Positions 1-64,000 of a stretch of DNA of 64,000 bases are shown one piece after another. Below the pieces are notes generated by a model. The model was not told the origin of the DNA, made no database searches, and saw only the letters and a list, made by a program, of their open reading frames with translations. The stretch covers positions 1-64,000 of the forward strand of contig JJNX02000001.1 in the NCBI GenBank assembly GCA_000681355.2. The letters run 5' to 3'. Within the stretch, counting starts at the first letter, position 1; each line of letters begins with the position of its first letter. Position numbers and translations under genes: made by a program. The DNA comes from Peptococcaceae bacterium SCADC1_2_3. GTDB lineage: Bacteria; Bacillota; Desulfotomaculia; Desulfotomaculales; Nap2-2B.

Positions 1-41
1 AGATAACGACGGCCGTTGCTTTTACCCACTTGCAGATTCAT
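1..41 (-). CDS. 5' end of a minus-strand CDS running off the window (MNLQVGKSNGRRYL...), possibly a transposase N-terminus
   Basis: ATG at 41 (minus) preceded by GGAGG-type RBS; only 13-14 codons visible. Confidence 0.35.
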   Translation of the reverse strand, partial: MNLQVGKSNGRRY

Positions 42-429
42 GGCAAAACCTCCTTACACAAGGAATTATACCATAATTATCAACAATAAGCAACCACATA
101 TATCAAAAAACTTGACAAAAAAATTCCTCGCAAGCTACTGCTTGCAAGGCTTTAAACAAATAGACCCTATTGGCTTACTGCAAAACTAGGGAAGGTTCAA
201 TTTATACGCAGGAGATGGCTGTCTTGTATCGTAGAACAATCATATCTAAACTAAAAAAATTCTTTACACCCGACTTATTAAGTGTTATAATGAGTTAAGC
301 TCAAGTTAATAGGTTTAGTGAGGTACACTTTTTTTATCCCTTCTCATAATTGTCTAAGTGGTCGGGGAAAATAAGAAAGTGAATCCCTTTACCACGTGGG
401 CAATAAATTTTTTTGAGGAGGATCTTTTT

Positions 430-729
430 ATGTTTCAAGACAAAACCTTAACCTGTCGAGACTGCGGGAGTGAGTTTATTTTTTCAGTTAGTGAACAAGA
501 ATTCTTTGCTGAAAAAGGATTCACAAACGAACCAGGCCGTTGTCCCCAGTGTAGAGCGGCTCGTAAGCAACAGAATAGTGGTGGTTACGGCCGTATTAAC
601 CGTCCGCAACGGGAAATGCATGACGCTGTTTGTGCAACTTGTGGAATTGAAACCCAAGTACCTTTCCGTCCCAGTGGCGAGCGTCCTGTTTACTGCCGCG
701 ATTGTTTCAAAAAAAATAGCAGATATTAA
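430..729 (+). CDS. small zinc-ribbon protein (four CxxC pairs: CRDCG, CPQC, CATCG, CRDC)
   Basis: Supplied ORF; ATG at 430 follows GAGGAGG; zinc-ribbon CxxC motifs. Confidence 0.8.
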   Translation: MFQDKTLTCRDCGSEFIFSVSEQEFFAEKGFTNEPGRCPQCRAARKQQNSGGYGRINRPQREMHDAVCATCGIETQVPFRPSGERPVYCRDCFKKNSRY

Positions 730-744
730 TTTTGGACAAAAAAA

Positions 745-778
745 ACTCCCCTACTTTTTAGTAGGGGAGTTTTTTTTT
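745..778 (+). terminator. rho-independent terminator
   Basis: ACTCCCCTAC-TTTTTA-GTAGGGGAGT followed by T8; 10-bp perfect stem. Confidence 0.9.
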
Positions 779-905
779 AATTATCAACTCAAAGACTATT
801 CAAATTATATTTATTTGACAAGCAATTCTTCTGACCCGGTGAATTCTAACTTCTGTATTCTTAAGTCACTTTCGTCTGTGGGTTGTGTAAGCCAGTCATA
901 GACAG

Positions 906-1262
906 TTAATAATAAGAAAATCCCAGGTGGCGCAAAACTGCTTCGCGTATCTTTATCTGCAGTTCTTCCTGGCTCACCTCACCACATCGTTCGTTCAATC
1001 TTTGTTTGGCAATAGTCCGGATCTGGTGGGCCATTACAATGGAATCCTTGGGTAAACCGGAGGTTTCCTTGCTTAGAAAAACTTCTGTAGGATAAATCTC
1101 CCTGCCCGGTTTAGCAGAAGTAACGGGTAGCACTGTCACTACAGGTAATACCTGGTTCACCTCTTCTGCTGAGATTATCAAAATGGGACGTTTTCCGGCC
1201 TGCTCGGAACCCATCACAGGGTTTAAGTCAGTCCAGAAAATCTTCCAGCGATAAGCTACCAT
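906..1262 (-). CDS. MazF/PemK-family toxin
   Basis: WKIFWTDLNPVMGSEQAGKRPILIIS ... VLPVTS ... typical PemK/MazF pattern; paired with upstream small ORF. Confidence 0.88.
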   Translation of the reverse strand: MVAYRWKIFWTDLNPVMGSEQAGKRPILIISAEEVNQVLPVVTVLPVTSAKPGREIYPTEVFLSKETSGLPKDSIVMAHQIRTIAKQRLNERCGEVSQEELQIKIREAVLRHLGFSYY

Positions 1263-1540
1263 TCGGGAATCATCTCTAAGGATTCGGCGTCAGCATAGCG
1301 AAACGCCGATTCTGTTTCATTCAGATCTCGGATAAATACCGGATCATTGGCCGCTGCTTCCATCGCGCGGCGGAACTCTCTGCGCTCAACATCAACTATA
1401 TATAGCTCAAGAGCTTCACGCACAACAGCGTTAACGGAGGAATTGCGGTTTTTTTGGGCCAGTATGCCTAACTTCTCAAGTACAGGTTCAGGTATAGAGA
1501 AGGTCGCTTTTTTAAGTTTGATTTTTTCCATCTCGTTCAC
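1256..1540 (-). CDS. ribbon-helix-helix antitoxin partner of MazF-like toxin
   Basis: KATFSIPEPVLEKLGILAQKNRNSSVNAVVREALELY RHH-like; 7-bp overlap with toxin. Confidence 0.8.
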   Translation of the reverse strand: MNEMEKIKLKKATFSIPEPVLEKLGILAQKNRNSSVNAVVREALELYIVDVERREFRRAMEAAANDPVFIRDLNETESAFRYADAESLEMIPEW

Positions 1541-1598
1541 CCCTCATTGGTATTGTACATTATGCTGGTATAAAATGCAACCATTATTATCTTTTCAT

Positions 1599-1692
1599 TC
1601 AGAATCAAGGCTTAGTGGAGCAGGCATCTTGCCTGCATTATAAGAATCAGAATCAAGGCTTAGTGGAGCAGGCATCTTGCCTGCATTATAAG
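1599..1692. repeat. two tandem 46-nt copies with internal GCAGGC-ATCTT-GCCTGC hairpin, plus a partial third copy to ~1708
   Basis: TCAGAATCAAGGCTTAGTGGAGCAGGCATCTTGCCTGCATTATAAG at 1599-1644 and 1647-1692. Confidence 0.9.
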
Positions 1693-1747
1693 TAATCAGA
1701 ATCAAGGCAGACACACAGGTCTGCCCCTACAGCCTACAGCCTGGTTC

Positions 1748-1862
1748 CTTTCAGTCCCCTTGTCATCGGGTCAATTGGTGCAACTGACCGTGAAAGGTCT
1801 TAAAAAAACCAGTTGTATTGCGGTCCTTTCAGTCCTATTGTCATTGAGTAAAGGGTTATTTT
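1748..1862. CRISPR. possible relic CRISPR: one 37-nt repeat-like unit and one degenerate copy separated by 41 nt
   Basis: CTTTCAGTCCCCTTGTCATCGGGTCAATTGGTGCAAC (1748-1784) and CTTTCAGTCCTATTGTCATTGAGTAAAGG... (from 1826); reverse complement begins GTTGCA and ends GACTGAAAG. Confidence 0.4.
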
Positions 1863-1982
1863 TCCGAAAATAAATCTATTTTGAAATTCTAGACAACATT
1901 GATCTCTGGTGGCCTCTTGCTTATATAAATTATGCATGTTATAATTTTACAAAACAAAAAGGAAAGGAAAAGAGATGTAATT

Positions 1983-2180
1983 ATGCAGAACATACAGGAT
2001 ATCTTTCACGGAATCATTAAGGACTTACCAGAGCTGACACCGAATCAACTAGATATTCTTATTACAGAAGCAAGCCGAATTAAAAATGAGAAGCTAAAAA
2101 GGAAACATAACCCACTACTTGATATAATCGGGATAGCTGAAAAATGTCCTGAGGATGGAGCCAAGAATCGTCCAGATTAG
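1983..2180 (+). CDS. small hypothetical protein
   Basis: ORF; internal ATG 1983; no recognised domain. Confidence 0.4.
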   Translation: MQNIQDIFHGIIKDLPELTPNQLDILITEASRIKNEKLKRKHNPLLDIIGIAEKCPEDGAKNRPD

Positions 2181-2343
2181 GCAAGATTGAAACGCAAACC
2201 TTCGGCCCGGCGCAGGAGGGTGGTGATATCAGTTGTGTATTTGGCTTTATCCCAATTGCCACCCCGGCGTTCTAGTTCAGCAAAATCAACCACCCATTCG
2301 CTGGGGAGTGAAGTGCGGAAAGTATTGAGGTCTCAATAAACTG

Positions 2344-2913
2344 TCAACCATTTATAGCTGAAATTACCCTGGCGTGCTTTGCGTACGTAGTTTGGTAATG
2401 GATTTGTTCCGCTACGTCGGAGCGAAAGCGCCGCCATTCCCGAAATTTGTCGTAAATACTGGTGAACTGGTTAGTAACGGTCTTTACACTTTTGTTTAGC
2501 CGGCGGGCAATGGCGGTGCTGTCTAAACCCTCACAAGCCAGGCGCACCACTTCCCGCTCTGCCGGTGTAAGCTTGTATTCGATAAACTCCCGTTTGCGCT
2601 GCCATTCTTCCCTTTGCCGCATCATTTTCTGGAATTGGATAGCCTCCCAGGGGTTTTCCCGCAGGGCCAGTCCGGTTAGGGCCGGCGACACCGCACTCCA
2701 ATACAAAACGGGCACCGGAACCAGCCAAGTGCGGTCCCCGGGTGAAAGATGCATTACCCGCTCACTCCCCGGCCGCCATCCTTCGGAAAGCAGGTGCCAG
2801 AGGCGGTCATCTTCATCAAATAAAAGCTGGGCTGTCACCATTCCGTATACGGCCATGGGCTTGCGTCCCCCGGCAATGCAAAGATGAATCAGGTTTTCAA
2901 GCACCCTATTCAA
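2344..2913 (-). CDS. LuxR/sigma-70 region 4-like HTH protein
   Basis: LTPAEREVVRLACEGLDSTAIARRLNKSVKTVTNQFTSIYDKF HTH pattern. Confidence 0.7.
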   Translation of the reverse strand: MNRVLENLIHLCIAGGRKPMAVYGMVTAQLLFDEDDRLWHLLSEGWRPGSERVMHLSPGDRTWLVPVPVLYWSAVSPALTGLALRENPWEAIQFQKMMRQREEWQRKREFIEYKLTPAEREVVRLACEGLDSTAIARRLNKSVKTVTNQFTSIYDKFREWRRFRSDVAEQIHYQTTYAKHARVISAING

Positions 2914-3023
2914 ACGTCATACAAGAATGAATCCAAAAAACTAAGATAGGAGAAACGTCTGTAATTAAGACAAGTATTCTTTAAAATTTCAAGGTATAAT
3001 AAACCATATATATCTATTTCTTG

Positions 3024-3374
3024 CTAAACGATATAATTCCTTCCGTAAAGGGTTTCTCCGGGCAGATAATCCGTTTTTTGCTCCTGTGGCGGTTCCAGCA
3101 CAAAAGGGCGGGGGATGTCGGAATAATTGCGCAGTGCTTCTGCCTTGGGAGGAGGGGAGGTTTCAAAAACAAAGTGGTAAGGACAATTTTCTTTAAGCAG
3201 GCAGTCCCCGCAGGTTTCCTTTTTTTTTACGCAAACCAGTTGTTTAAAAACCCGGGCAAAACCCCCTCTTAAGGTGGAACCCTTGTAGGGAGGTAAAACC
3301 AGCCCCTGTGGGCCGGCCGCCAGGACAATTTCGTATCCGGTGCAGGAAAAATCTTTCGGGCAGTTAATGAGCAT
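3024..3374 (-). pseudogene. truncated Cas6-like (RAMP endoribonuclease, CRISPR_Cas6 family) N-terminal fragment
   Basis: LPPYKGSTLRGGFARVFKQLVC...CGDCLLKENCPYHFVFETSPPPKAEALRNYSDIPRPFVLEPP resembles the N-terminal part of Cas6 proteins; only 116 aa. Confidence 0.65.
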
Positions 3375-3867
3375 GAGAAGACCTCCCGTTAAATTTTAGA
3401 CCCCAATACGCTCCTTGGCTAAAATATGATTACAAATATCAACACGAGCTTCAATTACAACTATAAGATAATATTTAATGCTTCCTTTTGTTGAAGCAAA
3501 CTTTATTGATTAATTATAGCATGGTAGGCTAAATAAGGAAACAACCATACCTGACAAAAATAACTTAATTTTCCAGAGAGCAAAAAACTGCTGCCAAAGT
3601 CCTATTGACAAGGATTATCTGCTGGCCTTATAAATTTTAAAGAAATACAGCATACCTGTATATCTATTAATTGTAACGTTTGATCCAAATTGTCCTGCCA
3701 GCAACTTGCGGGTATGACGAATCCATTTTGGCTTTCACTTTCCTGAAAAACCTTTCTTCTTTTTTACTTTTTATCTAAGGATCCTGCAATTATTACTTTG
3801 ACAGCAAGTTATTCTGTTGCTACAATAAAAAGGAAATTTTAATGTTATTTTGCCAAAGGTGAGCTAT

Positions 3868-4326
3868 ATGCACCGCTCTCGGATAATTGAACATGACTTT
3901 CGCAGATATATTTCCCTACTTATTGAAAAACTTGAGAAAGATCAAGCTATAACAGCTATTTTTCTCTTTGGCTCTTATGCTCAGGGAAAACAGACCAGGT
4001 TAAGCGATATTGACCTGGCAATCCTGCTTGAACCAGATTACCCCCAGGAGGACTTTTTTAAAAAAAAGCTGGAATTACTGCCGGTGATAACTTCTATACT
4101 AAGAACAGATGAAGTTGATCTGATCATCCTTAACTGTGCTCCTTACTCCCTGGCATACCGGGTTTTAGGCCAGGGGAAACTTCTTTATGAAAAAGAGGAA
4201 AGAAGAAGCCACCGGGTAAATTTTCAGGCTCAAGTTTATGTTGGCTACTTCGACTTTCAACCGGTAGAGAAAGTAATTCACCAAGGATTGCGCCAAAGGA
4301 TTAAGGAGGGCAGATTTGGTGGCTGA
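3868..4326 (+). CDS. MNT-domain nucleotidyltransferase (MntA-like antitoxin)
   Basis: GSYAQGKQTRLSDID matches GSX10DXD; followed by HEPN ORF with overlap. Confidence 0.85.
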   Translation: MHRSRIIEHDFRRYISLLIEKLEKDQAITAIFLFGSYAQGKQTRLSDIDLAILLEPDYPQEDFFKKKLELLPVITSILRTDEVDLIILNCAPYSLAYRVLGQGKLLYEKEERRSHRVNFQAQVYVGYFDFQPVEKVIHQGLRQRIKEGRFGG

Positions 4327-4729
4327 CAAAGATGTTCTTGAAAAACGCCTCCTCAAGCTTGAACATGTTTTACGCAAATTAAAAGTTCTTTCCGAAATTC
4401 CCCTGGAAAAATATCTGAAAGATGAAGGTATTCAAGACCGCGCCGAAAGAAATCTGCAGATTGCAGCTCAGGTTTGTATTGATATCGGTAGTCATGTTAT
4501 TGCCGAAAAGGGATACCGGCCTCCTTACAGTTATGCAGACATTTTTAAAGTTTTAGAAGAGGAAGGTTGTTTACCCGAAGAACTGGCAAATACCATGCAG
4601 CAAATTGCCGGTTTTCGAAACATTCTCGTCCATGAATATCTGGAAGTAGATAACAAAATAGTGTACGAGTGCCTTCAAAAAATAGAAGACTTCAAAAGGT
4701 TCGCTGCACATGTACTAACGTGGATATGA
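4316..4729 (+). CDS. HEPN/DUF86 protein (HepT-like toxin)
   Basis: RNILVHEY = RX4HXY motif; overlaps MNT gene. Confidence 0.88.
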   Translation: MVADKDVLEKRLLKLEHVLRKLKVLSEIPLEKYLKDEGIQDRAERNLQIAAQVCIDIGSHVIAEKGYRPPYSYADIFKVLEEEGCLPEELANTMQQIAGFRNILVHEYLEVDNKIVYECLQKIEDFKRFAAHVLTWI

Positions 4730-5030
4730 TTGAGCAAGCACCGCTTTAAATAATTTCATGGTCGCAGGGTCAGGGTAACCACTTGGGGTTCCACCCCCAT
4801 CACAGAATAATCACAAATTTTCAAAACTATTTGTTGTTATAATTGCATATTTATGTTAGAATAATTGAAACTTATAAGTTGTGTTTTTGTATTTTGCAAT
4901 TAGTCCTTATGTCAGGGGGTACGGCTAAGGAGTTTAAGGTGGCTAATTTTTATTAAAATTGGGGGTACAAGCAGGCTTCTCCTAAATTTTTAAAGAGTAA
5001 ATTACAAAAAAATAAAAAGGAGGTTCAAAA

Positions 5031-5318
5031 ATGGCTTACTATATAATGTTGACAACCCTTACAGACGAGGGAAGGAAAACTATTAAAGAGAATCCGGACA
5101 GGGTCGGAGAAGTCAATTATGAAGTCGAGGCCTTGGGGGCAAAAATAATTGCTCAGTATGTGGTTTTAGGCCAATACGACTTTGTAAACATTTTGGATGC
5201 TCCTGATAACAAGGTTGTGGCTAAAGTGGCGATGGAATTGGGTTCCAGAGGCACACTTAAGACTATAACCATGGCCGCCATGACTACCGAGGATTTTATT
5301 AATAGCATTAAAAAGTAG
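5031..5318 (+). CDS. GYD-domain protein
   Basis: Small ORF with AGGAGG RBS; MAYYIMLTTLTDEGRKTIKENPDR...AKIIAQYVVLGQYDFVNILDAPD. Confidence 0.8.
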   Translation: MAYYIMLTTLTDEGRKTIKENPDRVGEVNYEVEALGAKIIAQYVVLGQYDFVNILDAPDNKVVAKVAMELGSRGTLKTITMAAMTTEDFINSIKK

Positions 5319-5424
5319 CATTTTATTAAGTATTGAATATAGTGGCTCTTCCAGATTTTAAAAGTAACGACCCTCTGGCAGCTTGCTTGGGCCTTATTTT
5401 TGTCTCATCAGAAGGGGGATTTTA

Positions 5425-6345
5425 ATGTACGAGCTAATTATCATAGGCGGCGGGCCGGCGGGCATGACCGCCACGGTATACGCCGCCCGGAAAAAAATAA
5501 ACACCCTTTTAATCAGCAAGGACATAGGGGGACAGCCCTTAGTTACCGCTAACATTGAAAATTATATGGGCTACCAGTTTATAGAAGGACCGGAGCTAAT
5601 GCAAAAATTTGAAGCTCAGATCCGGCAGTTTCCGGTAGAAATAAAAAACGGAGTTGAGGTAAAGAATCTGGCTCAAATAAAAAACGGTTTTACGGTAAAG
5701 ACGGCAGAAGAAGAAGAATTCCAGGCCAAAACAGTGATTATTGCCACCGGTAAAAAGCCCCGGCCGTTAAACGTACCTGGTGAAGAAAAACTAAGGGGCA
5801 GAGGAGTAACATATTGTGCTATTTGCGATGGTCCTCTTTTTGCCGGGGAAAATGTGGCGGTAATTGGCGGCGGCAATTCTGCCCTGGAAGCTACAGACGA
5901 CTTAATTAAAATAGCCTCCCATGTTTATCTTATTTCCAGAAGCTCTCTAACGGGTGATGCCGTAATTATTGAGCGGGTTAAAGGCGCTCCCAACCTGACC
6001 ATACTTTTGAACTACCAGCCAACTGCCGTAGGGGGAACTGCTAGGGTAGAAAATATAACCGTCAAAAATTTAAAAACCAGGGAGCAACAGGATTTAACGG
6101 TAAGCGGTATTTTTGTAGAGATTGGGCTTATTCCTAATTCTGATTTAGTCCGTGAAATTGTCCCCCTTAACGAACTAGGGGAAATTAAAGTAAATTGCGC
6201 TAACGGAACAGAGGTGCCGGGTTTATTTGCCGCCGGTGATGTGACTGATGTTCCGGAAAAGCAGATTATTGTATCCGCGGGGGAAGGAGCAAAGGCTGCG
6301 CTGCAGGCCCATCGCTATCTGCAGCGGTTGAACGAGGCAAGTTAA
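5425..6345 (+). CDS. trxB: thioredoxin reductase-like FAD oxidoreductase
   Basis: GGGPAGMTATVYAARKK, CAICDGPLF redox motif, GGGNSALEA, AAGDVTD. Confidence 0.85.
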   Translation: MYELIIIGGGPAGMTATVYAARKKINTLLISKDIGGQPLVTANIENYMGYQFIEGPELMQKFEAQIRQFPVEIKNGVEVKNLAQIKNGFTVKTAEEEEFQAKTVIIATGKKPRPLNVPGEEKLRGRGVTYCAICDGPLFAGENVAVIGGGNSALEATDDLIKIASHVYLISRSSLTGDAVIIERVKGAPNLTILLNYQPTAVGGTARVENITVKNLKTREQQDLTVSGIFVEIGLIPNSDLVREIVPLNELGEIKVNCANGTEVPGLFAAGDVTDVPEKQIIVSAGEGAKAALQAHRYLQRLNEAS

Positions 6346-6348
6346 CTG

Positions 6349-6375
6349 CCTGCATCTGCATTTTCCCATTTTAGG
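6349..6375. repeat. left copy of 27-nt direct repeat
   Basis: CCTGCATCTGCATTTTCCCATTTTAGG, 26/27 identical to 10311-10337. Confidence 0.9.
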
Positions 6376-6402
6376 AAGCAGGGGGACGTTCTTTTTGCTT
6401 CC
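6374..6402 (-). repeat. 29-nt REP-like palindromic element, copy A (inverted)
   Basis: Reverse complement GGAAGCAAAAAGAACGTCCCCCTGCTTCC. Confidence 0.9.
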
Positions 6403-6406
6403 TTGT

Positions 6407-7177
6407 CTAGGCCTTAAAGACCATATTTTGACTTAATCCAGTTACCCGGGCAATCTGCCGCTGTGTTGCCCCTTCAATAACCTTGACTCGCCTAAGTATC
6501 TCATCTCGCTTTTGTTTCTCAATGGTTCGCAAAATTGTTACTGGCGCCCCATTTAACATAGCTTCAATCTCTGCTTTTAATTCACCATCGGGTTTCCTTT
6601 GTTTGATTCCATCACCAAGGCATGTATCCTGAATTTCCATTTTCATATACTCGTGAAATCTGTGTATCGCCTCAGTCCGCTCTTCGGCGAAAATCCCTAA
6701 AACGAAACCATCATCGGTCAGTCCAATTGGATTTTCAGGCCGGCCATAATATGCCTGGATGCTGCTCCAGCAATATTCTTCCGGTTTGCTTACCATCCCC
6801 GCTTTTACCGGATTGTTATGAATGTATCTGATAACGGTCAACAAATATCCATCATCTTTAACACATTCACTTCTATAGCGACCCTGGAATACATGGCCGT
6901 TTCTTTGATATTTCCGGTTATACCACCAGGCATAACTGGTTCCTATGCGTTTCATGATTTGGTGGATCTCTTCATTTTTTTCATGAATAAGCAAATGGAT
7001 ATGATTACTCATCAGGCAATATCCATACACTTCAAACTTGTCAGTCTTCACCCGGCCAAGAGTTCCCAGAAAACGCTGATAGTCATCTTGGTCGCAGAAT
7101 ATGTCCTGCCGGTTGATTCCTCTTGTCACGATGTGGTAAACTCCGCTCTCACACCGCTCCCTTGCTTGTCTTGCCAT
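6407..7177 (-). mobile_element. REP-associated tyrosine (Y1) transposase, RAYT/TnpA_REP-like
   Basis: YHIVTRGINRQDIFCDQDDYQRFL...GYCLMSNHIHLLIHE (HxH motif)...RYIHNNPVKAGMV. Confidence 0.92.
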
Positions 7178-7225
7178 CTATCATCACGCTTTCAGATTTT
7201 CTTTATTATATCGAACAATTGCTAA

Positions 7226-7254
7226 GGAAGCAAGAAGAACGTCCCCACGCTTCC
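7226..7254 (+). repeat. 29-nt REP-like palindromic element, copy B
   Basis: GGAAGCAAGAAGAACGTCCCCACGCTTCC. Confidence 0.9.
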
Positions 7255-7258
7255 ACAA

Positions 7259-7287
7259 GGAAGCAAAATGAACGTCCCCTTGCTTCC
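7259..7287 (+). repeat. 29-nt REP-like palindromic element, copy C
   Basis: GGAAGCAAAATGAACGTCCCCTTGCTTCC. Confidence 0.9.
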
Positions 7288-7454
7288 ACCTTTGCTTCCA
7301 ACGGAATGGCGGGTGCAAAGGGCGTCCCGACCGAATTGCTCGAAGGAAGCCCCTTCCGCAAACAACAGGGAAAAACCCCCAAAGTAGCAGTGGTAGTTCT
7401 GATGAAACCGTGTTATAATTCAAGTAGGATTTTCCTACAAGGAGGTAATTCCAA

Positions 7455-7778
7455 ATGGCCAATCAGATAGCCGTGCGGATAGACAATAAGGGCCGGGTTA
7501 CCCTGCCCAAAAACATACGGCAGGCTTTAGGGGTGGATACGGGCGACACCGTATTCCTCAAGTATGAGCCTGAAGGAAACTTGGTACGGATGAGCCGAGC
7601 CGTAGAAGACCCTATTGCAGTTTTATGGGAGCATGCTGAAAAGGAATACCAGGCGGGGAAAACGAAGGACTTGAGGGATTACGCCCGGGAGCAAGGATTA
7701 ACCGATGTCTTAGAGGTTTTCGGTTCAGAACAAGGGCCATGCCCTAAAAGGGTTGCTACGGGACCTTCGGTCGCTTGA
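7455..7778 (+). CDS. AbrB/SpoVT-type antitoxin-like DNA-binding protein
   Basis: AVRIDNKGRVTLPKNIRQALGVDTGDTVFLKYE; RBS AAGGAGG. Confidence 0.8.
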   Translation: MANQIAVRIDNKGRVTLPKNIRQALGVDTGDTVFLKYEPEGNLVRMSRAVEDPIAVLWEHAEKEYQAGKTKDLRDYAREQGLTDVLEVFGSEQGPCPKRVATGPSVA

Positions 7779-7905
7779 GTTTTTCCTGCCAGGAGGAGCC
7801 TGCCGGGCCGTTTATGCAGTTAAGACTGGGGAGCAGGTTTGTCTAGTGATTATTGTTGGCATCACGAAGGCCTTTACGAAAGAGCTGAGCGCATGGTAAG
7901 GGCGA
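7710..7905 (+). pseudogene. degraded RelE/ParE-like toxin (frameshifted)
   Basis: Frame 2: HALKGLLRDLRSLEFFLPGGACRAVYAVKTGEQVCLVIIVGI, continuing in another frame as HEGLYERAERMVRAIRR. Confidence 0.6.
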
Positions 7906-7961
7906 TTAGGCGACAGGGACTGCTGAAGTGGAAGTGCGCTAAATGTTTCGCCAGGTCAGGA

Positions 7962-8114
7962 GAAGGAAAACAGGCCAAAGCCACCAGGAAAATGTGGTTG
8001 ATTGAAACCAAGGGCTGGGAAAAAGAAGATACTCTTTTAAAAGACGCCAGAGCAAACAAATGGTGTAAAGATGCCTCAGCTTATTTCAAGTCTTGGTCAT
8101 TGAACACCTGGTAA
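7962..8114 (+). pseudogene. C-terminal fragment resembling type III restriction / DEAD-helicase R subunit
   Basis: RKMWLIETKGWEKEDTLLKDARANKWCKDAS...SW resembles the conserved C-terminal ETKG...K..A..WC segment. Confidence 0.5.
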
Positions 8115-8261
8115 CAGGCTAAAGCATTAGAAATAATAATTTTAATTTTTTGGTTAGAAGTTAGGAAAAAAACTTATTTTGCATGGTTTTTAGGTGCTAA
8201 TTTTTACGCCTGGATACAGTTTTTAGAGACATTTCAGTGATAAAAAGGGGGTGCAAAATCA

Positions 8262-8711
8262 ATGAAAACAAATTCCAAAGGTTATGTTATCACTGCGGAT
8301 GTTTCATCTATTAGGGATATTATTTGTGATGAAGTTTGGCAGATTACCAGGTCCAGTAAGCATATTTCGGGTACTGTATGGGTTCCAGAGCTCGCCCCAA
8401 GTTCTCAATTATTCGAAAAATATCTTAAGGAGTGGAAGGATAATCCGGTAGAAGAGTGGTGGTACCTTTACAAAGATGCATTTAATAAAGAATTAAAATC
8501 AGCTAAAAAACTCGGCGCATTGAAAAAGCTGGGGAGATTAGTGGAATCGGGAAGAATTATTGCCTTGATTTGCTTTTGCAGAGACAGTGATCATTGCCAC
8601 AGGGCTTTAGTAGGAGAACTTCTTAAGCAATGTGGGGTAGAGGTGGAAGAATACGTTAAAAAAAAGAAAACCGAAACTCATACTTACGTTGAACAGTTGA
8701 CTTTGTTTTAA
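8262..8711 (+). CDS. DUF488-family protein, paralogue 1
   Basis: ALICFCRDSDHCHRALVGELL (C...CHR hallmark). Confidence 0.75.
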   Translation: MKTNSKGYVITADVSSIRDIICDEVWQITRSSKHISGTVWVPELAPSSQLFEKYLKEWKDNPVEEWWYLYKDAFNKELKSAKKLGALKKLGRLVESGRIIALICFCRDSDHCHRALVGELLKQCGVEVEEYVKKKKTETHTYVEQLTLF

Positions 8712-8730
8712 GTAAAGGAGGAAATTTAGT

Positions 8731-9177
8731 TTGACAATTTATACTATCGGTTTCTCTAAAAAAAATTTAAGAGAATTTATTGCCAAATTACAAAACGCAG
8801 GGGTTAAAAAAGTAATAGATGTGCGTCTTAATAATACTTCGCAACTAGCAGGATATGCCAAGAAGGAAGACCTGGAATACATTCTTGATTTGGTGGGTAT
8901 TGGCTACGAACATCACCCAGAACTAGCACCAACAGAAGAATTGTTGAAAGGTTATAAACAGAAAAAGATTCCATGGGATCAATATGAGAGCGAATTCAAC
9001 AAAATATTGCCAAAAAGGCAACCCCTCAAGAGTATTGATTTTGAAAATCAAAATGGCTCTATTTGTTTACTTTGTTCTGAAGATAAACCTGACCGGTGTC
9101 ACAGAAGACTTTTAGCAGAGTATTATAGCAGAAATTTACCAGGGGCAGGAGCAAGGGTAGAAATTAAACATTTGTAA
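8731..9177 (+). CDS. DUF488-family protein, paralogue 2
   Basis: IYTIGFSKKNLREFIAKLQNAGVKKVIDVRLN...CLLCSEDKPDRCHRRLLAEYY; TTG start with AAAGGAGG RBS. Confidence 0.88.
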   Translation: MTIYTIGFSKKNLREFIAKLQNAGVKKVIDVRLNNTSQLAGYAKKEDLEYILDLVGIGYEHHPELAPTEELLKGYKQKKIPWDQYESEFNKILPKRQPLKSIDFENQNGSICLLCSEDKPDRCHRRLLAEYYSRNLPGAGARVEIKHL

Positions 9178-9184
9178 AAAGAGA

Positions 9185-9898
9185 ATGGCGGATAAAACAG
9201 ATACTTATTGTTTAATGGATCAATTTCTTTGGGGAGAGGAAGTTAATTTGGAAACAATTAGAATAGTTTGCCTGGCTAATTCGAGGAAATTGGGGGAGCG
9301 TTGTATAGCAGGAGTCGATTTGGAGACAGGAAAGTGGGTGAGACCAGTCAATGAAGGTGGAGCCGAATTGTCCTTAAAAGACATAAATTACGAGGATGGG
9401 TCAACGCCGCAGGTACTAGACATAATAAATATGCCGGTTATAAAACGACAACCGCTTTATTATCAGCCAGAAAATTGGGTTATAAATAGAAAAAATTTTT
9501 GGTCAAAGGTTGGAAGGCTTCCGGTAAGTAAGTTGCAACAATATTGTGAGAATTTACCCTTTATTTTTTATAACTCTAGTGATCGTTTGCCTCAAGATTT
9601 TATTTTGTCAAAAGGAATCGAACAATCTTTAATTTTGGTGGAAGTCGAAGGAATATGTATCGAAAAAAAATTACCCCCATGGAGAGCCAACTCTCAGGTG
9701 CGGGCAAAGTTCAAATATAATGGTATTTTCTACGACTTGGCAGTAACCGATATACAGTGGGAACAGAAATTTTCGGGCCAACAAATAGAGATTGGGGAGT
9801 ATCCTTGTAAAGGACGATTCTTGTTGACTATTGGCCTCGGAAAAGAGTTTAAAGGGGAACATTATAAACTGATAGTTAGTATTATAAAACTTGATTAG
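9185..9898 (+). CDS. predicted beta-rich, possibly dual OB-fold (DuOB-like) protein
   Basis: IRIVCLANSRKLGERCIAGVDLETGKWVRPVNEGG...; 7 nt after DUF488 gene. Confidence 0.55.
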   Translation: MADKTDTYCLMDQFLWGEEVNLETIRIVCLANSRKLGERCIAGVDLETGKWVRPVNEGGAELSLKDINYEDGSTPQVLDIINMPVIKRQPLYYQPENWVINRKNFWSKVGRLPVSKLQQYCENLPFIFYNSSDRLPQDFILSKGIEQSLILVEVEGICIEKKLPPWRANSQVRAKFKYNGIFYDLAVTDIQWEQKFSGQQIEIGEYPCKGRFLLTIGLGKEFKGEHYKLIVSIIKLD

Positions 9899-10068
9899 AG
9901 TAGACTAAAATGTTGGGTCAATGATAAATAAAAAAGGTGTTTTTGACCCAACTATGGAAATACGCTAATATAGAAAAAGTTATAAAATTACCTAAGTTAG
10001 AGATGGTTTTACGATGGAAAAAGCAATTAATCCTATGAATTAGCAAAGTTAAAGGAGATGTTAACTTC

Positions 10069-10374
10069 ATGGCACGTAAAAAGAAAAGTGCAATTAACCA
10101 AACCAGAGGTATCCTGTACGGACTGGGTAAATTTTTAGGCGATGTTTTATCAGTACAAAAGGGTACGGTAGGCAAGCGTGTAGCCAGAAGAGCAGCAGGT
10201 AAGGTGTCAGGCAGGTTATTGGGGAAGTTGTTTAAGTTAAGGATAGAAAAAATGTCAGAGCGATTTAAACCAACTGCACACTCCATTTTTACTTTCCATA
10301 AAATTACCCCCCTGCATCTGCATTTTCCCATCTTAGGTGGGCGAGGCAGGTGTTTAACTTTCTTCTTTCTTTAA
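10069..10374 (+). CDS. small, strongly basic hypothetical protein; C-terminus probably non-native
   Basis: AAAGGAGATG RBS; MARKKKSAINQTRGILYGLGKFLGDVLSVQKGTVGKRVARRAAGKVSGRLLGKLFK. Confidence 0.6.
   Translation: MARKKKSAINQTRGILYGLGKFLGDVLSVQKGTVGKRVARRAAGKVSGRLLGKLFKLRIEKMSERFKPTAHSIFTFHKITPLHLHFPILGGRGRCLTFFFL
10311..10337. repeat. right copy of 27-nt direct repeat
   Basis: CCTGCATCTGCATTTTCCCATCTTAGG. Confidence 0.9.
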
Positions 10375-11925
10375 TAATCCGTATGCAATGCTGTCTACCA
10401 GGGCTTGCCAACTAGCTTCAATAATGTTAGGCGAAACTCCCACTGTTCCCCAGGAACGTTGACCGTCGCCGGTTTCAATAAGCACCCTTACCATCGCGCC
10501 GGTTCCGTCTTTTTCATCCAGCACCCGTACTTTGTAATCAGTAAGGTGCATTTTTTTAATTTCCGGGTAAGCTTCTTCTATAGCTTTACGCAGGGCATTA
10601 TCTAAAGCGTTTACCGGCCCGTTTCCTTCGGCCGCGGTGTGAACGGTGTGGTTATTAATAGTAATTTTAATGGTAGCCTCAGAATAAACGGTCCCATTTT
10701 CTCTTTTTTCAATTATGACGCGTAAATTTTCTAACTTAAACCGTTCCTTATGGCCCTGGTAAATTTTGCGTAAACGTAATTCCAGGGAGCCTTCTGCTCC
10801 TTCAAACTGGTAACCCTGGTGCTCTAATTCTTTAATCTCTTTTAAAATTGTGCGGTTTTCTTCTCCTGTTACGGGAGGAATAAAATTAAATTCTTTATAT
10901 TTATATAAAAGATTTGAAGTTCCGCTAAGTTCTGAAACCAAAATCCGCCGCTGGTTGCCTACTATTGCCGGGTCAATATGTTCGTAAGTACTTGCCTCTT
11001 TTAAGATGGCGCTGGCGTGAACACCTCCTTTGTGGGCAAAGGCGCTTGACCCCACGTAAGGCTGGGAGGACAGCGGATGCATGTTGGCCAGTTCACTAAC
11101 GTAACGGGCCAGTTCGGTCAGCCGGACCAGGTTGTTAAAAGGAATGGTAATAACCTTGCATTTTAAAGTTAAATTAGGAATAACAGAACAAAGGTTGGTA
11201 TTGCCGCAGCGTTCCCCGTAGCCATTAATTGTGCCCTGAACCTGACTTGCGCCGGCCTGGACAGCGGCTACGGTATTGGCTACCGCTAATTCCCCGTCGT
11301 TATGGCAGTGAATACCCAGAGGAAGGTTTATCTCTTTCTTCACCTGGTCAATTATAGGCCCCATTTCATGAGGCAAACTCCCGCCGTTAGTATCACATAG
11401 CACAATCACTTTTGCGCCTCCCTCCCGGGCTGCTTTTAAAGTAGCCAGGGCGTATTCGGGATTTGCTTTAAAGCCATCAAAGAAATGCTCGGCGTCGTAA
11501 AAAACAGCTAACCCATTTTGACTTAAATAAGCAACAGATTGCTTAACCATGTTTAAATTTTCGGACAAAGAGGTAGCCAGGGCCCGGGTAACGTGAAAAT
11601 CCCACGATTTTCCCACTATGGCAGCGGTAGACACTTTTGCCTCCAGAATACTCCGGATGTTTTTGTCTTCCGCGGCCTCCATACCAGGTTTTCGGGTACG
11701 CCCAAAAGCTACAATTTTTGTATTTACCAGGCGGTGCTCCTGTATGCGCTTAAAGTAAGTAATGTCTTTGGGATTAGAGCCTGGCCAGCCGCCCTCGACA
11801 TAATGAAAACCTAATTTATCCAGTTTTAAAGTTATTTTTATTTTATCTTCAACCGAGAAGGAGATGCCTTCTCCTTGCGTCCCATCGCGTAACGTGGTGT
11901 CGTAAATTTCTACCGTAGTCAACAT
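10354..11925 (-). CDS. cimA: citramalate synthase
   Basis: YDTTLRDGTQGEGISFSVEDKI...HCHNDGELAVANTVAAVQAGASQVQGTINGYGERCGNTNL. Confidence 0.93.
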   Translation of the reverse strand: MLTTVEIYDTTLRDGTQGEGISFSVEDKIKITLKLDKLGFHYVEGGWPGSNPKDITYFKRIQEHRLVNTKIVAFGRTRKPGMEAAEDKNIRSILEAKVSTAAIVGKSWDFHVTRALATSLSENLNMVKQSVAYLSQNGLAVFYDAEHFFDGFKANPEYALATLKAAREGGAKVIVLCDTNGGSLPHEMGPIIDQVKKEINLPLGIHCHNDGELAVANTVAAVQAGASQVQGTINGYGERCGNTNLCSVIPNLTLKCKVITIPFNNLVRLTELARYVSELANMHPLSSQPYVGSSAFAHKGGVHASAILKEASTYEHIDPAIVGNQRRILVSELSGTSNLLYKYKEFNFIPPVTGEENRTILKEIKELEHQGYQFEGAEGSLELRLRKIYQGHKERFKLENLRVIIEKRENGTVYSEATIKITINNHTVHTAAEGNGPVNALDNALRKAIEEAYPEIKKMHLTDYKVRVLDEKDGTGAMVRVLIETGDGQRSWGTVGVSPNIIEASWQALVDSIAYGLLKKEES

Positions 11926-12005
11926 TTTCGCTCCCTCAAATGCTTCATAAAGTCTAATTTAATCTAAGATAGTTTAACTTCTTAATCCTCTTACTACGTT
12001 ATTTT

Positions 12006-12575
12006 TTATTCTTTTGATATTTGAACTTCTAACTCATGTTTTAAAGGATTTAATTTTTCCTCGTACGACTGCTTTAAAAAAGCCAGGTCTTGTTGCCATT
12101 CATCTTTTGCCGCGGGATTAATTTCTATAATTGCCTCTCCGGAAATTTTAAGGGCTGTTAACCTTTTTCTTCCTTCTATTGCTAACTCCTCTTTTTTCTT
12201 TTGGTTTATTTGGTCGTACTGTTCAAAAAGGGCCTTTATTTTTTCAATTATTTCTTTAAAGGCTGTCTGTTCCTCAAAGATTACGGAAAGGGCTTGCTTG
12301 ACAGCCGTTAATCTTTTTTGGTTACCTGTTTCAATGGCCTGGATAAGTTTTATGGCCATGGCCTGTTTAACTACTTCTTTTTCCTTACCAAAGTATCTTT
12401 TTAGTTCATGTTCTAATTGACGCGGGTCAGCTTGCTCTAAATATCTAACCGCTAAATTACTTCCAATCATTGAGCATTTTTCAACGTTATATTTGTCTAT
12501 CTGGTCTTTAGGTAATTCCTTAATATTTTGGGCTTTTTCCATGGCTATTTCCCAGGCTTTTTTTATTTCGTCCAT
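12006..12575 (-). CDS. hypothetical helical protein
   Basis: Long ORF, GGAG-type RBS upstream; no recognised family. Confidence 0.55.
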   Translation of the reverse strand: MDEIKKAWEIAMEKAQNIKELPKDQIDKYNVEKCSMIGSNLAVRYLEQADPRQLEHELKRYFGKEKEVVKQAMAIKLIQAIETGNQKRLTAVKQALSVIFEEQTAFKEIIEKIKALFEQYDQINQKKKEELAIEGRKRLTALKISGEAIIEINPAAKDEWQQDLAFLKQSYEEKLNPLKHELEVQISKE

Positions 12576-12683
12576 ATTTTTTCTCCTTAACGCTATACTT
12601 TTTGTTTACTTCCTTATATAATAACTTATAATTTTTCTAAAAAAAATGTTTTTTAAAGAAATTTTTTAAGAGGAGGACTTATT

Positions 12684-13415
12684 ATGTTTCATGAAAATGC
12701 TGATTACCAATCGGTAAAAGTACTTGAAAATCTATACGGCTACCTTTGGCAAGGTATAGGCAATAACTGCAATACTTATCTTTTTGCCCATCTTCTTGAA
12801 GGAAAATGTCCCCACGTGCTCATTGATCCAGGACATATTTCCAATGAATTTGGTAGTCCGTGTTTTGACCAGCTTTTGGTCGCCTTGCAAAAAGACGGGT
12901 TTGATGCTGCCTCCATTGGTTTAATTATAAACACCCATGCTCACCCGGATCACTGTGAAGCAAACCAGGCCTTAAAACAAAAAAATGGGGAAGTGCTTAT
13001 CGCCCTTTCCCAAATAGAAGATGAGTTTCGTAAAACAGTGGGTGAAAAATTATATGCTCTGCTAGGAATGACCGCTCCAGTCTTTGAGCCACTTTTGCTT
13101 TTAAGGGAAGGCCAGTTAAATTTGGGCGAAATTTCTTTACGTTTAATTCACACCCCCGGCCACTCACCAGGTTCTATATCTATGTATTGGGAGGAGAAGA
13201 AAGTCCTGATTACCGGCGATGTTCTATTTGTAGGCAGTATTGGCCGTACAGACTTTCCCAGCGGGGACATATCTCTTTTAGAGCAAAGCATCAACAAACT
13301 GGCCTCCTTAGAAATTGATTACTTGCTTACCGGCCACGCCACAGAATACGGGAGCATTTTAACTGATCAGGATAAAATTAAACGTAATTTTCAAATGGTC
13401 CGGTTATTTTTTTAA
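12684..13415 (+). CDS. metallo-beta-lactamase-fold hydrolase
   Basis: INTHAHPDHCEAN, HTPGHSPGSI, TGDVLF. Confidence 0.92.
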   Translation: MFHENADYQSVKVLENLYGYLWQGIGNNCNTYLFAHLLEGKCPHVLIDPGHISNEFGSPCFDQLLVALQKDGFDAASIGLIINTHAHPDHCEANQALKQKNGEVLIALSQIEDEFRKTVGEKLYALLGMTAPVFEPLLLLREGQLNLGEISLRLIHTPGHSPGSISMYWEEKKVLITGDVLFVGSIGRTDFPSGDISLLEQSINKLASLEIDYLLTGHATEYGSILTDQDKIKRNFQMVRLFF

Positions 13416-13423
13416 AGTTATTT

Positions 13424-14059
13424 TCATTTTGGCGCGGTTTCCTTGGCCATTCTTTCCTGCAATTTTTCTCTTTGCCAGCGGTGAATATCGTCTAAAGCAG
13501 GTGGGGCAACGTAAAATACCTGAATTGAAGCAGGAAATTGCACGGCGTGTTCTTCACGGATAAACAAAGCCCCTACCTCGCTTTCTTTTAAAGTTGCGTC
13601 AATTTGTTGGGCCATAAAGTTATATCTTTTTTGACCGGCCTCCTGATAAAATTCGGTAACTTTTTGAAACACTTTTTCCGTCATAATTACCTGCAAACAA
13701 TTGCCCCAATCAACAAATTCATAAAATAAATTAACATCCTCGGTGGTCTGGATTTCTGCCCCCTTATCATACTTGCTTTTGATAAGCTGGTAGCCTTTTT
13801 CATTTAACTCTTTGATTATATTTAAGCCTTCTTCGCCATTATGTAAATTGGTTTCACAATAAATCTTATTTATTATCCCAATTTTTAGCTCTAGTTTATT
13901 TATCTGTTCTGCTACTTGTTGCCAGTAATGCTCAATTAATTTTAAATAATCCTGGGGGAAATTATCCCTGGCGTAAAATAAAGGCACCAAAAATAATTTC
14001 CTCCCTTTTTTAAATTCTTCTACGTTGGGTTTTTCAATTTTGCCCAGTATTTCCGACAT
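13424..14059 (-). CDS. hypothetical protein
   Basis: ORF, no overlap with other genes; 3 bp from cupin gene in same orientation. Confidence 0.6.
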   Translation of the reverse strand: MSEILGKIEKPNVEEFKKGRKLFLVPLFYARDNFPQDYLKLIEHYWQQVAEQINKLELKIGIINKIYCETNLHNGEEGLNIIKELNEKGYQLIKSKYDKGAEIQTTEDVNLFYEFVDWGNCLQVIMTEKVFQKVTEFYQEAGQKRYNFMAQQIDATLKESEVGALFIREEHAVQFPASIQVFYVAPPALDDIHRWQREKLQERMAKETAPK

Positions 14060-14062
14060 ATT

Positions 14063-14452
14063 TTATTCCTCACTAATCCCTTCGTAAAAACCAATAAGCT
14101 TTCCTTCTTCAGTGTAAGGAGTCATTGTTGTCGGTGGTGTATTAACGGTAAGGTAAACGGCATTTCCCTCTCCAATATTTTCTATGGCGTGAGGGGTGGT
14201 GGATTTATGCCACAGAATATCCCCTTCTTCTAGTTCATATTCTTTATCACCAACGCTGCATTTAACTTTGCCTTTTAACATAATACGCAATTCTTCCCCT
14301 TCATGAGCGTAAAATCCCGTCCCATTTCCAGGTTCAAATTCTACTTCTACTCCAATTAATTTATTAGACCTTGCCACCACCCGATATGTTTTACCTTCAA
14401 TCTTTCTTTCTTCCTGGTACTTGCCTTTTTTTCTTAAAATTGCCTCCTCCAT
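14063..14452 (-). CDS. cupin-domain protein
   Basis: FYAHEGEELRIMLKGKVKCSVGDKEYELEEGDILWHKSTTPHAIENIG. Confidence 0.88.
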   Translation of the reverse strand: MEEAILRKKGKYQEERKIEGKTYRVVARSNKLIGVEVEFEPGNGTGFYAHEGEELRIMLKGKVKCSVGDKEYELEEGDILWHKSTTPHAIENIGEGNAVYLTVNTPPTTMTPYTEEGKLIGFYEGISEE

Positions 14453-14553
14453 TATTGTTATCTCCCTTTCTTATTTTTTACTGCAATATTAATTTAGTTT
14501 ACTTTACCATAAAAGTCAATCATAAATCAGGATATATTTAATATGGAGGTTTC

Positions 14554-15603
<1,050 letters not shown>

Positions 15604-15731
15604 TCACTCTCCTTTAAGTAAAATTAAATAAAATCTTTATAAACAGTATATTTGGCCTATGAAATAATGTTATAATTAAGGTATCCATTTTTTTATTGAA
15701 TATTAGTTATAGAAAAGAGGAACGCAGGGCT

Positions 15732-16259
15732 ATGAATGCTTTAATGGTTATTGACCTGCTTAAAGATTTTCTTGAACCCCAAGGTGCCTTATACTGCGGG
15801 GAGGCAGCCCGTCAAATTATTCCTTTTGTCACCGCAAAAGTAACGGAATTCAGACAAAAGGAGCAGCCCGTTATTTTTATTATGGACGCGCACCAGAAGG
15901 ATGACCTGGAATTTAACCGTTTTCCGGTCCACTGTCTTGCGGGTAGTTGGGGGGCGGAGCTAATTGATGATCTGGCTGACCAGGCCGAAGAATACGCCCT
16001 GGCTAAAAAAATTTTTAAGCAACGCTACAGTGGTTTTTACGGCACTCCCCTGGCGGAAAATTTAAGAGAACTTGCTCCTGAAGAAGTGCAGGTGGTGGGT
16101 GTTTGCACAAATATTTGTGTTCTTTATACCGTAGAAGAATTGTGCAACCGTGATTATAAAGTTGTCGTTTACCGGCAGGGGGTGGCCAGTTTTGACCTCC
16201 AAGCGCATAATTGGGCTCTGGCCCAAATGGAATCTGTTTTAGGAACAAATGTCTTGTAA
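15732..16259 (+). CDS. isochorismatase-family cysteine hydrolase
   Basis: ALMVIDLLKDF, VVGVCTNICVLYTVEELCNR. Confidence 0.88.
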   Translation: MNALMVIDLLKDFLEPQGALYCGEAARQIIPFVTAKVTEFRQKEQPVIFIMDAHQKDDLEFNRFPVHCLAGSWGAELIDDLADQAEEYALAKKIFKQRYSGFYGTPLAENLRELAPEEVQVVGVCTNICVLYTVEELCNRDYKVVVYRQGVASFDLQAHNWALAQMESVLGTNVL

Positions 16260-17109
16260 CATGTACTATGTAGACTATCATATTCACCCGGGTTATTCGG
16301 TGGACGCGGAAGACGTTAGTCTTTTTGCTTACTGTCACCGGGCGCTGCAACTAGGTTTAAAAGAAATTTGCTTTACCCCCCATCTTGAAGTAGATCCCGC
16401 AAGGCGGCATCTGGATTGGTTTGTAAGGGTTGATGGCTGTCGTTATCCTATGGAGCATAGTTACTGGTTAGATAAATATTTTCTTGAACTGGATCAGGTT
16501 AAGCAACAGTTTAAAACCGCCCAATTAAAGATTAAAGCAGGTATAGAAGTTGGCTTTGAAAAAGGATACGAAAAGGAAATTGAAAAAAAACTGGTTAATT
16601 ATCCCTTTGATTTTGTTTTGGGGGCGGTTCACTGTCTGGAACACAAAGCCATATCTTCAGCGAGTGAATGTGAGGAATATTTTGCTTCGCGTAGCTTAAC
16701 CCACGTGATTAAAGAGTATTTTACCACACTTGAATTAGCTGTCAAGACCGGCCTTTTTGATTGTATGGCCCATTTTGACCTTTACCGGCGTTTCGGCGAA
16801 AAATATTTTGGCCCCCAAATTTTAGAGGCCCACCATGGCTTAATAGAGTCTGTCCTGACTGAAATGGCAAAAAAACGAATAGGATTGGAACTTAACACCT
16901 CCGGTATTCGCCGGGGTCTGACGGAATTTCACCCTGGCGGGGATATCCTTTTATTAGCCAGGGAAAACGGAATAAATATTTTTACCATTGGTTCTGACGC
17001 TCACCAGTTAAAAGATTTAGGAGACCACGTGCCCCGGGCAGTAGCTCTTTTATATAAATTAAAACTGCCGGTGCATATTTTTACCGCACGCCATCCGTTT
17101 GAGATTTAA
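16249..17109 (+). CDS. PHP-domain histidinol-phosphatase-like hydrolase
   Basis: YVDYHIHPGYSVDAED...ICFTPHLEV...GSDAHQLKDLG. Confidence 0.85.
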   Translation: MSCNMYYVDYHIHPGYSVDAEDVSLFAYCHRALQLGLKEICFTPHLEVDPARRHLDWFVRVDGCRYPMEHSYWLDKYFLELDQVKQQFKTAQLKIKAGIEVGFEKGYEKEIEKKLVNYPFDFVLGAVHCLEHKAISSASECEEYFASRSLTHVIKEYFTTLELAVKTGLFDCMAHFDLYRRFGEKYFGPQILEAHHGLIESVLTEMAKKRIGLELNTSGIRRGLTEFHPGGDILLLARENGINIFTIGSDAHQLKDLGDHVPRAVALLYKLKLPVHIFTARHPFEI

Positions 17110-17190
17110 GAAGAAATTTGTTTCTGATTACTTAAAAATTTACCCTAAACAGTTTTTTCGCGCCTGGACAAACCTCCCCGGGTTACATTA

Positions 17191-17252
17191 CAGTAGGGGC
17201 TAGGATGTAGGGGAAACGAAAACGTAGGGGCTAGCTAAATCCTAAATCCTAA
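17191..17252 (+). repeat. 62-nt inverted repeat, left arm
   Basis: CAGTAGGGGCTAGGATGTAGGGGAAACGAAAACGTAGGGGCTAGCTAAATCC...; 60/62 to reverse complement of 23151-23212. Confidence 0.9.
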
Positions 17253-17280
17253 ATCCTAAATCCTAAATCCTAAATCCTAA
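17235..17280 (+). repeat. tandem 7-mer (CTAAATC), about 6.6 units
   Basis: Direct reading of sequence. Confidence 0.95.
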
Positions 17281-17294
17281 GTGGAGGGCAGCAC

Positions 17295-18095
17295 ATGACC
17301 TTAAAGGTTGGAAAAACGGTTAAAAGATACGATAAAGGTAACATTACGGCTGCTTTTGGCGCTGACTTATTTATCCGGGGAGTTACCAGCATCCCAAATT
17401 TACTGCTACGTTATTACCCCATCATTGGTCTTAGTGATGCAGAAATGATGCTTTTAATTCAATTACTTCGTTTACGAACCGAAGAAAAAGAATATTATCC
17501 TTCTCCAGAGGTATTAGCCGAATGCCTAACCCGGGATTACCGTCAAATAGAACATGATTTAGCCAGCCTTTTAGAAAAAGAAATGCTTTCTACCACCCAA
17601 TATTATAATGAAGAACGAAAGGAAGTTTTTCTCGGGTATGATTTTGAACCTTTATATGAAAAAATATCAGAAATATGGGCCTGTACTAAAGTAAAAGAAA
17701 TTGAAAAAATTCGTCAAGTCTCGGATGGTCCTAGCTTGACAGACGAAAGTAAGTTAGTCGTTTTGGTTAAAACCTTTGAAAATGAATTTGGCCGCCCTTT
17801 ATCGCCTATTGAAATAGAACAAATTGAAAAATGGGCCTTGGAAGCAGACCAGGGAATAATTTTAGAGGCTTTGCGACGGGCCGTCTTAATGGGAAAGCAT
17901 AACTTTAAATATATTGACCGCATTCTTTTGCGCTGGCAAAAAAATAATTTACGGAACCTAGAGGCTATTACGGCGTACGACCAGCAATTTTTAACCCAAA
18001 AGGACAAAAAAAACACAACCCCTCCCCGCAATGAGGGTAAAAAGAACACAAACACCAAGAAAAAGGAGTTAATCAAGAATCTTTATTTGAGCTAA
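17295..18095 (+). CDS. DnaD-domain replication initiation protein
   Basis: FENEFGRPLSPIEIEQIEKWALEADQGIILEALRRAVLMGKHNFKYIDRILLRW DnaD pattern. Confidence 0.85.
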   Translation: MTLKVGKTVKRYDKGNITAAFGADLFIRGVTSIPNLLLRYYPIIGLSDAEMMLLIQLLRLRTEEKEYYPSPEVLAECLTRDYRQIEHDLASLLEKEMLSTTQYYNEERKEVFLGYDFEPLYEKISEIWACTKVKEIEKIRQVSDGPSLTDESKLVVLVKTFENEFGRPLSPIEIEQIEKWALEADQGIILEALRRAVLMGKHNFKYIDRILLRWQKNNLRNLEAITAYDQQFLTQKDKKNTTPPRNEGKKNTNTKKKELIKNLYLS

Positions 18096-18127
18096 ATAAA
18101 AAAAGTAAAAAACTTAACCATCAGTAG

Positions 18128-18153
18128 TAGGGGCGTTAAATTTAACGCCCCTA
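18128..18153. repeat. dispersed palindrome, copy 1 (perfect 26 bp)
   Basis: TAGGGGCGTTAAATTTAACGCCCCTA. Confidence 0.95.
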
Positions 18154-18187
18154 GCTGAAAAATATTTTCTTAAAAAGGAGTAATTAA

Positions 18188-18919
18188 ATGGCTTTCTGCA
18201 GTAAATGCAACGACCGGGGGGTAATTGTCCAAAATGAGCTGGCGGTAATATGCAGTTGCCGGCAGCAAAGAACATTAGTTAACCGGCTTAAAGAATCGGG
18301 ATTGCCCTTACGAATGCAAGCCTATACTTTTGCTGATTTTAATTTTAAGTATTACTCTCGTAAAAATATTGACCCGGCAAAAGGAACAACCTTTTACGAA
18401 CTGGCTAAAATTACTTTTAAGGCGGCAAAAGATTTTGTGGCCCATTTTAAACAAAACAACTACCTTGACGGATTATTTCTTACCGGTCCGGTAGGGAGCG
18501 GAAAAACTTTTTTAGCCTGTAGTATAGCCAATGCCCTCATAAAAGAAGGATACCAGGTTTTATTTATTGTGGTCCCTGATTTATTGGACCAACTGCGCGC
18601 CACTTACGAACCAGGACGTTTACCCGGTGAGGATACGGAAGCCGACATTTTAGCCAAAGCCCAGAAAACCCCGTTATTAATTTTAGATGACCTCGGCGCC
18701 CACAATTACACCGAATGGACGCGCAATAAGCTTTATTCTATTTTTAACTACCGGCTTAATCACTGTTTACCATTAGTTATCACCAGCAATATAAAATTAG
18801 AAGATTTAGAGGATTATTTAGGTGAACGTACCACCTCACGACTCTATCAAATGTGCCGGCCATACAGGTTACTGATCGAGGTAGATATTAGAATGGTTCA
18901 GCGGGGAGAAAAAATTTAA
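18188..18919 (+). CDS. DnaC/DnaI-like helicase-loader ATPase
   Basis: Zinc-cysteine N-terminus, TGPVGSGKTFLACSIANALI, LLILDDLGA. Confidence 0.9.
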   Translation: MAFCSKCNDRGVIVQNELAVICSCRQQRTLVNRLKESGLPLRMQAYTFADFNFKYYSRKNIDPAKGTTFYELAKITFKAAKDFVAHFKQNNYLDGLFLTGPVGSGKTFLACSIANALIKEGYQVLFIVVPDLLDQLRATYEPGRLPGEDTEADILAKAQKTPLLILDDLGAHNYTEWTRNKLYSIFNYRLNHCLPLVITSNIKLEDLEDYLGERTTSRLYQMCRPYRLLIEVDIRMVQRGEKI

Positions 18920-18956
18920 GTGGACCGTTAATGGCTGACAACTGTCCGCCAAATAG

Positions 18957-20369
18957 CTATAAATATTTTTTTACTACCTTTGTTCCGCTGCAAATAAAAA
19001 GAACGTTTCTTTTATCAACAACTGTTTCTAAATTTACCGGCTTACCCCATATAAGATAAACATAGGGGAGGGTATTTTCTAAATAAAAAACATCCAGCTC
19101 AGACCCTTCAAAATGGTGTTTTAAATACAACTCTCCTTGGTTATTATAATCTCCGTTTTCTAAGGTAAGGTAAGGGTATCCGCCATTGGTTAAATTAACT
19201 ACTATGTTATCCCGTACCATTTCCCAGTTTTTATCTGTAATTCGCCATTCCTGACCCTTTTTTTCGTAAACGTAAAGATCACATTCTTTAATCAATTCTT
19301 TAGTTAAATAATTTCGCAAAAAAGAAATGTCATTTTCCGTTGCCCGCACTTCAAATATTTTTTCCCGGCCTTCTCCTCCAGGGCGGCGGAATTTTTCCTT
19401 TTCTTTATCGGTGGGGTTATTCCACCGCTTTTCAATGTCTTCAAATATTTTTAAACCCAAATAGTAAGGATTTATATGCCAGGGAGAAGATTGGGTTACC
19501 TCGGCATGCATTTTAGCAAAATCTATTACCTCTTTTTCCGCAAGCTCTATTTCGCGTAAAATACGAAGGTGCCAGTAAGTGGCCCATCCTTCATTCATAA
19601 TTTTGGTTTCCAGTTGGGGCCAAAAATACAGCATATCCTGACGAACAATAGAAATAACATCACGTTGCCAGTCCTCAATACCTTTGGCGTGTTCCATTAA
19701 AAAAAGAAGTAAATCCTTTTGTGGTTTAACAGGAAAAGTTTTAGGCTTACTATCTTTATCTTTGTCTTTTGCTTTTAGGTCAAGTTTCCATAAATCATCA
19801 TAAGGAGTTTCTTTTTCTTTTTCCTTTTCCATAACGTTCATAGAGCCAGGTTTCTTTTTTTCAAGGTAATAATAAGGGTCAATATGCTCCTGAATGGAGA
19901 GAACAGCATCTAAAAATTTTTCTACTTTATCCTTACCGTATCGAAATTCGTAAGCGCGTAGCCTCTGGGCAGCGCTGGCCATAGAATCTAAAATATACTC
20001 CGAAGGTGTTTGCTTAAAATGAACATTGTTTTTAAAAAAGTCGCTATGGGCCAGGACATGAGCAATGACTAATTTATTTTGAATTAAAGAATTTCCTTCC
20101 AAAAGAAAGGCGTAACAAGGGTTAGAATTTATTACCATTTCGTATATCCGGCTAAGATTATAATCATACTGAGTTTTCATTTTATGGTATGCCTTGCCAT
20201 AAGTCCAGTGGGTATATCTGGTAGGCATTCCGTAAGCGCCAAAAGTATAAATTATTTCCACCGGACAAATTTCAAAGTGCATGGCGTAAAAGTCCAAACC
20301 AAACTCACTGGCTTTAGCCGTAATATTTTCTACTGCTTTTTCCAGTAAGAACAATTCGTCTGACTTCAA
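18957..20369 (-). CDS. spoVR: SpoVR-family protein
   Basis: FEICPVEIIYTFGAYGMPTRYTHWTYGKAYHKMKTQYDYNLSRIYEMVINSNPCYAFLLEGNS. Confidence 0.95.
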   Translation of the reverse strand: MKSDELFLLEKAVENITAKASEFGLDFYAMHFEICPVEIIYTFGAYGMPTRYTHWTYGKAYHKMKTQYDYNLSRIYEMVINSNPCYAFLLEGNSLIQNKLVIAHVLAHSDFFKNNVHFKQTPSEYILDSMASAAQRLRAYEFRYGKDKVEKFLDAVLSIQEHIDPYYYLEKKKPGSMNVMEKEKEKETPYDDLWKLDLKAKDKDKDSKPKTFPVKPQKDLLLFLMEHAKGIEDWQRDVISIVRQDMLYFWPQLETKIMNEGWATYWHLRILREIELAEKEVIDFAKMHAEVTQSSPWHINPYYLGLKIFEDIEKRWNNPTDKEKEKFRRPGGEGREKIFEVRATENDISFLRNYLTKELIKECDLYVYEKKGQEWRITDKNWEMVRDNIVVNLTNGGYPYLTLENGDYNNQGELYLKHHFEGSELDVFYLENTLPYVYLIWGKPVNLETVVDKRNVLFICSGTKVVKKYL

Positions 20370-20571
20370 CTTCTCTCACCTCTATTTAACGGTTTAAAAT
20401 ATCTGCGGTAGGCATATTCTAAAATATTCTAATAATATATATTTATGTATAGGATGAATAAAAGATTTATGGAAATTTAAAACTCGGGCACCGTGAAAAG
20501 GTTTAAGTTTAAATCATGGTGCTCTTTGTTTAAGAGCCAAGAGCTAAAATTTAAAAGGAGGTCAGCATAAA

Positions 20572-21687
20572 ATGCCTAAGGGTAAACTAAAAAAAGTTTT
20601 TCCAGGAGGCAACACGGCTAGGGGATTTTATTCTTTTTATGATTACATCATTGAACCTGATGCAGCCCGGATTTTTGTCATAAAAGGAGGGCCTGGGGTC
20701 GGTAAGTCAACCTTCATGCGCAAAATTGGCGAAGAAATGCTCAGCCGGGGATACGACACAGAATTTCACTTATGTTCCTCCGATAATGCATCTTTAGACG
20801 GCGTGGTATTCCCATCCTTGCGGGTGGCCATAATTGATGGTACGGCCCCCCACATTGTAGACCCCAAAAATCCAGGAGCGGTAGATAAAATCATTCATCT
20901 GGGGGACTATTGGAACGAGCAAGGTTTAAAAGCCCATAAAAAAGAAATTTTAAATTTAAACCAGGAAATAGCCAGATTATTTCGGCGGGCTTATAGTTAT
21001 TTATTTGCGGCAAATCTGTTTTTAGAAGAAGTCAGGTCATATTATAAGGAAACCGGGGCCTTAAGCGTAGGTGGTTTTGACCGGGTAGTGTTGGCCCTGG
21101 TGCATGAAGTATTTACCGGCAAGCCCCGGCAAACTGATTCTCCCAAAATACGCCATCTTTTTGGCACGGCAAATACGCCTGATGGGACAATAAGCTACCT
21201 GGACACCATTGTCAATCATTTAAAGAAACGGTATATTATTAATGGTGATGATGGTACCGGTAAAACAACGTTGGTCAGAAGAATCATGGAAGCTGCCCAA
21301 ATGCGAGGTTTTGACGTAGAGGCTTATCACTGTGCTTTAAATCCGGACCGGATTGAACATTTGGTTATTCCGCGTTTGGATATAGCTGTGGTCAATTCGG
21401 TGGAGCCTCACTACTACAAACCCCAAAATGGCGATACGGTGGTTGATACCATGGCCTGGGTAATAGAACTGGCTAACGAAACTATTGCCACCGAAAGAAA
21501 TATGGCGCGGCAAATGTACCGGCGTTGCATGGAAGAAGCAACTGAATTTCTTAGCCGGGCTAAAAAGACCCATGACGAAATAGAAGCTTATTATGTACTC
21601 AATATGGACTTTACCGCGATTGAAGCCAGGCGCCAACAAGTACTAAGGGAGATACTAAAACTTACGGGCAAAATTGACGAAAAGTAA
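20572..21687 (+). CDS. two-P-loop ATPase (PRK06851-like)
   Basis: GGPGVGKSTFMRKIG and NGDDGTGKTTLVRRI: two Walker A motifs. Confidence 0.85.
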   Translation: MPKGKLKKVFPGGNTARGFYSFYDYIIEPDAARIFVIKGGPGVGKSTFMRKIGEEMLSRGYDTEFHLCSSDNASLDGVVFPSLRVAIIDGTAPHIVDPKNPGAVDKIIHLGDYWNEQGLKAHKKEILNLNQEIARLFRRAYSYLFAANLFLEEVRSYYKETGALSVGGFDRVVLALVHEVFTGKPRQTDSPKIRHLFGTANTPDGTISYLDTIVNHLKKRYIINGDDGTGKTTLVRRIMEAAQMRGFDVEAYHCALNPDRIEHLVIPRLDIAVVNSVEPHYYKPQNGDTVVDTMAWVIELANETIATERNMARQMYRRCMEEATEFLSRAKKTHDEIEAYYVLNMDFTAIEARRQQVLREILKLTGKIDEK

Positions 21688-21716
21688 AATTTTACTTTAA
21701 GAAAGGATGAAGATTA

Positions 21717-22949
21717 ATGCAATCATTGTCAGAACTTCTCCAAGATTTAACCCGGGCCAACAAAACAAAAATACTGTTGGTGGTGTTAGACGGTCTGGGA
21801 GGTATACCCTTACCTGAACTTAACGGTCAAACCGAATTAGAAGCAGCCCGCACCCCTAACCTTGACGGCCTGGCCCGACGTTCATCTTTGGGTTTAACCC
21901 ACCCGGTACTTCCCGGTATTACCCCGGGAAGCAGCGCCGGACACCTGGCTCTTTTTGGCTATGAACCTTTAGAGTGGATAATTGGACGCGGCGTTTTAGA
22001 AGCTTTAGGTATTGGCTTCTCTTTGCAGTCTCAAGATGTAGCTGTGCGGGGTAATTTTGCTACGGTAGCTTACCAAAACGGAAGTCCGGTAATAATTGAC
22101 CGGCGGGCCGGCCGCCCCGCCACAGCGGAAACAGAAAATATTTGTACTTGCTTGCAGCTTGCCATCCGTCAGATTAACGGAGTGGAAATTATTATCCGCC
22201 CGGTAAAAGAACATCGCTTTGCAGTCATTTTCCGGGGAGCAAATTTGGATGCCCGGCTGTCCGATACGGATCCCCAAAAAGAGGGGGTTGCCCCTTTATC
22301 TGTGCGTTCTTTGGCCCAAGCAGCAGAATCTACGGCTGAAATAGCGGCTGAATTTATCCGGCAAGCAGCCACCGTTTTAATAGGAGAAAAAAAAATTAAC
22401 TATCCTTTGCTGCGCGGGTTTTCCCAACTGCCAAACCTGCCCTCTTTTGCCAACCTTTATGGCTTAAAGGCCGCGGCCATTGCTGTGTACCCCATGTATC
22501 GTGGTCTGGCCTCTCTGGTAGGAATGAAGGTATTGGACTGTCCGGGTGAGACAATTGAAGCTGAATTAACTATTTTAAAGAACCACTGGTCTGATTTTGA
22601 TTATTTTTTCCTTCATATTAAAGGCACTGATTCAAAAGGTGAAGATGGCGATTACCAGGGTAAAATGGCGGTGCTGGAGGATTTTGACCGGCAGCTTCCG
22701 CATATTTTATCTCTTAAACCTGATGTTTTGGTAATTACCGGGGATCATTCTACCCCGGCCCGGTTAAAGAACCATAGTTGGCACCCGGTGCCTTTTTTAC
22801 TTCATTCACCTTTTGTTCGCTGTGACCATGACGTCACCGGATTTCACGAGCTTGCCTGCCGCCAGGGAAGCTTGGGGCACTTTAGGGCAGTACATACGAT
22901 GAGCTTAATGTTGGCTCACGCCGGAAGACTAAATAAGTTCAGTGCGTAA
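21717..22949 (+). CDS. apgM: 2,3-bisphosphoglycerate-independent phosphoglycerate mutase, archaeal type
   Basis: VVLDGLGGIPLPELNGQTELEAARTPNLDGLARRSSLGLTHPVLPGITPGSSAGHLALFGY. Confidence 0.93.
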   Translation: MQSLSELLQDLTRANKTKILLVVLDGLGGIPLPELNGQTELEAARTPNLDGLARRSSLGLTHPVLPGITPGSSAGHLALFGYEPLEWIIGRGVLEALGIGFSLQSQDVAVRGNFATVAYQNGSPVIIDRRAGRPATAETENICTCLQLAIRQINGVEIIIRPVKEHRFAVIFRGANLDARLSDTDPQKEGVAPLSVRSLAQAAESTAEIAAEFIRQAATVLIGEKKINYPLLRGFSQLPNLPSFANLYGLKAAAIAVYPMYRGLASLVGMKVLDCPGETIEAELTILKNHWSDFDYFFLHIKGTDSKGEDGDYQGKMAVLEDFDRQLPHILSLKPDVLVITGDHSTPARLKNHSWHPVPFLLHSPFVRCDHDVTGFHELACRQGSLGHFRAVHTMSLMLAHAGRLNKFSA

Positions 22950-23150
22950 AAGTAATCTTAAGAGGGCATTCAACACGGAAAAAAACTTTTTAATTTAAAG
23001 AACCTTGTCTTCTTGTGCCGAGTTTCCCCTTGGGTCAATAGCAGGAAAAGAAAAGTTTTTAGAGAAATAAATAAAATAAAGTAACTACTCAGGTTCAAAG
23101 GGGCAAAGGCACAGAGGCACAAAGTTTTTTTGCCAGACTTGCAGATCTCT

Positions 23151-23212
23151 TTAGGATTTAGGATTTAGCTAGCCCCTACGTTTTCGTTTCCCCTACATCC
23201 TAATCCCTACTG
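23151..23212 (-). repeat. 62-nt inverted repeat, right arm
   Basis: Reverse complement of 17191-17252 with 2 mismatches. Confidence 0.9.
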
Positions 23213-23468
23213 TTTGGACCTCTATACCTACTTGAATAGTTAAAAAGCTTGATTTTGCTTATCTGGACGAATTAAGGGGAGCCTGAATGACAGATATTGG
23301 TATTGACCTTAAGGCCCTACAAACAGAAACATTTATGCGTATTACCGGCCTAGAGGAAAAATAAAAGCCGAAAAATTCAAGGAAACAGCCCGGAAGACGG
23401 TAAATTATCTGGTTAATACTTATGAGGGTACAAACTAAAAATGGTATTATTGGTCCGTGAGGTAAGTA

Positions 23469-24401
23469 ATGGCAGTAGTAGTAACCGCGGAAAATCTTAC
23501 TAAGGAATATAACGGTTTGCGGGCGGTAGATAATATAAGCTTTCAAGTGCTGGAAAAAGAGTGTTTTGGTTTTTTAGGACCAAACGGAGCCGGTAAAAGC
23601 TCAACAGTGAAAATGATTTATTGTCTGTCCCCGGTTACAGCAGGAAAGCTAATTGTCCTAGGAATGGATGTAAAACAAAAAGCACGCGAAATTAAGCAAA
23701 AAATTGGCGTAGTCCCGCAGGAAAATAACCTGGACCCCGACCTAAAGGTAAGTACAAATTTAATTGTTTACGCCGGTTTTTTTGGCCTTCCAAGGAAAGA
23801 GGCAGTATGGCAGGCCCAATCTTTATTAGAATTTTTTGGCTTAGAAGATAAAGCCAACGAAAGAATAGAGAACTTATCCGGGGGAATGAAACGACGTTTG
23901 GTGATTGCCCGGGCTTTAATGAACAACCCAGACCTGCTTATTTTGGATGAACCAACAACCGGTTTAGACCCCCAGGCACGCCATCTTGTCTGGCAGCGTT
24001 TACGCCGGCTTAAAATGCAGGGAGTAACTTTAATCTTAACCACCCACTATATGGATGAAGCCTACCAGCTTTGCGACCGCCTGGTAATTATGGACCAAGG
24101 AAAAATTATTGAAGAAGGTAAACCTCTTGAATTAATAGCTAAACACATTGGCCGGGAAGTTCTAGAGTTGGGCTGTGCTAAAGATTGCCACCAGGAAGTT
24201 TTAACTTGGGTTAGCTTCCTGATTGGCGGTCACCAGGTGGTTGGAGATAATCTTTTTCTTTACCCCTACGAGGGACAAAAATTATTGGCCGTTATTCAAA
24301 AAATGCCCTTTGAATTCTCTCCTTTACTTTTACGCCCCGCAAATCTGGAAGATGTCTACCTTAAACTAACCGGCCGCGGCTTAACTTTTAGCCCGGGTTA
24401 A
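23469..24401 (+). CDS. ABC transporter ATP-binding protein
   Basis: GPNGAGKSSTVKMI, NLSGGMKRRLVIARAL, LLILDEPTTGLDP. Confidence 0.95.
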   Translation: MAVVVTAENLTKEYNGLRAVDNISFQVLEKECFGFLGPNGAGKSSTVKMIYCLSPVTAGKLIVLGMDVKQKAREIKQKIGVVPQENNLDPDLKVSTNLIVYAGFFGLPRKEAVWQAQSLLEFFGLEDKANERIENLSGGMKRRLVIARALMNNPDLLILDEPTTGLDPQARHLVWQRLRRLKMQGVTLILTTHYMDEAYQLCDRLVIMDQGKIIEEGKPLELIAKHIGREVLELGCAKDCHQEVLTWVSFLIGGHQVVGDNLFLYPYEGQKLLAVIQKMPFEFSPLLLRPANLEDVYLKLTGRGLTFSPG

Positions 24402-24434
24402 GAAAAATTCGTAAGTATTCACTAAACCAGCATT

Positions 24435-24977
24435 TTATAGTATGGTGATGATCCCGTCTTTATGTTTCAGTTCCCGATACTCTTCGTTAAATCCCCTCCG
24501 TGCACCGCTGCCAAAAGTAACATTGTAGGTATACAACAAGCTGTCATAAATGATCTTCCCTTCAAAAGGAAGAAGTGTCACCCTCGAATATTGAGGCAGA
24601 TCAAATGAAGGAAACACATCCTCAATGGGGCTGGCAAGACCGGCCACACCGTAAAGGGCGCCGTTGCCCATGAAAACAGTATATTTTTTCAGGTGTTTGT
24701 AGATCAAGAATATTCCAGTTATCCTTCTTTTCCAACTCGCTACAAGCGACAGTTCACGTTCGGCAAAGCAAAACGGGTTATCGCTGACTATGCAGTTGAT
24801 GACATCATCGCTTTCCCAGAGCTTATCACGAACCGGTGTGATCGCGATTGGATTGACATCCTCGGCGCCTGACGCTTTTTCAAGCCCGGGTACCACTTGG
24901 TATCTATCATTGGTGTAATCGATCAATTTAAAGAATATGTCATAGAAAAGTGCTACATCATCCTGTGACAGTTTCAT
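24435..24977 (-). CDS. hypothetical protein
   Basis: ORF upstream-adjacent to the IS66/DUF4338 block; composition and codon style differ from flanks by eye. Confidence 0.55.
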   Translation of the reverse strand: MKLSQDDVALFYDIFFKLIDYTNDRYQVVPGLEKASGAEDVNPIAITPVRDKLWESDDVINCIVSDNPFCFAERELSLVASWKRRITGIFLIYKHLKKYTVFMGNGALYGVAGLASPIEDVFPSFDLPQYSRVTLLPFEGKIIYDSLLYTYNVTFGSGARRGFNEEYRELKHKDGIITIL

Positions 24978-25082
24978 CGTCTAAGCATCTCCAATCCAGG
25001 AAATTTCAAGTGAATTGCCGCCTCGATCACTATAACAAAAAAAGGCGTCCCCTGGAAATAGGTGCCGGCAAAAGAGGCAAGA

Positions 25083-26060
25083 TTAAACCAGAAACATACG
25101 GAAGTCTTTGTCGAGAGGATATAGATAGATGTCCTTAACCGGCAGCTTGTATTTTTTAAACCGATCCAGCTTACCCCGGCCCTGGGTGGAACCTACGAAG
25201 GCCCAGTTGGCAGCCTTGTAACAAGTTCCGGCAAAGCGATCCTTCTCGACAAAAGTTTCCATAAGCACCGGCTTGTAGCCATAAACTTTCAGCCAGTCAT
25301 TGGGCAATTGTTTTAAACAGAGAGACAAGATCTTGGAGGCAAGGTGTTTGCAACTGACCCAGGGCAGGATCAAAAAGCGGGAGTTATTGACCACCAGGTG
25401 AAGATTTTGCACCCTGCGCTCTGCGTTCCAGCCGATAAAGACATCCCTGGGCGCCACCTTCCAGGCTGCGGCCGAGAAACCGATAGCGCAAAGATAGCCT
25501 GCCGCGGAGTTGATCAGATACCGGATCTGGGCGCCCGGAAGGGGAGTATAGCCGAGATAGTGATAACGGTCGACAAATTCGTTCCAGAGATAGGAATCCT
25601 TCTTGGAGGTGACGCGTATTAGCTCCAGAGGAAGCAATGACTTCAACGGTCCGGAGATTTCCTTCCCCGCTTCGCCATGCTTTGTCCGTCGGGAAAACTT
25701 CCGGCCATTGGCGTTAGATCTCCTGGGCTCCGGCAATGTGATCATACCACAGCGATGCAACCTGAGGAGCAATACCTTGCAGCTCATGTTTTTGAGGCCT
25801 CCGTCCGGCTTGAACCAGGACCAGGCCTGACAGACCTCGCGGGAAATCCATTCCCGGGTGGCTTTAGGATCGGAGGCGATAATCCGGCGGATCATCTCAA
25901 CGTCGTCAATTATGAGAGACCGGCCGCAGATGATGAGCGGAAAATCAGCCAGGATGCTCCCTCCTAATATTGTACTTACGGATGATTTCGTCCGGAATCT
26001 TCCAGGGCAGGAACCGTTCCAGATCCTGCGGGGGACCGCCTTCCTTGGCGCAGGCATCAA
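25083..26060 (-). CDS. DUF4338-family (DruA-like) protein; true start may lie downstream of 26060
   Basis: LWNEFVDRYHYLGYTPLPGAQIRYLI...GFSAAAWKVAPRDVFIGWN...RFLILPWV...LASKILSLCLKQLPNDW. Confidence 0.85.
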   Translation of the reverse strand: MMPAPRKAVPRRIWNGSCPGRFRTKSSVSTILGGSILADFPLIICGRSLIIDDVEMIRRIIASDPKATREWISREVCQAWSWFKPDGGLKNMSCKVLLLRLHRCGMITLPEPRRSNANGRKFSRRTKHGEAGKEISGPLKSLLPLELIRVTSKKDSYLWNEFVDRYHYLGYTPLPGAQIRYLINSAAGYLCAIGFSAAAWKVAPRDVFIGWNAERRVQNLHLVVNNSRFLILPWVSCKHLASKILSLCLKQLPNDWLKVYGYKPVLMETFVEKDRFAGTCYKAANWAFVGSTQGRGKLDRFKKYKLPVKDIYLYPLDKDFRMFLV

Positions 26061-27549
26061 GGTAATACCGAAGGTACGCCTCTACATTCAGGTTGTGTTT
26101 GGCTGCGGTCTGCAGGATGGACATGGAGGTTGCCAGCAGATTGCCGCTCCACTCGGAATGAGTACCGTAGTAGCTCTTGCGCCCCAAAGCGCCCGGCCTC
26201 AAGCACCGCTCGGCCAGATTATTGTCCATGGGCACGAACGGATTTTTGACAAAGACAGTCAACCCGTCCCAGTGCTTCAGGGCGCTGGAAAGCACCTTTT
26301 TCTTCTGCCAGTGCAGGCCGGGATCTGAAAGTTCTAAACGGATCGACCGCAGCATTGCCTCCAGTGCGCTCTCCAGTGCTTCTTGGGCAACCTTGAAGAG
26401 TTCTGCCTGATCCGGCACGGCCAGTCTCTCCTCATTCAGGCGGTAGATCTCAGCGATCCTATTCACCCAGAGATCCGCCCAGTCCTTCAGGCAGTTAAGA
26501 GATTTGCCGGCATTGAGAAAATCACGGCGATAATGTGCCCAGCAGAGAGCTCTCACTAACCCCTCGATCAGGGCCATCAGTTTGCCATAGGCGGAGAAAC
26601 GGTCGCAATTCATGATGCCCCTGGCGTCTTTCCCGAAATGTTTCAGGGGAACATTGCTGGAGCGGGAAGGATCCAGCACGAACACCACTGTCAGTGGTGA
26701 AACGAAGACCCACAGCCACCAGTGCCAACCCTGCTTATCAGGTACCTGGACAAAGTGCATCCAGCCGGTCTCGTCTACATGCCAGTGGTTCTCGCTGCGA
26801 TTTACTTCTGTCAGCAAAAGATAGAGGGGAAGAAGGAGCGGCGCCAGCTTCTTTAACATTCCCGTGAGGGCGCCCTCGTTGACAGCCAGTCCCTGCATTC
26901 GCATGATCATGGCCATCCGATGCAGGGGGATCTGGAAAAAGAATTTCATGACCAGGATATGGGCAAGAAAAGCGTTGGAGAACATTCCCTTGGGTATGAC
27001 CTGAGGCTGCTTAGGAGCAGTGACAGATCTCGGACCGGGGCAATTGCAGGTATTGAAGGTCTTCTTGCGAATATGCTTTTTGCGCACGAATCTTATTTCA
27101 TAATCGATCTCATAAGAGACTTCTGCGAAGCCGGAGAGCGACCGGAGTTTACCACAGTTGGGGCAATACATTTCGTCATTCGGTATATCATGAATCACTG
27201 TGATTTCGGGAAGGTCGGGGATTTTGCGTCCGTAACCCTGATGGCCGAACCTGGCGCCCCGCTTCCCGCCTTGAGCCGGGGCACAATCACCGGCACTTTC
27301 GGGAACCTCTGTTTGTTGAACAGCTTGAGGTTCCAGTTGCTTTTCAGAAGAGCGGCCAAAAATGGAGCTGTTACGTTTATTGATTAATGCCCTAAGGCGC
27401 TCATTTTCCTCCGTCAATTTTTGTTTCTCTTGATTGGCTTGCTCGAGTTCAAAATCCTTCTGTCTGACTATCGGGCAATCAGGAAAAGAACAAGCGGCGC
27501 TTAAAGACCATATTGGATTTTCTTCAAGGGCGGTTGATAGAGTACTCAT
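25945..27549 (-). mobile_element. IS66-family transposase
   Basis: HVDETGWMHFVQVPDKQGWHWWLWVFVS, CWAHYRRDFL, PMDNNLAERCLRPGALGRKSYYGTHSEWSGNLLATSMSILQTA. Confidence 0.95.
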
Positions 27550-27805
27550 GTATTAATTATGCAATAAAAAATACTACGTGTCCAGTCCCATTAATCAAAT
27601 TTTTAAGTCAAACTACAAATTATTAGGAAAACGTAGGAAGCAGCAGGGTTATGGGGTTAAAGCGGGTTCACTGAATACTTACAAAAATTCTAACCATACC
27701 CTTGACTAAAATAAAAGCTTTTCTTTCTGAAGGGTATAACTTTGTTTTTGCGTTACATACTAGAAAGAAAAAACAAAGGTTATAAAAAAGGAGAGAAAAA
27801 TAAAA

Positions 27806-28981
27806 ATGTTAAAATACCTTCGAAGAATAAGGTCCTTATTTCTGGTAAGCATAATTTATGTTTTAATTTTAAATTTTTCTATCCCGGCTACTTCTTCCGG
27901 TGCTTTTTCTGCTTCTTCCTTAGAAACTACGTCTGAATCAGCCGTGCTTATGGAAGCTTGTTCCGGTCAGGTCTTGTTGGCCAAGGAAAAAGATAAGGAG
28001 CTACCTATGGCCAGCGTTACTAAGTTAATGAGCTTGCTGGTGGCCCTAAAAGCAATTGAGGAGGGTCGCTTAAAGCTAAATGATATTGTTATAGCCAGTG
28101 AAAATGCTTGGGAAATGGGGGGCTCGCAAATTTATCTGGAGCCAGGTGAAGAATTTACCCTGGAAGAAATACTTATTGCCGTGGCTGTGGGCTCCGCCAA
28201 TGACGCGTGCGTAGCCTTGGCTGAACAAATTGCCGGAAGCGAAGAAGTTTTTGTCCAGGTGATGAACCAAGAGGCGAAAGAATTGGGACTTAAACATACT
28301 CATTTCGTAAACAGCACCGGTCTGCCTGTAAAAGGACATTATGCTTCTGCTTACGATATGGCTTTAATTTTAAGAGAATGTTTAAAGTACCCCCTTTTTA
28401 TAAAATATTCTTCCATTTACGAATATGATTTGCGGGGAGGTCAATTTAAACTTTGGAATACAAATAAACTCCTTAAGTGGTATCCAGGTACAGATGCCGG
28501 TAAAACAGGCTGGACAGAAGAAGCAAAATATTGTTTGGCTTCTTCGGTAAAGAAGGATGGATTATGCTTAATTGCCGTAGTCTTGGGAACACCTGAACCA
28601 CGCAGTCATTTCCGGGAGTCAATTAAATTATACCAATACGGCTTTGCCCGTTACAAAGCAGTATATTTAGCCCAGCAAGGAGAAAAAGTAAAAAGACTAC
28701 CGGTTAGTAAGGGCAACCTGGATTACGTGGAAATTATAATCAAAGAGCCGGTTTGTTTGGTGGTCCTAAAAGGCGAGGATAAAGGCTTTAAGACACGCCT
28801 AGATTTACCTTTACGGGTGGTGGCGCCCGTTAAAAAAGGACAGATAATCGGGACTTATTATGTGGATAAGGAAGGACAGAAGGTTTTACAGGTACCTTTG
28901 ATAGCCCAAAATCAAGTGGAAAAAGCCAGCGTGTTTCGTCAGATAAATAAAATATTTACTCATTTATACAATTTCTATTAA
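27806..28981 (+). CDS. dacF: D-alanyl-D-alanine carboxypeptidase (DacF-like)
   Basis: SVTKLMSLLVALKAIEEG (SxxK), SAND, KTGWTEEAKYCLASS. Confidence 0.92.
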   Translation: MLKYLRRIRSLFLVSIIYVLILNFSIPATSSGAFSASSLETTSESAVLMEACSGQVLLAKEKDKELPMASVTKLMSLLVALKAIEEGRLKLNDIVIASENAWEMGGSQIYLEPGEEFTLEEILIAVAVGSANDACVALAEQIAGSEEVFVQVMNQEAKELGLKHTHFVNSTGLPVKGHYASAYDMALILRECLKYPLFIKYSSIYEYDLRGGQFKLWNTNKLLKWYPGTDAGKTGWTEEAKYCLASSVKKDGLCLIAVVLGTPEPRSHFRESIKLYQYGFARYKAVYLAQQGEKVKRLPVSKGNLDYVEIIIKEPVCLVVLKGEDKGFKTRLDLPLRVVAPVKKGQIIGTYYVDKEGQKVLQVPLIAQNQVEKASVFRQINKIFTHLYNFY

Positions 28982-29022
28982 CCTTAAAATTTAAAGTAAT
29001 TCTATAATGAATGGTCAGCTAT

Positions 29023-29054
29023 TAGTAGGAGCGTTAAAATTAACGCCCTTACTA
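29023..29054. repeat. dispersed palindrome, copy 2 (imperfect)
   Basis: TAGTAGGAGCGTTAAAATTAACGCCCTTACTA. Confidence 0.9.
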
Positions 29055-29125
29055 AAAAAGCGAAAGTAATACAAAAGGCTGAATGTTAAAGAGTAAATGC
29101 TTGAAAGTAAAGATTTTACATTACC

Positions 29126-29767
29126 TTAAGGTATCTGATCAATAGTGTTATTTACCAGTTTAAAAACCTGCTCCTTTAGTTCCGGCGGAGCTAAAACAAT
29201 TAAAATATCTGTAGCCTGAATAACCGTACTGGCCTGGGGAGAGAGGATTTCTTCTCCATCACGGTAAATTGACAACACCGTGGCCCCCATTTTTCGCCGA
29301 AATTCCACTTCGGCCAACGTTTTTCCTACTAACAAAGAAGAGGGCAACACTTTAATTTCTTCAATTCGCTGTAAGCTTCCGGCCATCTTAAAAGTATAAT
29401 CCAGTAATTCATTCATTAATTTTTCTATCTCCGCGTTTATTTTATCTCTTTTTCTTAAAAGAAAGTGTAGCCTTTCCTGCATTTCCCTTAAAACCTTGCG
29501 TTGTCCATATTCAGCTAAAAATACCTCGGCGGCTTTTTGCGACTTAACAATTACTCCCACCCCAGGGACTACTTGAACGATATCAGTATCTTGAAGTATA
29601 GTTAGGGCGCGTCTTATTGTTTCTGGGGAAACGTTATATTTCCCGGCTAAAGTGGAGCGGCCAAAGAATTTTTGTCCTTCTCTATATTCTCCCCGCACAA
29701 TACGAGTAGCAATATCCACGGCAATAGTCAGATACCTGGCCGGTAAATAGGTATTTTGTTCCTCCAT
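29126..29767 (-). CDS. GntR-type HTH fused to RCK_C/TrkA_C domain regulator (BusR-like)
   Basis: N-terminal GntR HTH (YNVSPETIRRALTILQDTDIV) and C-terminal LLVGKTLAEVEFRRKMGATVLSIYRDGEEILSPQASTVIQATDILIVLAPPE. Confidence 0.85.
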   Translation of the reverse strand: MEEQNTYLPARYLTIAVDIATRIVRGEYREGQKFFGRSTLAGKYNVSPETIRRALTILQDTDIVQVVPGVGVIVKSQKAAEVFLAEYGQRKVLREMQERLHFLLRKRDKINAEIEKLMNELLDYTFKMAGSLQRIEEIKVLPSSLLVGKTLAEVEFRRKMGATVLSIYRDGEEILSPQASTVIQATDILIVLAPPELKEQVFKLVNNTIDQIP

Positions 29768-29940
29768 TTTTATCGTCTCCTCTTAGGTTGATAAAATAGT
29801 TACATATTTATAATACCCTTTTATAATACCCTAAACTTATTAATAATTAAAATAAATTTTAAGCAGGATTTTTATGTTCAAATCTAGAAAAGTAATATAA
29901 ATTAAAAATTTATAAAAAAACAGGAGGGAGATTTTTAAGC

Positions 29941-30789
29941 GTGACTATAAAGACAATTGGGGTTATAGGGGCAGGAACAATGGGGGCCGGTATTGCTCAG
30001 GTCTGTGCCCAGGCAGGCTTTAAGGTAGTTATGCGGGATATTGCGGAAAAATTTGTTAACAATGGCTTGAACATGATTAGTAAAAATCTTGATCGGGAAG
30101 TGAAAAAGAACCGTTTATCCCAAGAAGATGCTAATGCTATAACAGGACGTATCCTAGGCACGGTTAATTTAGCTGGTCTAGCTGAATGTGATTTTATTAT
30201 TGAAGCGGTAATTGAACAGATGAGCTTAAAAAAGGAATTATACCAGGAATTAGATAAAATTTGCCCGGCAAGAACTATTTTTGCTTCCAATACTTCTGGG
30301 TTAAGCATTACTGGAATGGCTTCTTTTACCGGTAGAGCAAATAAATTTGTAGGTATGCATTTCTTTAATCCTGCTCCCGTGATGAAACTGGTTGAAGTAG
30401 TTAAGGGAGCAGTGACTGATGAAGAAACATATCAAATCACGATTGAACTGGCTAAAAAACTAGGAAAGGACCCAATTACGGTCAATGAAGCTCCTTTATT
30501 TGTCGTTAACCGTATTCTTATCCCCATGATCAATGAAGCCATTTATACTCTTATGGAAGGAGTAGCTAGTGCGGAGGATATAGATAAAGGAATGCGGTTA
30601 GGGGCTAACCATCCCATTGGCCCTTTGGCCTTAGCTGATTTAATTGGCTTAGATGTTACCCTTCTTGTTCAGGAAACTTTGTATCAGGAAACCGGTGACT
30701 CGAAATATCGTCCCTGTCCTTTACTTCGTAAAATGGTGCGTGCCGGCCACCTGGGCCGGAAAACCGGGCGGGGATTTTTTAACTACTAG
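29941..30789 (+). CDS. hbd: 3-hydroxybutyryl-CoA dehydrogenase
   Basis: [69 protein letters not shown]. Confidence 0.95.
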
Positions 30790-30853
30790 GGAGAAAGTAA
30801 ATAACCGCTAAAAGATAAATATTTTTTATAAGAATAAGAAGATTACTAAAATT

Positions 30854-30881
30854 GTAGGGGCGTTAAATTTAACGCCCCTAC
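30854..30881. repeat. dispersed palindrome, copy 3 (perfect 28 bp)
   Basis: GTAGGGGCGTTAAATTTAACGCCCCTAC. Confidence 0.95.
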
Positions 30882-30919
30882 TTGAGTCTAAATTTATTAG
30901 TAGGTAAAAATACTGAAAA

Positions 30920-31705
30920 TTACTGATTTTTAAATTCCGGCTTGCGTTTATTTATAAACGCTTCCATTCCCTCCTGGTGGTCAGAAGTGGTAAATACCAG
31001 GCCAAACAAGTCAGCTTCGTGGATTAAAGCTTTTTCCACATCCATTTCCAGGCCTTCATTAATTGCTTCTTTGGATAGTTTCACCGCTACCGGGCCACGT
31101 GCCGCAATCCGCTTGGCCATATCTTTGCAATAGCTCAATAATTCATCTGCCGGTACAATGTGGTTAACTAACCCAATTTGTTGCGCAAACTGGACATCGT
31201 ACGTATCGGCGGTAAATATTATTTCTTTAGCCAAACCGGGGTTGACCAACCGGGTTAACCTTTGGGTCCCCCCAAAACCAGGAAGAAGACCCAGGTTTAC
31301 TTCTGGTTGACCAAATTTAGCTTTATCAGAAGCAATGCGTATATCACAAGCGCAAGCCAGTTCGCAACCGCCGCCCAAAGCAAAACCATTAATGGCGGCG
31401 ATTACGGGAATAGGTAAATTCTCAATTTTACTGAATACTACCTGACCTAAGCGAGAAAAGTCCTTTGCTTCTAAAGGGGAAAGTTTGCTCATGTATACAA
31501 TGTCCGCACCGGCAATAAAAGCCCTGTCTCCTGCCCCGGTAATAATGAGGGCTCTAATTTGGGAATCTCTTTTCATCTCCTCTAAAGCCGCGTCTATTTC
31601 CGCAAGGGTTTCTGCGTTAAGGGAGTTTAAAACCTTTGGCCGGTTAATAGTTAATACGGCAATTTTATCTTCCTTTTCTACGGTAATATTACTCCAATGA
31701 TGCAC
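30920..31705 (-). CDS. crt: enoyl-CoA hydratase/crotonase
   Basis: AFIAGADIVYM, IAAINGFALGGGCELACACDIRIASDKAKFGQPEVNLGLLPGFGGTQRL. Confidence 0.94.
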   Translation of the reverse strand: MHHWSNITVEKEDKIAVLTINRPKVLNSLNAETLAEIDAALEEMKRDSQIRALIITGAGDRAFIAGADIVYMSKLSPLEAKDFSRLGQVVFSKIENLPIPVIAAINGFALGGGCELACACDIRIASDKAKFGQPEVNLGLLPGFGGTQRLTRLVNPGLAKEIIFTADTYDVQFAQQIGLVNHIVPADELLSYCKDMAKRIAARGPVAVKLSKEAINEGLEMDVEKALIHEADLFGLVFTTSDHQEGMEAFINKRKPEFKNQ

Positions 31706-31726
31706 TTATTTTCACCCCCGGTATTT

Positions 31727-33013
31727 TTAACTTCCTTGACTCAAGACCATGGCAATACCCTGTCCGCCCCCAATGCACATAGACGCAAGGCCAAGATTAA
31801 CATTTCTTCGCTTCATCCCGTAAAGTAAACTTACTACCAGGCGTGCTCCCGTACAACCTATGGGATGCCCTAAAGAAATACCGCTGCCATTTACATTGGT
31901 TTTGGCTAGATCAAAATTTAATTCCCTCATACAAGCAATCGCTTGTGAGGCAAAGGCTTCGTTTAATTCAATAAGCTCAAAATCAGTTAGGGCAACGCCG
32001 GCTTTTTGCGCGGCTTTCTTTACGGCCGGAATGGGACCTAATCCCATAAAAGCCGGGTCTACCCCTCCCGATGCATAAGACTTTATAGTTCCTAGCGGAG
32101 TAAGGCCTAACTCGGCTGCTTTTTCCTTAGCCATTACCACTACCGCCGCCGCAGCATCATTTATTCCCGAAGCGTTTCCGGCGGTAACCGTTCCTCCTTT
32201 TTTAAAAGCCGGGGCTAGTTTACCCATTTTTTCCAGGCTTGTGTCCATAGGACGCTCATCCGTATCAAATACTAACGGTTCCCCTTTTTTTTGAGGGATA
32301 ATTACCGGCACAATTTCTTCTTTAAAAAGACCATTTTTGATCGCAGCCCGAGCCCTTTGGTGGCTTAAAAGCCCTAGTTCATCTTGTTCCTGGCGGGTGA
32401 CGTTAAATTTCTCGGCTATATTTTCCGCGGTAATGCCCATGTGGTAACCGTAAAAAATTTCCCATAATCCATCATGAACCATTAAATCTACCATTTCCGC
32501 GTTAAACATCCGGGCGCCCCACCTGGCTTTAGGCATAAAATAAGGGGCCATACTCATATTTTCCATCCCGCCCGCAATAATAACGTCGGCTTCACCAGTC
32601 ATAATCGCCTGGGCCGCCAAAGCAATAGCCTTTGCCCCTGAACCGCAAATTTTATTTATCGTAAAGGCGTTTGTTTCTTTGGGTATACCCGCGTATATTG
32701 CTGCTTGCCGGACCGTATTTTGACCTTGCCCTCCTTGAAGGACATTACCCATGATAACTTCATCTACGTAAACTTCTTTTAAAGAACTGTCCCAATCCGC
32801 CTGTTTTTTTTCCAGTTCTACTAAACCAACATCTCTAAAAGCCTCCGGACTGCACGCCCGAACATCCTCTCTAACCACCGGCCTTAAACCGGCTTTTTTC
32901 ATCGCTTCTTTAATAACCAATGCCCCCAACTTTACCACAGAAACATCTTTCAATGCACCGCCAAAGCCCCCAATGGCAGTCCTTACTCCACTTACGATTA
33001 CCGCTTCTCGCAT
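31727..33013 (-). CDS. acetyl-CoA acetyltransferase (thiolase)
   Basis: [56 protein letters not shown]. Confidence 0.94.
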
Positions 33014-33044
33014 TCTTGCCGGATACCCTCCTTTTTGTTTTTTA

Positions 33045-35114
33045 TCATATTGTCCTGGCTAATAATTCAGCCACATCGTAGGTCTTAATGGTTTCGCTTA
33101 CTTCCTTATCCTTTAAACCGTCTTCAAACATGGTTAAACAAAACGGACAATTAACCGCAATAGCTTGAGGATTAACGGCTAAAGCTTGCTCTGTCCGGGC
33201 GGTGTTAATACGTTTACCGTGCTCTTCCAGCCACATCCGCCCTCCCCCGGCTCCACAGCAAAAACTTTTATTAAGGTTTCTTTTCATTTCTATAATTTGT
33301 AAACCTGGGATAGCCCGGAGAATCTGACGCGGGGCAGTATACTCATCATTGTAACGACCCAGGTAACAAGAATCGTGGTAAGTAATTTTTAAGCTTTCTT
33401 CACCTGAACCAATTTTTACCTTACCTTCTTTAATTAAGCGGATGATTAACTGGGTATGATGAATAACTTCAAAATTACCTCCAAACTGCGGGTATTCATT
33501 TTTCAGGGTGTTAAAGCAGTGCGGGCAAGCCGTAATAATTTTCTTGACCCCATAATTTTTCATGTTATCAATATTTTCCTGAACCAGGCTTTGGAATAAG
33601 TATTCGTTCCCTAGCCTGCGGGCAGAATCACCACAACATTTTTCCTCTGCTCCTAAAATGCCGAAACTAATCCCTGCCGCCCGGAGAATCTTTACCAGCG
33701 AGATAGATACTTTTTTAATCCGCTCGTCAAACGAACCGGCACAACCTACATAATATAAATACTCCACGTTGCTATCTTCACTTAATTCCTTTACCCCTAA
33801 ACCGGCTGCCCAATCGCCGCGTGTTTGCCACCCGATCCCCCAGGGGTTAGAATTACGTTCCATATTGGTAAAGGCTAACTGAGCCTCCCCGGGAAAATCA
33901 CTTTCGTCTAAAACTAAAGCCCGTCTCAAACCAACCACTTTCACAATGTGCTCGTTAAAAACAGGACATTCTTCCTGGCAAGCCCGGCAAGTAGTACAGG
34001 CCCAAATTTCATCCGTACTGATTCTTTCACCAACTAATTTTTTTACTTCCTCTTCTTCACTACCTTCCCCTTCGGCTGCCTCAGCCTTTTTGGTAACCGC
34101 AAAGCTAATGTGTCCGCCCGCTGTACTTACGGCTACTTTAGGGGCCACAGTTTCTTCTATTTGTTCTTTTATTTCGGCTAAAATCTTCTTAGGTGAAAGA
34201 GGCTTTTCGGTTAAGTATGCCGGGCAGTTATCCTGGCAGCGGCCACATTCAGCACAGGCATAGGAGTCCATTAAGTCTTTCCAGGTAAAATCAGCAATTT
34301 TATTAACCCCGAAAGTTTCTCTTTCTTCATCTTCAAAGTTAATGGATTCAATATTTGCTCCCTTTGGCCCCAGGTGCCTCATGAAAATATTTAAGGGGGC
34401 AATCGCGGGATGAATTACCGGTGAATAACGGAAGGAAACCAAGAGTCCAAAAGCAAAAATCATTTGAATCCACCAAAATGCAAACTCCCAAAAACGGGCG
34501 GAAACGGGGTTAAGACCAGCAAACCAACCGGCAACCCAACTACTGATAAAAGCCAGGGTATAACGTTCCGGTTCTCCGGGAATGGAAGCAGTAGCCACTA
34601 TTTTACAGCCGTAGGAAAGGAAATAAAACACAACCATAAAGGTAATCATTGATATAAGCAAAACAATAAGCCGTTCTTCTTTCCAGCCGCCGGTATCTAA
34701 ACGGGGTACTTTTTGGACGTACCGGCGAAAACCTGAATAAATAATTCCCACTAAAGCAAAAAGCCCGACAATATCGGCAATTAAATACCAAACAGGGCTC
34801 CTGAAGAGAACGGCGCCAAACAACCGCTCGCACATTAAGTGAACAATAGCTAAGGCAAAAATGGCAATGCCCCAAAAATGAAGAAAATGCATTACCCCGC
34901 CCTCAGCCTGACGGAGAATTTTTGGCTGACCTACCGCGTGGGTGATTGTTCCCCACAAGCGTTTATCTAACCGGTCATTACGGCTGGTGGATTGACCTAA
35001 AGTAACTTTAGTAAATAATTCCAACGCTCCCATGGCAAAAAAGTATAACGCTATGGCGCCAACAATTGCGAAAATTACAATTCCCAAGGTGCTGAGCATT
35101 GATGGGTTAATCAT
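33045..35114 (-). CDS. membrane FeS oxidoreductase (DUF224/HdrD-like, Etf:menaquinone oxidoreductase type)
   Basis: N-terminal membrane helices; [32 protein letters not shown], two CCG motifs ([23 protein letters not shown]). Confidence 0.9.
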
Positions 35115-35141
35115 ATCACCTACCCCTTCCTAATTAAACTC

Positions 35142-35173
35142 GGGGACACTCAACTATGGGGTTGAGTGTCCCC
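35142..35173. promoter_or_regulatory. 13-bp perfect hairpin between etfA and the FeS oxidoreductase gene
   Basis: GGGGACACTCAAC-TATGGG-GTTGAGTGTCCCC. Confidence 0.85.
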
Positions 35174-35184
35174 TTGTTTAAAGT

Positions 35185-36165
35185 TTAAGCCTTTAGCTTT
35201 TTAATTTCTTGAGTTAACACTGGTAAAACCTCAAATAGATCACCAACAACCCCATAATCAGAGCTCTTGAAGATATTGGCTTCAGTATCTTTGTTTACAG
35301 CTACAATAACTTTAGAGGAACTCATCCCTGCCAAGTGCTGAATAGCTCCAGAGATACCGGCCGCAATATAAAGATTAGGGGAAACAGTTTTACCTGTTTG
35401 TCCTACCTGCATGCTTAATGGTACCCAACCAGCATCAACGGCCGCGCGGGATGCACCTACGGCTGCTCCTAAAACATCGGCTAAATCTTCCAAAAGCTTG
35501 TAATTCTCCGGTCCCTTCATTCCCCGTCCACCAGAAACAATAACGTCAGCCTCCGTAAGTTCGGGACGGGCACTTACCTGCCGGATAACATCTTTCACTG
35601 TTATACGGATGCTACCCACATTAGCCGGGACATTAATTACCTCAGCACTTTTTCCGGCTTGCGGTTCGTCTACCGGTAAAACATTAGGCCGGATAGTAGC
35701 CATAACCGGTCGTGCTTCAGGAATCGTTGCGGTAATCACTGCTTTGCCGGCGTATATAGGCCTGGTAAATACTATCTGGCCATTTTCTACCGCCACATTT
35801 ATACAATCAGTTAATAAGCCGGTGCCTAGTCTTTGCGCTACCTGAGCCGCCAGATCCCGGCCGGTAATAGAACAACCCAGTAAAAAAGCCGTTGGTTCGT
35901 TTTGTTTAACCAGATCAGCAACCACATTTGTATAGGCGTCGATAGTATAATTTTCCAAGGCGTCATTTTCAATCACGTATACTTTATCTGCCCCGTATTC
36001 ACCTAAAATACCGGCTAGCGAGCTTACGCCTTTACCTACCAGGACAGCACTCACCTCTTCGCCTAATTGACTGGCAATTTTTTTCCCTGCGCTTAACAAT
36101 TCGTAAGTTACTTTTTTAATTTTTCCATCCCGTTGTTCCGCAAAAACTAATATTCCTTTGGCCAT
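35185..36165 (-). CDS. etfA: electron transfer flavoprotein alpha subunit
   Basis: [40 protein letters not shown]...[24 protein letters not shown]. Confidence 0.96.
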
Positions 36166-36177
36166 AATTTTCCCTCC

Positions 36178-36951
36178 TTAGATGATTTTTGCTTCTTCAC
36201 GTAATGCCTTGGCTAAAGCTGCCGCGGCTTCAGCCGGTTCGCCAGGAATAATCTTTCCGGCCGCGCGTGCCGGAGGTAAAGAGTAATTTAATACTTTTAC
36301 TTTTGCCGCTACCTGACTTGCATCCAGACCCAAGTCACCAAGCCCTATCTTTTTTAAAGGTTTTTTCTTAGCCTGCATTATCCCTTTCATTGAAGGATAG
36401 CGCGGCTCATTTAAACCTTTTTGGGCTGTAATTACAACCGGCAAAGGCACTTCCATTACGGCACTGCCACCTTCAATGTCAGACGTAGCTACCGCCTTAC
36501 CCCCGTCTACCTCTAACTTGGTTACCATATTTACCACCGGAAGATTAAGAATTTCCGCTACCCGTCCGGCTACCTGGGCTGAACCATCATCAATAGCCCG
36601 AAAGCCGCCTATAATAAGATCATATTCCAGGCCGCTAACTGCTTTAGCTAAAATTGTGGCGGTGGTATATTCGTCAATATCTTCTGTCCCAGGGTTAACT
36701 AAAATGCTCTGATCAGCGCCCATGGCTAGAGCTTGCCGTACGGCTTCTGTTGCTTCATCGGGTCCCACCGTAACCACGGTAACCTCTCCGCCATGTTTTT
36801 CTTTAAGCTTAAGAGCTTCTTCTACGGCGTATTCATCATAAGGGTTCATAATCAAACTAATTCCCTGCCGGCTAATCTTACCCCCCCCTAGGACAACTTT
36901 TGCCTCCGAGTCAAAGGTTTGTTTTACTAAGGCGACAATTTTCATGCTCAT
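36178..36951 (-). CDS. etfB: electron transfer flavoprotein beta subunit
   Basis: MNPYDEYAVEEALKLKEKHGGEVTVVTVGP, GFRAIDDGSAQVAGRVAE. Confidence 0.95.
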   Translation of the reverse strand: MSMKIVALVKQTFDSEAKVVLGGGKISRQGISLIMNPYDEYAVEEALKLKEKHGGEVTVVTVGPDEATEAVRQALAMGADQSILVNPGTEDIDEYTTATILAKAVSGLEYDLIIGGFRAIDDGSAQVAGRVAEILNLPVVNMVTKLEVDGGKAVATSDIEGGSAVMEVPLPVVITAQKGLNEPRYPSMKGIMQAKKKPLKKIGLGDLGLDASQVAAKVKVLNYSLPPARAAGKIIPGEPAEAAAALAKALREEAKII

Positions 36952-36979
36952 CCTCCTTGTATTATTAATTAATTATTAA

Positions 36980-38119
36980 TTACCTTAGAATACTATTGGC
37001 AATAACAATCCGCTGTACTTCACTGGTACCTTCGTAAATCTCCGTAATTTTAGCGTCTCTCATCATTCGTTCTACCGGATACTCCCGGCTATATCCGTAA
37101 CCGCCAAATATTTGCACCGCCTTGACGGTAACCCACATTGAACACTCGGCCGCGTAAAGCTTGGCCATAGCCGATTCCTCTGTATGAGGTTGCCCTGCAT
37201 CCCTTAAATAAGCAGAATGAAGGGTTAGCAGGCGGGCAGCTTCAATGCGGGTATGCATATCAGCCAACATCCATTGGATCCCCTGGTTGGCCGAAATTGG
37301 CCGGCCAAATTGCTCCCGTATCTTACTGTATGCCAGTGCCTGTTCATAAGCTCCCTGCGCAATGCCAACTGCTTGGGCCGCAATACTAATTCTGCCTCCA
37401 TCTAGAATAGCCATAGCAATTTTAAAACCTTCACCATCTGAACCCAGCATATTTTCTTTAGGGACACGACAATTTTCAAAAACAAGCTCATATGTATAAG
37501 AAGCACGAATACCCAATTTGTGCTCTTTTTTTCCAAAAGTAAAACCAGGGGTATCTTTTTCTACTACAAAAGCAGCTGTGCCGCGGTGTTTTTTTGCTTT
37601 ATCCGTACTAACTATGATCACATAAATATCGCCTTTACCGCCATTAGTAATAAAAGCCTTGGTACCATTTAAAATATAGTCGTTACCATCGGGTACCGCT
37701 GATAATTTAACAGCGCCTGCATCTGAACCGGCAGAAGGCTCGGTTAGACCTAAAGCCCCAAGCTTTTTTCCTTCGGCCAGGGGCACCAAAAACCTTTGTT
37801 TTTGTTCTTCATTTCCAAAGGCATAAATGGGCCAACTGCAAAGGGAAGTATGGGCAGCAATTACTACGCTGGAAGAAGCGTCAACCCGGGCTAATTCCTC
37901 GGTAGCAAGGGCATAGCTTATGTAATCCATTTCCGCCCCGCCATATTTTTCAGGGAAAACAATCCCCGTTAGCCCCATTTCCGCCATCTTGTCCCATAAT
38001 GACCAATCATAATCTTCTTTTTCATCCATTTCCGCTGCTTTGGGGCCTATTTCATTTTCAGCAAAGTCCCGGACTGTTTTACGGAGTAATTCTTGCTCCT
38101 CGGTGAGCTTAAAATTCAC
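36980..38119 (-). CDS. short-chain/butyryl-CoA dehydrogenase
   Basis: GALGLTEPSAGSDAGAV, YEGTSEVQRIVIA. Confidence 0.95.
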   Translation of the reverse strand: MNFKLTEEQELLRKTVRDFAENEIGPKAAEMDEKEDYDWSLWDKMAEMGLTGIVFPEKYGGAEMDYISYALATEELARVDASSSVVIAAHTSLCSWPIYAFGNEEQKQRFLVPLAEGKKLGALGLTEPSAGSDAGAVKLSAVPDGNDYILNGTKAFITNGGKGDIYVIIVSTDKAKKHRGTAAFVVEKDTPGFTFGKKEHKLGIRASYTYELVFENCRVPKENMLGSDGEGFKIAMAILDGGRISIAAQAVGIAQGAYEQALAYSKIREQFGRPISANQGIQWMLADMHTRIEAARLLTLHSAYLRDAGQPHTEESAMAKLYAAECSMWVTVKAVQIFGGYGYSREYPVERMMRDAKITEIYEGTSEVQRIVIANSILR

Positions 38120-38362
38120 TAATTCATCCTCCTTGTTTTTAATTTTTTACTTCTAGTAAAGTAACCCAAATTAGTAGCTTAGACTTATCACCTTCTTTAA
38201 ATTATTTTAATAAAGACTACCTCTATCTAAGGTTAAAAAAAAGGTAAATTATTTAACTTAAATTTTGTTAGTTATATTCGACATAGAAGATAAAAAACCC
38301 TGCTATGTTTAAAAAGATTATTAAAAACTTTTTAAAAAAATTATAAGACTCCCTTAGTTATT

Positions 38363-39856
38363 TTAAATGGTTTCGGCGAGCTTTTTATTCCTTGATAGGG
38401 CATCCTGATACAATTGAAGATATTCAACTGCGGAACGCGCCCAGGAAAAATCTAACTCCAGGGCTGTCTTAGATAATTTTTGCCATTGAGCATAATTTTC
38501 CCGGTACATTTTTAAAGCCCGCTCAATTACAAAATAAAAGGCTTTTGAGTTATACTCGGTAAATGTAAAACCATTTCCTGAACCGGTAAGAGGATTATAG
38601 TTATTAACCGTATCAGTCAGACCACCGGTAGCCCGGACTACAGGTATAGTTCCGTAACGCATGGCAATCAATTGGCCTAAACCGCAGGGTTCATATTTAG
38701 AAGGCATTAAAAATATATCGGCTCCCGCATAAATACGTTGGGCTAATATAGCGTTAAAGCCAATATAAACCCCTAATTTTTCCGGAAAACGATTTTTTAA
38801 TTCTTTAAATAAATCCTCGTAGTAACGTTCCCCGCTCCCTAAAATTAATAATTGAACCTCTAATTCCATTAGTTTTTCTATAACCCCGGCAATTAAATCC
38901 AACCCTTTCTGGTCCACCAGTCGTGAAATTATACTCAGTATGGGTACGTCTTTTACCGGCAAATTAAATTCCTTTTGAAGGTAATACTTATTTTCTTTTT
39001 TATTTTCAAAATTATTTTGGTCGTAATTCCGGTAAATACGAGGGTCCGTTTTAGGATTAAATTCATGATAATTAATGCCGTTAACAATACCGTATAAATC
39101 ACGAGAGCGCTTACGCAAAAGACCATCCAGCCGTTCCCCTGTTTCGGGCTGCTGAATTTCTGCCGCGTAAGTTTTACTTACCGTATTTATTACGTCTGCA
39201 AAAAGAATTCCGGCCTTAATATAGCTGACGGTACCGTAAAACTCAAGTAAATCCGGGGTAAAATAACTATCGTTAGCTCCCAATAAAGATAAAGTTTCTT
39301 TAGGAAAATTACCTTGGTATTGCAAGTTATGAATAGTAAATAAGGTAACTATTTTACGGTAAAAAGGGTGATGGAAAAGGTACGTTTTTAAAAAAAGAGG
39401 GATGGGGCCGGTTTGCCAGTCGTTGCAATGAATAATATCCGGTTGCCAGTTTAACTTGGGTAACATTTCTAGTGCAGCGCGACAGAAAAAAGCAAAACGG
39501 GCGGCCTCATCAGCAAACATATACATTCCGTCACGGTAAAAATAATAATGGTTGTCTACCAGGTACACTGGGATAAAACGGTGCTCACCATTATACTTTG
39601 CCTCAATGGCAGCTTCCCGTACAATTGCTGATTCTGTCCGGGTAATCATGTTTACCGGAAAGTCAATTAAATACTTGGCCCCTTCGATACCTTTATAATG
39701 GGGTAAGGTTATCCTTACGTCATTACCCGAATGATTATTACTTACGGTAGCCAAAGCCTTAGGAAGAGAACCGGCTACATCGGCCAGTCCTCCTGTTTTG
39801 GCAAAAGGCACTGCTTCAGAAGCCACAAATAAAATTTTTAAAGGCCGGTCAAACAT
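38363..39856 (-). CDS. glgA: glycogen synthase
   Basis: KILFVASEAVPFAKTGGLADVAGSLPKAL, HCNDWQTGPIP, PSKYEPCGLGQLIAMRYGTIPVVRATGGLTDTV. Confidence 0.95.
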   Translation of the reverse strand: MFDRPLKILFVASEAVPFAKTGGLADVAGSLPKALATVSNNHSGNDVRITLPHYKGIEGAKYLIDFPVNMITRTESAIVREAAIEAKYNGEHRFIPVYLVDNHYYFYRDGMYMFADEAARFAFFCRAALEMLPKLNWQPDIIHCNDWQTGPIPLFLKTYLFHHPFYRKIVTLFTIHNLQYQGNFPKETLSLLGANDSYFTPDLLEFYGTVSYIKAGILFADVINTVSKTYAAEIQQPETGERLDGLLRKRSRDLYGIVNGINYHEFNPKTDPRIYRNYDQNNFENKKENKYYLQKEFNLPVKDVPILSIISRLVDQKGLDLIAGVIEKLMELEVQLLILGSGERYYEDLFKELKNRFPEKLGVYIGFNAILAQRIYAGADIFLMPSKYEPCGLGQLIAMRYGTIPVVRATGGLTDTVNNYNPLTGSGNGFTFTEYNSKAFYFVIERALKMYRENYAQWQKLSKTALELDFSWARSAVEYLQLYQDALSRNKKLAETI

Positions 39857-40030
39857 ATTCTTATCCCCCTTTTATATTTTTAATCAAGCTAAAGCCCTTA
39901 AGGTAAAGTTACCGCAAAATAATCTTTTTTATGCAAATCTGACTAATTTCAAGATAATATTTTTAATCTAAGCAGGAAAATGTCAACGAAGGGCGAAAAT
40001 TGATACAAAAGGGGAGAAGGAAGTTAATTT

Positions 40031-40708
40031 ATGTTAACTAAAGAAATAGTTAGTATTAAGGGTACTCGCGAGGGATTGGTTATAGTTTTTGATCCCAACT
40101 ATGAATTTGAGGAAATAAAAAAAAGCTTACGAAATAAAATGGAAGCAGCCAACAATTTTTTTAAGGGGGCAAAATTTACCTTTGGGCGGGCAGTTCAAGC
40201 TATTTCCAGTCAGCAGCGTTTAGAAATTGAAAATATTTGCCAACAGTACGGTTTGGTTCCCTTCCCTAAAGCCTCTTCCTTGGCCTTTGAAGGAAAAAAT
40301 ATTAAACTTTTTTTAAAAGATCCGGTATTAAACAATGGTCTATCAGAGCAAGCCTGGCTGGTGCCGTGCCCGTTGCGTTCAGGACAAGAGATAAACTGCC
40401 CTGGTCACTTAGTTGTAATCGGTGATGTTCACTCTGGGGCAAAAGTTGCGGCGGCAGGAAATGTAGTGGTTATGGGCACCTGTGCCGGTACTGTCTGCGC
40501 CGGGGAAAAAAATAATTACCAGGCCGTTATTATAGCCCTGAGTATTGATAAAAAAAGTTGTCTTGTTATTGCCGGGGTAAATGCCGAGCCTGGGGTTAAT
40601 TCCAATAGTCTAAAAAAACAAGCCCAAATCGCCTTTTTAGAAGGTCAAAAAATAGCTATTGAACCTTATCCTAAAAATAAGTTAATATTTGTCGAAACCA
40701 CAGAATAG
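40031..40708 (+). CDS. minC: septum-site determining protein MinC
   Basis: PLRSGQEINCPGHLVVIGDVHSGAKVAAAGNVVVMGTCAGTVCAG. Confidence 0.85.
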   Translation: MLTKEIVSIKGTREGLVIVFDPNYEFEEIKKSLRNKMEAANNFFKGAKFTFGRAVQAISSQQRLEIENICQQYGLVPFPKASSLAFEGKNIKLFLKDPVLNNGLSEQAWLVPCPLRSGQEINCPGHLVVIGDVHSGAKVAAAGNVVVMGTCAGTVCAGEKNNYQAVIIALSIDKKSCLVIAGVNAEPGVNSNSLKKQAQIAFLEGQKIAIEPYPKNKLIFVETTE

Positions 40709-40788
40709 TGGTTTTTTTAATTGATTTTTTAAGTATAAAATAATATAATTTTCTATAAATATGAAATTCATTAAAGGGGTGATTTTAA

Positions 40789-42486
40789 GTGAGCGGCTTG
40801 AAAGTGGAGGATTTGATTCTGGCCGGCGACGAAAAGCTTGCCGAAATTAAAGCAAACCAGGAAAAATGGTTAGAAGAGCGCCAAAAAATAAAAGACCGGC
40901 CGGATAAATTTGAAACAGTTTCCGGTATGTCTGTTAATGATCTTTATACTCCTTTAGATCTTAAAGATTTTGATTACCAAAAAGATTTAGGTTTTCCAGG
41001 TCAATATCCTTATACCCGGGGAGTACAACCCAATATGTACCGGGGACGTTTATGGACTATGCGTCAGTTTGCCGGTTTTGGAACAGCCAAAGATTCGAAT
41101 CAACGTTATAAATATCTTTTAGCCAAAGGGCAAACGGGGCTCAGTGTTGCTTTCGACATGCCTACAATTATGGGTTATGATAGCGACCACCCGCGTTCCC
41201 TGGGAGAAGTTGGACGGGTAGGGGTGGCCATTGATTCTCTCCAGGACATGGAGACTCTTTTTAGCGGTATTCCTTTGGATAAAATCAGCACTTCCATGAC
41301 TATTAATGCCCCGGCGGCTATTTTATGGGCCATGTACATTGCCACCGGAGAAAAACAAGGGGTTCGTTCGGAGCAACTTACCGGAACCATTCAAAATGAT
41401 CTTTTAAAAGAATACATCGCCCAAAAATCTTGGATTTTTCCTCCCGAACCTTCTTTACGAATTATTACTAACATTTTTGAATATGCCTGCCGGCATGTTC
41501 CCCTCTGGAACACCATTAGTATTAGTGGCTACCACATTCGGGAAGCAGGCTCCACCGCAGTGCAGGAATTGGCCTTTACTTTAGCTGATGGTTTTGCTTA
41601 TGTCGAAGCTGGTATTAAAGCAGGTTTGAACGTTGACGACTTTGCCCCCCGTTTATCCTTTTTCTTTAACGCCCACATGGATTTTTTTGAGGAGATAGCT
41701 AAATATAGAGCCGCCCGCCGGATTTGGGCCCGCCATATGAAAGAAAAACACGGAACCAAGAACCCGCGTTCCTTGATGCTGCGTTTTCACACCCAAACCG
41801 CCGGCTGCAGTCTTACCGCCCAACAACCCGAAAACAATATTATCCGTACGGCTTTCGAAGGCTTAAGTGCCGTCATGGGCGGAACGCAATCACTGCACAC
41901 TAACTCCATGGATGAAGTATTAGCCCTGCCTTCGGAAAAAGCCGTGGAAATTGCTTTACGCACCCAACAAATTATTGCTCATGAAACAGGAATAGCTAAC
42001 GTTATTGATCCTTTGGCCGGCTCCTATTTCGTGGAAGCTTTAACTAATAAAATGGAGGAAGAAGCGGAAAAATATTTTGCGGAAATTGAGCGGCGGGGCG
42101 GTGTTTTAGCCTGCATTGAACAGAATTTTTTCCAACAAGAAATTGCCGATGCTGCTTACAGTTACCAAAGAAATATTGACGCTAAGGACCGTATTATGGT
42201 AGGGGTTAATGAATTTGTTAATCCTGACGAAAAAATAGAAATGGACCTTTTAAAAATTGATCCCCAGGTGGAAAAAGAACAGGTAGCGCAGATCCAAAAA
42301 TTACGACGCGAAAGGGATAATCTTAAGGTTAACGAAACATTGGATGCCTTGCGCCGGGCTTTTCAGGACAGTGAGAACGTTATTCCTTACATTTTGGATT
42401 GCGTAAGAGCTTATGCTACGGAAGGCGAAATAATTCAGGTAGGACGGGAAGTTTTTGGTGAATACAGAGAAAAACCTGTTTTTTAA
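40789..42486 (+). CDS. B12-dependent acyl-CoA mutase large subunit (methylmalonyl-/isobutyryl-CoA mutase family)
   Basis: [83 protein letters not shown]. Confidence 0.95.
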
Positions 42487-42515
42487 GTACAGAAGAAGAA
42501 AGGAAAGATATTTTA

Positions 42516-42920
42516 ATGGCTAAGGTTCGGGTATTAATGGCTAAGCCGGGCTTGGACGGTCACGACCGGGGCGTAAAAGTAGTGGCCCGTGCTTTAAGAG
42601 ATGCCGGGATGGAAGTAGTTTATACGGGCCTGCACCAAACCCCGGAAGAAATTGTTGAAGCGGCAATCCAGGAAGACGTAGATGTAGTTGGACTAAGTAT
42701 TCTTTCCGGAGCTCATATGACTATAATCCCGCGGGTTAACGAACTCCTTAAGGAAAATGGGGCCGCTGATATTGCAGTCATAGGAGGAGGGACCATACCG
42801 GAAGAAGATGTTTTGGCTTTAAAAGAAGGTGGTTGGGCAAAAGAAATATTTACCCCCGGTACACCTTTAGAAACTATTGTAGAATGGATTAATTCTCATT
42901 TAAAGACCGAAAATAATTAA
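42516..42920 (+). CDS. B12-binding small subunit of acyl-CoA mutase
   Basis: [33 protein letters not shown] (DxHxxG). Confidence 0.95.
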
Positions 42921-44326
42921 GCGGTTTGTTTTAAATGCCGCTGGAAAAAGGAAAATATCATTAGAATAAGTTTAACTAAAGGATTTTTAAGCAGGGCTTT
43001 GTGTTTTTGATTTTCTTTTTTAAAAAAAGTTAATTCTTTTTGGATTAAAAGAAGGGAACGTTGCTGTTCCTGTTCTTTTTCTAAAACCTCCTTTAGCGAG
43101 TTATTTAAAAAATCAATTTCAGACTGGTACTGACGCTCTTGTTGAATTGTTTTTTCTTGAGATCGCTCCAGTTTTTGACGCAACTCAACAATTTCATTTT
43201 GCAATTCCGCAATACGGGTAGTATAATGCTCCTTTAAACTAGTCATTTCTATTTTATTCCTGCGCTCATTATCTTCCTTATCTTGAATTTTAGTAGCTAA
43301 TAAGGCTATATTACCTAAGCTATCCTTTAAGGCTTTCCGTAACTCTGTTCTTTCGTTTTCACCGGTACGGGTTCGTTCTACCCAAAGCCTGCACTGGCAA
43401 AGAATGCTGTTGGCTTTAGCTTCCAGTTTATTAATGTGCTCCCGGTAGCGAAATATTTCCTTTTTGCGCAAAGATAAAAGTAAATCTTTCTCAGCCATTT
43501 GAGTAACCAGGTATTCTTGCCGGTAATTATCTTCCGTCTTTTGGGCCAAAGCAGCAGCCACTTCCTGGTGGGATATATTTACCTCGTGAAGTTGTTTTTT
43601 CAGTAAAATTAATCTGTTTCGCCAGTACTCTCTTTCTTTATTACGGCGATCCCTTTGTTTTTTTAAAGCCCAAAGATAACGGTCAATCAGCCTTTCGTAA
43701 GCCACCCGGATGGCAGATTCATACACCCAAAGTTCTTGTTCTCTAAGTTCAAAGTAAGGGTACTTTTGCAATACCTCCTTTACGGCAGGTAAGTTTACCT
43801 TTCGCCAGGAATATATAAATTCAAAAATTTGGGGTAAGCTTAGACCCGCCGGATGCTTTTTTAAAGCATTAATTACTAGATGTTTTACCGAATAATTTGC
43901 GGCTTTCACAACCCATTGGGTAAGACCCCAATAATCATTATCCAACTGAATAAAACGACCATCAGAAATTAAACTTGCCTCTTCAGCCACTAAACGGCGT
44001 ATTTTTTTATTTTTATTTTTTCCGTTAAACTTATTGTTAAATATTTCTTTAATGTTTAAAGGTTGCCCGTGTTTTAAAAATAACGTATAAAAATCATCGT
44101 TGCAACGTAATCCCTCGGTATTAAGGTGCCACATATTTTCCGAAACCAGATAAAAACAAGGGTGCTGTTGCAAACAAAGGCCAATTCTTTCTTTAACCTG
44201 CGCTAAACTATAATCTTTTAACATTTTCTGATGAATATAGGGTGTTAATTCCGCTACCGTCATGCTCTCAAAAAAATATAAATTTTTTTTAAGTTCATCG
44301 GTTAAGGAAAACAGTTCTCCGTTCAC
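42917..44326 (-). CDS. protein with repeated N-terminal winged-helix-like segments and long coiled coil
   Basis: Repeated HP..FYLV...W.L-type segments, then heptad-rich helix. Confidence 0.6.
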
Positions 44327-44516
44327 TTTAAGTCTACCTTCCTTTTTATGGATTATATATTTAATTATTCACTGGAAATAACTGTTTTCCTTCTTGTATA
44401 GGTAAGAAAATTCCACAATATTCCTACACGCATCACCAATATTATGGCTAATATTACTGTATATAATTTTGGGCGACCAAATATACCAGAATATGTCAAT
44501 AAATTCTCCCGAAGAC

Positions 44517-44585
44517 AAGGGGTCGGTTCAAGCGTCCCCGAAACGGAGCGAAGGGCCGAAGGGAAGACGATGGAACCGTCCCCTT
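44517..44585. repeat. imperfect inverted repeat AAGGGGTCGGTTC / GAACCGTCCCCTT
   Basis: 13-nt arms, 1 mismatch, 43-nt loop. Confidence 0.6.
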
Positions 44586-44620
44586 GGCATAAAGGAGGTG
44601 AATTTACCTTCCTACGAAGG

Positions 44621-46111
<1,491 letters not shown>

Positions 46112-47128
46112 TTAACAAATGCGAGGTAAAGGGGCGCCGGTTAGCATATTTATTTTTCTGGTGCCGCCAAAGGCGGTTTTTAAATATACATTACCCCGGG
46201 TGTTTTTTGCCGCCACTTCACCAACTATATTGGCTTGACTTCCCAATTCATCTTTTTTTAAAAGCTGAACGACTTTTTCTGCTTCTTCAGGGGCAACCAC
46301 AACTAAAAATTTCCCCTCATTAGCCAGATACAAAGGGTCTAAACCTAGAAAATCAGCTATAGTACGCACTGTTTCGTTTACCGGTATGTTTTCTTCTGCC
46401 AGCCAAAAATCAACCCGGGCTGCCTGGGCAACTTCTTTTAACACGGTGGCCAGACCGCCCCGGGTTAAGTCCCGCATAAATTTAATCCCGGTTGTTTCAT
46501 TTAAAAGCTTACCTATAAGCTGGTGGAGAAAAGCACAATCGCTTATTATTTGATTATTTAAACCCAGCCCTTCTCTTTGGGTTAGAATAGCTAAACCATG
46601 ATCGCCTAAACTCCCGTTAACAATTAATTTATCTTTTTCTTCTATGCGGTGGTAGCCTAAATCTACTCCTGCCGGAAGATAACCAATACCGGTGGTATTA
46701 ATAAATATTTTGTCGGCCTGATTACGGGGGACTACTTTGGTATCGCCGGCAATAATTTTTACGCCGGCCTCCTCACAGGTATGAGCCATTGAAGCAACTA
46801 TCTTTTCCAAATCCGCCATTAAAAGACCCTCTTCAATAATAAAGGCGGCCGTCAGGTAAAGTGGAATGGCGCCGCTTACGGCTAAATCGTTAATTGTACC
46901 GCAAATGGCGAGCTTACCAATATTCCCTCCCGCAAAAAAAATTGGGTCAACCACAAAAGAATCGGTGGTTAGCGCTAAGTTTTCCGACGCGCCGGGAAAA
47001 ATAGCCGCGTCAGAAAAAGTACCTAAAATTTCATTGTAAAAATAACGGGAAAAAAGCCCTTCAATAAGTTCATGGGTTAAAAGACCACCATCTCCGTGGG
47101 CCAACAAAATACTTTGGTTGTTTTGCAC
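46112..47128 (-). CDS. hypE: hydrogenase maturation protein HypE
   Basis: LAHGDGGLLTHELIEGLF, C-terminal PLPRIC motif. Confidence 0.92.
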   Translation of the reverse strand: MQNNQSILLAHGDGGLLTHELIEGLFSRYFYNEILGTFSDAAIFPGASENLALTTDSFVVDPIFFAGGNIGKLAICGTINDLAVSGAIPLYLTAAFIIEEGLLMADLEKIVASMAHTCEEAGVKIIAGDTKVVPRNQADKIFINTTGIGYLPAGVDLGYHRIEEKDKLIVNGSLGDHGLAILTQREGLGLNNQIISDCAFLHQLIGKLLNETTGIKFMRDLTRGGLATVLKEVAQAARVDFWLAEENIPVNETVRTIADFLGLDPLYLANEGKFLVVVAPEEAEKVVQLLKKDELGSQANIVGEVAAKNTRGNVYLKTAFGGTRKINMLTGAPLPRIC

Positions 47129-47207
47129 TGCTTGCTCCTTTTCCTAAAGGTAAATTTTTTTTATTTTATCACGGAAAAACTTTAAAGAAAAGACCAGGCA
47201 ATAGACA

Positions 47208-48617
47208 TTAAAAATATAAATCACGTTCCCCTTGCTCCAGCCGCTTTAATCTTTTTTCCGTTTCCCGGCGTACCGCCGGATTAGGAATTTCTTTTAGGTG
47301 TTCGGCAATTGTTTTCTCCCCTAATTCCTTTGTTTCTGGCGAGGCATAATCAAGCAAAAATTCTTTAAAAGTTAGAATAGCGTTAGGTTGACAAACATTT
47401 TGAATCTGACCACTCTTAGCTAAAGGCATAAACCGGTCCCCCGTGCGCCCTTTACGGTAACAGGCCGTACAAAAACTAGGAATGTAGCCTGCCAGGCAAA
47501 TACTCCGCAGTACTTCATCTGGGCTGCGTTGATCCTCGATCTGGAATTGACCTGTTAACGGTCCTTCTATTTCTTTATGATACCCTCCTACCCCCGTACA
47601 GGAACCGGCACTTAACTGGGAAATACCCAAAGATATTATTTCATCCCTAAATTCTGCCCGCTCCCTGGTGGATAAAATCATCCCCGTATAAGGAACCGCC
47701 AGACGAATAACCGCAACTAGCTTTTTAAAATCCTTATCGCTTACTAAAAAAGGAAAATATGCCAGGTCTACTCCAGCCGCCGGACGAAGTCTGGGAACAG
47801 ATATGGTATGGCACCCAACCCCGAAACGTTCCTCTAAATGTAAGGCGTGAAAAAGAAGCCCTAAGACCTCAAATTTATAATCATACAAGCCAAACAACAC
47901 CCCAAAACCTACGTCATCTATACCGCCCTCCATAGCCCGGTCCATAGCCGTAAGATGCCAGTCATAATCTTTTTTTGGCCCGGAAGGATGCACCATCTGG
48001 TAAGTAGGGCGGTGGTAAGTTTCTTGAAATAAAATATAGGTGCCAATGCCTGCTTCTTTTAATTTACGGTAGTTCTCTACCGTAGTAGCGGCAATATTTA
48101 CGTTAACCCGGCGAATGCTCCCCCTTTTTTCTTTGACGGCATAAATGATTTTTATTACCTCTAATATATAGTCAAGAGGACAATTTTTCGGGTCCTCCCC
48201 TACTTCTAAGGCCAGACGTTTATGGCCCATGGCTTCCAAGGCAATTACTTCTTTTTCCAACTCATCTAAATCAAGCCGGCAACGCTTTATTTCTTTATTA
48301 TCTTTCCTGTATCCGCAGTAAACACAGTTGTTAATACAATAATTGCTAATGTACAAAGGGGCAAAAAAGACCATCCTTTTACCGTATATACTCTTCTTTA
48401 CTTCATAGGCAGCCTCATAAATTAACCGTAAGGTATCTTCGTCCTCATTTTGGAGCAGTACGGCAGCCTCAAAAGGAGTAAGTCCTTTAGCATCTTTACC
48501 TTTGGCAATAATTTCCCGGACTAGGGCCACCGGTGCTTCTTTAGCTTTATCAAGTAAATCATAAATCACCTGCTCGTTAATAAAATCGGTTGTTTGGCTT
48601 AGTTCTTTAACTTTCAT
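47208..48617 (-). CDS. hydG: [FeFe]-hydrogenase maturase HydG
   Basis: ISNYCINNCVYCGYRKDNKEIKR (CxxxCxxC), ..FCTACYRKGRTGDRFM. Confidence 0.96.
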   Translation of the reverse strand: MKVKELSQTTDFINEQVIYDLLDKAKEAPVALVREIIAKGKDAKGLTPFEAAVLLQNEDEDTLRLIYEAAYEVKKSIYGKRMVFFAPLYISNYCINNCVYCGYRKDNKEIKRCRLDLDELEKEVIALEAMGHKRLALEVGEDPKNCPLDYILEVIKIIYAVKEKRGSIRRVNVNIAATTVENYRKLKEAGIGTYILFQETYHRPTYQMVHPSGPKKDYDWHLTAMDRAMEGGIDDVGFGVLFGLYDYKFEVLGLLFHALHLEERFGVGCHTISVPRLRPAAGVDLAYFPFLVSDKDFKKLVAVIRLAVPYTGMILSTRERAEFRDEIISLGISQLSAGSCTGVGGYHKEIEGPLTGQFQIEDQRSPDEVLRSICLAGYIPSFCTACYRKGRTGDRFMPLAKSGQIQNVCQPNAILTFKEFLLDYASPETKELGEKTIAEHLKEIPNPAVRRETEKRLKRLEQGERDLYF

Positions 48618-48619
48618 TG

Positions 48620-49678
48620 TTACTCACATCCTTCTTTGTATTTTGGGCTGTGACCATAATCTTGCGCCACCCCTCTTCCTAACTGCCGGATAATATTAGA
48701 AATATTTGCCACGGATTCGGTTGTTTCCTCCGTAAGACAAATTTTATTAGGGTATATCTGGTAACGTTCTCTGTATTTAACCGGCGTTACATTGGGCATA
48801 ACTACATTAGCCCCGCATTGTAGGGCCATTTGCCGGCCTTGGGGGTGAATGCTGGCCAGTGCCGTGGTTGCCGGCAAATGCGTTAAAGGTAGAACAAGAC
48901 GCGTAATGGCCAGTACCTTTAAGGTAGTTTTTACTTCACCACCGACGCAATTTTTTAAAGGAGTTTGGTGATGGGGAATGAAAGGACCAATTCCGGCCAT
49001 CTCCACATCCAGTTCCCGCAATAAAAGAATATCGTCAGCCAGCGTCTCACAAGTCTGTCCAGGCAAACCAACCATATTTCCTGCCCCTACCTGAAACCCT
49101 AACTCTTTAAGCCAGTAAAGCCGTTTTATCCTACCGGCAAAAGTTGTACCGGGGCGCAGGCGGGAAAATAAATTGGCGTCAGTTGTTTCGTGTTTTAAAA
49201 GATAACGGTCAGCCCCGGCTTGTTTCATTAAACGGTAATCTTTTTTGGACCGGTCCCCAACAGATACGGTAACGGCTACGCCGGTTTCTGCCTTAAGGCG
49301 GGCTATAATTTGGGCCAGCATTTCTCCGGTATAAAAAGGATCTTCTCCCGACTGCAAAACTATCGTTTTAAGACCCAGCTTTGCCGCCTGATTGCCAGTT
49401 TTTATTATTTCTGACTCACTCAGGCGGTAACGGTCGAGTTTTTGGTTATCCCTTCTCAGGCCGCAATACAAGCAGTTCTTTACGCAATAATTAGAAAATT
49501 CAATGATTCCTCTTAAGTGCACCTCGTCTCCCACGTACTGGTAACGAACCTGATCAGCAAGCTTAAAAAGTAAAGAATCTTCTTCCTTACCAAGACTTAA
49601 AAGAGAGAGAATGTCTTCCCGGAGAAGGTTTTCGCCTCTGGTGGCCTTATTTAAGGTCTCCGGCATAACAACGTTCAT
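48620..49678 (-). CDS. hydE: [FeFe]-hydrogenase maturase HydE
   Basis: EFSNYCVKNCLYCGLRRDN, SGEDPFY; between hydG and hydF. Confidence 0.95.
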   Translation of the reverse strand: MNVVMPETLNKATRGENLLREDILSLLSLGKEEDSLLFKLADQVRYQYVGDEVHLRGIIEFSNYCVKNCLYCGLRRDNQKLDRYRLSESEIIKTGNQAAKLGLKTIVLQSGEDPFYTGEMLAQIIARLKAETGVAVTVSVGDRSKKDYRLMKQAGADRYLLKHETTDANLFSRLRPGTTFAGRIKRLYWLKELGFQVGAGNMVGLPGQTCETLADDILLLRELDVEMAGIGPFIPHHQTPLKNCVGGEVKTTLKVLAITRLVLPLTHLPATTALASIHPQGRQMALQCGANVVMPNVTPVKYRERYQIYPNKICLTEETTESVANISNIIRQLGRGVAQDYGHSPKYKEGCE

Positions 49679-50933
49679 CCTTTTCCTCCTCTGCTTCTTC
49701 CAAATTCTGGGCCGCCTCGGGAAATGGTGCCAGTGCCCGTTTTAAGATTCCGTGGACGTAAGCAATAAGCACCCCGTAGTTAACGATAGGCACCCCGGTG
49801 GCTTTAGCTTGCATAAGCCGGTGCAGCATTTCCTTGCGGTTAATCATACAAGCGCCACAATGGATGATTAGCTTATAATCCTTTAGGTTAGCCGGTAGTT
49901 CCAAACCACTCGCCCAGTTGAACTCTAGCGGTCCCCCCACAACTTGTCTTAGCCAGCGGGGAATTTTTACCGTGCCAATATCATCTTCCACCCGGTGGTG
50001 AGTACAGGCTTCGGCAATTAAAACCTTATCTCCCGGTTCTAGCTCTTCAATGGCTTTTGCACCGGCTACCAATGTTGGTAAATCCCCTTTGTAGCGGGCA
50101 AATAATATGGAAAAGGAGGTTAAGAGCACATCCTTGGGTGTGTCCGCGGCTACCTTTAAAAAAGCCTGAGAATCAGTAACCACCAGACGCGGTTTGCTTT
50201 TTATACCGGCCAGAGCTGCTTTTAATTCTCTTTCTTTAACCACTATAGCCAGAGCATCATGGTCTAAAATGTCCCGGATTGTTTGAACCTGAGGTAAAAT
50301 TAACCTTCCCTTAGGGGCAGCCAGGTCAATAGGCACCACCAGGACCACTGTATCTCCCGGTGAAATTAAGTCACCTAAAATGGTGGGAGTTACCCAATCC
50401 TTTGGTGCGGCTTTAATCATAGCTAATTTAAGCGCCTCAATTCCCTGTTTGGTTGAAGCACTGACGGCAACGACAGGCAAAACTAATTGTTTGCTTAGTA
50501 GGGGCGTTAAATTTTGCGCCTCTTGCGGATAAAGGTCTATTTTATTGAGCACCCCTATTACGGGTACGTTATTTTCTTTGGCCCGGGCAATAACCTCTTC
50601 TTCATAAATCCCGGCTTCTAAAGCCGGGTCTATAACCAGCAACATCAAATCTGTTTTTGCCAACACGGCTAAAGCTTTTTCAATGCGCAAAGCACCTAGT
50701 TGGCCCACGTCATCAATCCCGGCCGTATCAATAAGCACTACCGGGCCCAGGGGAAGTATTTCCATTGATTTATAAACCGGATCGGTGGTTGTACCCGGAA
50801 TAGCCGAAACAATTGCTATATTTTGGTTAGTTAAGGCGTTAATTAAACTGGACTTACCCGCATTACGGCGGCCAAAAATAGCAATATGCAAGCGGCTGCC
50901 CCGCGGCGTTTGATTTAAAGTTGTATCTGCCAT
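49647..50933 (-). CDS. hydF: [FeFe]-hydrogenase maturation GTPase HydF
   Basis: GRRNAGKSSLINALTNQ, C-terminal EACTHHR..IHCGACMINRKEM. Confidence 0.96.
   Translation of the reverse strand: MADTTLNQTPRGSRLHIAIFGRRNAGKSSLINALTNQNIAIVSAIPGTTTDPVYKSMEILPLGPVVLIDTAGIDDVGQLGALRIEKALAVLAKTDLMLLVIDPALEAGIYEEEVIARAKENNVPVIGVLNKIDLYPQEAQNLTPLLSKQLVLPVVAVSASTKQGIEALKLAMIKAAPKDWVTPTILGDLISPGDTVVLVVPIDLAAPKGRLILPQVQTIRDILDHDALAIVVKERELKAALAGIKSKPRLVVTDSQAFLKVAADTPKDVLLTSFSILFARYKGDLPTLVAGAKAIEELEPGDKVLIAEACTHHRVEDDIGTVKIPRWLRQVVGGPLEFNWASGLELPANLKDYKLIIHCGACMINRKEMLHRLMQAKATGVPIVNYGVLIAYVHGILKRALAPFPEAAQNLEEAEEEKDERCYAGDLK
50496..50514. repeat. half copy of dispersed palindrome inside hydF
   Basis: TAGTAGGGGCGTTAAATTT, 19-nt match to 18125-18143. 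Confidence 0.8.
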
Positions 50934-50947
50934 TTAAAATCCCTCCT

Positions 50948-50975
50948 GTGGGGGCGTTAAATTTAACGCTCCTAC
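50948..50975. repeat. dispersed palindrome, copy 4 (2 deviations from consensus)
   Basis: GTGGGGGCGTTAAATTTAACGCTCCTAC. Confidence 0.9.
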
Positions 50976-50991
50976 TTGCTCTATAATTTAC

Positions 50992-52428
50992 CTAAACCTC
51001 ATTCTTTCTTTTTAATTTATCCTTAAGCTCACGCGCCCCGGCAATTCCCGGCCGGGTAAGTTCAGCCGGGGAAAATATAGCGGCCAGTTCTTCGGCTTTA
51101 AATAATCCGTTTTCTACCGCTACTTCCTGAATTGTCTTTCCCGTGGCGGCTGCTTGTTTATATAAATTCGCAGCCTTACCATAACCAATATAAGGGGCTA
51201 GAGCCGTAGTCAAACATAAGCTTTCTTCCAGCCAGTGCCGGCAGCGTTCTTCATTTGCCCGGATTCCTTCCACACAATGGGTGCGCAAAATATTGACGGC
51301 ATTAATAAGCAGTCTCAAGGTGGTTAAAATATTAAAAGCAATTAAGGGCAAAAAAGCATTTAATTCTAGTTGTCCGGAGGCAGCAGCCAGGGTAGTTGCC
51401 TGATCAAAGCACATTACTTGAAAAGCCACCTGGGTAACCATTTCCGGAATTACCGGATTAACTTTGCCTGGCATAATGGAAGAACCCGCCTGTCTTTGGG
51501 GTAAGGCAATCTCGGCTAACCCCCCGCGTGGTCCGGCCGAAAGCAACCTTAAATCACCGGTTATTTTTGCCAGGTTTACCGCCGCGGCCTTAACTAATCC
51601 GGACACTTCAACAAAGACATCTGCATTTTGGGTAGCATCCACCATATTCTCCGCCCTGGCTATCCCCAAGCCGGTAATGTTCTGCAATTCTTCAATGGCG
51701 GTGTAAATGTACTCCCGTTGGGCGTTTAAGCCTGTACCTACTGCTGTGCCCCCTAAATTTACCTGCCTTAACCGCTCCTCTACTTTAAATAGTCGCCAGC
51801 GGTCACGGGCAATGGCCTCCGCAAAAGCACCAAATTCCTGACCCAGTGTAATGGGTACCGCATCCTGCATTTCCGTGCGGCCCAGTTTAAGAAGGTGGGC
51901 AAAAGCTGCCTCCTTTTCCTGCAGGGCCCCCTGAAGCTGGGCTATAACTTCGCTTAAAGTTAGAACCAGCCTGATGGCCGCAATTTTTAAGGCCGTCGGG
52001 TAAACATCGTTGGTAGACTGGGATAGATTAACGTGGTCTAAAGGATGCACCAGGTGATAATCGCCCTTCTTTCCCCCTAAAATCTCAATGGCCCGGTTAG
52101 CCAGCACTTCATTCATGTTCATATTGGTGGAAGTGCCGGCTCCCCCTTGAAAGGCATCGGTAATAAACTGGTCCCCCAATTTTCCTTCCGCCACCTCAGC
52201 GGCGGCTTGAACAATGGCCTTAGCTATTTCCGGAGCTAGTAAATTTGCGCGTTCATTAGCCAACGCGCAAGCCTGCTTAACCTGAGCCAGCGCCTGGATC
52301 AACTCTGCGGGTACCTTAAACCCGGAAACCGGAAAATTATGGACGGCCCGCATAGTATGAATACCATAATAGGCTTCGGCAGGAATAGGCAGCTCTCCTA
52401 AAAAATCTTCTTCCAACCGGTAGGACAT
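50992..52428 (-). CDS. aspA: aspartate ammonia-lyase
   Basis: GGAGTSTNMNMNEVLANRA, LSQSTNDVYPTALK, GSSIMPGKVNPVIPE. Confidence 0.95.
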   Translation of the reverse strand: MSYRLEEDFLGELPIPAEAYYGIHTMRAVHNFPVSGFKVPAELIQALAQVKQACALANERANLLAPEIAKAIVQAAAEVAEGKLGDQFITDAFQGGAGTSTNMNMNEVLANRAIEILGGKKGDYHLVHPLDHVNLSQSTNDVYPTALKIAAIRLVLTLSEVIAQLQGALQEKEAAFAHLLKLGRTEMQDAVPITLGQEFGAFAEAIARDRWRLFKVEERLRQVNLGGTAVGTGLNAQREYIYTAIEELQNITGLGIARAENMVDATQNADVFVEVSGLVKAAAVNLAKITGDLRLLSAGPRGGLAEIALPQRQAGSSIMPGKVNPVIPEMVTQVAFQVMCFDQATTLAAASGQLELNAFLPLIAFNILTTLRLLINAVNILRTHCVEGIRANEERCRHWLEESLCLTTALAPYIGYGKAANLYKQAAATGKTIQEVAVENGLFKAEELAAIFSPAELTRPGIAGARELKDKLKRKNEV

Positions 52429-52452
52429 TTTTACCCTCCTTTAAAATAGATT

Positions 52453-52713
52453 TTACTTGGAAACAAGGGCGGTTTTTACTTGTACGCCTTTTAAACTACC
52501 TAACTTACCCGTCATGGCCCCAATTTCATCTGTGTTTCCTTCAAGGATTAAAGCTATTACTCCCAGGTTTTTTTCCCGGTAAGGAATACCCATCCGTCCA
52601 ATAATAATTTGAGCATATTCACTTAAAATATTATTAACGTTAGCCGCCTGGTTTTTGCGGTCAGTTATCACCACGCCTACTACCCCAATTCGTGTTTGGG
52701 TCAATTTATCCAA
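52453..52713 (-). CDS. TM1266-family iron-only hydrogenase system regulator
   Basis: IGVVGVVITDRKNQAANVNNILSEYAQIIIGRMGIPYREKNLGVIALILEG. Confidence 0.88.
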   Translation of the reverse strand: MDKLTQTRIGVVGVVITDRKNQAANVNNILSEYAQIIIGRMGIPYREKNLGVIALILEGNTDEIGAMTGKLGSLKGVQVKTALVSK

Positions 52714-52738
52714 TTCCTCCCCTTGTCTGCCCCTAAAT

Positions 52739-52777
52739 CAAAAAGGTCTACTTTTCACTACGAGAAAAGTAGACCTT
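52739..52777 (-). terminator. rho-independent terminator downstream of hydA
   Basis: AAGGTCTACTTTTC / GAAAAGTAGACCTT 14-bp perfect stem, minus-strand T5 tract. Confidence 0.8.
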
Positions 52778-52883
52778 AAACAAAAATAACCTTTCTTTTT
52801 CCCTAACCCCTTGGTATCAGGCCATCCCTTCTCGCAGGGCTTACTTTGATTTAAATTAATTATAAAACAAATCTTTTACTTTT

Positions 52884-54653
52884 TCAAGTACTTAAGACCT
52901 GTTCCTTATGCGGCAACTCCAAACCTCTTTTGGTATAATGGGTATGGAGAAGCTTATGAGATTTGTGCCCTAGCGGTTCCTTCAGAAATTTATCATAGGC
53001 TTCTTTAATAGCGGGATTTTCATGAGATTGACGGAATTCCCGTACTTCAGCGTCATCTAAATAAAGAGCCTCCGCACGAAGTATCCGGATTTCATTATTT
53101 GTAGGGATGGGTTCTCCACCGCCGGCTACACATCCTCCCGGGCAAGCCATAATCTCAACAAAATGATAACCGCTCTTTCCTTCCCGAATTTGGTCCATGA
53201 TTTTGCGGGCGTTCCCCAAACTATGGGCTACAGCCACCTTAACATTCCCTAGTTCTCCCACGGGAACTGTAGCTTCCTTCACTCCCTCCAGCCCACGTAC
53301 GGGCTTTATGTTAAGATCTTTCAGGTTTTCCCCTGTGACCACGGCATAAACGGTGCGCAGGGCTGCCTCCATAACACCACCTGTGGCACCGAAGATTGTG
53401 GCCGCACCCGTATATTGACCCATAGGAGCATCGTAAGCTTCATTAGGAAGATTGATAAAATCAATCCCCGCTTCTTTAATCATCCGGGCCAGTTCCCTAG
53501 TGGTTAACACGTAATCTACATCGCGGTACCCGCTATCGCACATCTCGGGTCTTTGAGCCTCAAATTTTTTTGCGGTACAGGGCATAATGGAAACCACCAC
53601 CATGTCTTTTGGATCAATGCCGGCATATTCGGCGTAATAAGTTTTCGCCATAGCTCCAAACATTTGCTGCGGAGATTTGCAGGTTGATAAGTGCTCCAAA
53701 AGGTCGGGATAAAAGTGCTCACAAAACTTTATCCATCCAGGACTACAGGAAGTAATCATAGGAAGTACTCCCCCTGTTTTGACTCTTTTCAGAAGCTCGT
53801 TTCCTTCCTCTATAATGGTGAGGTCGGCAGCAAAGTTTGTATCGAAAACCTTATCAAACCCGAGCCTGCGAAGGGCGGCAATCATCTTCCCTGTAACCAA
53901 AGAGCCGGGAGGCATCCCAAATTCCTCTCCCAAGGCAGCGCGTATAGCCGGGGCCTCTTGCACTACCACGTGCTTTGAGGGATCCTGAAGTACCTTACAA
54001 ACCTCGTCCACATCGTCTTTCTCGTAAAGGGCACCGACGGGACAGACCATAACGCATTGACCACAGTTAGTACAATTTGTCTCGTTAAGAGGAAGATTAA
54101 AGGCTGGCACCACTCTTACATCACTTCCTCTCCAGGCAGCAGTCAGGACATCAACTGTCTGAATAGATTCACAGACGGTAATGCAACGATGACAGTTAAT
54201 ACATTTTCTGCTATCCCGAACAATAGAAAGGCTAGACCGGTCAATCATTTCTTCGACGTTGAAAACAGGATATTCGAACCTCACTGTTTTTACGCCAACC
54301 TGCTCCGCCACCTTTTGAAGCTCACAATTACCGCCTCTGATGCAAAAATTGCACTCTGGTGGATGGTTTGCCAAAAGAAGCTCCACAGTCATTCTTCTTG
54401 CCTTGCGGACCCGCTCCGTGTTTGTCCGGACAACCATACCCTCATTAACAGGGTATACACAAGACGCAACCAGGTTAGGCATTTTTTCAACCTCTACAAC
54501 ACAAACCCGGCAAGCGCCAGGGGTGTGTTCAATCTCAGGATAGGCACACAAGGTTGGTATTTTAATGCCTGCTTTTTTTGCCGCTTCTAACACGGTGCTG
54601 TCCGGTTCCGCTTCTACTTTGATATTATCTATAGTTATGTTTACTGATGACAT
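52884..54653 (-). CDS. hydA: NADH-dependent [FeFe] hydrogenase catalytic subunit (group A, HydA)
   Basis: TSCSPGW, MPCTAKKFE, EIMACPGGCVAGGGEP H-cluster motifs; N-terminal 2Fe-2S and 4Fe-4S; start reassigned to ATG at 54653. Confidence 0.95.
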   Translation of the reverse strand: MSSVNITIDNIKVEAEPDSTVLEAAKKAGIKIPTLCAYPEIEHTPGACRVCVVEVEKMPNLVASCVYPVNEGMVVRTNTERVRKARRMTVELLLANHPPECNFCIRGGNCELQKVAEQVGVKTVRFEYPVFNVEEMIDRSSLSIVRDSRKCINCHRCITVCESIQTVDVLTAAWRGSDVRVVPAFNLPLNETNCTNCGQCVMVCPVGALYEKDDVDEVCKVLQDPSKHVVVQEAPAIRAALGEEFGMPPGSLVTGKMIAALRRLGFDKVFDTNFAADLTIIEEGNELLKRVKTGGVLPMITSCSPGWIKFCEHFYPDLLEHLSTCKSPQQMFGAMAKTYYAEYAGIDPKDMVVVSIMPCTAKKFEAQRPEMCDSGYRDVDYVLTTRELARMIKEAGIDFINLPNEAYDAPMGQYTGAATIFGATGGVMEAALRTVYAVVTGENLKDLNIKPVRGLEGVKEATVPVGELGNVKVAVAHSLGNARKIMDQIREGKSGYHFVEIMACPGGCVAGGGEPIPTNNEIRILRAEALYLDDAEVREFRQSHENPAIKEAYDKFLKEPLGHKSHKLLHTHYTKRGLELPHKEQVLST

Positions 54654-54672
54654 CAATATTTTCTCCTCTCCA

Positions 54673-57600
54673 TTAAATTTCTGCATCACATCGCAGGCAG
54701 CGACACGCTTCCCGGATGGCCTCTTCCCGGATGAAACCAAGTTCTACTTCATCGAAACTATTTCGCCTGGCAGCACCTTTTATTTCCGGCATTTTTGTTT
54801 GAGGACATTCCTTTACCTCTTCATCGATGATAAGCGGGATGTCAATCTCCTTTTCCGAAGGTGCTTCATATAATGGTTCTCCATTGCTTATCCTGATAGT
54901 GTTATCAATATCTTTTGCCGCCCTATGTCCCGCGGCAATCGCCCCAATCACCGTATCCGGCCCTGTAACGGCATCTCCGCCCGCAAAGAATTTAGGATTT
55001 GTTGTTTGGGATTTACTCCCGCTTGCCAACTCAAAACAGTCCCATTTATTAACTTTCACGCCGCTATTATCAGGAACAAAAGTCAGATCTGATACCTGAC
55101 CGATGGCAGCGATGACAGTATCCACACTAAGCGTGAATTCGGAACCTTCAATAGATACAGGTTTTTTTCTTCCGCTTCGGTCAAAATCACCAAGCTTCAT
55201 CCGTTGACAGGTAATCCCACTTACCTTTCCATTGTCTTCGTCAATCTTAACAGGAGCCACTAAGTACTCAATCTTGACCCCCTCTTCTTCCGCCGCTTCA
55301 ATTTCCTCTATTGCCGCAGGCATATCTTGCCTTAGACGACGGTAAAGAATAGTAACTTCAACACCTAAACGAACGGCACAACGGGCGGCATCAATAGCTG
55401 AATTTCCACCACCAATTACGGCCACTCTTGCGCCAAGTGTTTTTTCACCTTTCAACCAGGCGTCTTCATAGGTATTAAAATCCCTTAGAAATTCAACCCC
55501 ACCATAAACGCCCTTGATGTCCTCTCCTTCAGCTCCCATTTTCTGGCTCTTATGCGCGCCAGGAGCTAAGTAAATATAATCGAATTCTTCGTTAACTTTT
55601 TCAAAAGAAATATTTTTTCCCACGCGCGTGTTGCACTTGATCTCCACGCCTAGCGCCCGAATGTTGTCAATCTCTTGACTCAAAATGTTGCGGGGAAGCC
55701 TGTAAGCAGGGATTGCCCAGCGAAGCATCCCCCCGGGTTCTGAAAGTTCTTCAAATACAACCACTTTATAACCCCGCTGCGCCAAGTCTCGCGCTGCTGT
55801 CAAACCGGCAGGGCCCGCGCCAACCACGGCAATCCTTTCTTTTCTGGTTACAGGAACCGGTTCTATTTTAGGTCTTGCCGCATTATCGGTAATAAACCGC
55901 TTTAGATGCTTGATGGCAACCGGCTCGTCCACCTGTCCCCTTCGACACTTTGACTGGCATTTGTGGTCACAAACCCTTCCGCAAACAGAAGGAAAAGGAT
56001 TGGTTTTTAGGAGAATCTTGTAAGCCTCTTCAAAACGTTCTGCCCGCACTAAAGCAATGTAAGACGGGATATCCATTTCAACCGGACAGGTATGCTGACA
56101 GGGCGACTTAAATAAAGCAGCACAAACTGCCGCGGGACAACGCTTATCCCTTATATGGGCCTCATATTCATCCCTGAAATAACGGATGGTACTCAAAACA
56201 GGATTAGGAGCCGTTTGACCAAGTCCGCAAAGGGCGGAATCTTTAATGGTTCTAGCCAGTTCTTCGAGAAGCTCAATATCCCCTTCTTTACCCTTTCCTA
56301 AAGTAATGTCGGTGAGGATCTCAAGCATTCTTTTTGTTCCCTCGCGACAAGGAGTACACTTTCCACAGGATTCCTCCTGACAAAATTCCATAAAGAAACG
56401 GGCCATATCCACGGCGCATTTGTCCTCATTCATGACAATCAAGCCACCAGACCCCATAATGGCTCCCAATTCTACTACGTTTTCATAATCAACCGGTGCA
56501 TTTAAATGCTGAACGGGAATACAACCGCCTGACGGCCCGCCCAATTGAGCGGCTTTAAACTTCTTTCCACCAGGGATACCCCCTCCGATATCATATACGA
56601 TACTTCCCAGGGTGGTTCCCATGGGAACTTCTACCAAACCAATATTATTTACATCGCCTGTCAAGGCAAAAACCTTGGTCCCTTTGCTTTTTTCCGTACC
56701 CACACTGGCATACCAGGCACTACCCCTTAATATGATCTGACCAATATTAGCTAAAGTTTCTACATTGTTTAAAACACTTGGTTTCCCCCACAGTCCTGAA
56801 ACAGCCGGAAAAGGGGGCCTTGGCCTGGGCATTCCTCTATTTCCCTCAATGGAAGTCATTAAAGCCGTTTCTTCCCCACAGACAAAGGCTCCCGCCCCCT
56901 GGTAAATTTCAAGATCAAAATCAAAACCGGTTCCTAAAATATCCTTTCCCAAAAGTCCATATTCTTTTGCTTGAGTGATGGCAATATTCAAACGTTGAAT
57001 AGCCAGTGGATATTCGGCACGACAGTAAATGTAACCTTGATGAGCATCAATAGCTTTAGCGGCAATAACCATACCCTCAATAACAGCATGGGGATCAGCT
57101 TCAAGGACACTTCTGTCCATGAAGGCACCAGGGTCACCCTCATCGGCATTACAAAGGACATATTTTACATCCCCCTTGGACTGGAAGGCAAACTTCCACT
57201 TAAGACCGGTGGGAAAACCTGCTCCGCCTCTTCCTCGTAATCCTGAGTCCAAAACTTCTTTGATAATTTCTTCTGAGGACATGTCAGATAAGGCCTTAGC
57301 CATCCCGGCATAACCATCCCTGGCAATGTACTCATCAATTTTTTCCGGGTCGATAAGACCTCTATTTCTCAATACCCTTAATTCCTGAAGAGCAAAAAAG
57401 GGTATCTCCTGCATGGTGGGAATGACTTCTTCTGTGGTTGGTTCTTTATAAAGGAGCCTCTGTAAAAGCCTTCCTTTAACGAGATGTTCTTCAACTAATT
57501 CCGGAATATCCTCTGGCTTGATCAACGTATAAATGACGCCTTCCGGATAGACCACCATAATAGGACCCAAGGCACAAAATCCATTACAACCAGTTTCGAC

Positions 57601-57729
57601 AATTTTAATTTCTTCTGAAAGATTTTTTTTATCCAGCTCGGCAATCAAAGCCTTCTTTACGGCAAGACTTCCAGAAGCATGGCAACCTGTTCCTCCGCAA
57701 AGCAATAAATGTGCACGAAACACCTTCAA
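54673..57729 (-). CDS. NuoF-like (HydB) subunit fused to GltD-like FAD/NAD(P) oxidoreductase
   Basis: GRGGAGFPTGLKWKF, CGEETALMTSIEGNRGMPRPRPPFPA, CGKCTPCREG; then AVVGAGPAGLTAARDLAQRGY...GGGNSAIDAARCAVRLG...ACRCLRCD. Confidence 0.93.
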   Translation of the reverse strand: MKVFRAHLLLCGGTGCHASGSLAVKKALIAELDKKNLSEEIKIVETGCNGFCALGPIMVVYPEGVIYTLIKPEDIPELVEEHLVKGRLLQRLLYKEPTTEEVIPTMQEIPFFALQELRVLRNRGLIDPEKIDEYIARDGYAGMAKALSDMSSEEIIKEVLDSGLRGRGGAGFPTGLKWKFAFQSKGDVKYVLCNADEGDPGAFMDRSVLEADPHAVIEGMVIAAKAIDAHQGYIYCRAEYPLAIQRLNIAITQAKEYGLLGKDILGTGFDFDLEIYQGAGAFVCGEETALMTSIEGNRGMPRPRPPFPAVSGLWGKPSVLNNVETLANIGQIILRGSAWYASVGTEKSKGTKVFALTGDVNNIGLVEVPMGTTLGSIVYDIGGGIPGGKKFKAAQLGGPSGGCIPVQHLNAPVDYENVVELGAIMGSGGLIVMNEDKCAVDMARFFMEFCQEESCGKCTPCREGTKRMLEILTDITLGKGKEGDIELLEELARTIKDSALCGLGQTAPNPVLSTIRYFRDEYEAHIRDKRCPAAVCAALFKSPCQHTCPVEMDIPSYIALVRAERFEEAYKILLKTNPFPSVCGRVCDHKCQSKCRRGQVDEPVAIKHLKRFITDNAARPKIEPVPVTRKERIAVVGAGPAGLTAARDLAQRGYKVVVFEELSEPGGMLRWAIPAYRLPRNILSQEIDNIRALGVEIKCNTRVGKNISFEKVNEEFDYIYLAPGAHKSQKMGAEGEDIKGVYGGVEFLRDFNTYEDAWLKGEKTLGARVAVIGGGNSAIDAARCAVRLGVEVTILYRRLRQDMPAAIEEIEAAEEEGVKIEYLVAPVKIDEDNGKVSGITCQRMKLGDFDRSGRKKPVSIEGSEFTLSVDTVIAAIGQVSDLTFVPDNSGVKVNKWDCFELASGSKSQTTNPKFFAGGDAVTGPDTVIGAIAAGHRAAKDIDNTIRISNGEPLYEAPSEKEIDIPLIIDEEVKECPQTKMPEIKGAARRNSFDEVELGFIREEAIREACRCLRCDAEI

Positions 57730-57826
57730 CTGGGTATCATCCTCCTTATCTCAATTTTTTGGAGTCATTCTCGTATAAAAGTCTGATAAAACTAAGGGCA
57801 TAATGCCGTGATGCATCACATTTTTA

Positions 57827-58210
57827 CTACTTTATAATTTCTGCCCCTTTGGCCAGAACAAATGGGGTTTGAACCTCTCCCTGTAAAATATGTCTTTTGA
57901 AAACCTGTCTCATCTTGTTTGCATTCATATATTCGTACTTAATTGGCTCCTGTTCCATAGCTTCCACAGTAACCAAAGGTTCCCTGCTGCACAACCCCAT
58001 GCACCCAGATGTTGTCACCATAACATCCGTTACGCCTGCCTCCTCAATCTCCTGTATCAGCGCGCTCATAACCTCCCTTGCCCCGGAGACAATACCACAA
58101 GTTCCCATATGAACGGTCACCTTTACTCTCCAGGCACCATCTCTCAAGGAGGTTTCGGCGTGAACTTTTTCCTTGATCTTTCTTAAATCTTCTATCGTTA
58201 GCTTTGCCAT
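57827..58210 (-). CDS. thioredoxin-like [2Fe-2S] ferredoxin
   Basis: VTVHMGTCGIVSGAREVMSAL...VTTSGCMGLCSREP. Confidence 0.88.
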   Translation of the reverse strand: MAKLTIEDLRKIKEKVHAETSLRDGAWRVKVTVHMGTCGIVSGAREVMSALIQEIEEAGVTDVMVTTSGCMGLCSREPLVTVEAMEQEPIKYEYMNANKMRQVFKRHILQGEVQTPFVLAKGAEIIK

Positions 58211-58234
58211 AGTTACTTCCCTCCTTTTTGCTTA

Positions 58235-58729
58235 TCAATTATATTGATTTAATATCTCCTTGATTTTTGTTGGTTTTACCCTTCCGTGAACATTGTCATC
58301 CACAAGAACCATCGGTCCTAATCCACAAGCACCAACACATCTAACTGTTTCATAAGTAAACATTCTATCAGCGGTCGTTTCACCTTTTTTCACCCCATAC
58401 TCCTTCTCTATTTTTTCAGCAATAGCTTTACCCCCTCGAACATAACAGGCCGTTCCCAAGCACACGCGTACCAAATGCTTACCCCGGGGAGTCATTGTGA
58501 AAAATGAATAAAAAGTCACTACTCCATAAACACGACTCAACGGAAGATTTAATCCTTCAGCGATTCTTTTCTGGACAGAAATAGGCAAATATTCAAGGGC
58601 TACCTGAACTTCTTCCAAGACCGGAATTAATCCTCCCGGTTTACCTTTGTACTTGTTGATAATTTCATCCATTTTTGCAATATGTTCCGAAGTAAATTCT
58701 TTCAGTAGATCACCGTCGGTTGCTTTCAC
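58235..58729 (-). CDS. NuoE-like [2Fe-2S] subunit (HydC)
   Basis: LIPVLEEVQVALEYLP...VCLGTACYVRGG...CVGACGLGPMVLVDDNVHGRV. Confidence 0.94.
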   Translation of the reverse strand: MKATDGDLLKEFTSEHIAKMDEIINKYKGKPGGLIPVLEEVQVALEYLPISVQKRIAEGLNLPLSRVYGVVTFYSFFTMTPRGKHLVRVCLGTACYVRGGKAIAEKIEKEYGVKKGETTADRMFTYETVRCVGACGLGPMVLVDDNVHGRVKPTKIKEILNQYN

Positions 58730-58808
58730 GTGCTTATTCCTCCTTTATCCAAAATATAACTCACGTTTCTGCCCCTTTCTTAATTTCTTAATAATAAATT
58801 TATCTAAA

Positions 58809-59339
58809 TTATAAATTTTCGTCAAGATATATACGTAAAAACTTTATTATTTCTGGATGGTTTATGGGTACATCGCCCAACTGGGCCTTTATTTCTTTAG
58901 TATCCAGGATAAATCTATTACCATTTATTGTATAATGAAATTTAAAATCTACCTCTGGATTACTTATAACTGATACCAGGATGGTTTCTTTAATATTTCC
59001 CAATAATGGTAAATCAGGATGGTTCAAAACAAAGGAAGAATAAATTTCTGTACCTTTCCTCACCTTGCTTTTTAAATAAAAATTACCTCCGCAATGTTCT
59101 GCCGTACCCTTTAAAAGAGGAACACCTAGTCCTGTTTTCTTACCAGTTTTAGTTGAAAAAAAAGGGTCAACTACTTTTTTAGCCATCTCTTCTGACATCC
59201 CTTTTCCGTCATCCACTATCTTCATGGAAAGAAAATTTTTCTTGTTATCCCGCGTGATAAAAATACAAATATTTTTTGCTTCTGCCGTTAAAGAATTGGC
59301 TACAATGTCCATAATATGAACACAAATTTCATTTACCAT
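58809..59339 (-). CDS. GHKL/HATPase_c ATP-binding protein
   Basis: DIVANSLTAEAKNI, DDGKGMS, GKKTGLGVPLLKGTAEHCGG. Confidence 0.85.
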   Translation of the reverse strand: MVNEICVHIMDIVANSLTAEAKNICIFITRDNKKNFLSMKIVDDGKGMSEEMAKKVVDPFFSTKTGKKTGLGVPLLKGTAEHCGGNFYLKSKVRKGTEIYSSFVLNHPDLPLLGNIKETILVSVISNPEVDFKFHYTINGNRFILDTKEIKAQLGDVPINHPEIIKFLRIYLDENL

Positions 59340-59375
59340 AATTAATTAATCCTATCTTAAAATAAACACCTTAAG

Positions 59376-60113
59376 TTATTGAAACTCCAGATAACGCCCT
59401 TCTTCAAATTTTAAGGCTCTGGCTATTTCTTTAAAGCTCGGCTCTTTAAGATAAAAAACAGTTCTTCTTTTACCTATATCTATAAGGTAATGAGCATCAG
59501 AAAATGTAACAAAAGGAATACCTTTCGGGTTGACCAACGGTAAAAGTTCCTCTATTTTTTGCTTATTACGTACTTCTAAAGCATCAAAGGAAAGATTATC
59601 CGGTACATAACCCAGTTGACTGATAATACTAAAGGTCTGGCTATCTATATGAGAAGGAATTACCAGCCCCTCTTTTAACTTAACCCTGGAAACAGCATCT
59701 TCAAGTGAAATCTGGACGGAATTTAAAAGCAGCCTTTCTTCAAAGCGAATAATGTTACCATTTTCATCCACTACTACCTGGTCGCCAAAAAAAACCGGGT
59801 TATTTTTAACCGCTGGTAGGAATTCATAAATTTCTCTTTGAAAATCTAGAGCGGTCTTATAATTATCAAATAAAACTAAGAGATGAATTTCTTCCCTGGT
59901 TTGTATTTCCATACCAAATAGCACCACTAAACCAAGTTTTTTCCCTAACTCATGGACATAAATAGTATTTTCTACCATGTTATGATCGGTAATGGCAATA
60001 ATATCCAAGCCCACCTCTTTGGCCTTTTTAATAACATTTTGAGGAGACATTTCCAGGCTGGCACATGGTGAAAGGGTTGAATGGATATGAAAGTCACAAA
60101 AAAAGCCGGTCAC
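59376..60113 (-). CDS. PHP-domain protein
   Basis: DFHIHSTLSPCASLEMSPQNVIKKAKEVGLDIIAITDHN; FSDAHYLIDIG. Confidence 0.9.
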   Translation of the reverse strand: MTGFFCDFHIHSTLSPCASLEMSPQNVIKKAKEVGLDIIAITDHNMVENTIYVHELGKKLGLVVLFGMEIQTREEIHLLVLFDNYKTALDFQREIYEFLPAVKNNPVFFGDQVVVDENGNIIRFEERLLLNSVQISLEDAVSRVKLKEGLVIPSHIDSQTFSIISQLGYVPDNLSFDALEVRNKQKIEELLPLVNPKGIPFVTFSDAHYLIDIGKRRTVFYLKEPSFKEIARALKFEEGRYLEFQ

Positions 60114-60119
60114 CTCTTA

Positions 60120-60476
60120 TTAACCTCTTTTTAAAGCATTATAAATAAGACCGCTAATTTCAAAGGCCGGGCGATAATCTCTTAAAATAGCAATATTTTC
60201 ACTTTTAGCTCTTTCAATAACTTCTTGTTCTAATTCAAGCTTACGCGGAATAATGATCGCGAGAATATCTCTGAGTTTGGCCACGCCTAAAACATTTACA
60301 TGTCTTTGGATGGTAATCCAGACGGAACCTTCTTCAATATTGGCGATAACATCAGACAAAAGGTCAGAAACGTATCCCGACTTTATTTCTTTGTCCAAGT
60401 TAACCTCACCGGTTAAAGTTTCAAAACCCAATAAATTAACCAACTCGCCAAGAGTCATTATTTTCCTCCTAAGCAA
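60120..60476 (-). CDS. DRTGG-domain protein
   Basis: SGYVSDLLSDVIANIEEGSVWITIQRHVNVLGVAKLRDILAIII. Confidence 0.8.
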   Translation of the reverse strand: MLRRKIMTLGELVNLLGFETLTGEVNLDKEIKSGYVSDLLSDVIANIEEGSVWITIQRHVNVLGVAKLRDILAIIIPRKLELEQEVIERAKSENIAILRDYRPAFEISGLIYNALKRG

Positions 60477-60511
60477 TATTTATTTATGACTATTTAGGGG
60501 CCCTCTTTTGT

Positions 60512-61882
60512 TTATTCGTTAACCTTTTCTTTTTTCTTTCCCTTTGCTTTTGATGAGTTACTAACCATTGCCGGAGGCATTTTACGCGCTAAATCAAGTA
60601 CTTCTTCGGCTAAGGTTTGTACTCTTTCCCTTAACTTAAAAATACAATCAGTGTCAACAGCCAAACCCCGGATAACGTCCTCGGCCAAGGCCCGGCAGCT
60701 TGGTGCGCCACAGGCGCCACAGTCCAGACCAGGTAGTTCGTTAGTTATTTTATCTAAACGTTCCATTTTAAGCAGTGCTTTGGATACGTCTTCATCAAGC
60801 ATCATTACTGGTCTGGGCAGGATAGGTTCGGTAGAAAAAAACCTGCCTTGTTGGTAAAAATCCAACATATCTTTTTCCTGGTAATACGGCGTTTTTGCCC
60901 GGTACTTTTCAACAAAATATTTTAACTTTACCCTTCCTACAAATGGATTTTGTATACTTAAGGGACCGCCTACGCACCCCCCGGTACAAGCCCGGAGTTC
61001 AAGAAAATCAACATCTCTTAATTCGCCCCTTTCTATTTCTTCCAATAAACTTACCACATTATGAATACCGCAAACTGCTAAAATTGAACCATAATTCAAC
61101 GCTTTAGCCTCTCCGGTAATGTAACCCCAGGACATTCCAAGGCCAGTTGCTTTTTGTAAATTCTTATTTTTCTCTTTTTTATGATTTTTAGCTAATTGCT
61201 TAAGTATATCTTTGTATACCAAAGACATATTAATAACTCCATCAACGGCGGAATTTTTTATACCCGTAGGCTGTGTCATCTCGGTCACTTTAGCCGGACA
61301 AAGTGAAATAGCAAAAGCACCAATATCTTCATAAGGAATACCCTTTCTTTTTACGGCCTCTTCCTTAGCTATCCTGGCAGCTATTTCTCTAGGAGTCATA
61401 AAAGGAGATACTTGGCTTAAAAGATCGGGAAATTTAATTTGCATTAAACGTAAAACAGCAGGACAGTATGAAGAAATAAGCGGTTTTTTATACTTATTTG
61501 TACTTAAGTAATGACGGGTCATAAAAGATACTACTTCTTCTGCCAAAGCAACCTCAAAAACATCATCAAAACCGATGTTTAAAAAAGCGTCAAGAATGTT
61601 TTCCACGCTTTCCTCTTCTTTAAATTGGGCGTAAAATGTAGGACCTGGAAGAGCAATCTTATACTTAAATTCGGAAAGTTTGTCCAAGGTATCGGTAACC
61701 GCAATTTTAGCGTTATAAGGACAAACCCGGATACAATCGCCGCAATCAATGCATCGTTCTCCTATTATATGGGCTTTACCGTCGTGAACGCGAATAGCTT
61801 CTGTAGGGCACCTTTTAATACAATTTGTACAACCCATACATTTTTCATAATCAAGGGTTATTGAATGAAAGTAACTAGACAT
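60512..61882 (-). CDS. [FeFe]-hydrogenase-like protein of sensory/group C-D type with C-terminal Fes (4Fe-4S) domain
   Basis: Two N-terminal 4Fe-4S motifs; SSYCPAVLRLM, SLCPAKVTEM, ACTGGCVGGPLS; C-terminal GLDCGACGAPSCRALAEDVIRG. Confidence 0.9.
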   Translation of the reverse strand: MSSYFHSITLDYEKCMGCTNCIKRCPTEAIRVHDGKAHIIGERCIDCGDCIRVCPYNAKIAVTDTLDKLSEFKYKIALPGPTFYAQFKEEESVENILDAFLNIGFDDVFEVALAEEVVSFMTRHYLSTNKYKKPLISSYCPAVLRLMQIKFPDLLSQVSPFMTPREIAARIAKEEAVKRKGIPYEDIGAFAISLCPAKVTEMTQPTGIKNSAVDGVINMSLVYKDILKQLAKNHKKEKNKNLQKATGLGMSWGYITGEAKALNYGSILAVCGIHNVVSLLEEIERGELRDVDFLELRACTGGCVGGPLSIQNPFVGRVKLKYFVEKYRAKTPYYQEKDMLDFYQQGRFFSTEPILPRPVMMLDEDVSKALLKMERLDKITNELPGLDCGACGAPSCRALAEDVIRGLAVDTDCIFKLRERVQTLAEEVLDLARKMPPAMVSNSSKAKGKKKEKVNE

Positions 61883-61906
61883 TAAACTACTCCTACCTTA
61901 ACTTAT

Positions 61907-62425
61907 TTAATCTTTGGAAGACAAATAAACTATTGCCTCCAAAACCGTACCTACTCCTACCTGAGACTTAATATTTAATTTATGGGAACATTGTTTAATA
62001 TTAGGTAAACCCATTCCTGCTCCAAAACCCATTTCCCGTACCTCATGGGTCGCAGTTGAGTATCCTTCCTTCATGGCCATTTCTAAATCAGGAATTCCCA
62101 TTCCTGTATCTTCCGTTAAGACAACCACCTTCTCGGGAACAATAATTACTTCAAGCTCTCCGTGGGTAGCGTGAATAATAACATTCATTACGGCTTCATA
62201 AACGATGATGGCTATATTTCTAACTTCCTCCGGCCTTAAACCCAACTGTTGCAGTGTTTTTTTAACCTTTGAAGCTGCCTCTCCGGCTACACTAAAATCT
62301 TTTTCTCCTATCTTAAACTCTAGCTTAAACTGCGGTTTGCTATCTGCTTCTTTGTCCGGGTGGTTCATTGAGTAGAGTCCCTCATGCATCCCTGAAGTCC
62401 GTTCGTAAAAAGCAAACCGCAACAC
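61907..62425 (-). CDS. anti-sigma factor/RsbW-like ATPase
   Basis: EVRNIAIIVYEAVMNVIIHA, DTGMGIPDLEMAMKEG, GFGAGMGLPNIKQCSH. Confidence 0.9.
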   Translation of the reverse strand: MLRFAFYERTSGMHEGLYSMNHPDKEADSKPQFKLEFKIGEKDFSVAGEAASKVKKTLQQLGLRPEEVRNIAIIVYEAVMNVIIHATHGELEVIIVPEKVVVLTEDTGMGIPDLEMAMKEGYSTATHEVREMGFGAGMGLPNIKQCSHKLNIKSQVGVGTVLEAIVYLSSKD

Positions 62426-62724
62426 TTAAACATTAAAAAGGGGGTAGATAAAAGAGGAATATAGCTTGCTTCAGCTTTTTTAATTATTTCTTTTGCCGGT
62501 CGTTTCCCTCCTACAAACACTACTCCCACGGCATCCATTATTTCGGCGGTATGAATTACATGTTCATTAATAAGGGAAGTAATTAAGAGAGTATGAGAAC
62601 CGGCAAAAGCCAACATTTCACTCATCAGGTCACAACCAAATCCGGTCTCTGCTTCCCGCTCCAGTAAGTGCTCGCCACAAAGCACTTCAGCCTTAAGAAT
62701 CTTTTGGATGTCTTTTAAATTCAT
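62365..62724 (-). CDS. DRTGG-domain protein, second copy
   Basis: GFGCDLMSEMLAFAGSHTLLITSLINEHVIHTAEIMDAVGVVFVGGKRP. Confidence 0.8.
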   Translation of the reverse strand: MNLKDIQKILKAEVLCGEHLLEREAETGFGCDLMSEMLAFAGSHTLLITSLINEHVIHTAEIMDAVGVVFVGGKRPAKEIIKKAEASYIPLLSTPFLMFKCCGLLFTNGLQGCMRDSTQ

Positions 62725-62787
62725 AATTCTAGCCTTACTTCCCTAATTACTTTATATTTTTATTAATTCTATAAATTTATTATATGC

Positions 62788-64000
<1,213 letters not shown>

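Follow-up and report, generated by a model that had tools for sequence, protein, structure and literature searches.

The window analysed here, a stretch of 64,000 nucleotides from Peptococcaceae bacterium SCADC1_2_3 (contig JJNX02000001.1, assembly GCA_000681355.2), carries between trxB and cimA a cassette with a run of three genes, two of which encode DUF488 proteins and the third a dual-OB protein (DuOB). The features of the cassette are the following:

6339..6375, plus strand: left copy of a direct repeat, beginning at the trxB stop codon
6407..7177, minus strand: Y1 transposase (IS200-like, RAYT-type; PF01797, E 9e-16), at the left end of the cassette
7455..7778, plus strand: MazE/AbrB-like antitoxin-type regulator (PF04014, E 3.8e-10; TIGR01439)
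8262..8711, plus strand: DUF488-N3a, of the 'active DUF488-N3 subclade', 149 amino acids (PF22751, E 3.6e-22), occupying the variable second-enzyme slot
8694..8708, plus strand: codons for QLTLF, a candidate beta-sliding-clamp-binding motif at the C-terminus of the window N3a protein (...TYVEQLTLF)
8731..9177, plus strand: DUF488C, the DUF488 core enzyme, 148 amino acids (PF04343, E 3.1e-27; PADLOC PDC-M45C, model PDLC04658, E 2.3e-50 over residues 1-136)
9185..9898, plus strand: DuOB (PF22557, E 3.1e-57; PADLOC PDC-M45A, model PDLC04653, E 1e-51 over residues 24-235)
10301..10337, plus strand: right copy of the direct repeat, just before the 3' end of cimA, at the junction with the empty site of genome G003

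The three genes are a real run of open reading frames on one strand, and the first two are, as had been proposed, paralogous DUF488 genes: the N3a protein scores 79.3 bits against PF22751 (cut-off 27) and the core enzyme 96 bits against PF04343 (cut-off 22.2), and the Cys...CHR loop is kept in both (CFCRDSDHCHR in N3a, CLLCSEDKPDRCHR in DUF488C). The spacing between the genes, first given as 20 and 7 nucleotides, needs revision, since the first gap is 19 nucleotides and the second is 7 only if DuOB begins at the ATG at 9185. In the alignment, homologues of DuOB start about 20 residues later, near 9248, where the window has a TTG with a good ribosome-binding site (GGGGAGAGGAAG). This TTG is probably the true start, which would put the gap between DUF488C and DuOB at about 70 nucleotides, and strong translational coupling across a 7-nucleotide gap is correspondingly weakened as a reading. 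DUF488C likewise has a TTG start, preceded by AAAGGAGG.

Comparison with a genus-mate (G003) defines the limits of the cassette. In that genome about 63 nucleotides separate trxB from cimA, the gene after it, and the window sequence up to 6345 and from 10338 aligns directly to it at 86–90% identity, the approximately 4 kb in between being absent. Positions 6346-10337 are an insertion relative to G003 and, because the intervening segment is missing there, the trio rides on this insertion. The direct repeat, 37 nucleotides long and 86% identical between the copies at 6339-6375 and 10301-10337, is present at both ends, in agreement with the repeat-flanked cassette of the preliminary description, and its 20-nucleotide core is found nowhere in the 2.59-Mb assembly outside these two copies. 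The empty site of G003 shows no clear second copy of the repeat, and a search of 10 family genomes that allowed up to 3 mismatches did not recover the core; on the latter ground we set aside the idea that a repeat copy is used for attachment in relatives. The Y1 transposase gene lies between inverted repeats of 31–33 nucleotides (6374-6406 on one side, 7224-7254 and 7255-7287 as a tandemly duplicated end on the other), an arrangement that, over 6374-7289, resembles a RAYT/REP-type element. Toxin-antitoxin relics had also been suspected in this region; the MazE/AbrB-like gene is confirmed and the other relics are not. The segment at 7839-8114, formerly taken for a type III restriction-like fragment, matches no Pfam, PADLOC or NCBIfam profile and gave no tblastn match on plasmids, and the type III restriction-modification label was dropped.

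Sequence searches of solved structures with all three trio proteins returned nothing relevant, including no PDB sequence homologue of DuOB, and no family for these proteins was found in NCBIfam; the profiles and predicted structures are more informative. DuOB matches the Pfam 'dual OB-containing domain' above the cut-off, with 194 bits over the full profile (1-210/210), and its AlphaFold2 model has a mean pLDDT of 94.7 and a pTM of 0.90. Compared with the PDB by Foldseek, this model retrieves tandem-OB proteins, namely the HIN-200 domains of p202 and IFI16, Teb1, RPA70 and POT1, with E-values of 1e-3 to 2e-2, probabilities up to 0.99 and TM-scores of 0.25–0.41; the OB domain of lysyl-tRNA synthetase is also among the matches. 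The predicted fold is thus like that of known tandem-OB DNA binders, from which DuOB differs in being bacterial and linked to DUF488 and in TM-scores that reach only 0.25–0.41. The profile and the model together substantiate the earlier impression that the third protein is OB-like.

The core enzyme DUF488C is unusually conserved. In a 31-member alignment D30, R32, LNN, S37, Q38, C115-S-E and C123-H-R are invariant, and the motifs DxRLNNxSQL, LCSE and CHR are common to all 31 sequences. Its AlphaFold2 model (pLDDT 89) gives weak Foldseek matches (best E-value 0.03), none of them significant when taken singly, led by tetrapyrrole-methylase and PTP-phosphatase folds and including a baculovirus RNA 5'-phosphatase; the predicted fold fits a placement in the rhodanese-phosphatase superfamily without proving it. 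In N3a the conserved positions, drawn from 10 aligned homologues, are W-x-ITR, LAPS, WW, CxC and CHR, and the presence of the Cys/CHR loop agrees with its assignment to the Pfam DUF488-N3a family. DUF488 is a widespread family for which we know of no established function. A RapZ-C-DUF488-DUF4326 clade, to which the trio enzymes belong, is reportedly named in the abstract of Burroughs and Aravind's 2023 survey of rhodanese-phosphatase proteins, which is also said to predict DNA-end processing in conflict systems. The Pfam families DuOB, mSLOG and DUF488-N3a/N3i presumably derive from the same survey. Our search of the available literature found no description of the trio, and it found no experimental report of anti-phage protection by it.

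Two of the three trio proteins correspond to components of PDC-M45, a phage-defence candidate in PADLOC: DuOB is component A and DUF488C component C, and the three-gene layout is that of loci with DUF488B. The difference lies in the B slot, normally held by a long DUF488 of about 205 amino acids. Genuine PDC-M45B proteins score 188–208 bits against the B model, whereas the window N3a reaches 21.5 bits over 48 residues (98-145), and since it is hardly recognised by this model, the window trio is a variant rather than a plain PDC-M45 system. In PADLOC-DB 2.0.0 we found no strong model for N3a and no match for the DUF4326 partner encountered at other loci (below). The idea of an undescribed defence or nucleic-acid-processing system consequently survives in part: linkage, neighbours, patchiness and the tandem-OB fold support the defence reading, but with PDC-M45 already catalogued and Pfam families in place for DuOB, DUF488-N3a and mSLOG, the system was not undescribed.

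The association of the genes was examined at 34 DuOB loci fetched from other genomes. A DUF488 gene adjoins DuOB on the same strand at every one, usually tens of bases away, and DUF488C is present at 33. Because DUF488 was found in only 22 of 120 genomes of the phylum, chance adjacency is negligible, and the recurrence of the trio elsewhere, like the tandem-OB model and the matched DUF488 profiles, leaves the proposal of a DUF488-DUF488-OB system standing. The second-enzyme slot is filled by DUF488B at 18 loci, by DUF4326 (a protein with the Pfam mSLOG domain, mSLOG-DUF4326) at 13, one of them a mere fragment, and by N3a, the type seen in the window, at 3. Gene order varies, with DuOB last, first or between, and the set stays together. 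The invariant core of the module is DuOB with DUF488C, and the second enzyme is drawn from the same rhodanese-phosphatase-like clade. In a tree of 50 DUF488C proteins, three groups are split exactly by partner, with 2 partner changes for 3 labels, the minimum, against a mean of 20.7 in shuffled data, and with support of 98/97 for the N3a group and 98/94 for the DUF4326 group, which indicates that the core DUF488C and its partner are inherited together.

DuOB is rare and patchily distributed: 10 of the 60 close relatives searched have it, as do 11 of the 300 phylum genomes; it is absent from all 14 control genomes. Among 50,697 phage records DuOB had no match, and no phage counter-system was seen there. 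A toxin-antitoxin pair was considered and rejected, the trio being three conserved genes with no toxin- or antitoxin-like pairing, as was a housekeeping operon, given the patchy distribution and the mobility of the module.

The neighbours of the trio include defence and mobility genes. The nearest sequenced relative of the window locus, in a Pelotomaculum metagenome-assembled genome (L028; DuOB 56% identical), has the gene order brxF-brxC-pglXI-[N3a-DUF488C-DuOB]-brxHI-pglZ-brxA, all in one direction and with the trio 28 nucleotides after pglXI and 30 before brxHI. This matches a complete type III BREX operon, with the trio inside it, although such embedding was seen once, in this metagenome-assembled genome. 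The window trio differs in having no adjoining BREX gene: BrxC, PglX and PglZ are absent from the cassette and its surroundings, and the PglZ genes of the same genome lie on other contigs. There are likewise no BREX genes near the closely related trio of genome G104. A 2026 survey of BREX does not mention rhodanese, DuOB or a clamp in its main text (PMC12839542). The PglZ domains of the Peptococcaceae genome itself are found at two loci (contigs C60 and C26); on C60, PglZ and a BrxA-like gene come after a PglX-like gene and genes that look, to the eye, like the RAMP genes of CRISPR type III.

At another locus the trio directly follows a type I restriction-modification operon and a YgjP-like gene (hsdM-hsdS-hsdR-ygjP-[trio], L110), and a trio in the order DUF488C-N3a-DuOB is followed by a Cas_APE2256 gene (L148). 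Elsewhere, an Agrobacterium plasmid has it next to CBASS genes and an integrase, and other loci place it beside csm6, csx16 and cas1, or beside a type IV restriction enzyme together with PDC-S42, PDC-M22 or a TIR protein. Citrobacter and Acinetobacter carry copies on mobilizable plasmids. Some copies (L109, L111, L112) lie among ordinary genes. A plasmid of only 4.2 kb (CP052514.1) carries DuOB, and at one locus (L029, 815-3626) the trio lies, by eye, directly 3' of a cysteine desulfurase-like gene and mnmA.

The C-terminal QLTLF of the window N3a resembles the bacterial clamp-binding consensus, QL[S/D]LF or QxxLF, of which the QLSLF at the end of Bacillus subtilis PolC is an example (PMC12309361). 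Among the 55 genes of the window, only N3a carries such a motif within the last 45 residues. With proteins treated as independent and their relatedness ignored, QxxLF occurs in the tails of 8 of 11 N3a proteins (shuffle mean 0.15, 0 of 1000 shuffles as high) and 18 of 28 DUF488B proteins (shuffle mean 0.40, none as high), and by the same test it does not exceed chance in the tails of DUF488C, DuOB or DUF4326. The linked N3a of L148, which ends in QLRLFDW, brings the count for system-linked N3a tails to 9 of 12; about a dozen standalone YeaO-like N3 proteins have neither the Cys loop nor the motif. The motif is also missing from the DUF4326 variant and from several (proteobacterial) DUF488B proteins, and at two loci (L089 and L090, in genomes G148 and G110) DUF488 proteins next to which no DuOB was detected nevertheless have QISLF or QISLL tails. 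Since it is absent from some variants and present in these two proteins, the motif is neither universal nor specific to the system, and long DUF488 proteins may more generally be recruited to the clamp.

Taken together, these observations make it an even proposition, in our judgement, that the trio is mobile, is associated with defence and works as a DNA-processing complex brought to the sliding clamp. The elements of this reading are of different strength. The link with defence is well supported, and a role in defence or conflict is highly probable; DNA is the probable substrate; and recruitment to the clamp, suggested by the tail motif, is slightly favoured. In the mechanism that we envisage, DuOB would hold single-stranded DNA, a DNA end or a junction through its tandem OB folds, as its predicted structure suggests. 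The DUF488 pair, perhaps assembled as a heteromer, would act on the nucleic acid so held through the conserved Cys...CHR loop, by putative phosphate or sugar-phosphate chemistry, a role proposed from their clade and motif, and the QLTLF tail of N3a would dock the complex on the beta sliding clamp and thereby bring it to replicating or newly entered DNA. The outcome, judging from genomic context, could be interference with phage or plasmid DNA or, alternatively, a modification step that assists the neighbouring restriction-modification or BREX systems. As an unbroken chain, from the hold of DuOB to interference or assistance, this scheme is tentative. More speculative still is the proposition, which we consider rather improbable as it stands, that DuOB trios form a distinct clamp-tethered class of defence module that chemically modifies nascent strands or DNA ends at the replication fork, whether on its own or as a cartridge plugged into BREX or restriction-modification operons, with an exchangeable second enzyme (DUF488B, DUF488-N3a or mSLOG-DUF4326).

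Other readings start from the same proteins. DUF488 might act on RNA termini, for example those of cleaved tRNA, with DuOB binding RNA, as a means of defence or of repair after tRNA damage. The baculovirus RNA 5'-phosphatase and the lysyl-tRNA synthetase OB domain found among the structural matches of DUF488C and DuOB would suit such a function, as would the Csm6 or Cas_APE2256 genes that adjoin some loci, and RapZ-C, which has been put in the DUF488 clade, binds a small RNA. We nonetheless regard RNA-end processing as unlikely, for the best matches of DuOB are DNA binders, the enzyme tails carry a clamp-type motif, and most neighbours are restriction-modification and BREX systems that target DNA. 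A module for replication-coupled DNA repair or end cleaning, simply carried on mobile elements and with no direct anti-phage role, is also an unlikely reading. Clamp motifs are typical of repair proteins, and the tandem-OB fold of DuOB and the ordinary genes beside some copies would be in keeping with such a module; its patchy presence (11 of 300 genomes), its placement in or beside restriction-modification, BREX, CBASS and CRISPR genes and the frequent broken copies are, however, not what a housekeeping repair operon would show. Processing of NAD+/ADP-ribose or nucleotide signals, in which the second enzyme would hydrolyse phosphates on ADP-ribose-like products or on signals, is suggested by the mSLOG domain of the DUF4326 variant and by the proposal from Aravind's group that DUF4326 acts on the terminal phosphates of ADP-ribose products (PMC9503650), but is very improbable, as the module has no consistent NAD-consuming or signal-making gene, the constant component DuOB resembles nucleic-acid binders and the window variant lacks a SLOG domain.

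New in the present analysis are the partner split, the candidate clamp motif, the BREX embedding, the empty site of G003 and the tandem-OB likeness, and the first three of these are the parts most worth following up. They provide DUF488 with testable hypotheses, in the form of a constant partner (DuOB), an exchangeable second enzyme, a tail sequence of clamp-binding type and a direct physical link to BREX. Should that tail sequence prove functional, a defence module recruited to the sliding clamp would be at hand, and the search for the DUF488 reaction would narrow to replicating DNA.

Fragmented copies of the trio are common. In one genome (G159, contig C23) a degraded second copy has the N-terminal half of DuOB running in frame into DUF488C, followed by N3a. 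On the 8.2-kb Klebsiella pneumoniae plasmid pH205, an ISEcp1-blaCMY-36 segment separates DuOB from remnants of DUF488/DUF4326 and seems to have broken the trio. The Peptococcaceae genome itself contains a second trio, DUF488B-DUF488C-DuOB of PDC-M45 type, spread over two contigs (C188 and C37), in which DUF488C appears to be split by an insertion; the contig ends carry CCCACTGCAAAAA and its inverse TTTTTGCAGTGGG, which resemble terminal inverted repeats, and share the adjacent ATACATGA, which resembles a target duplication.
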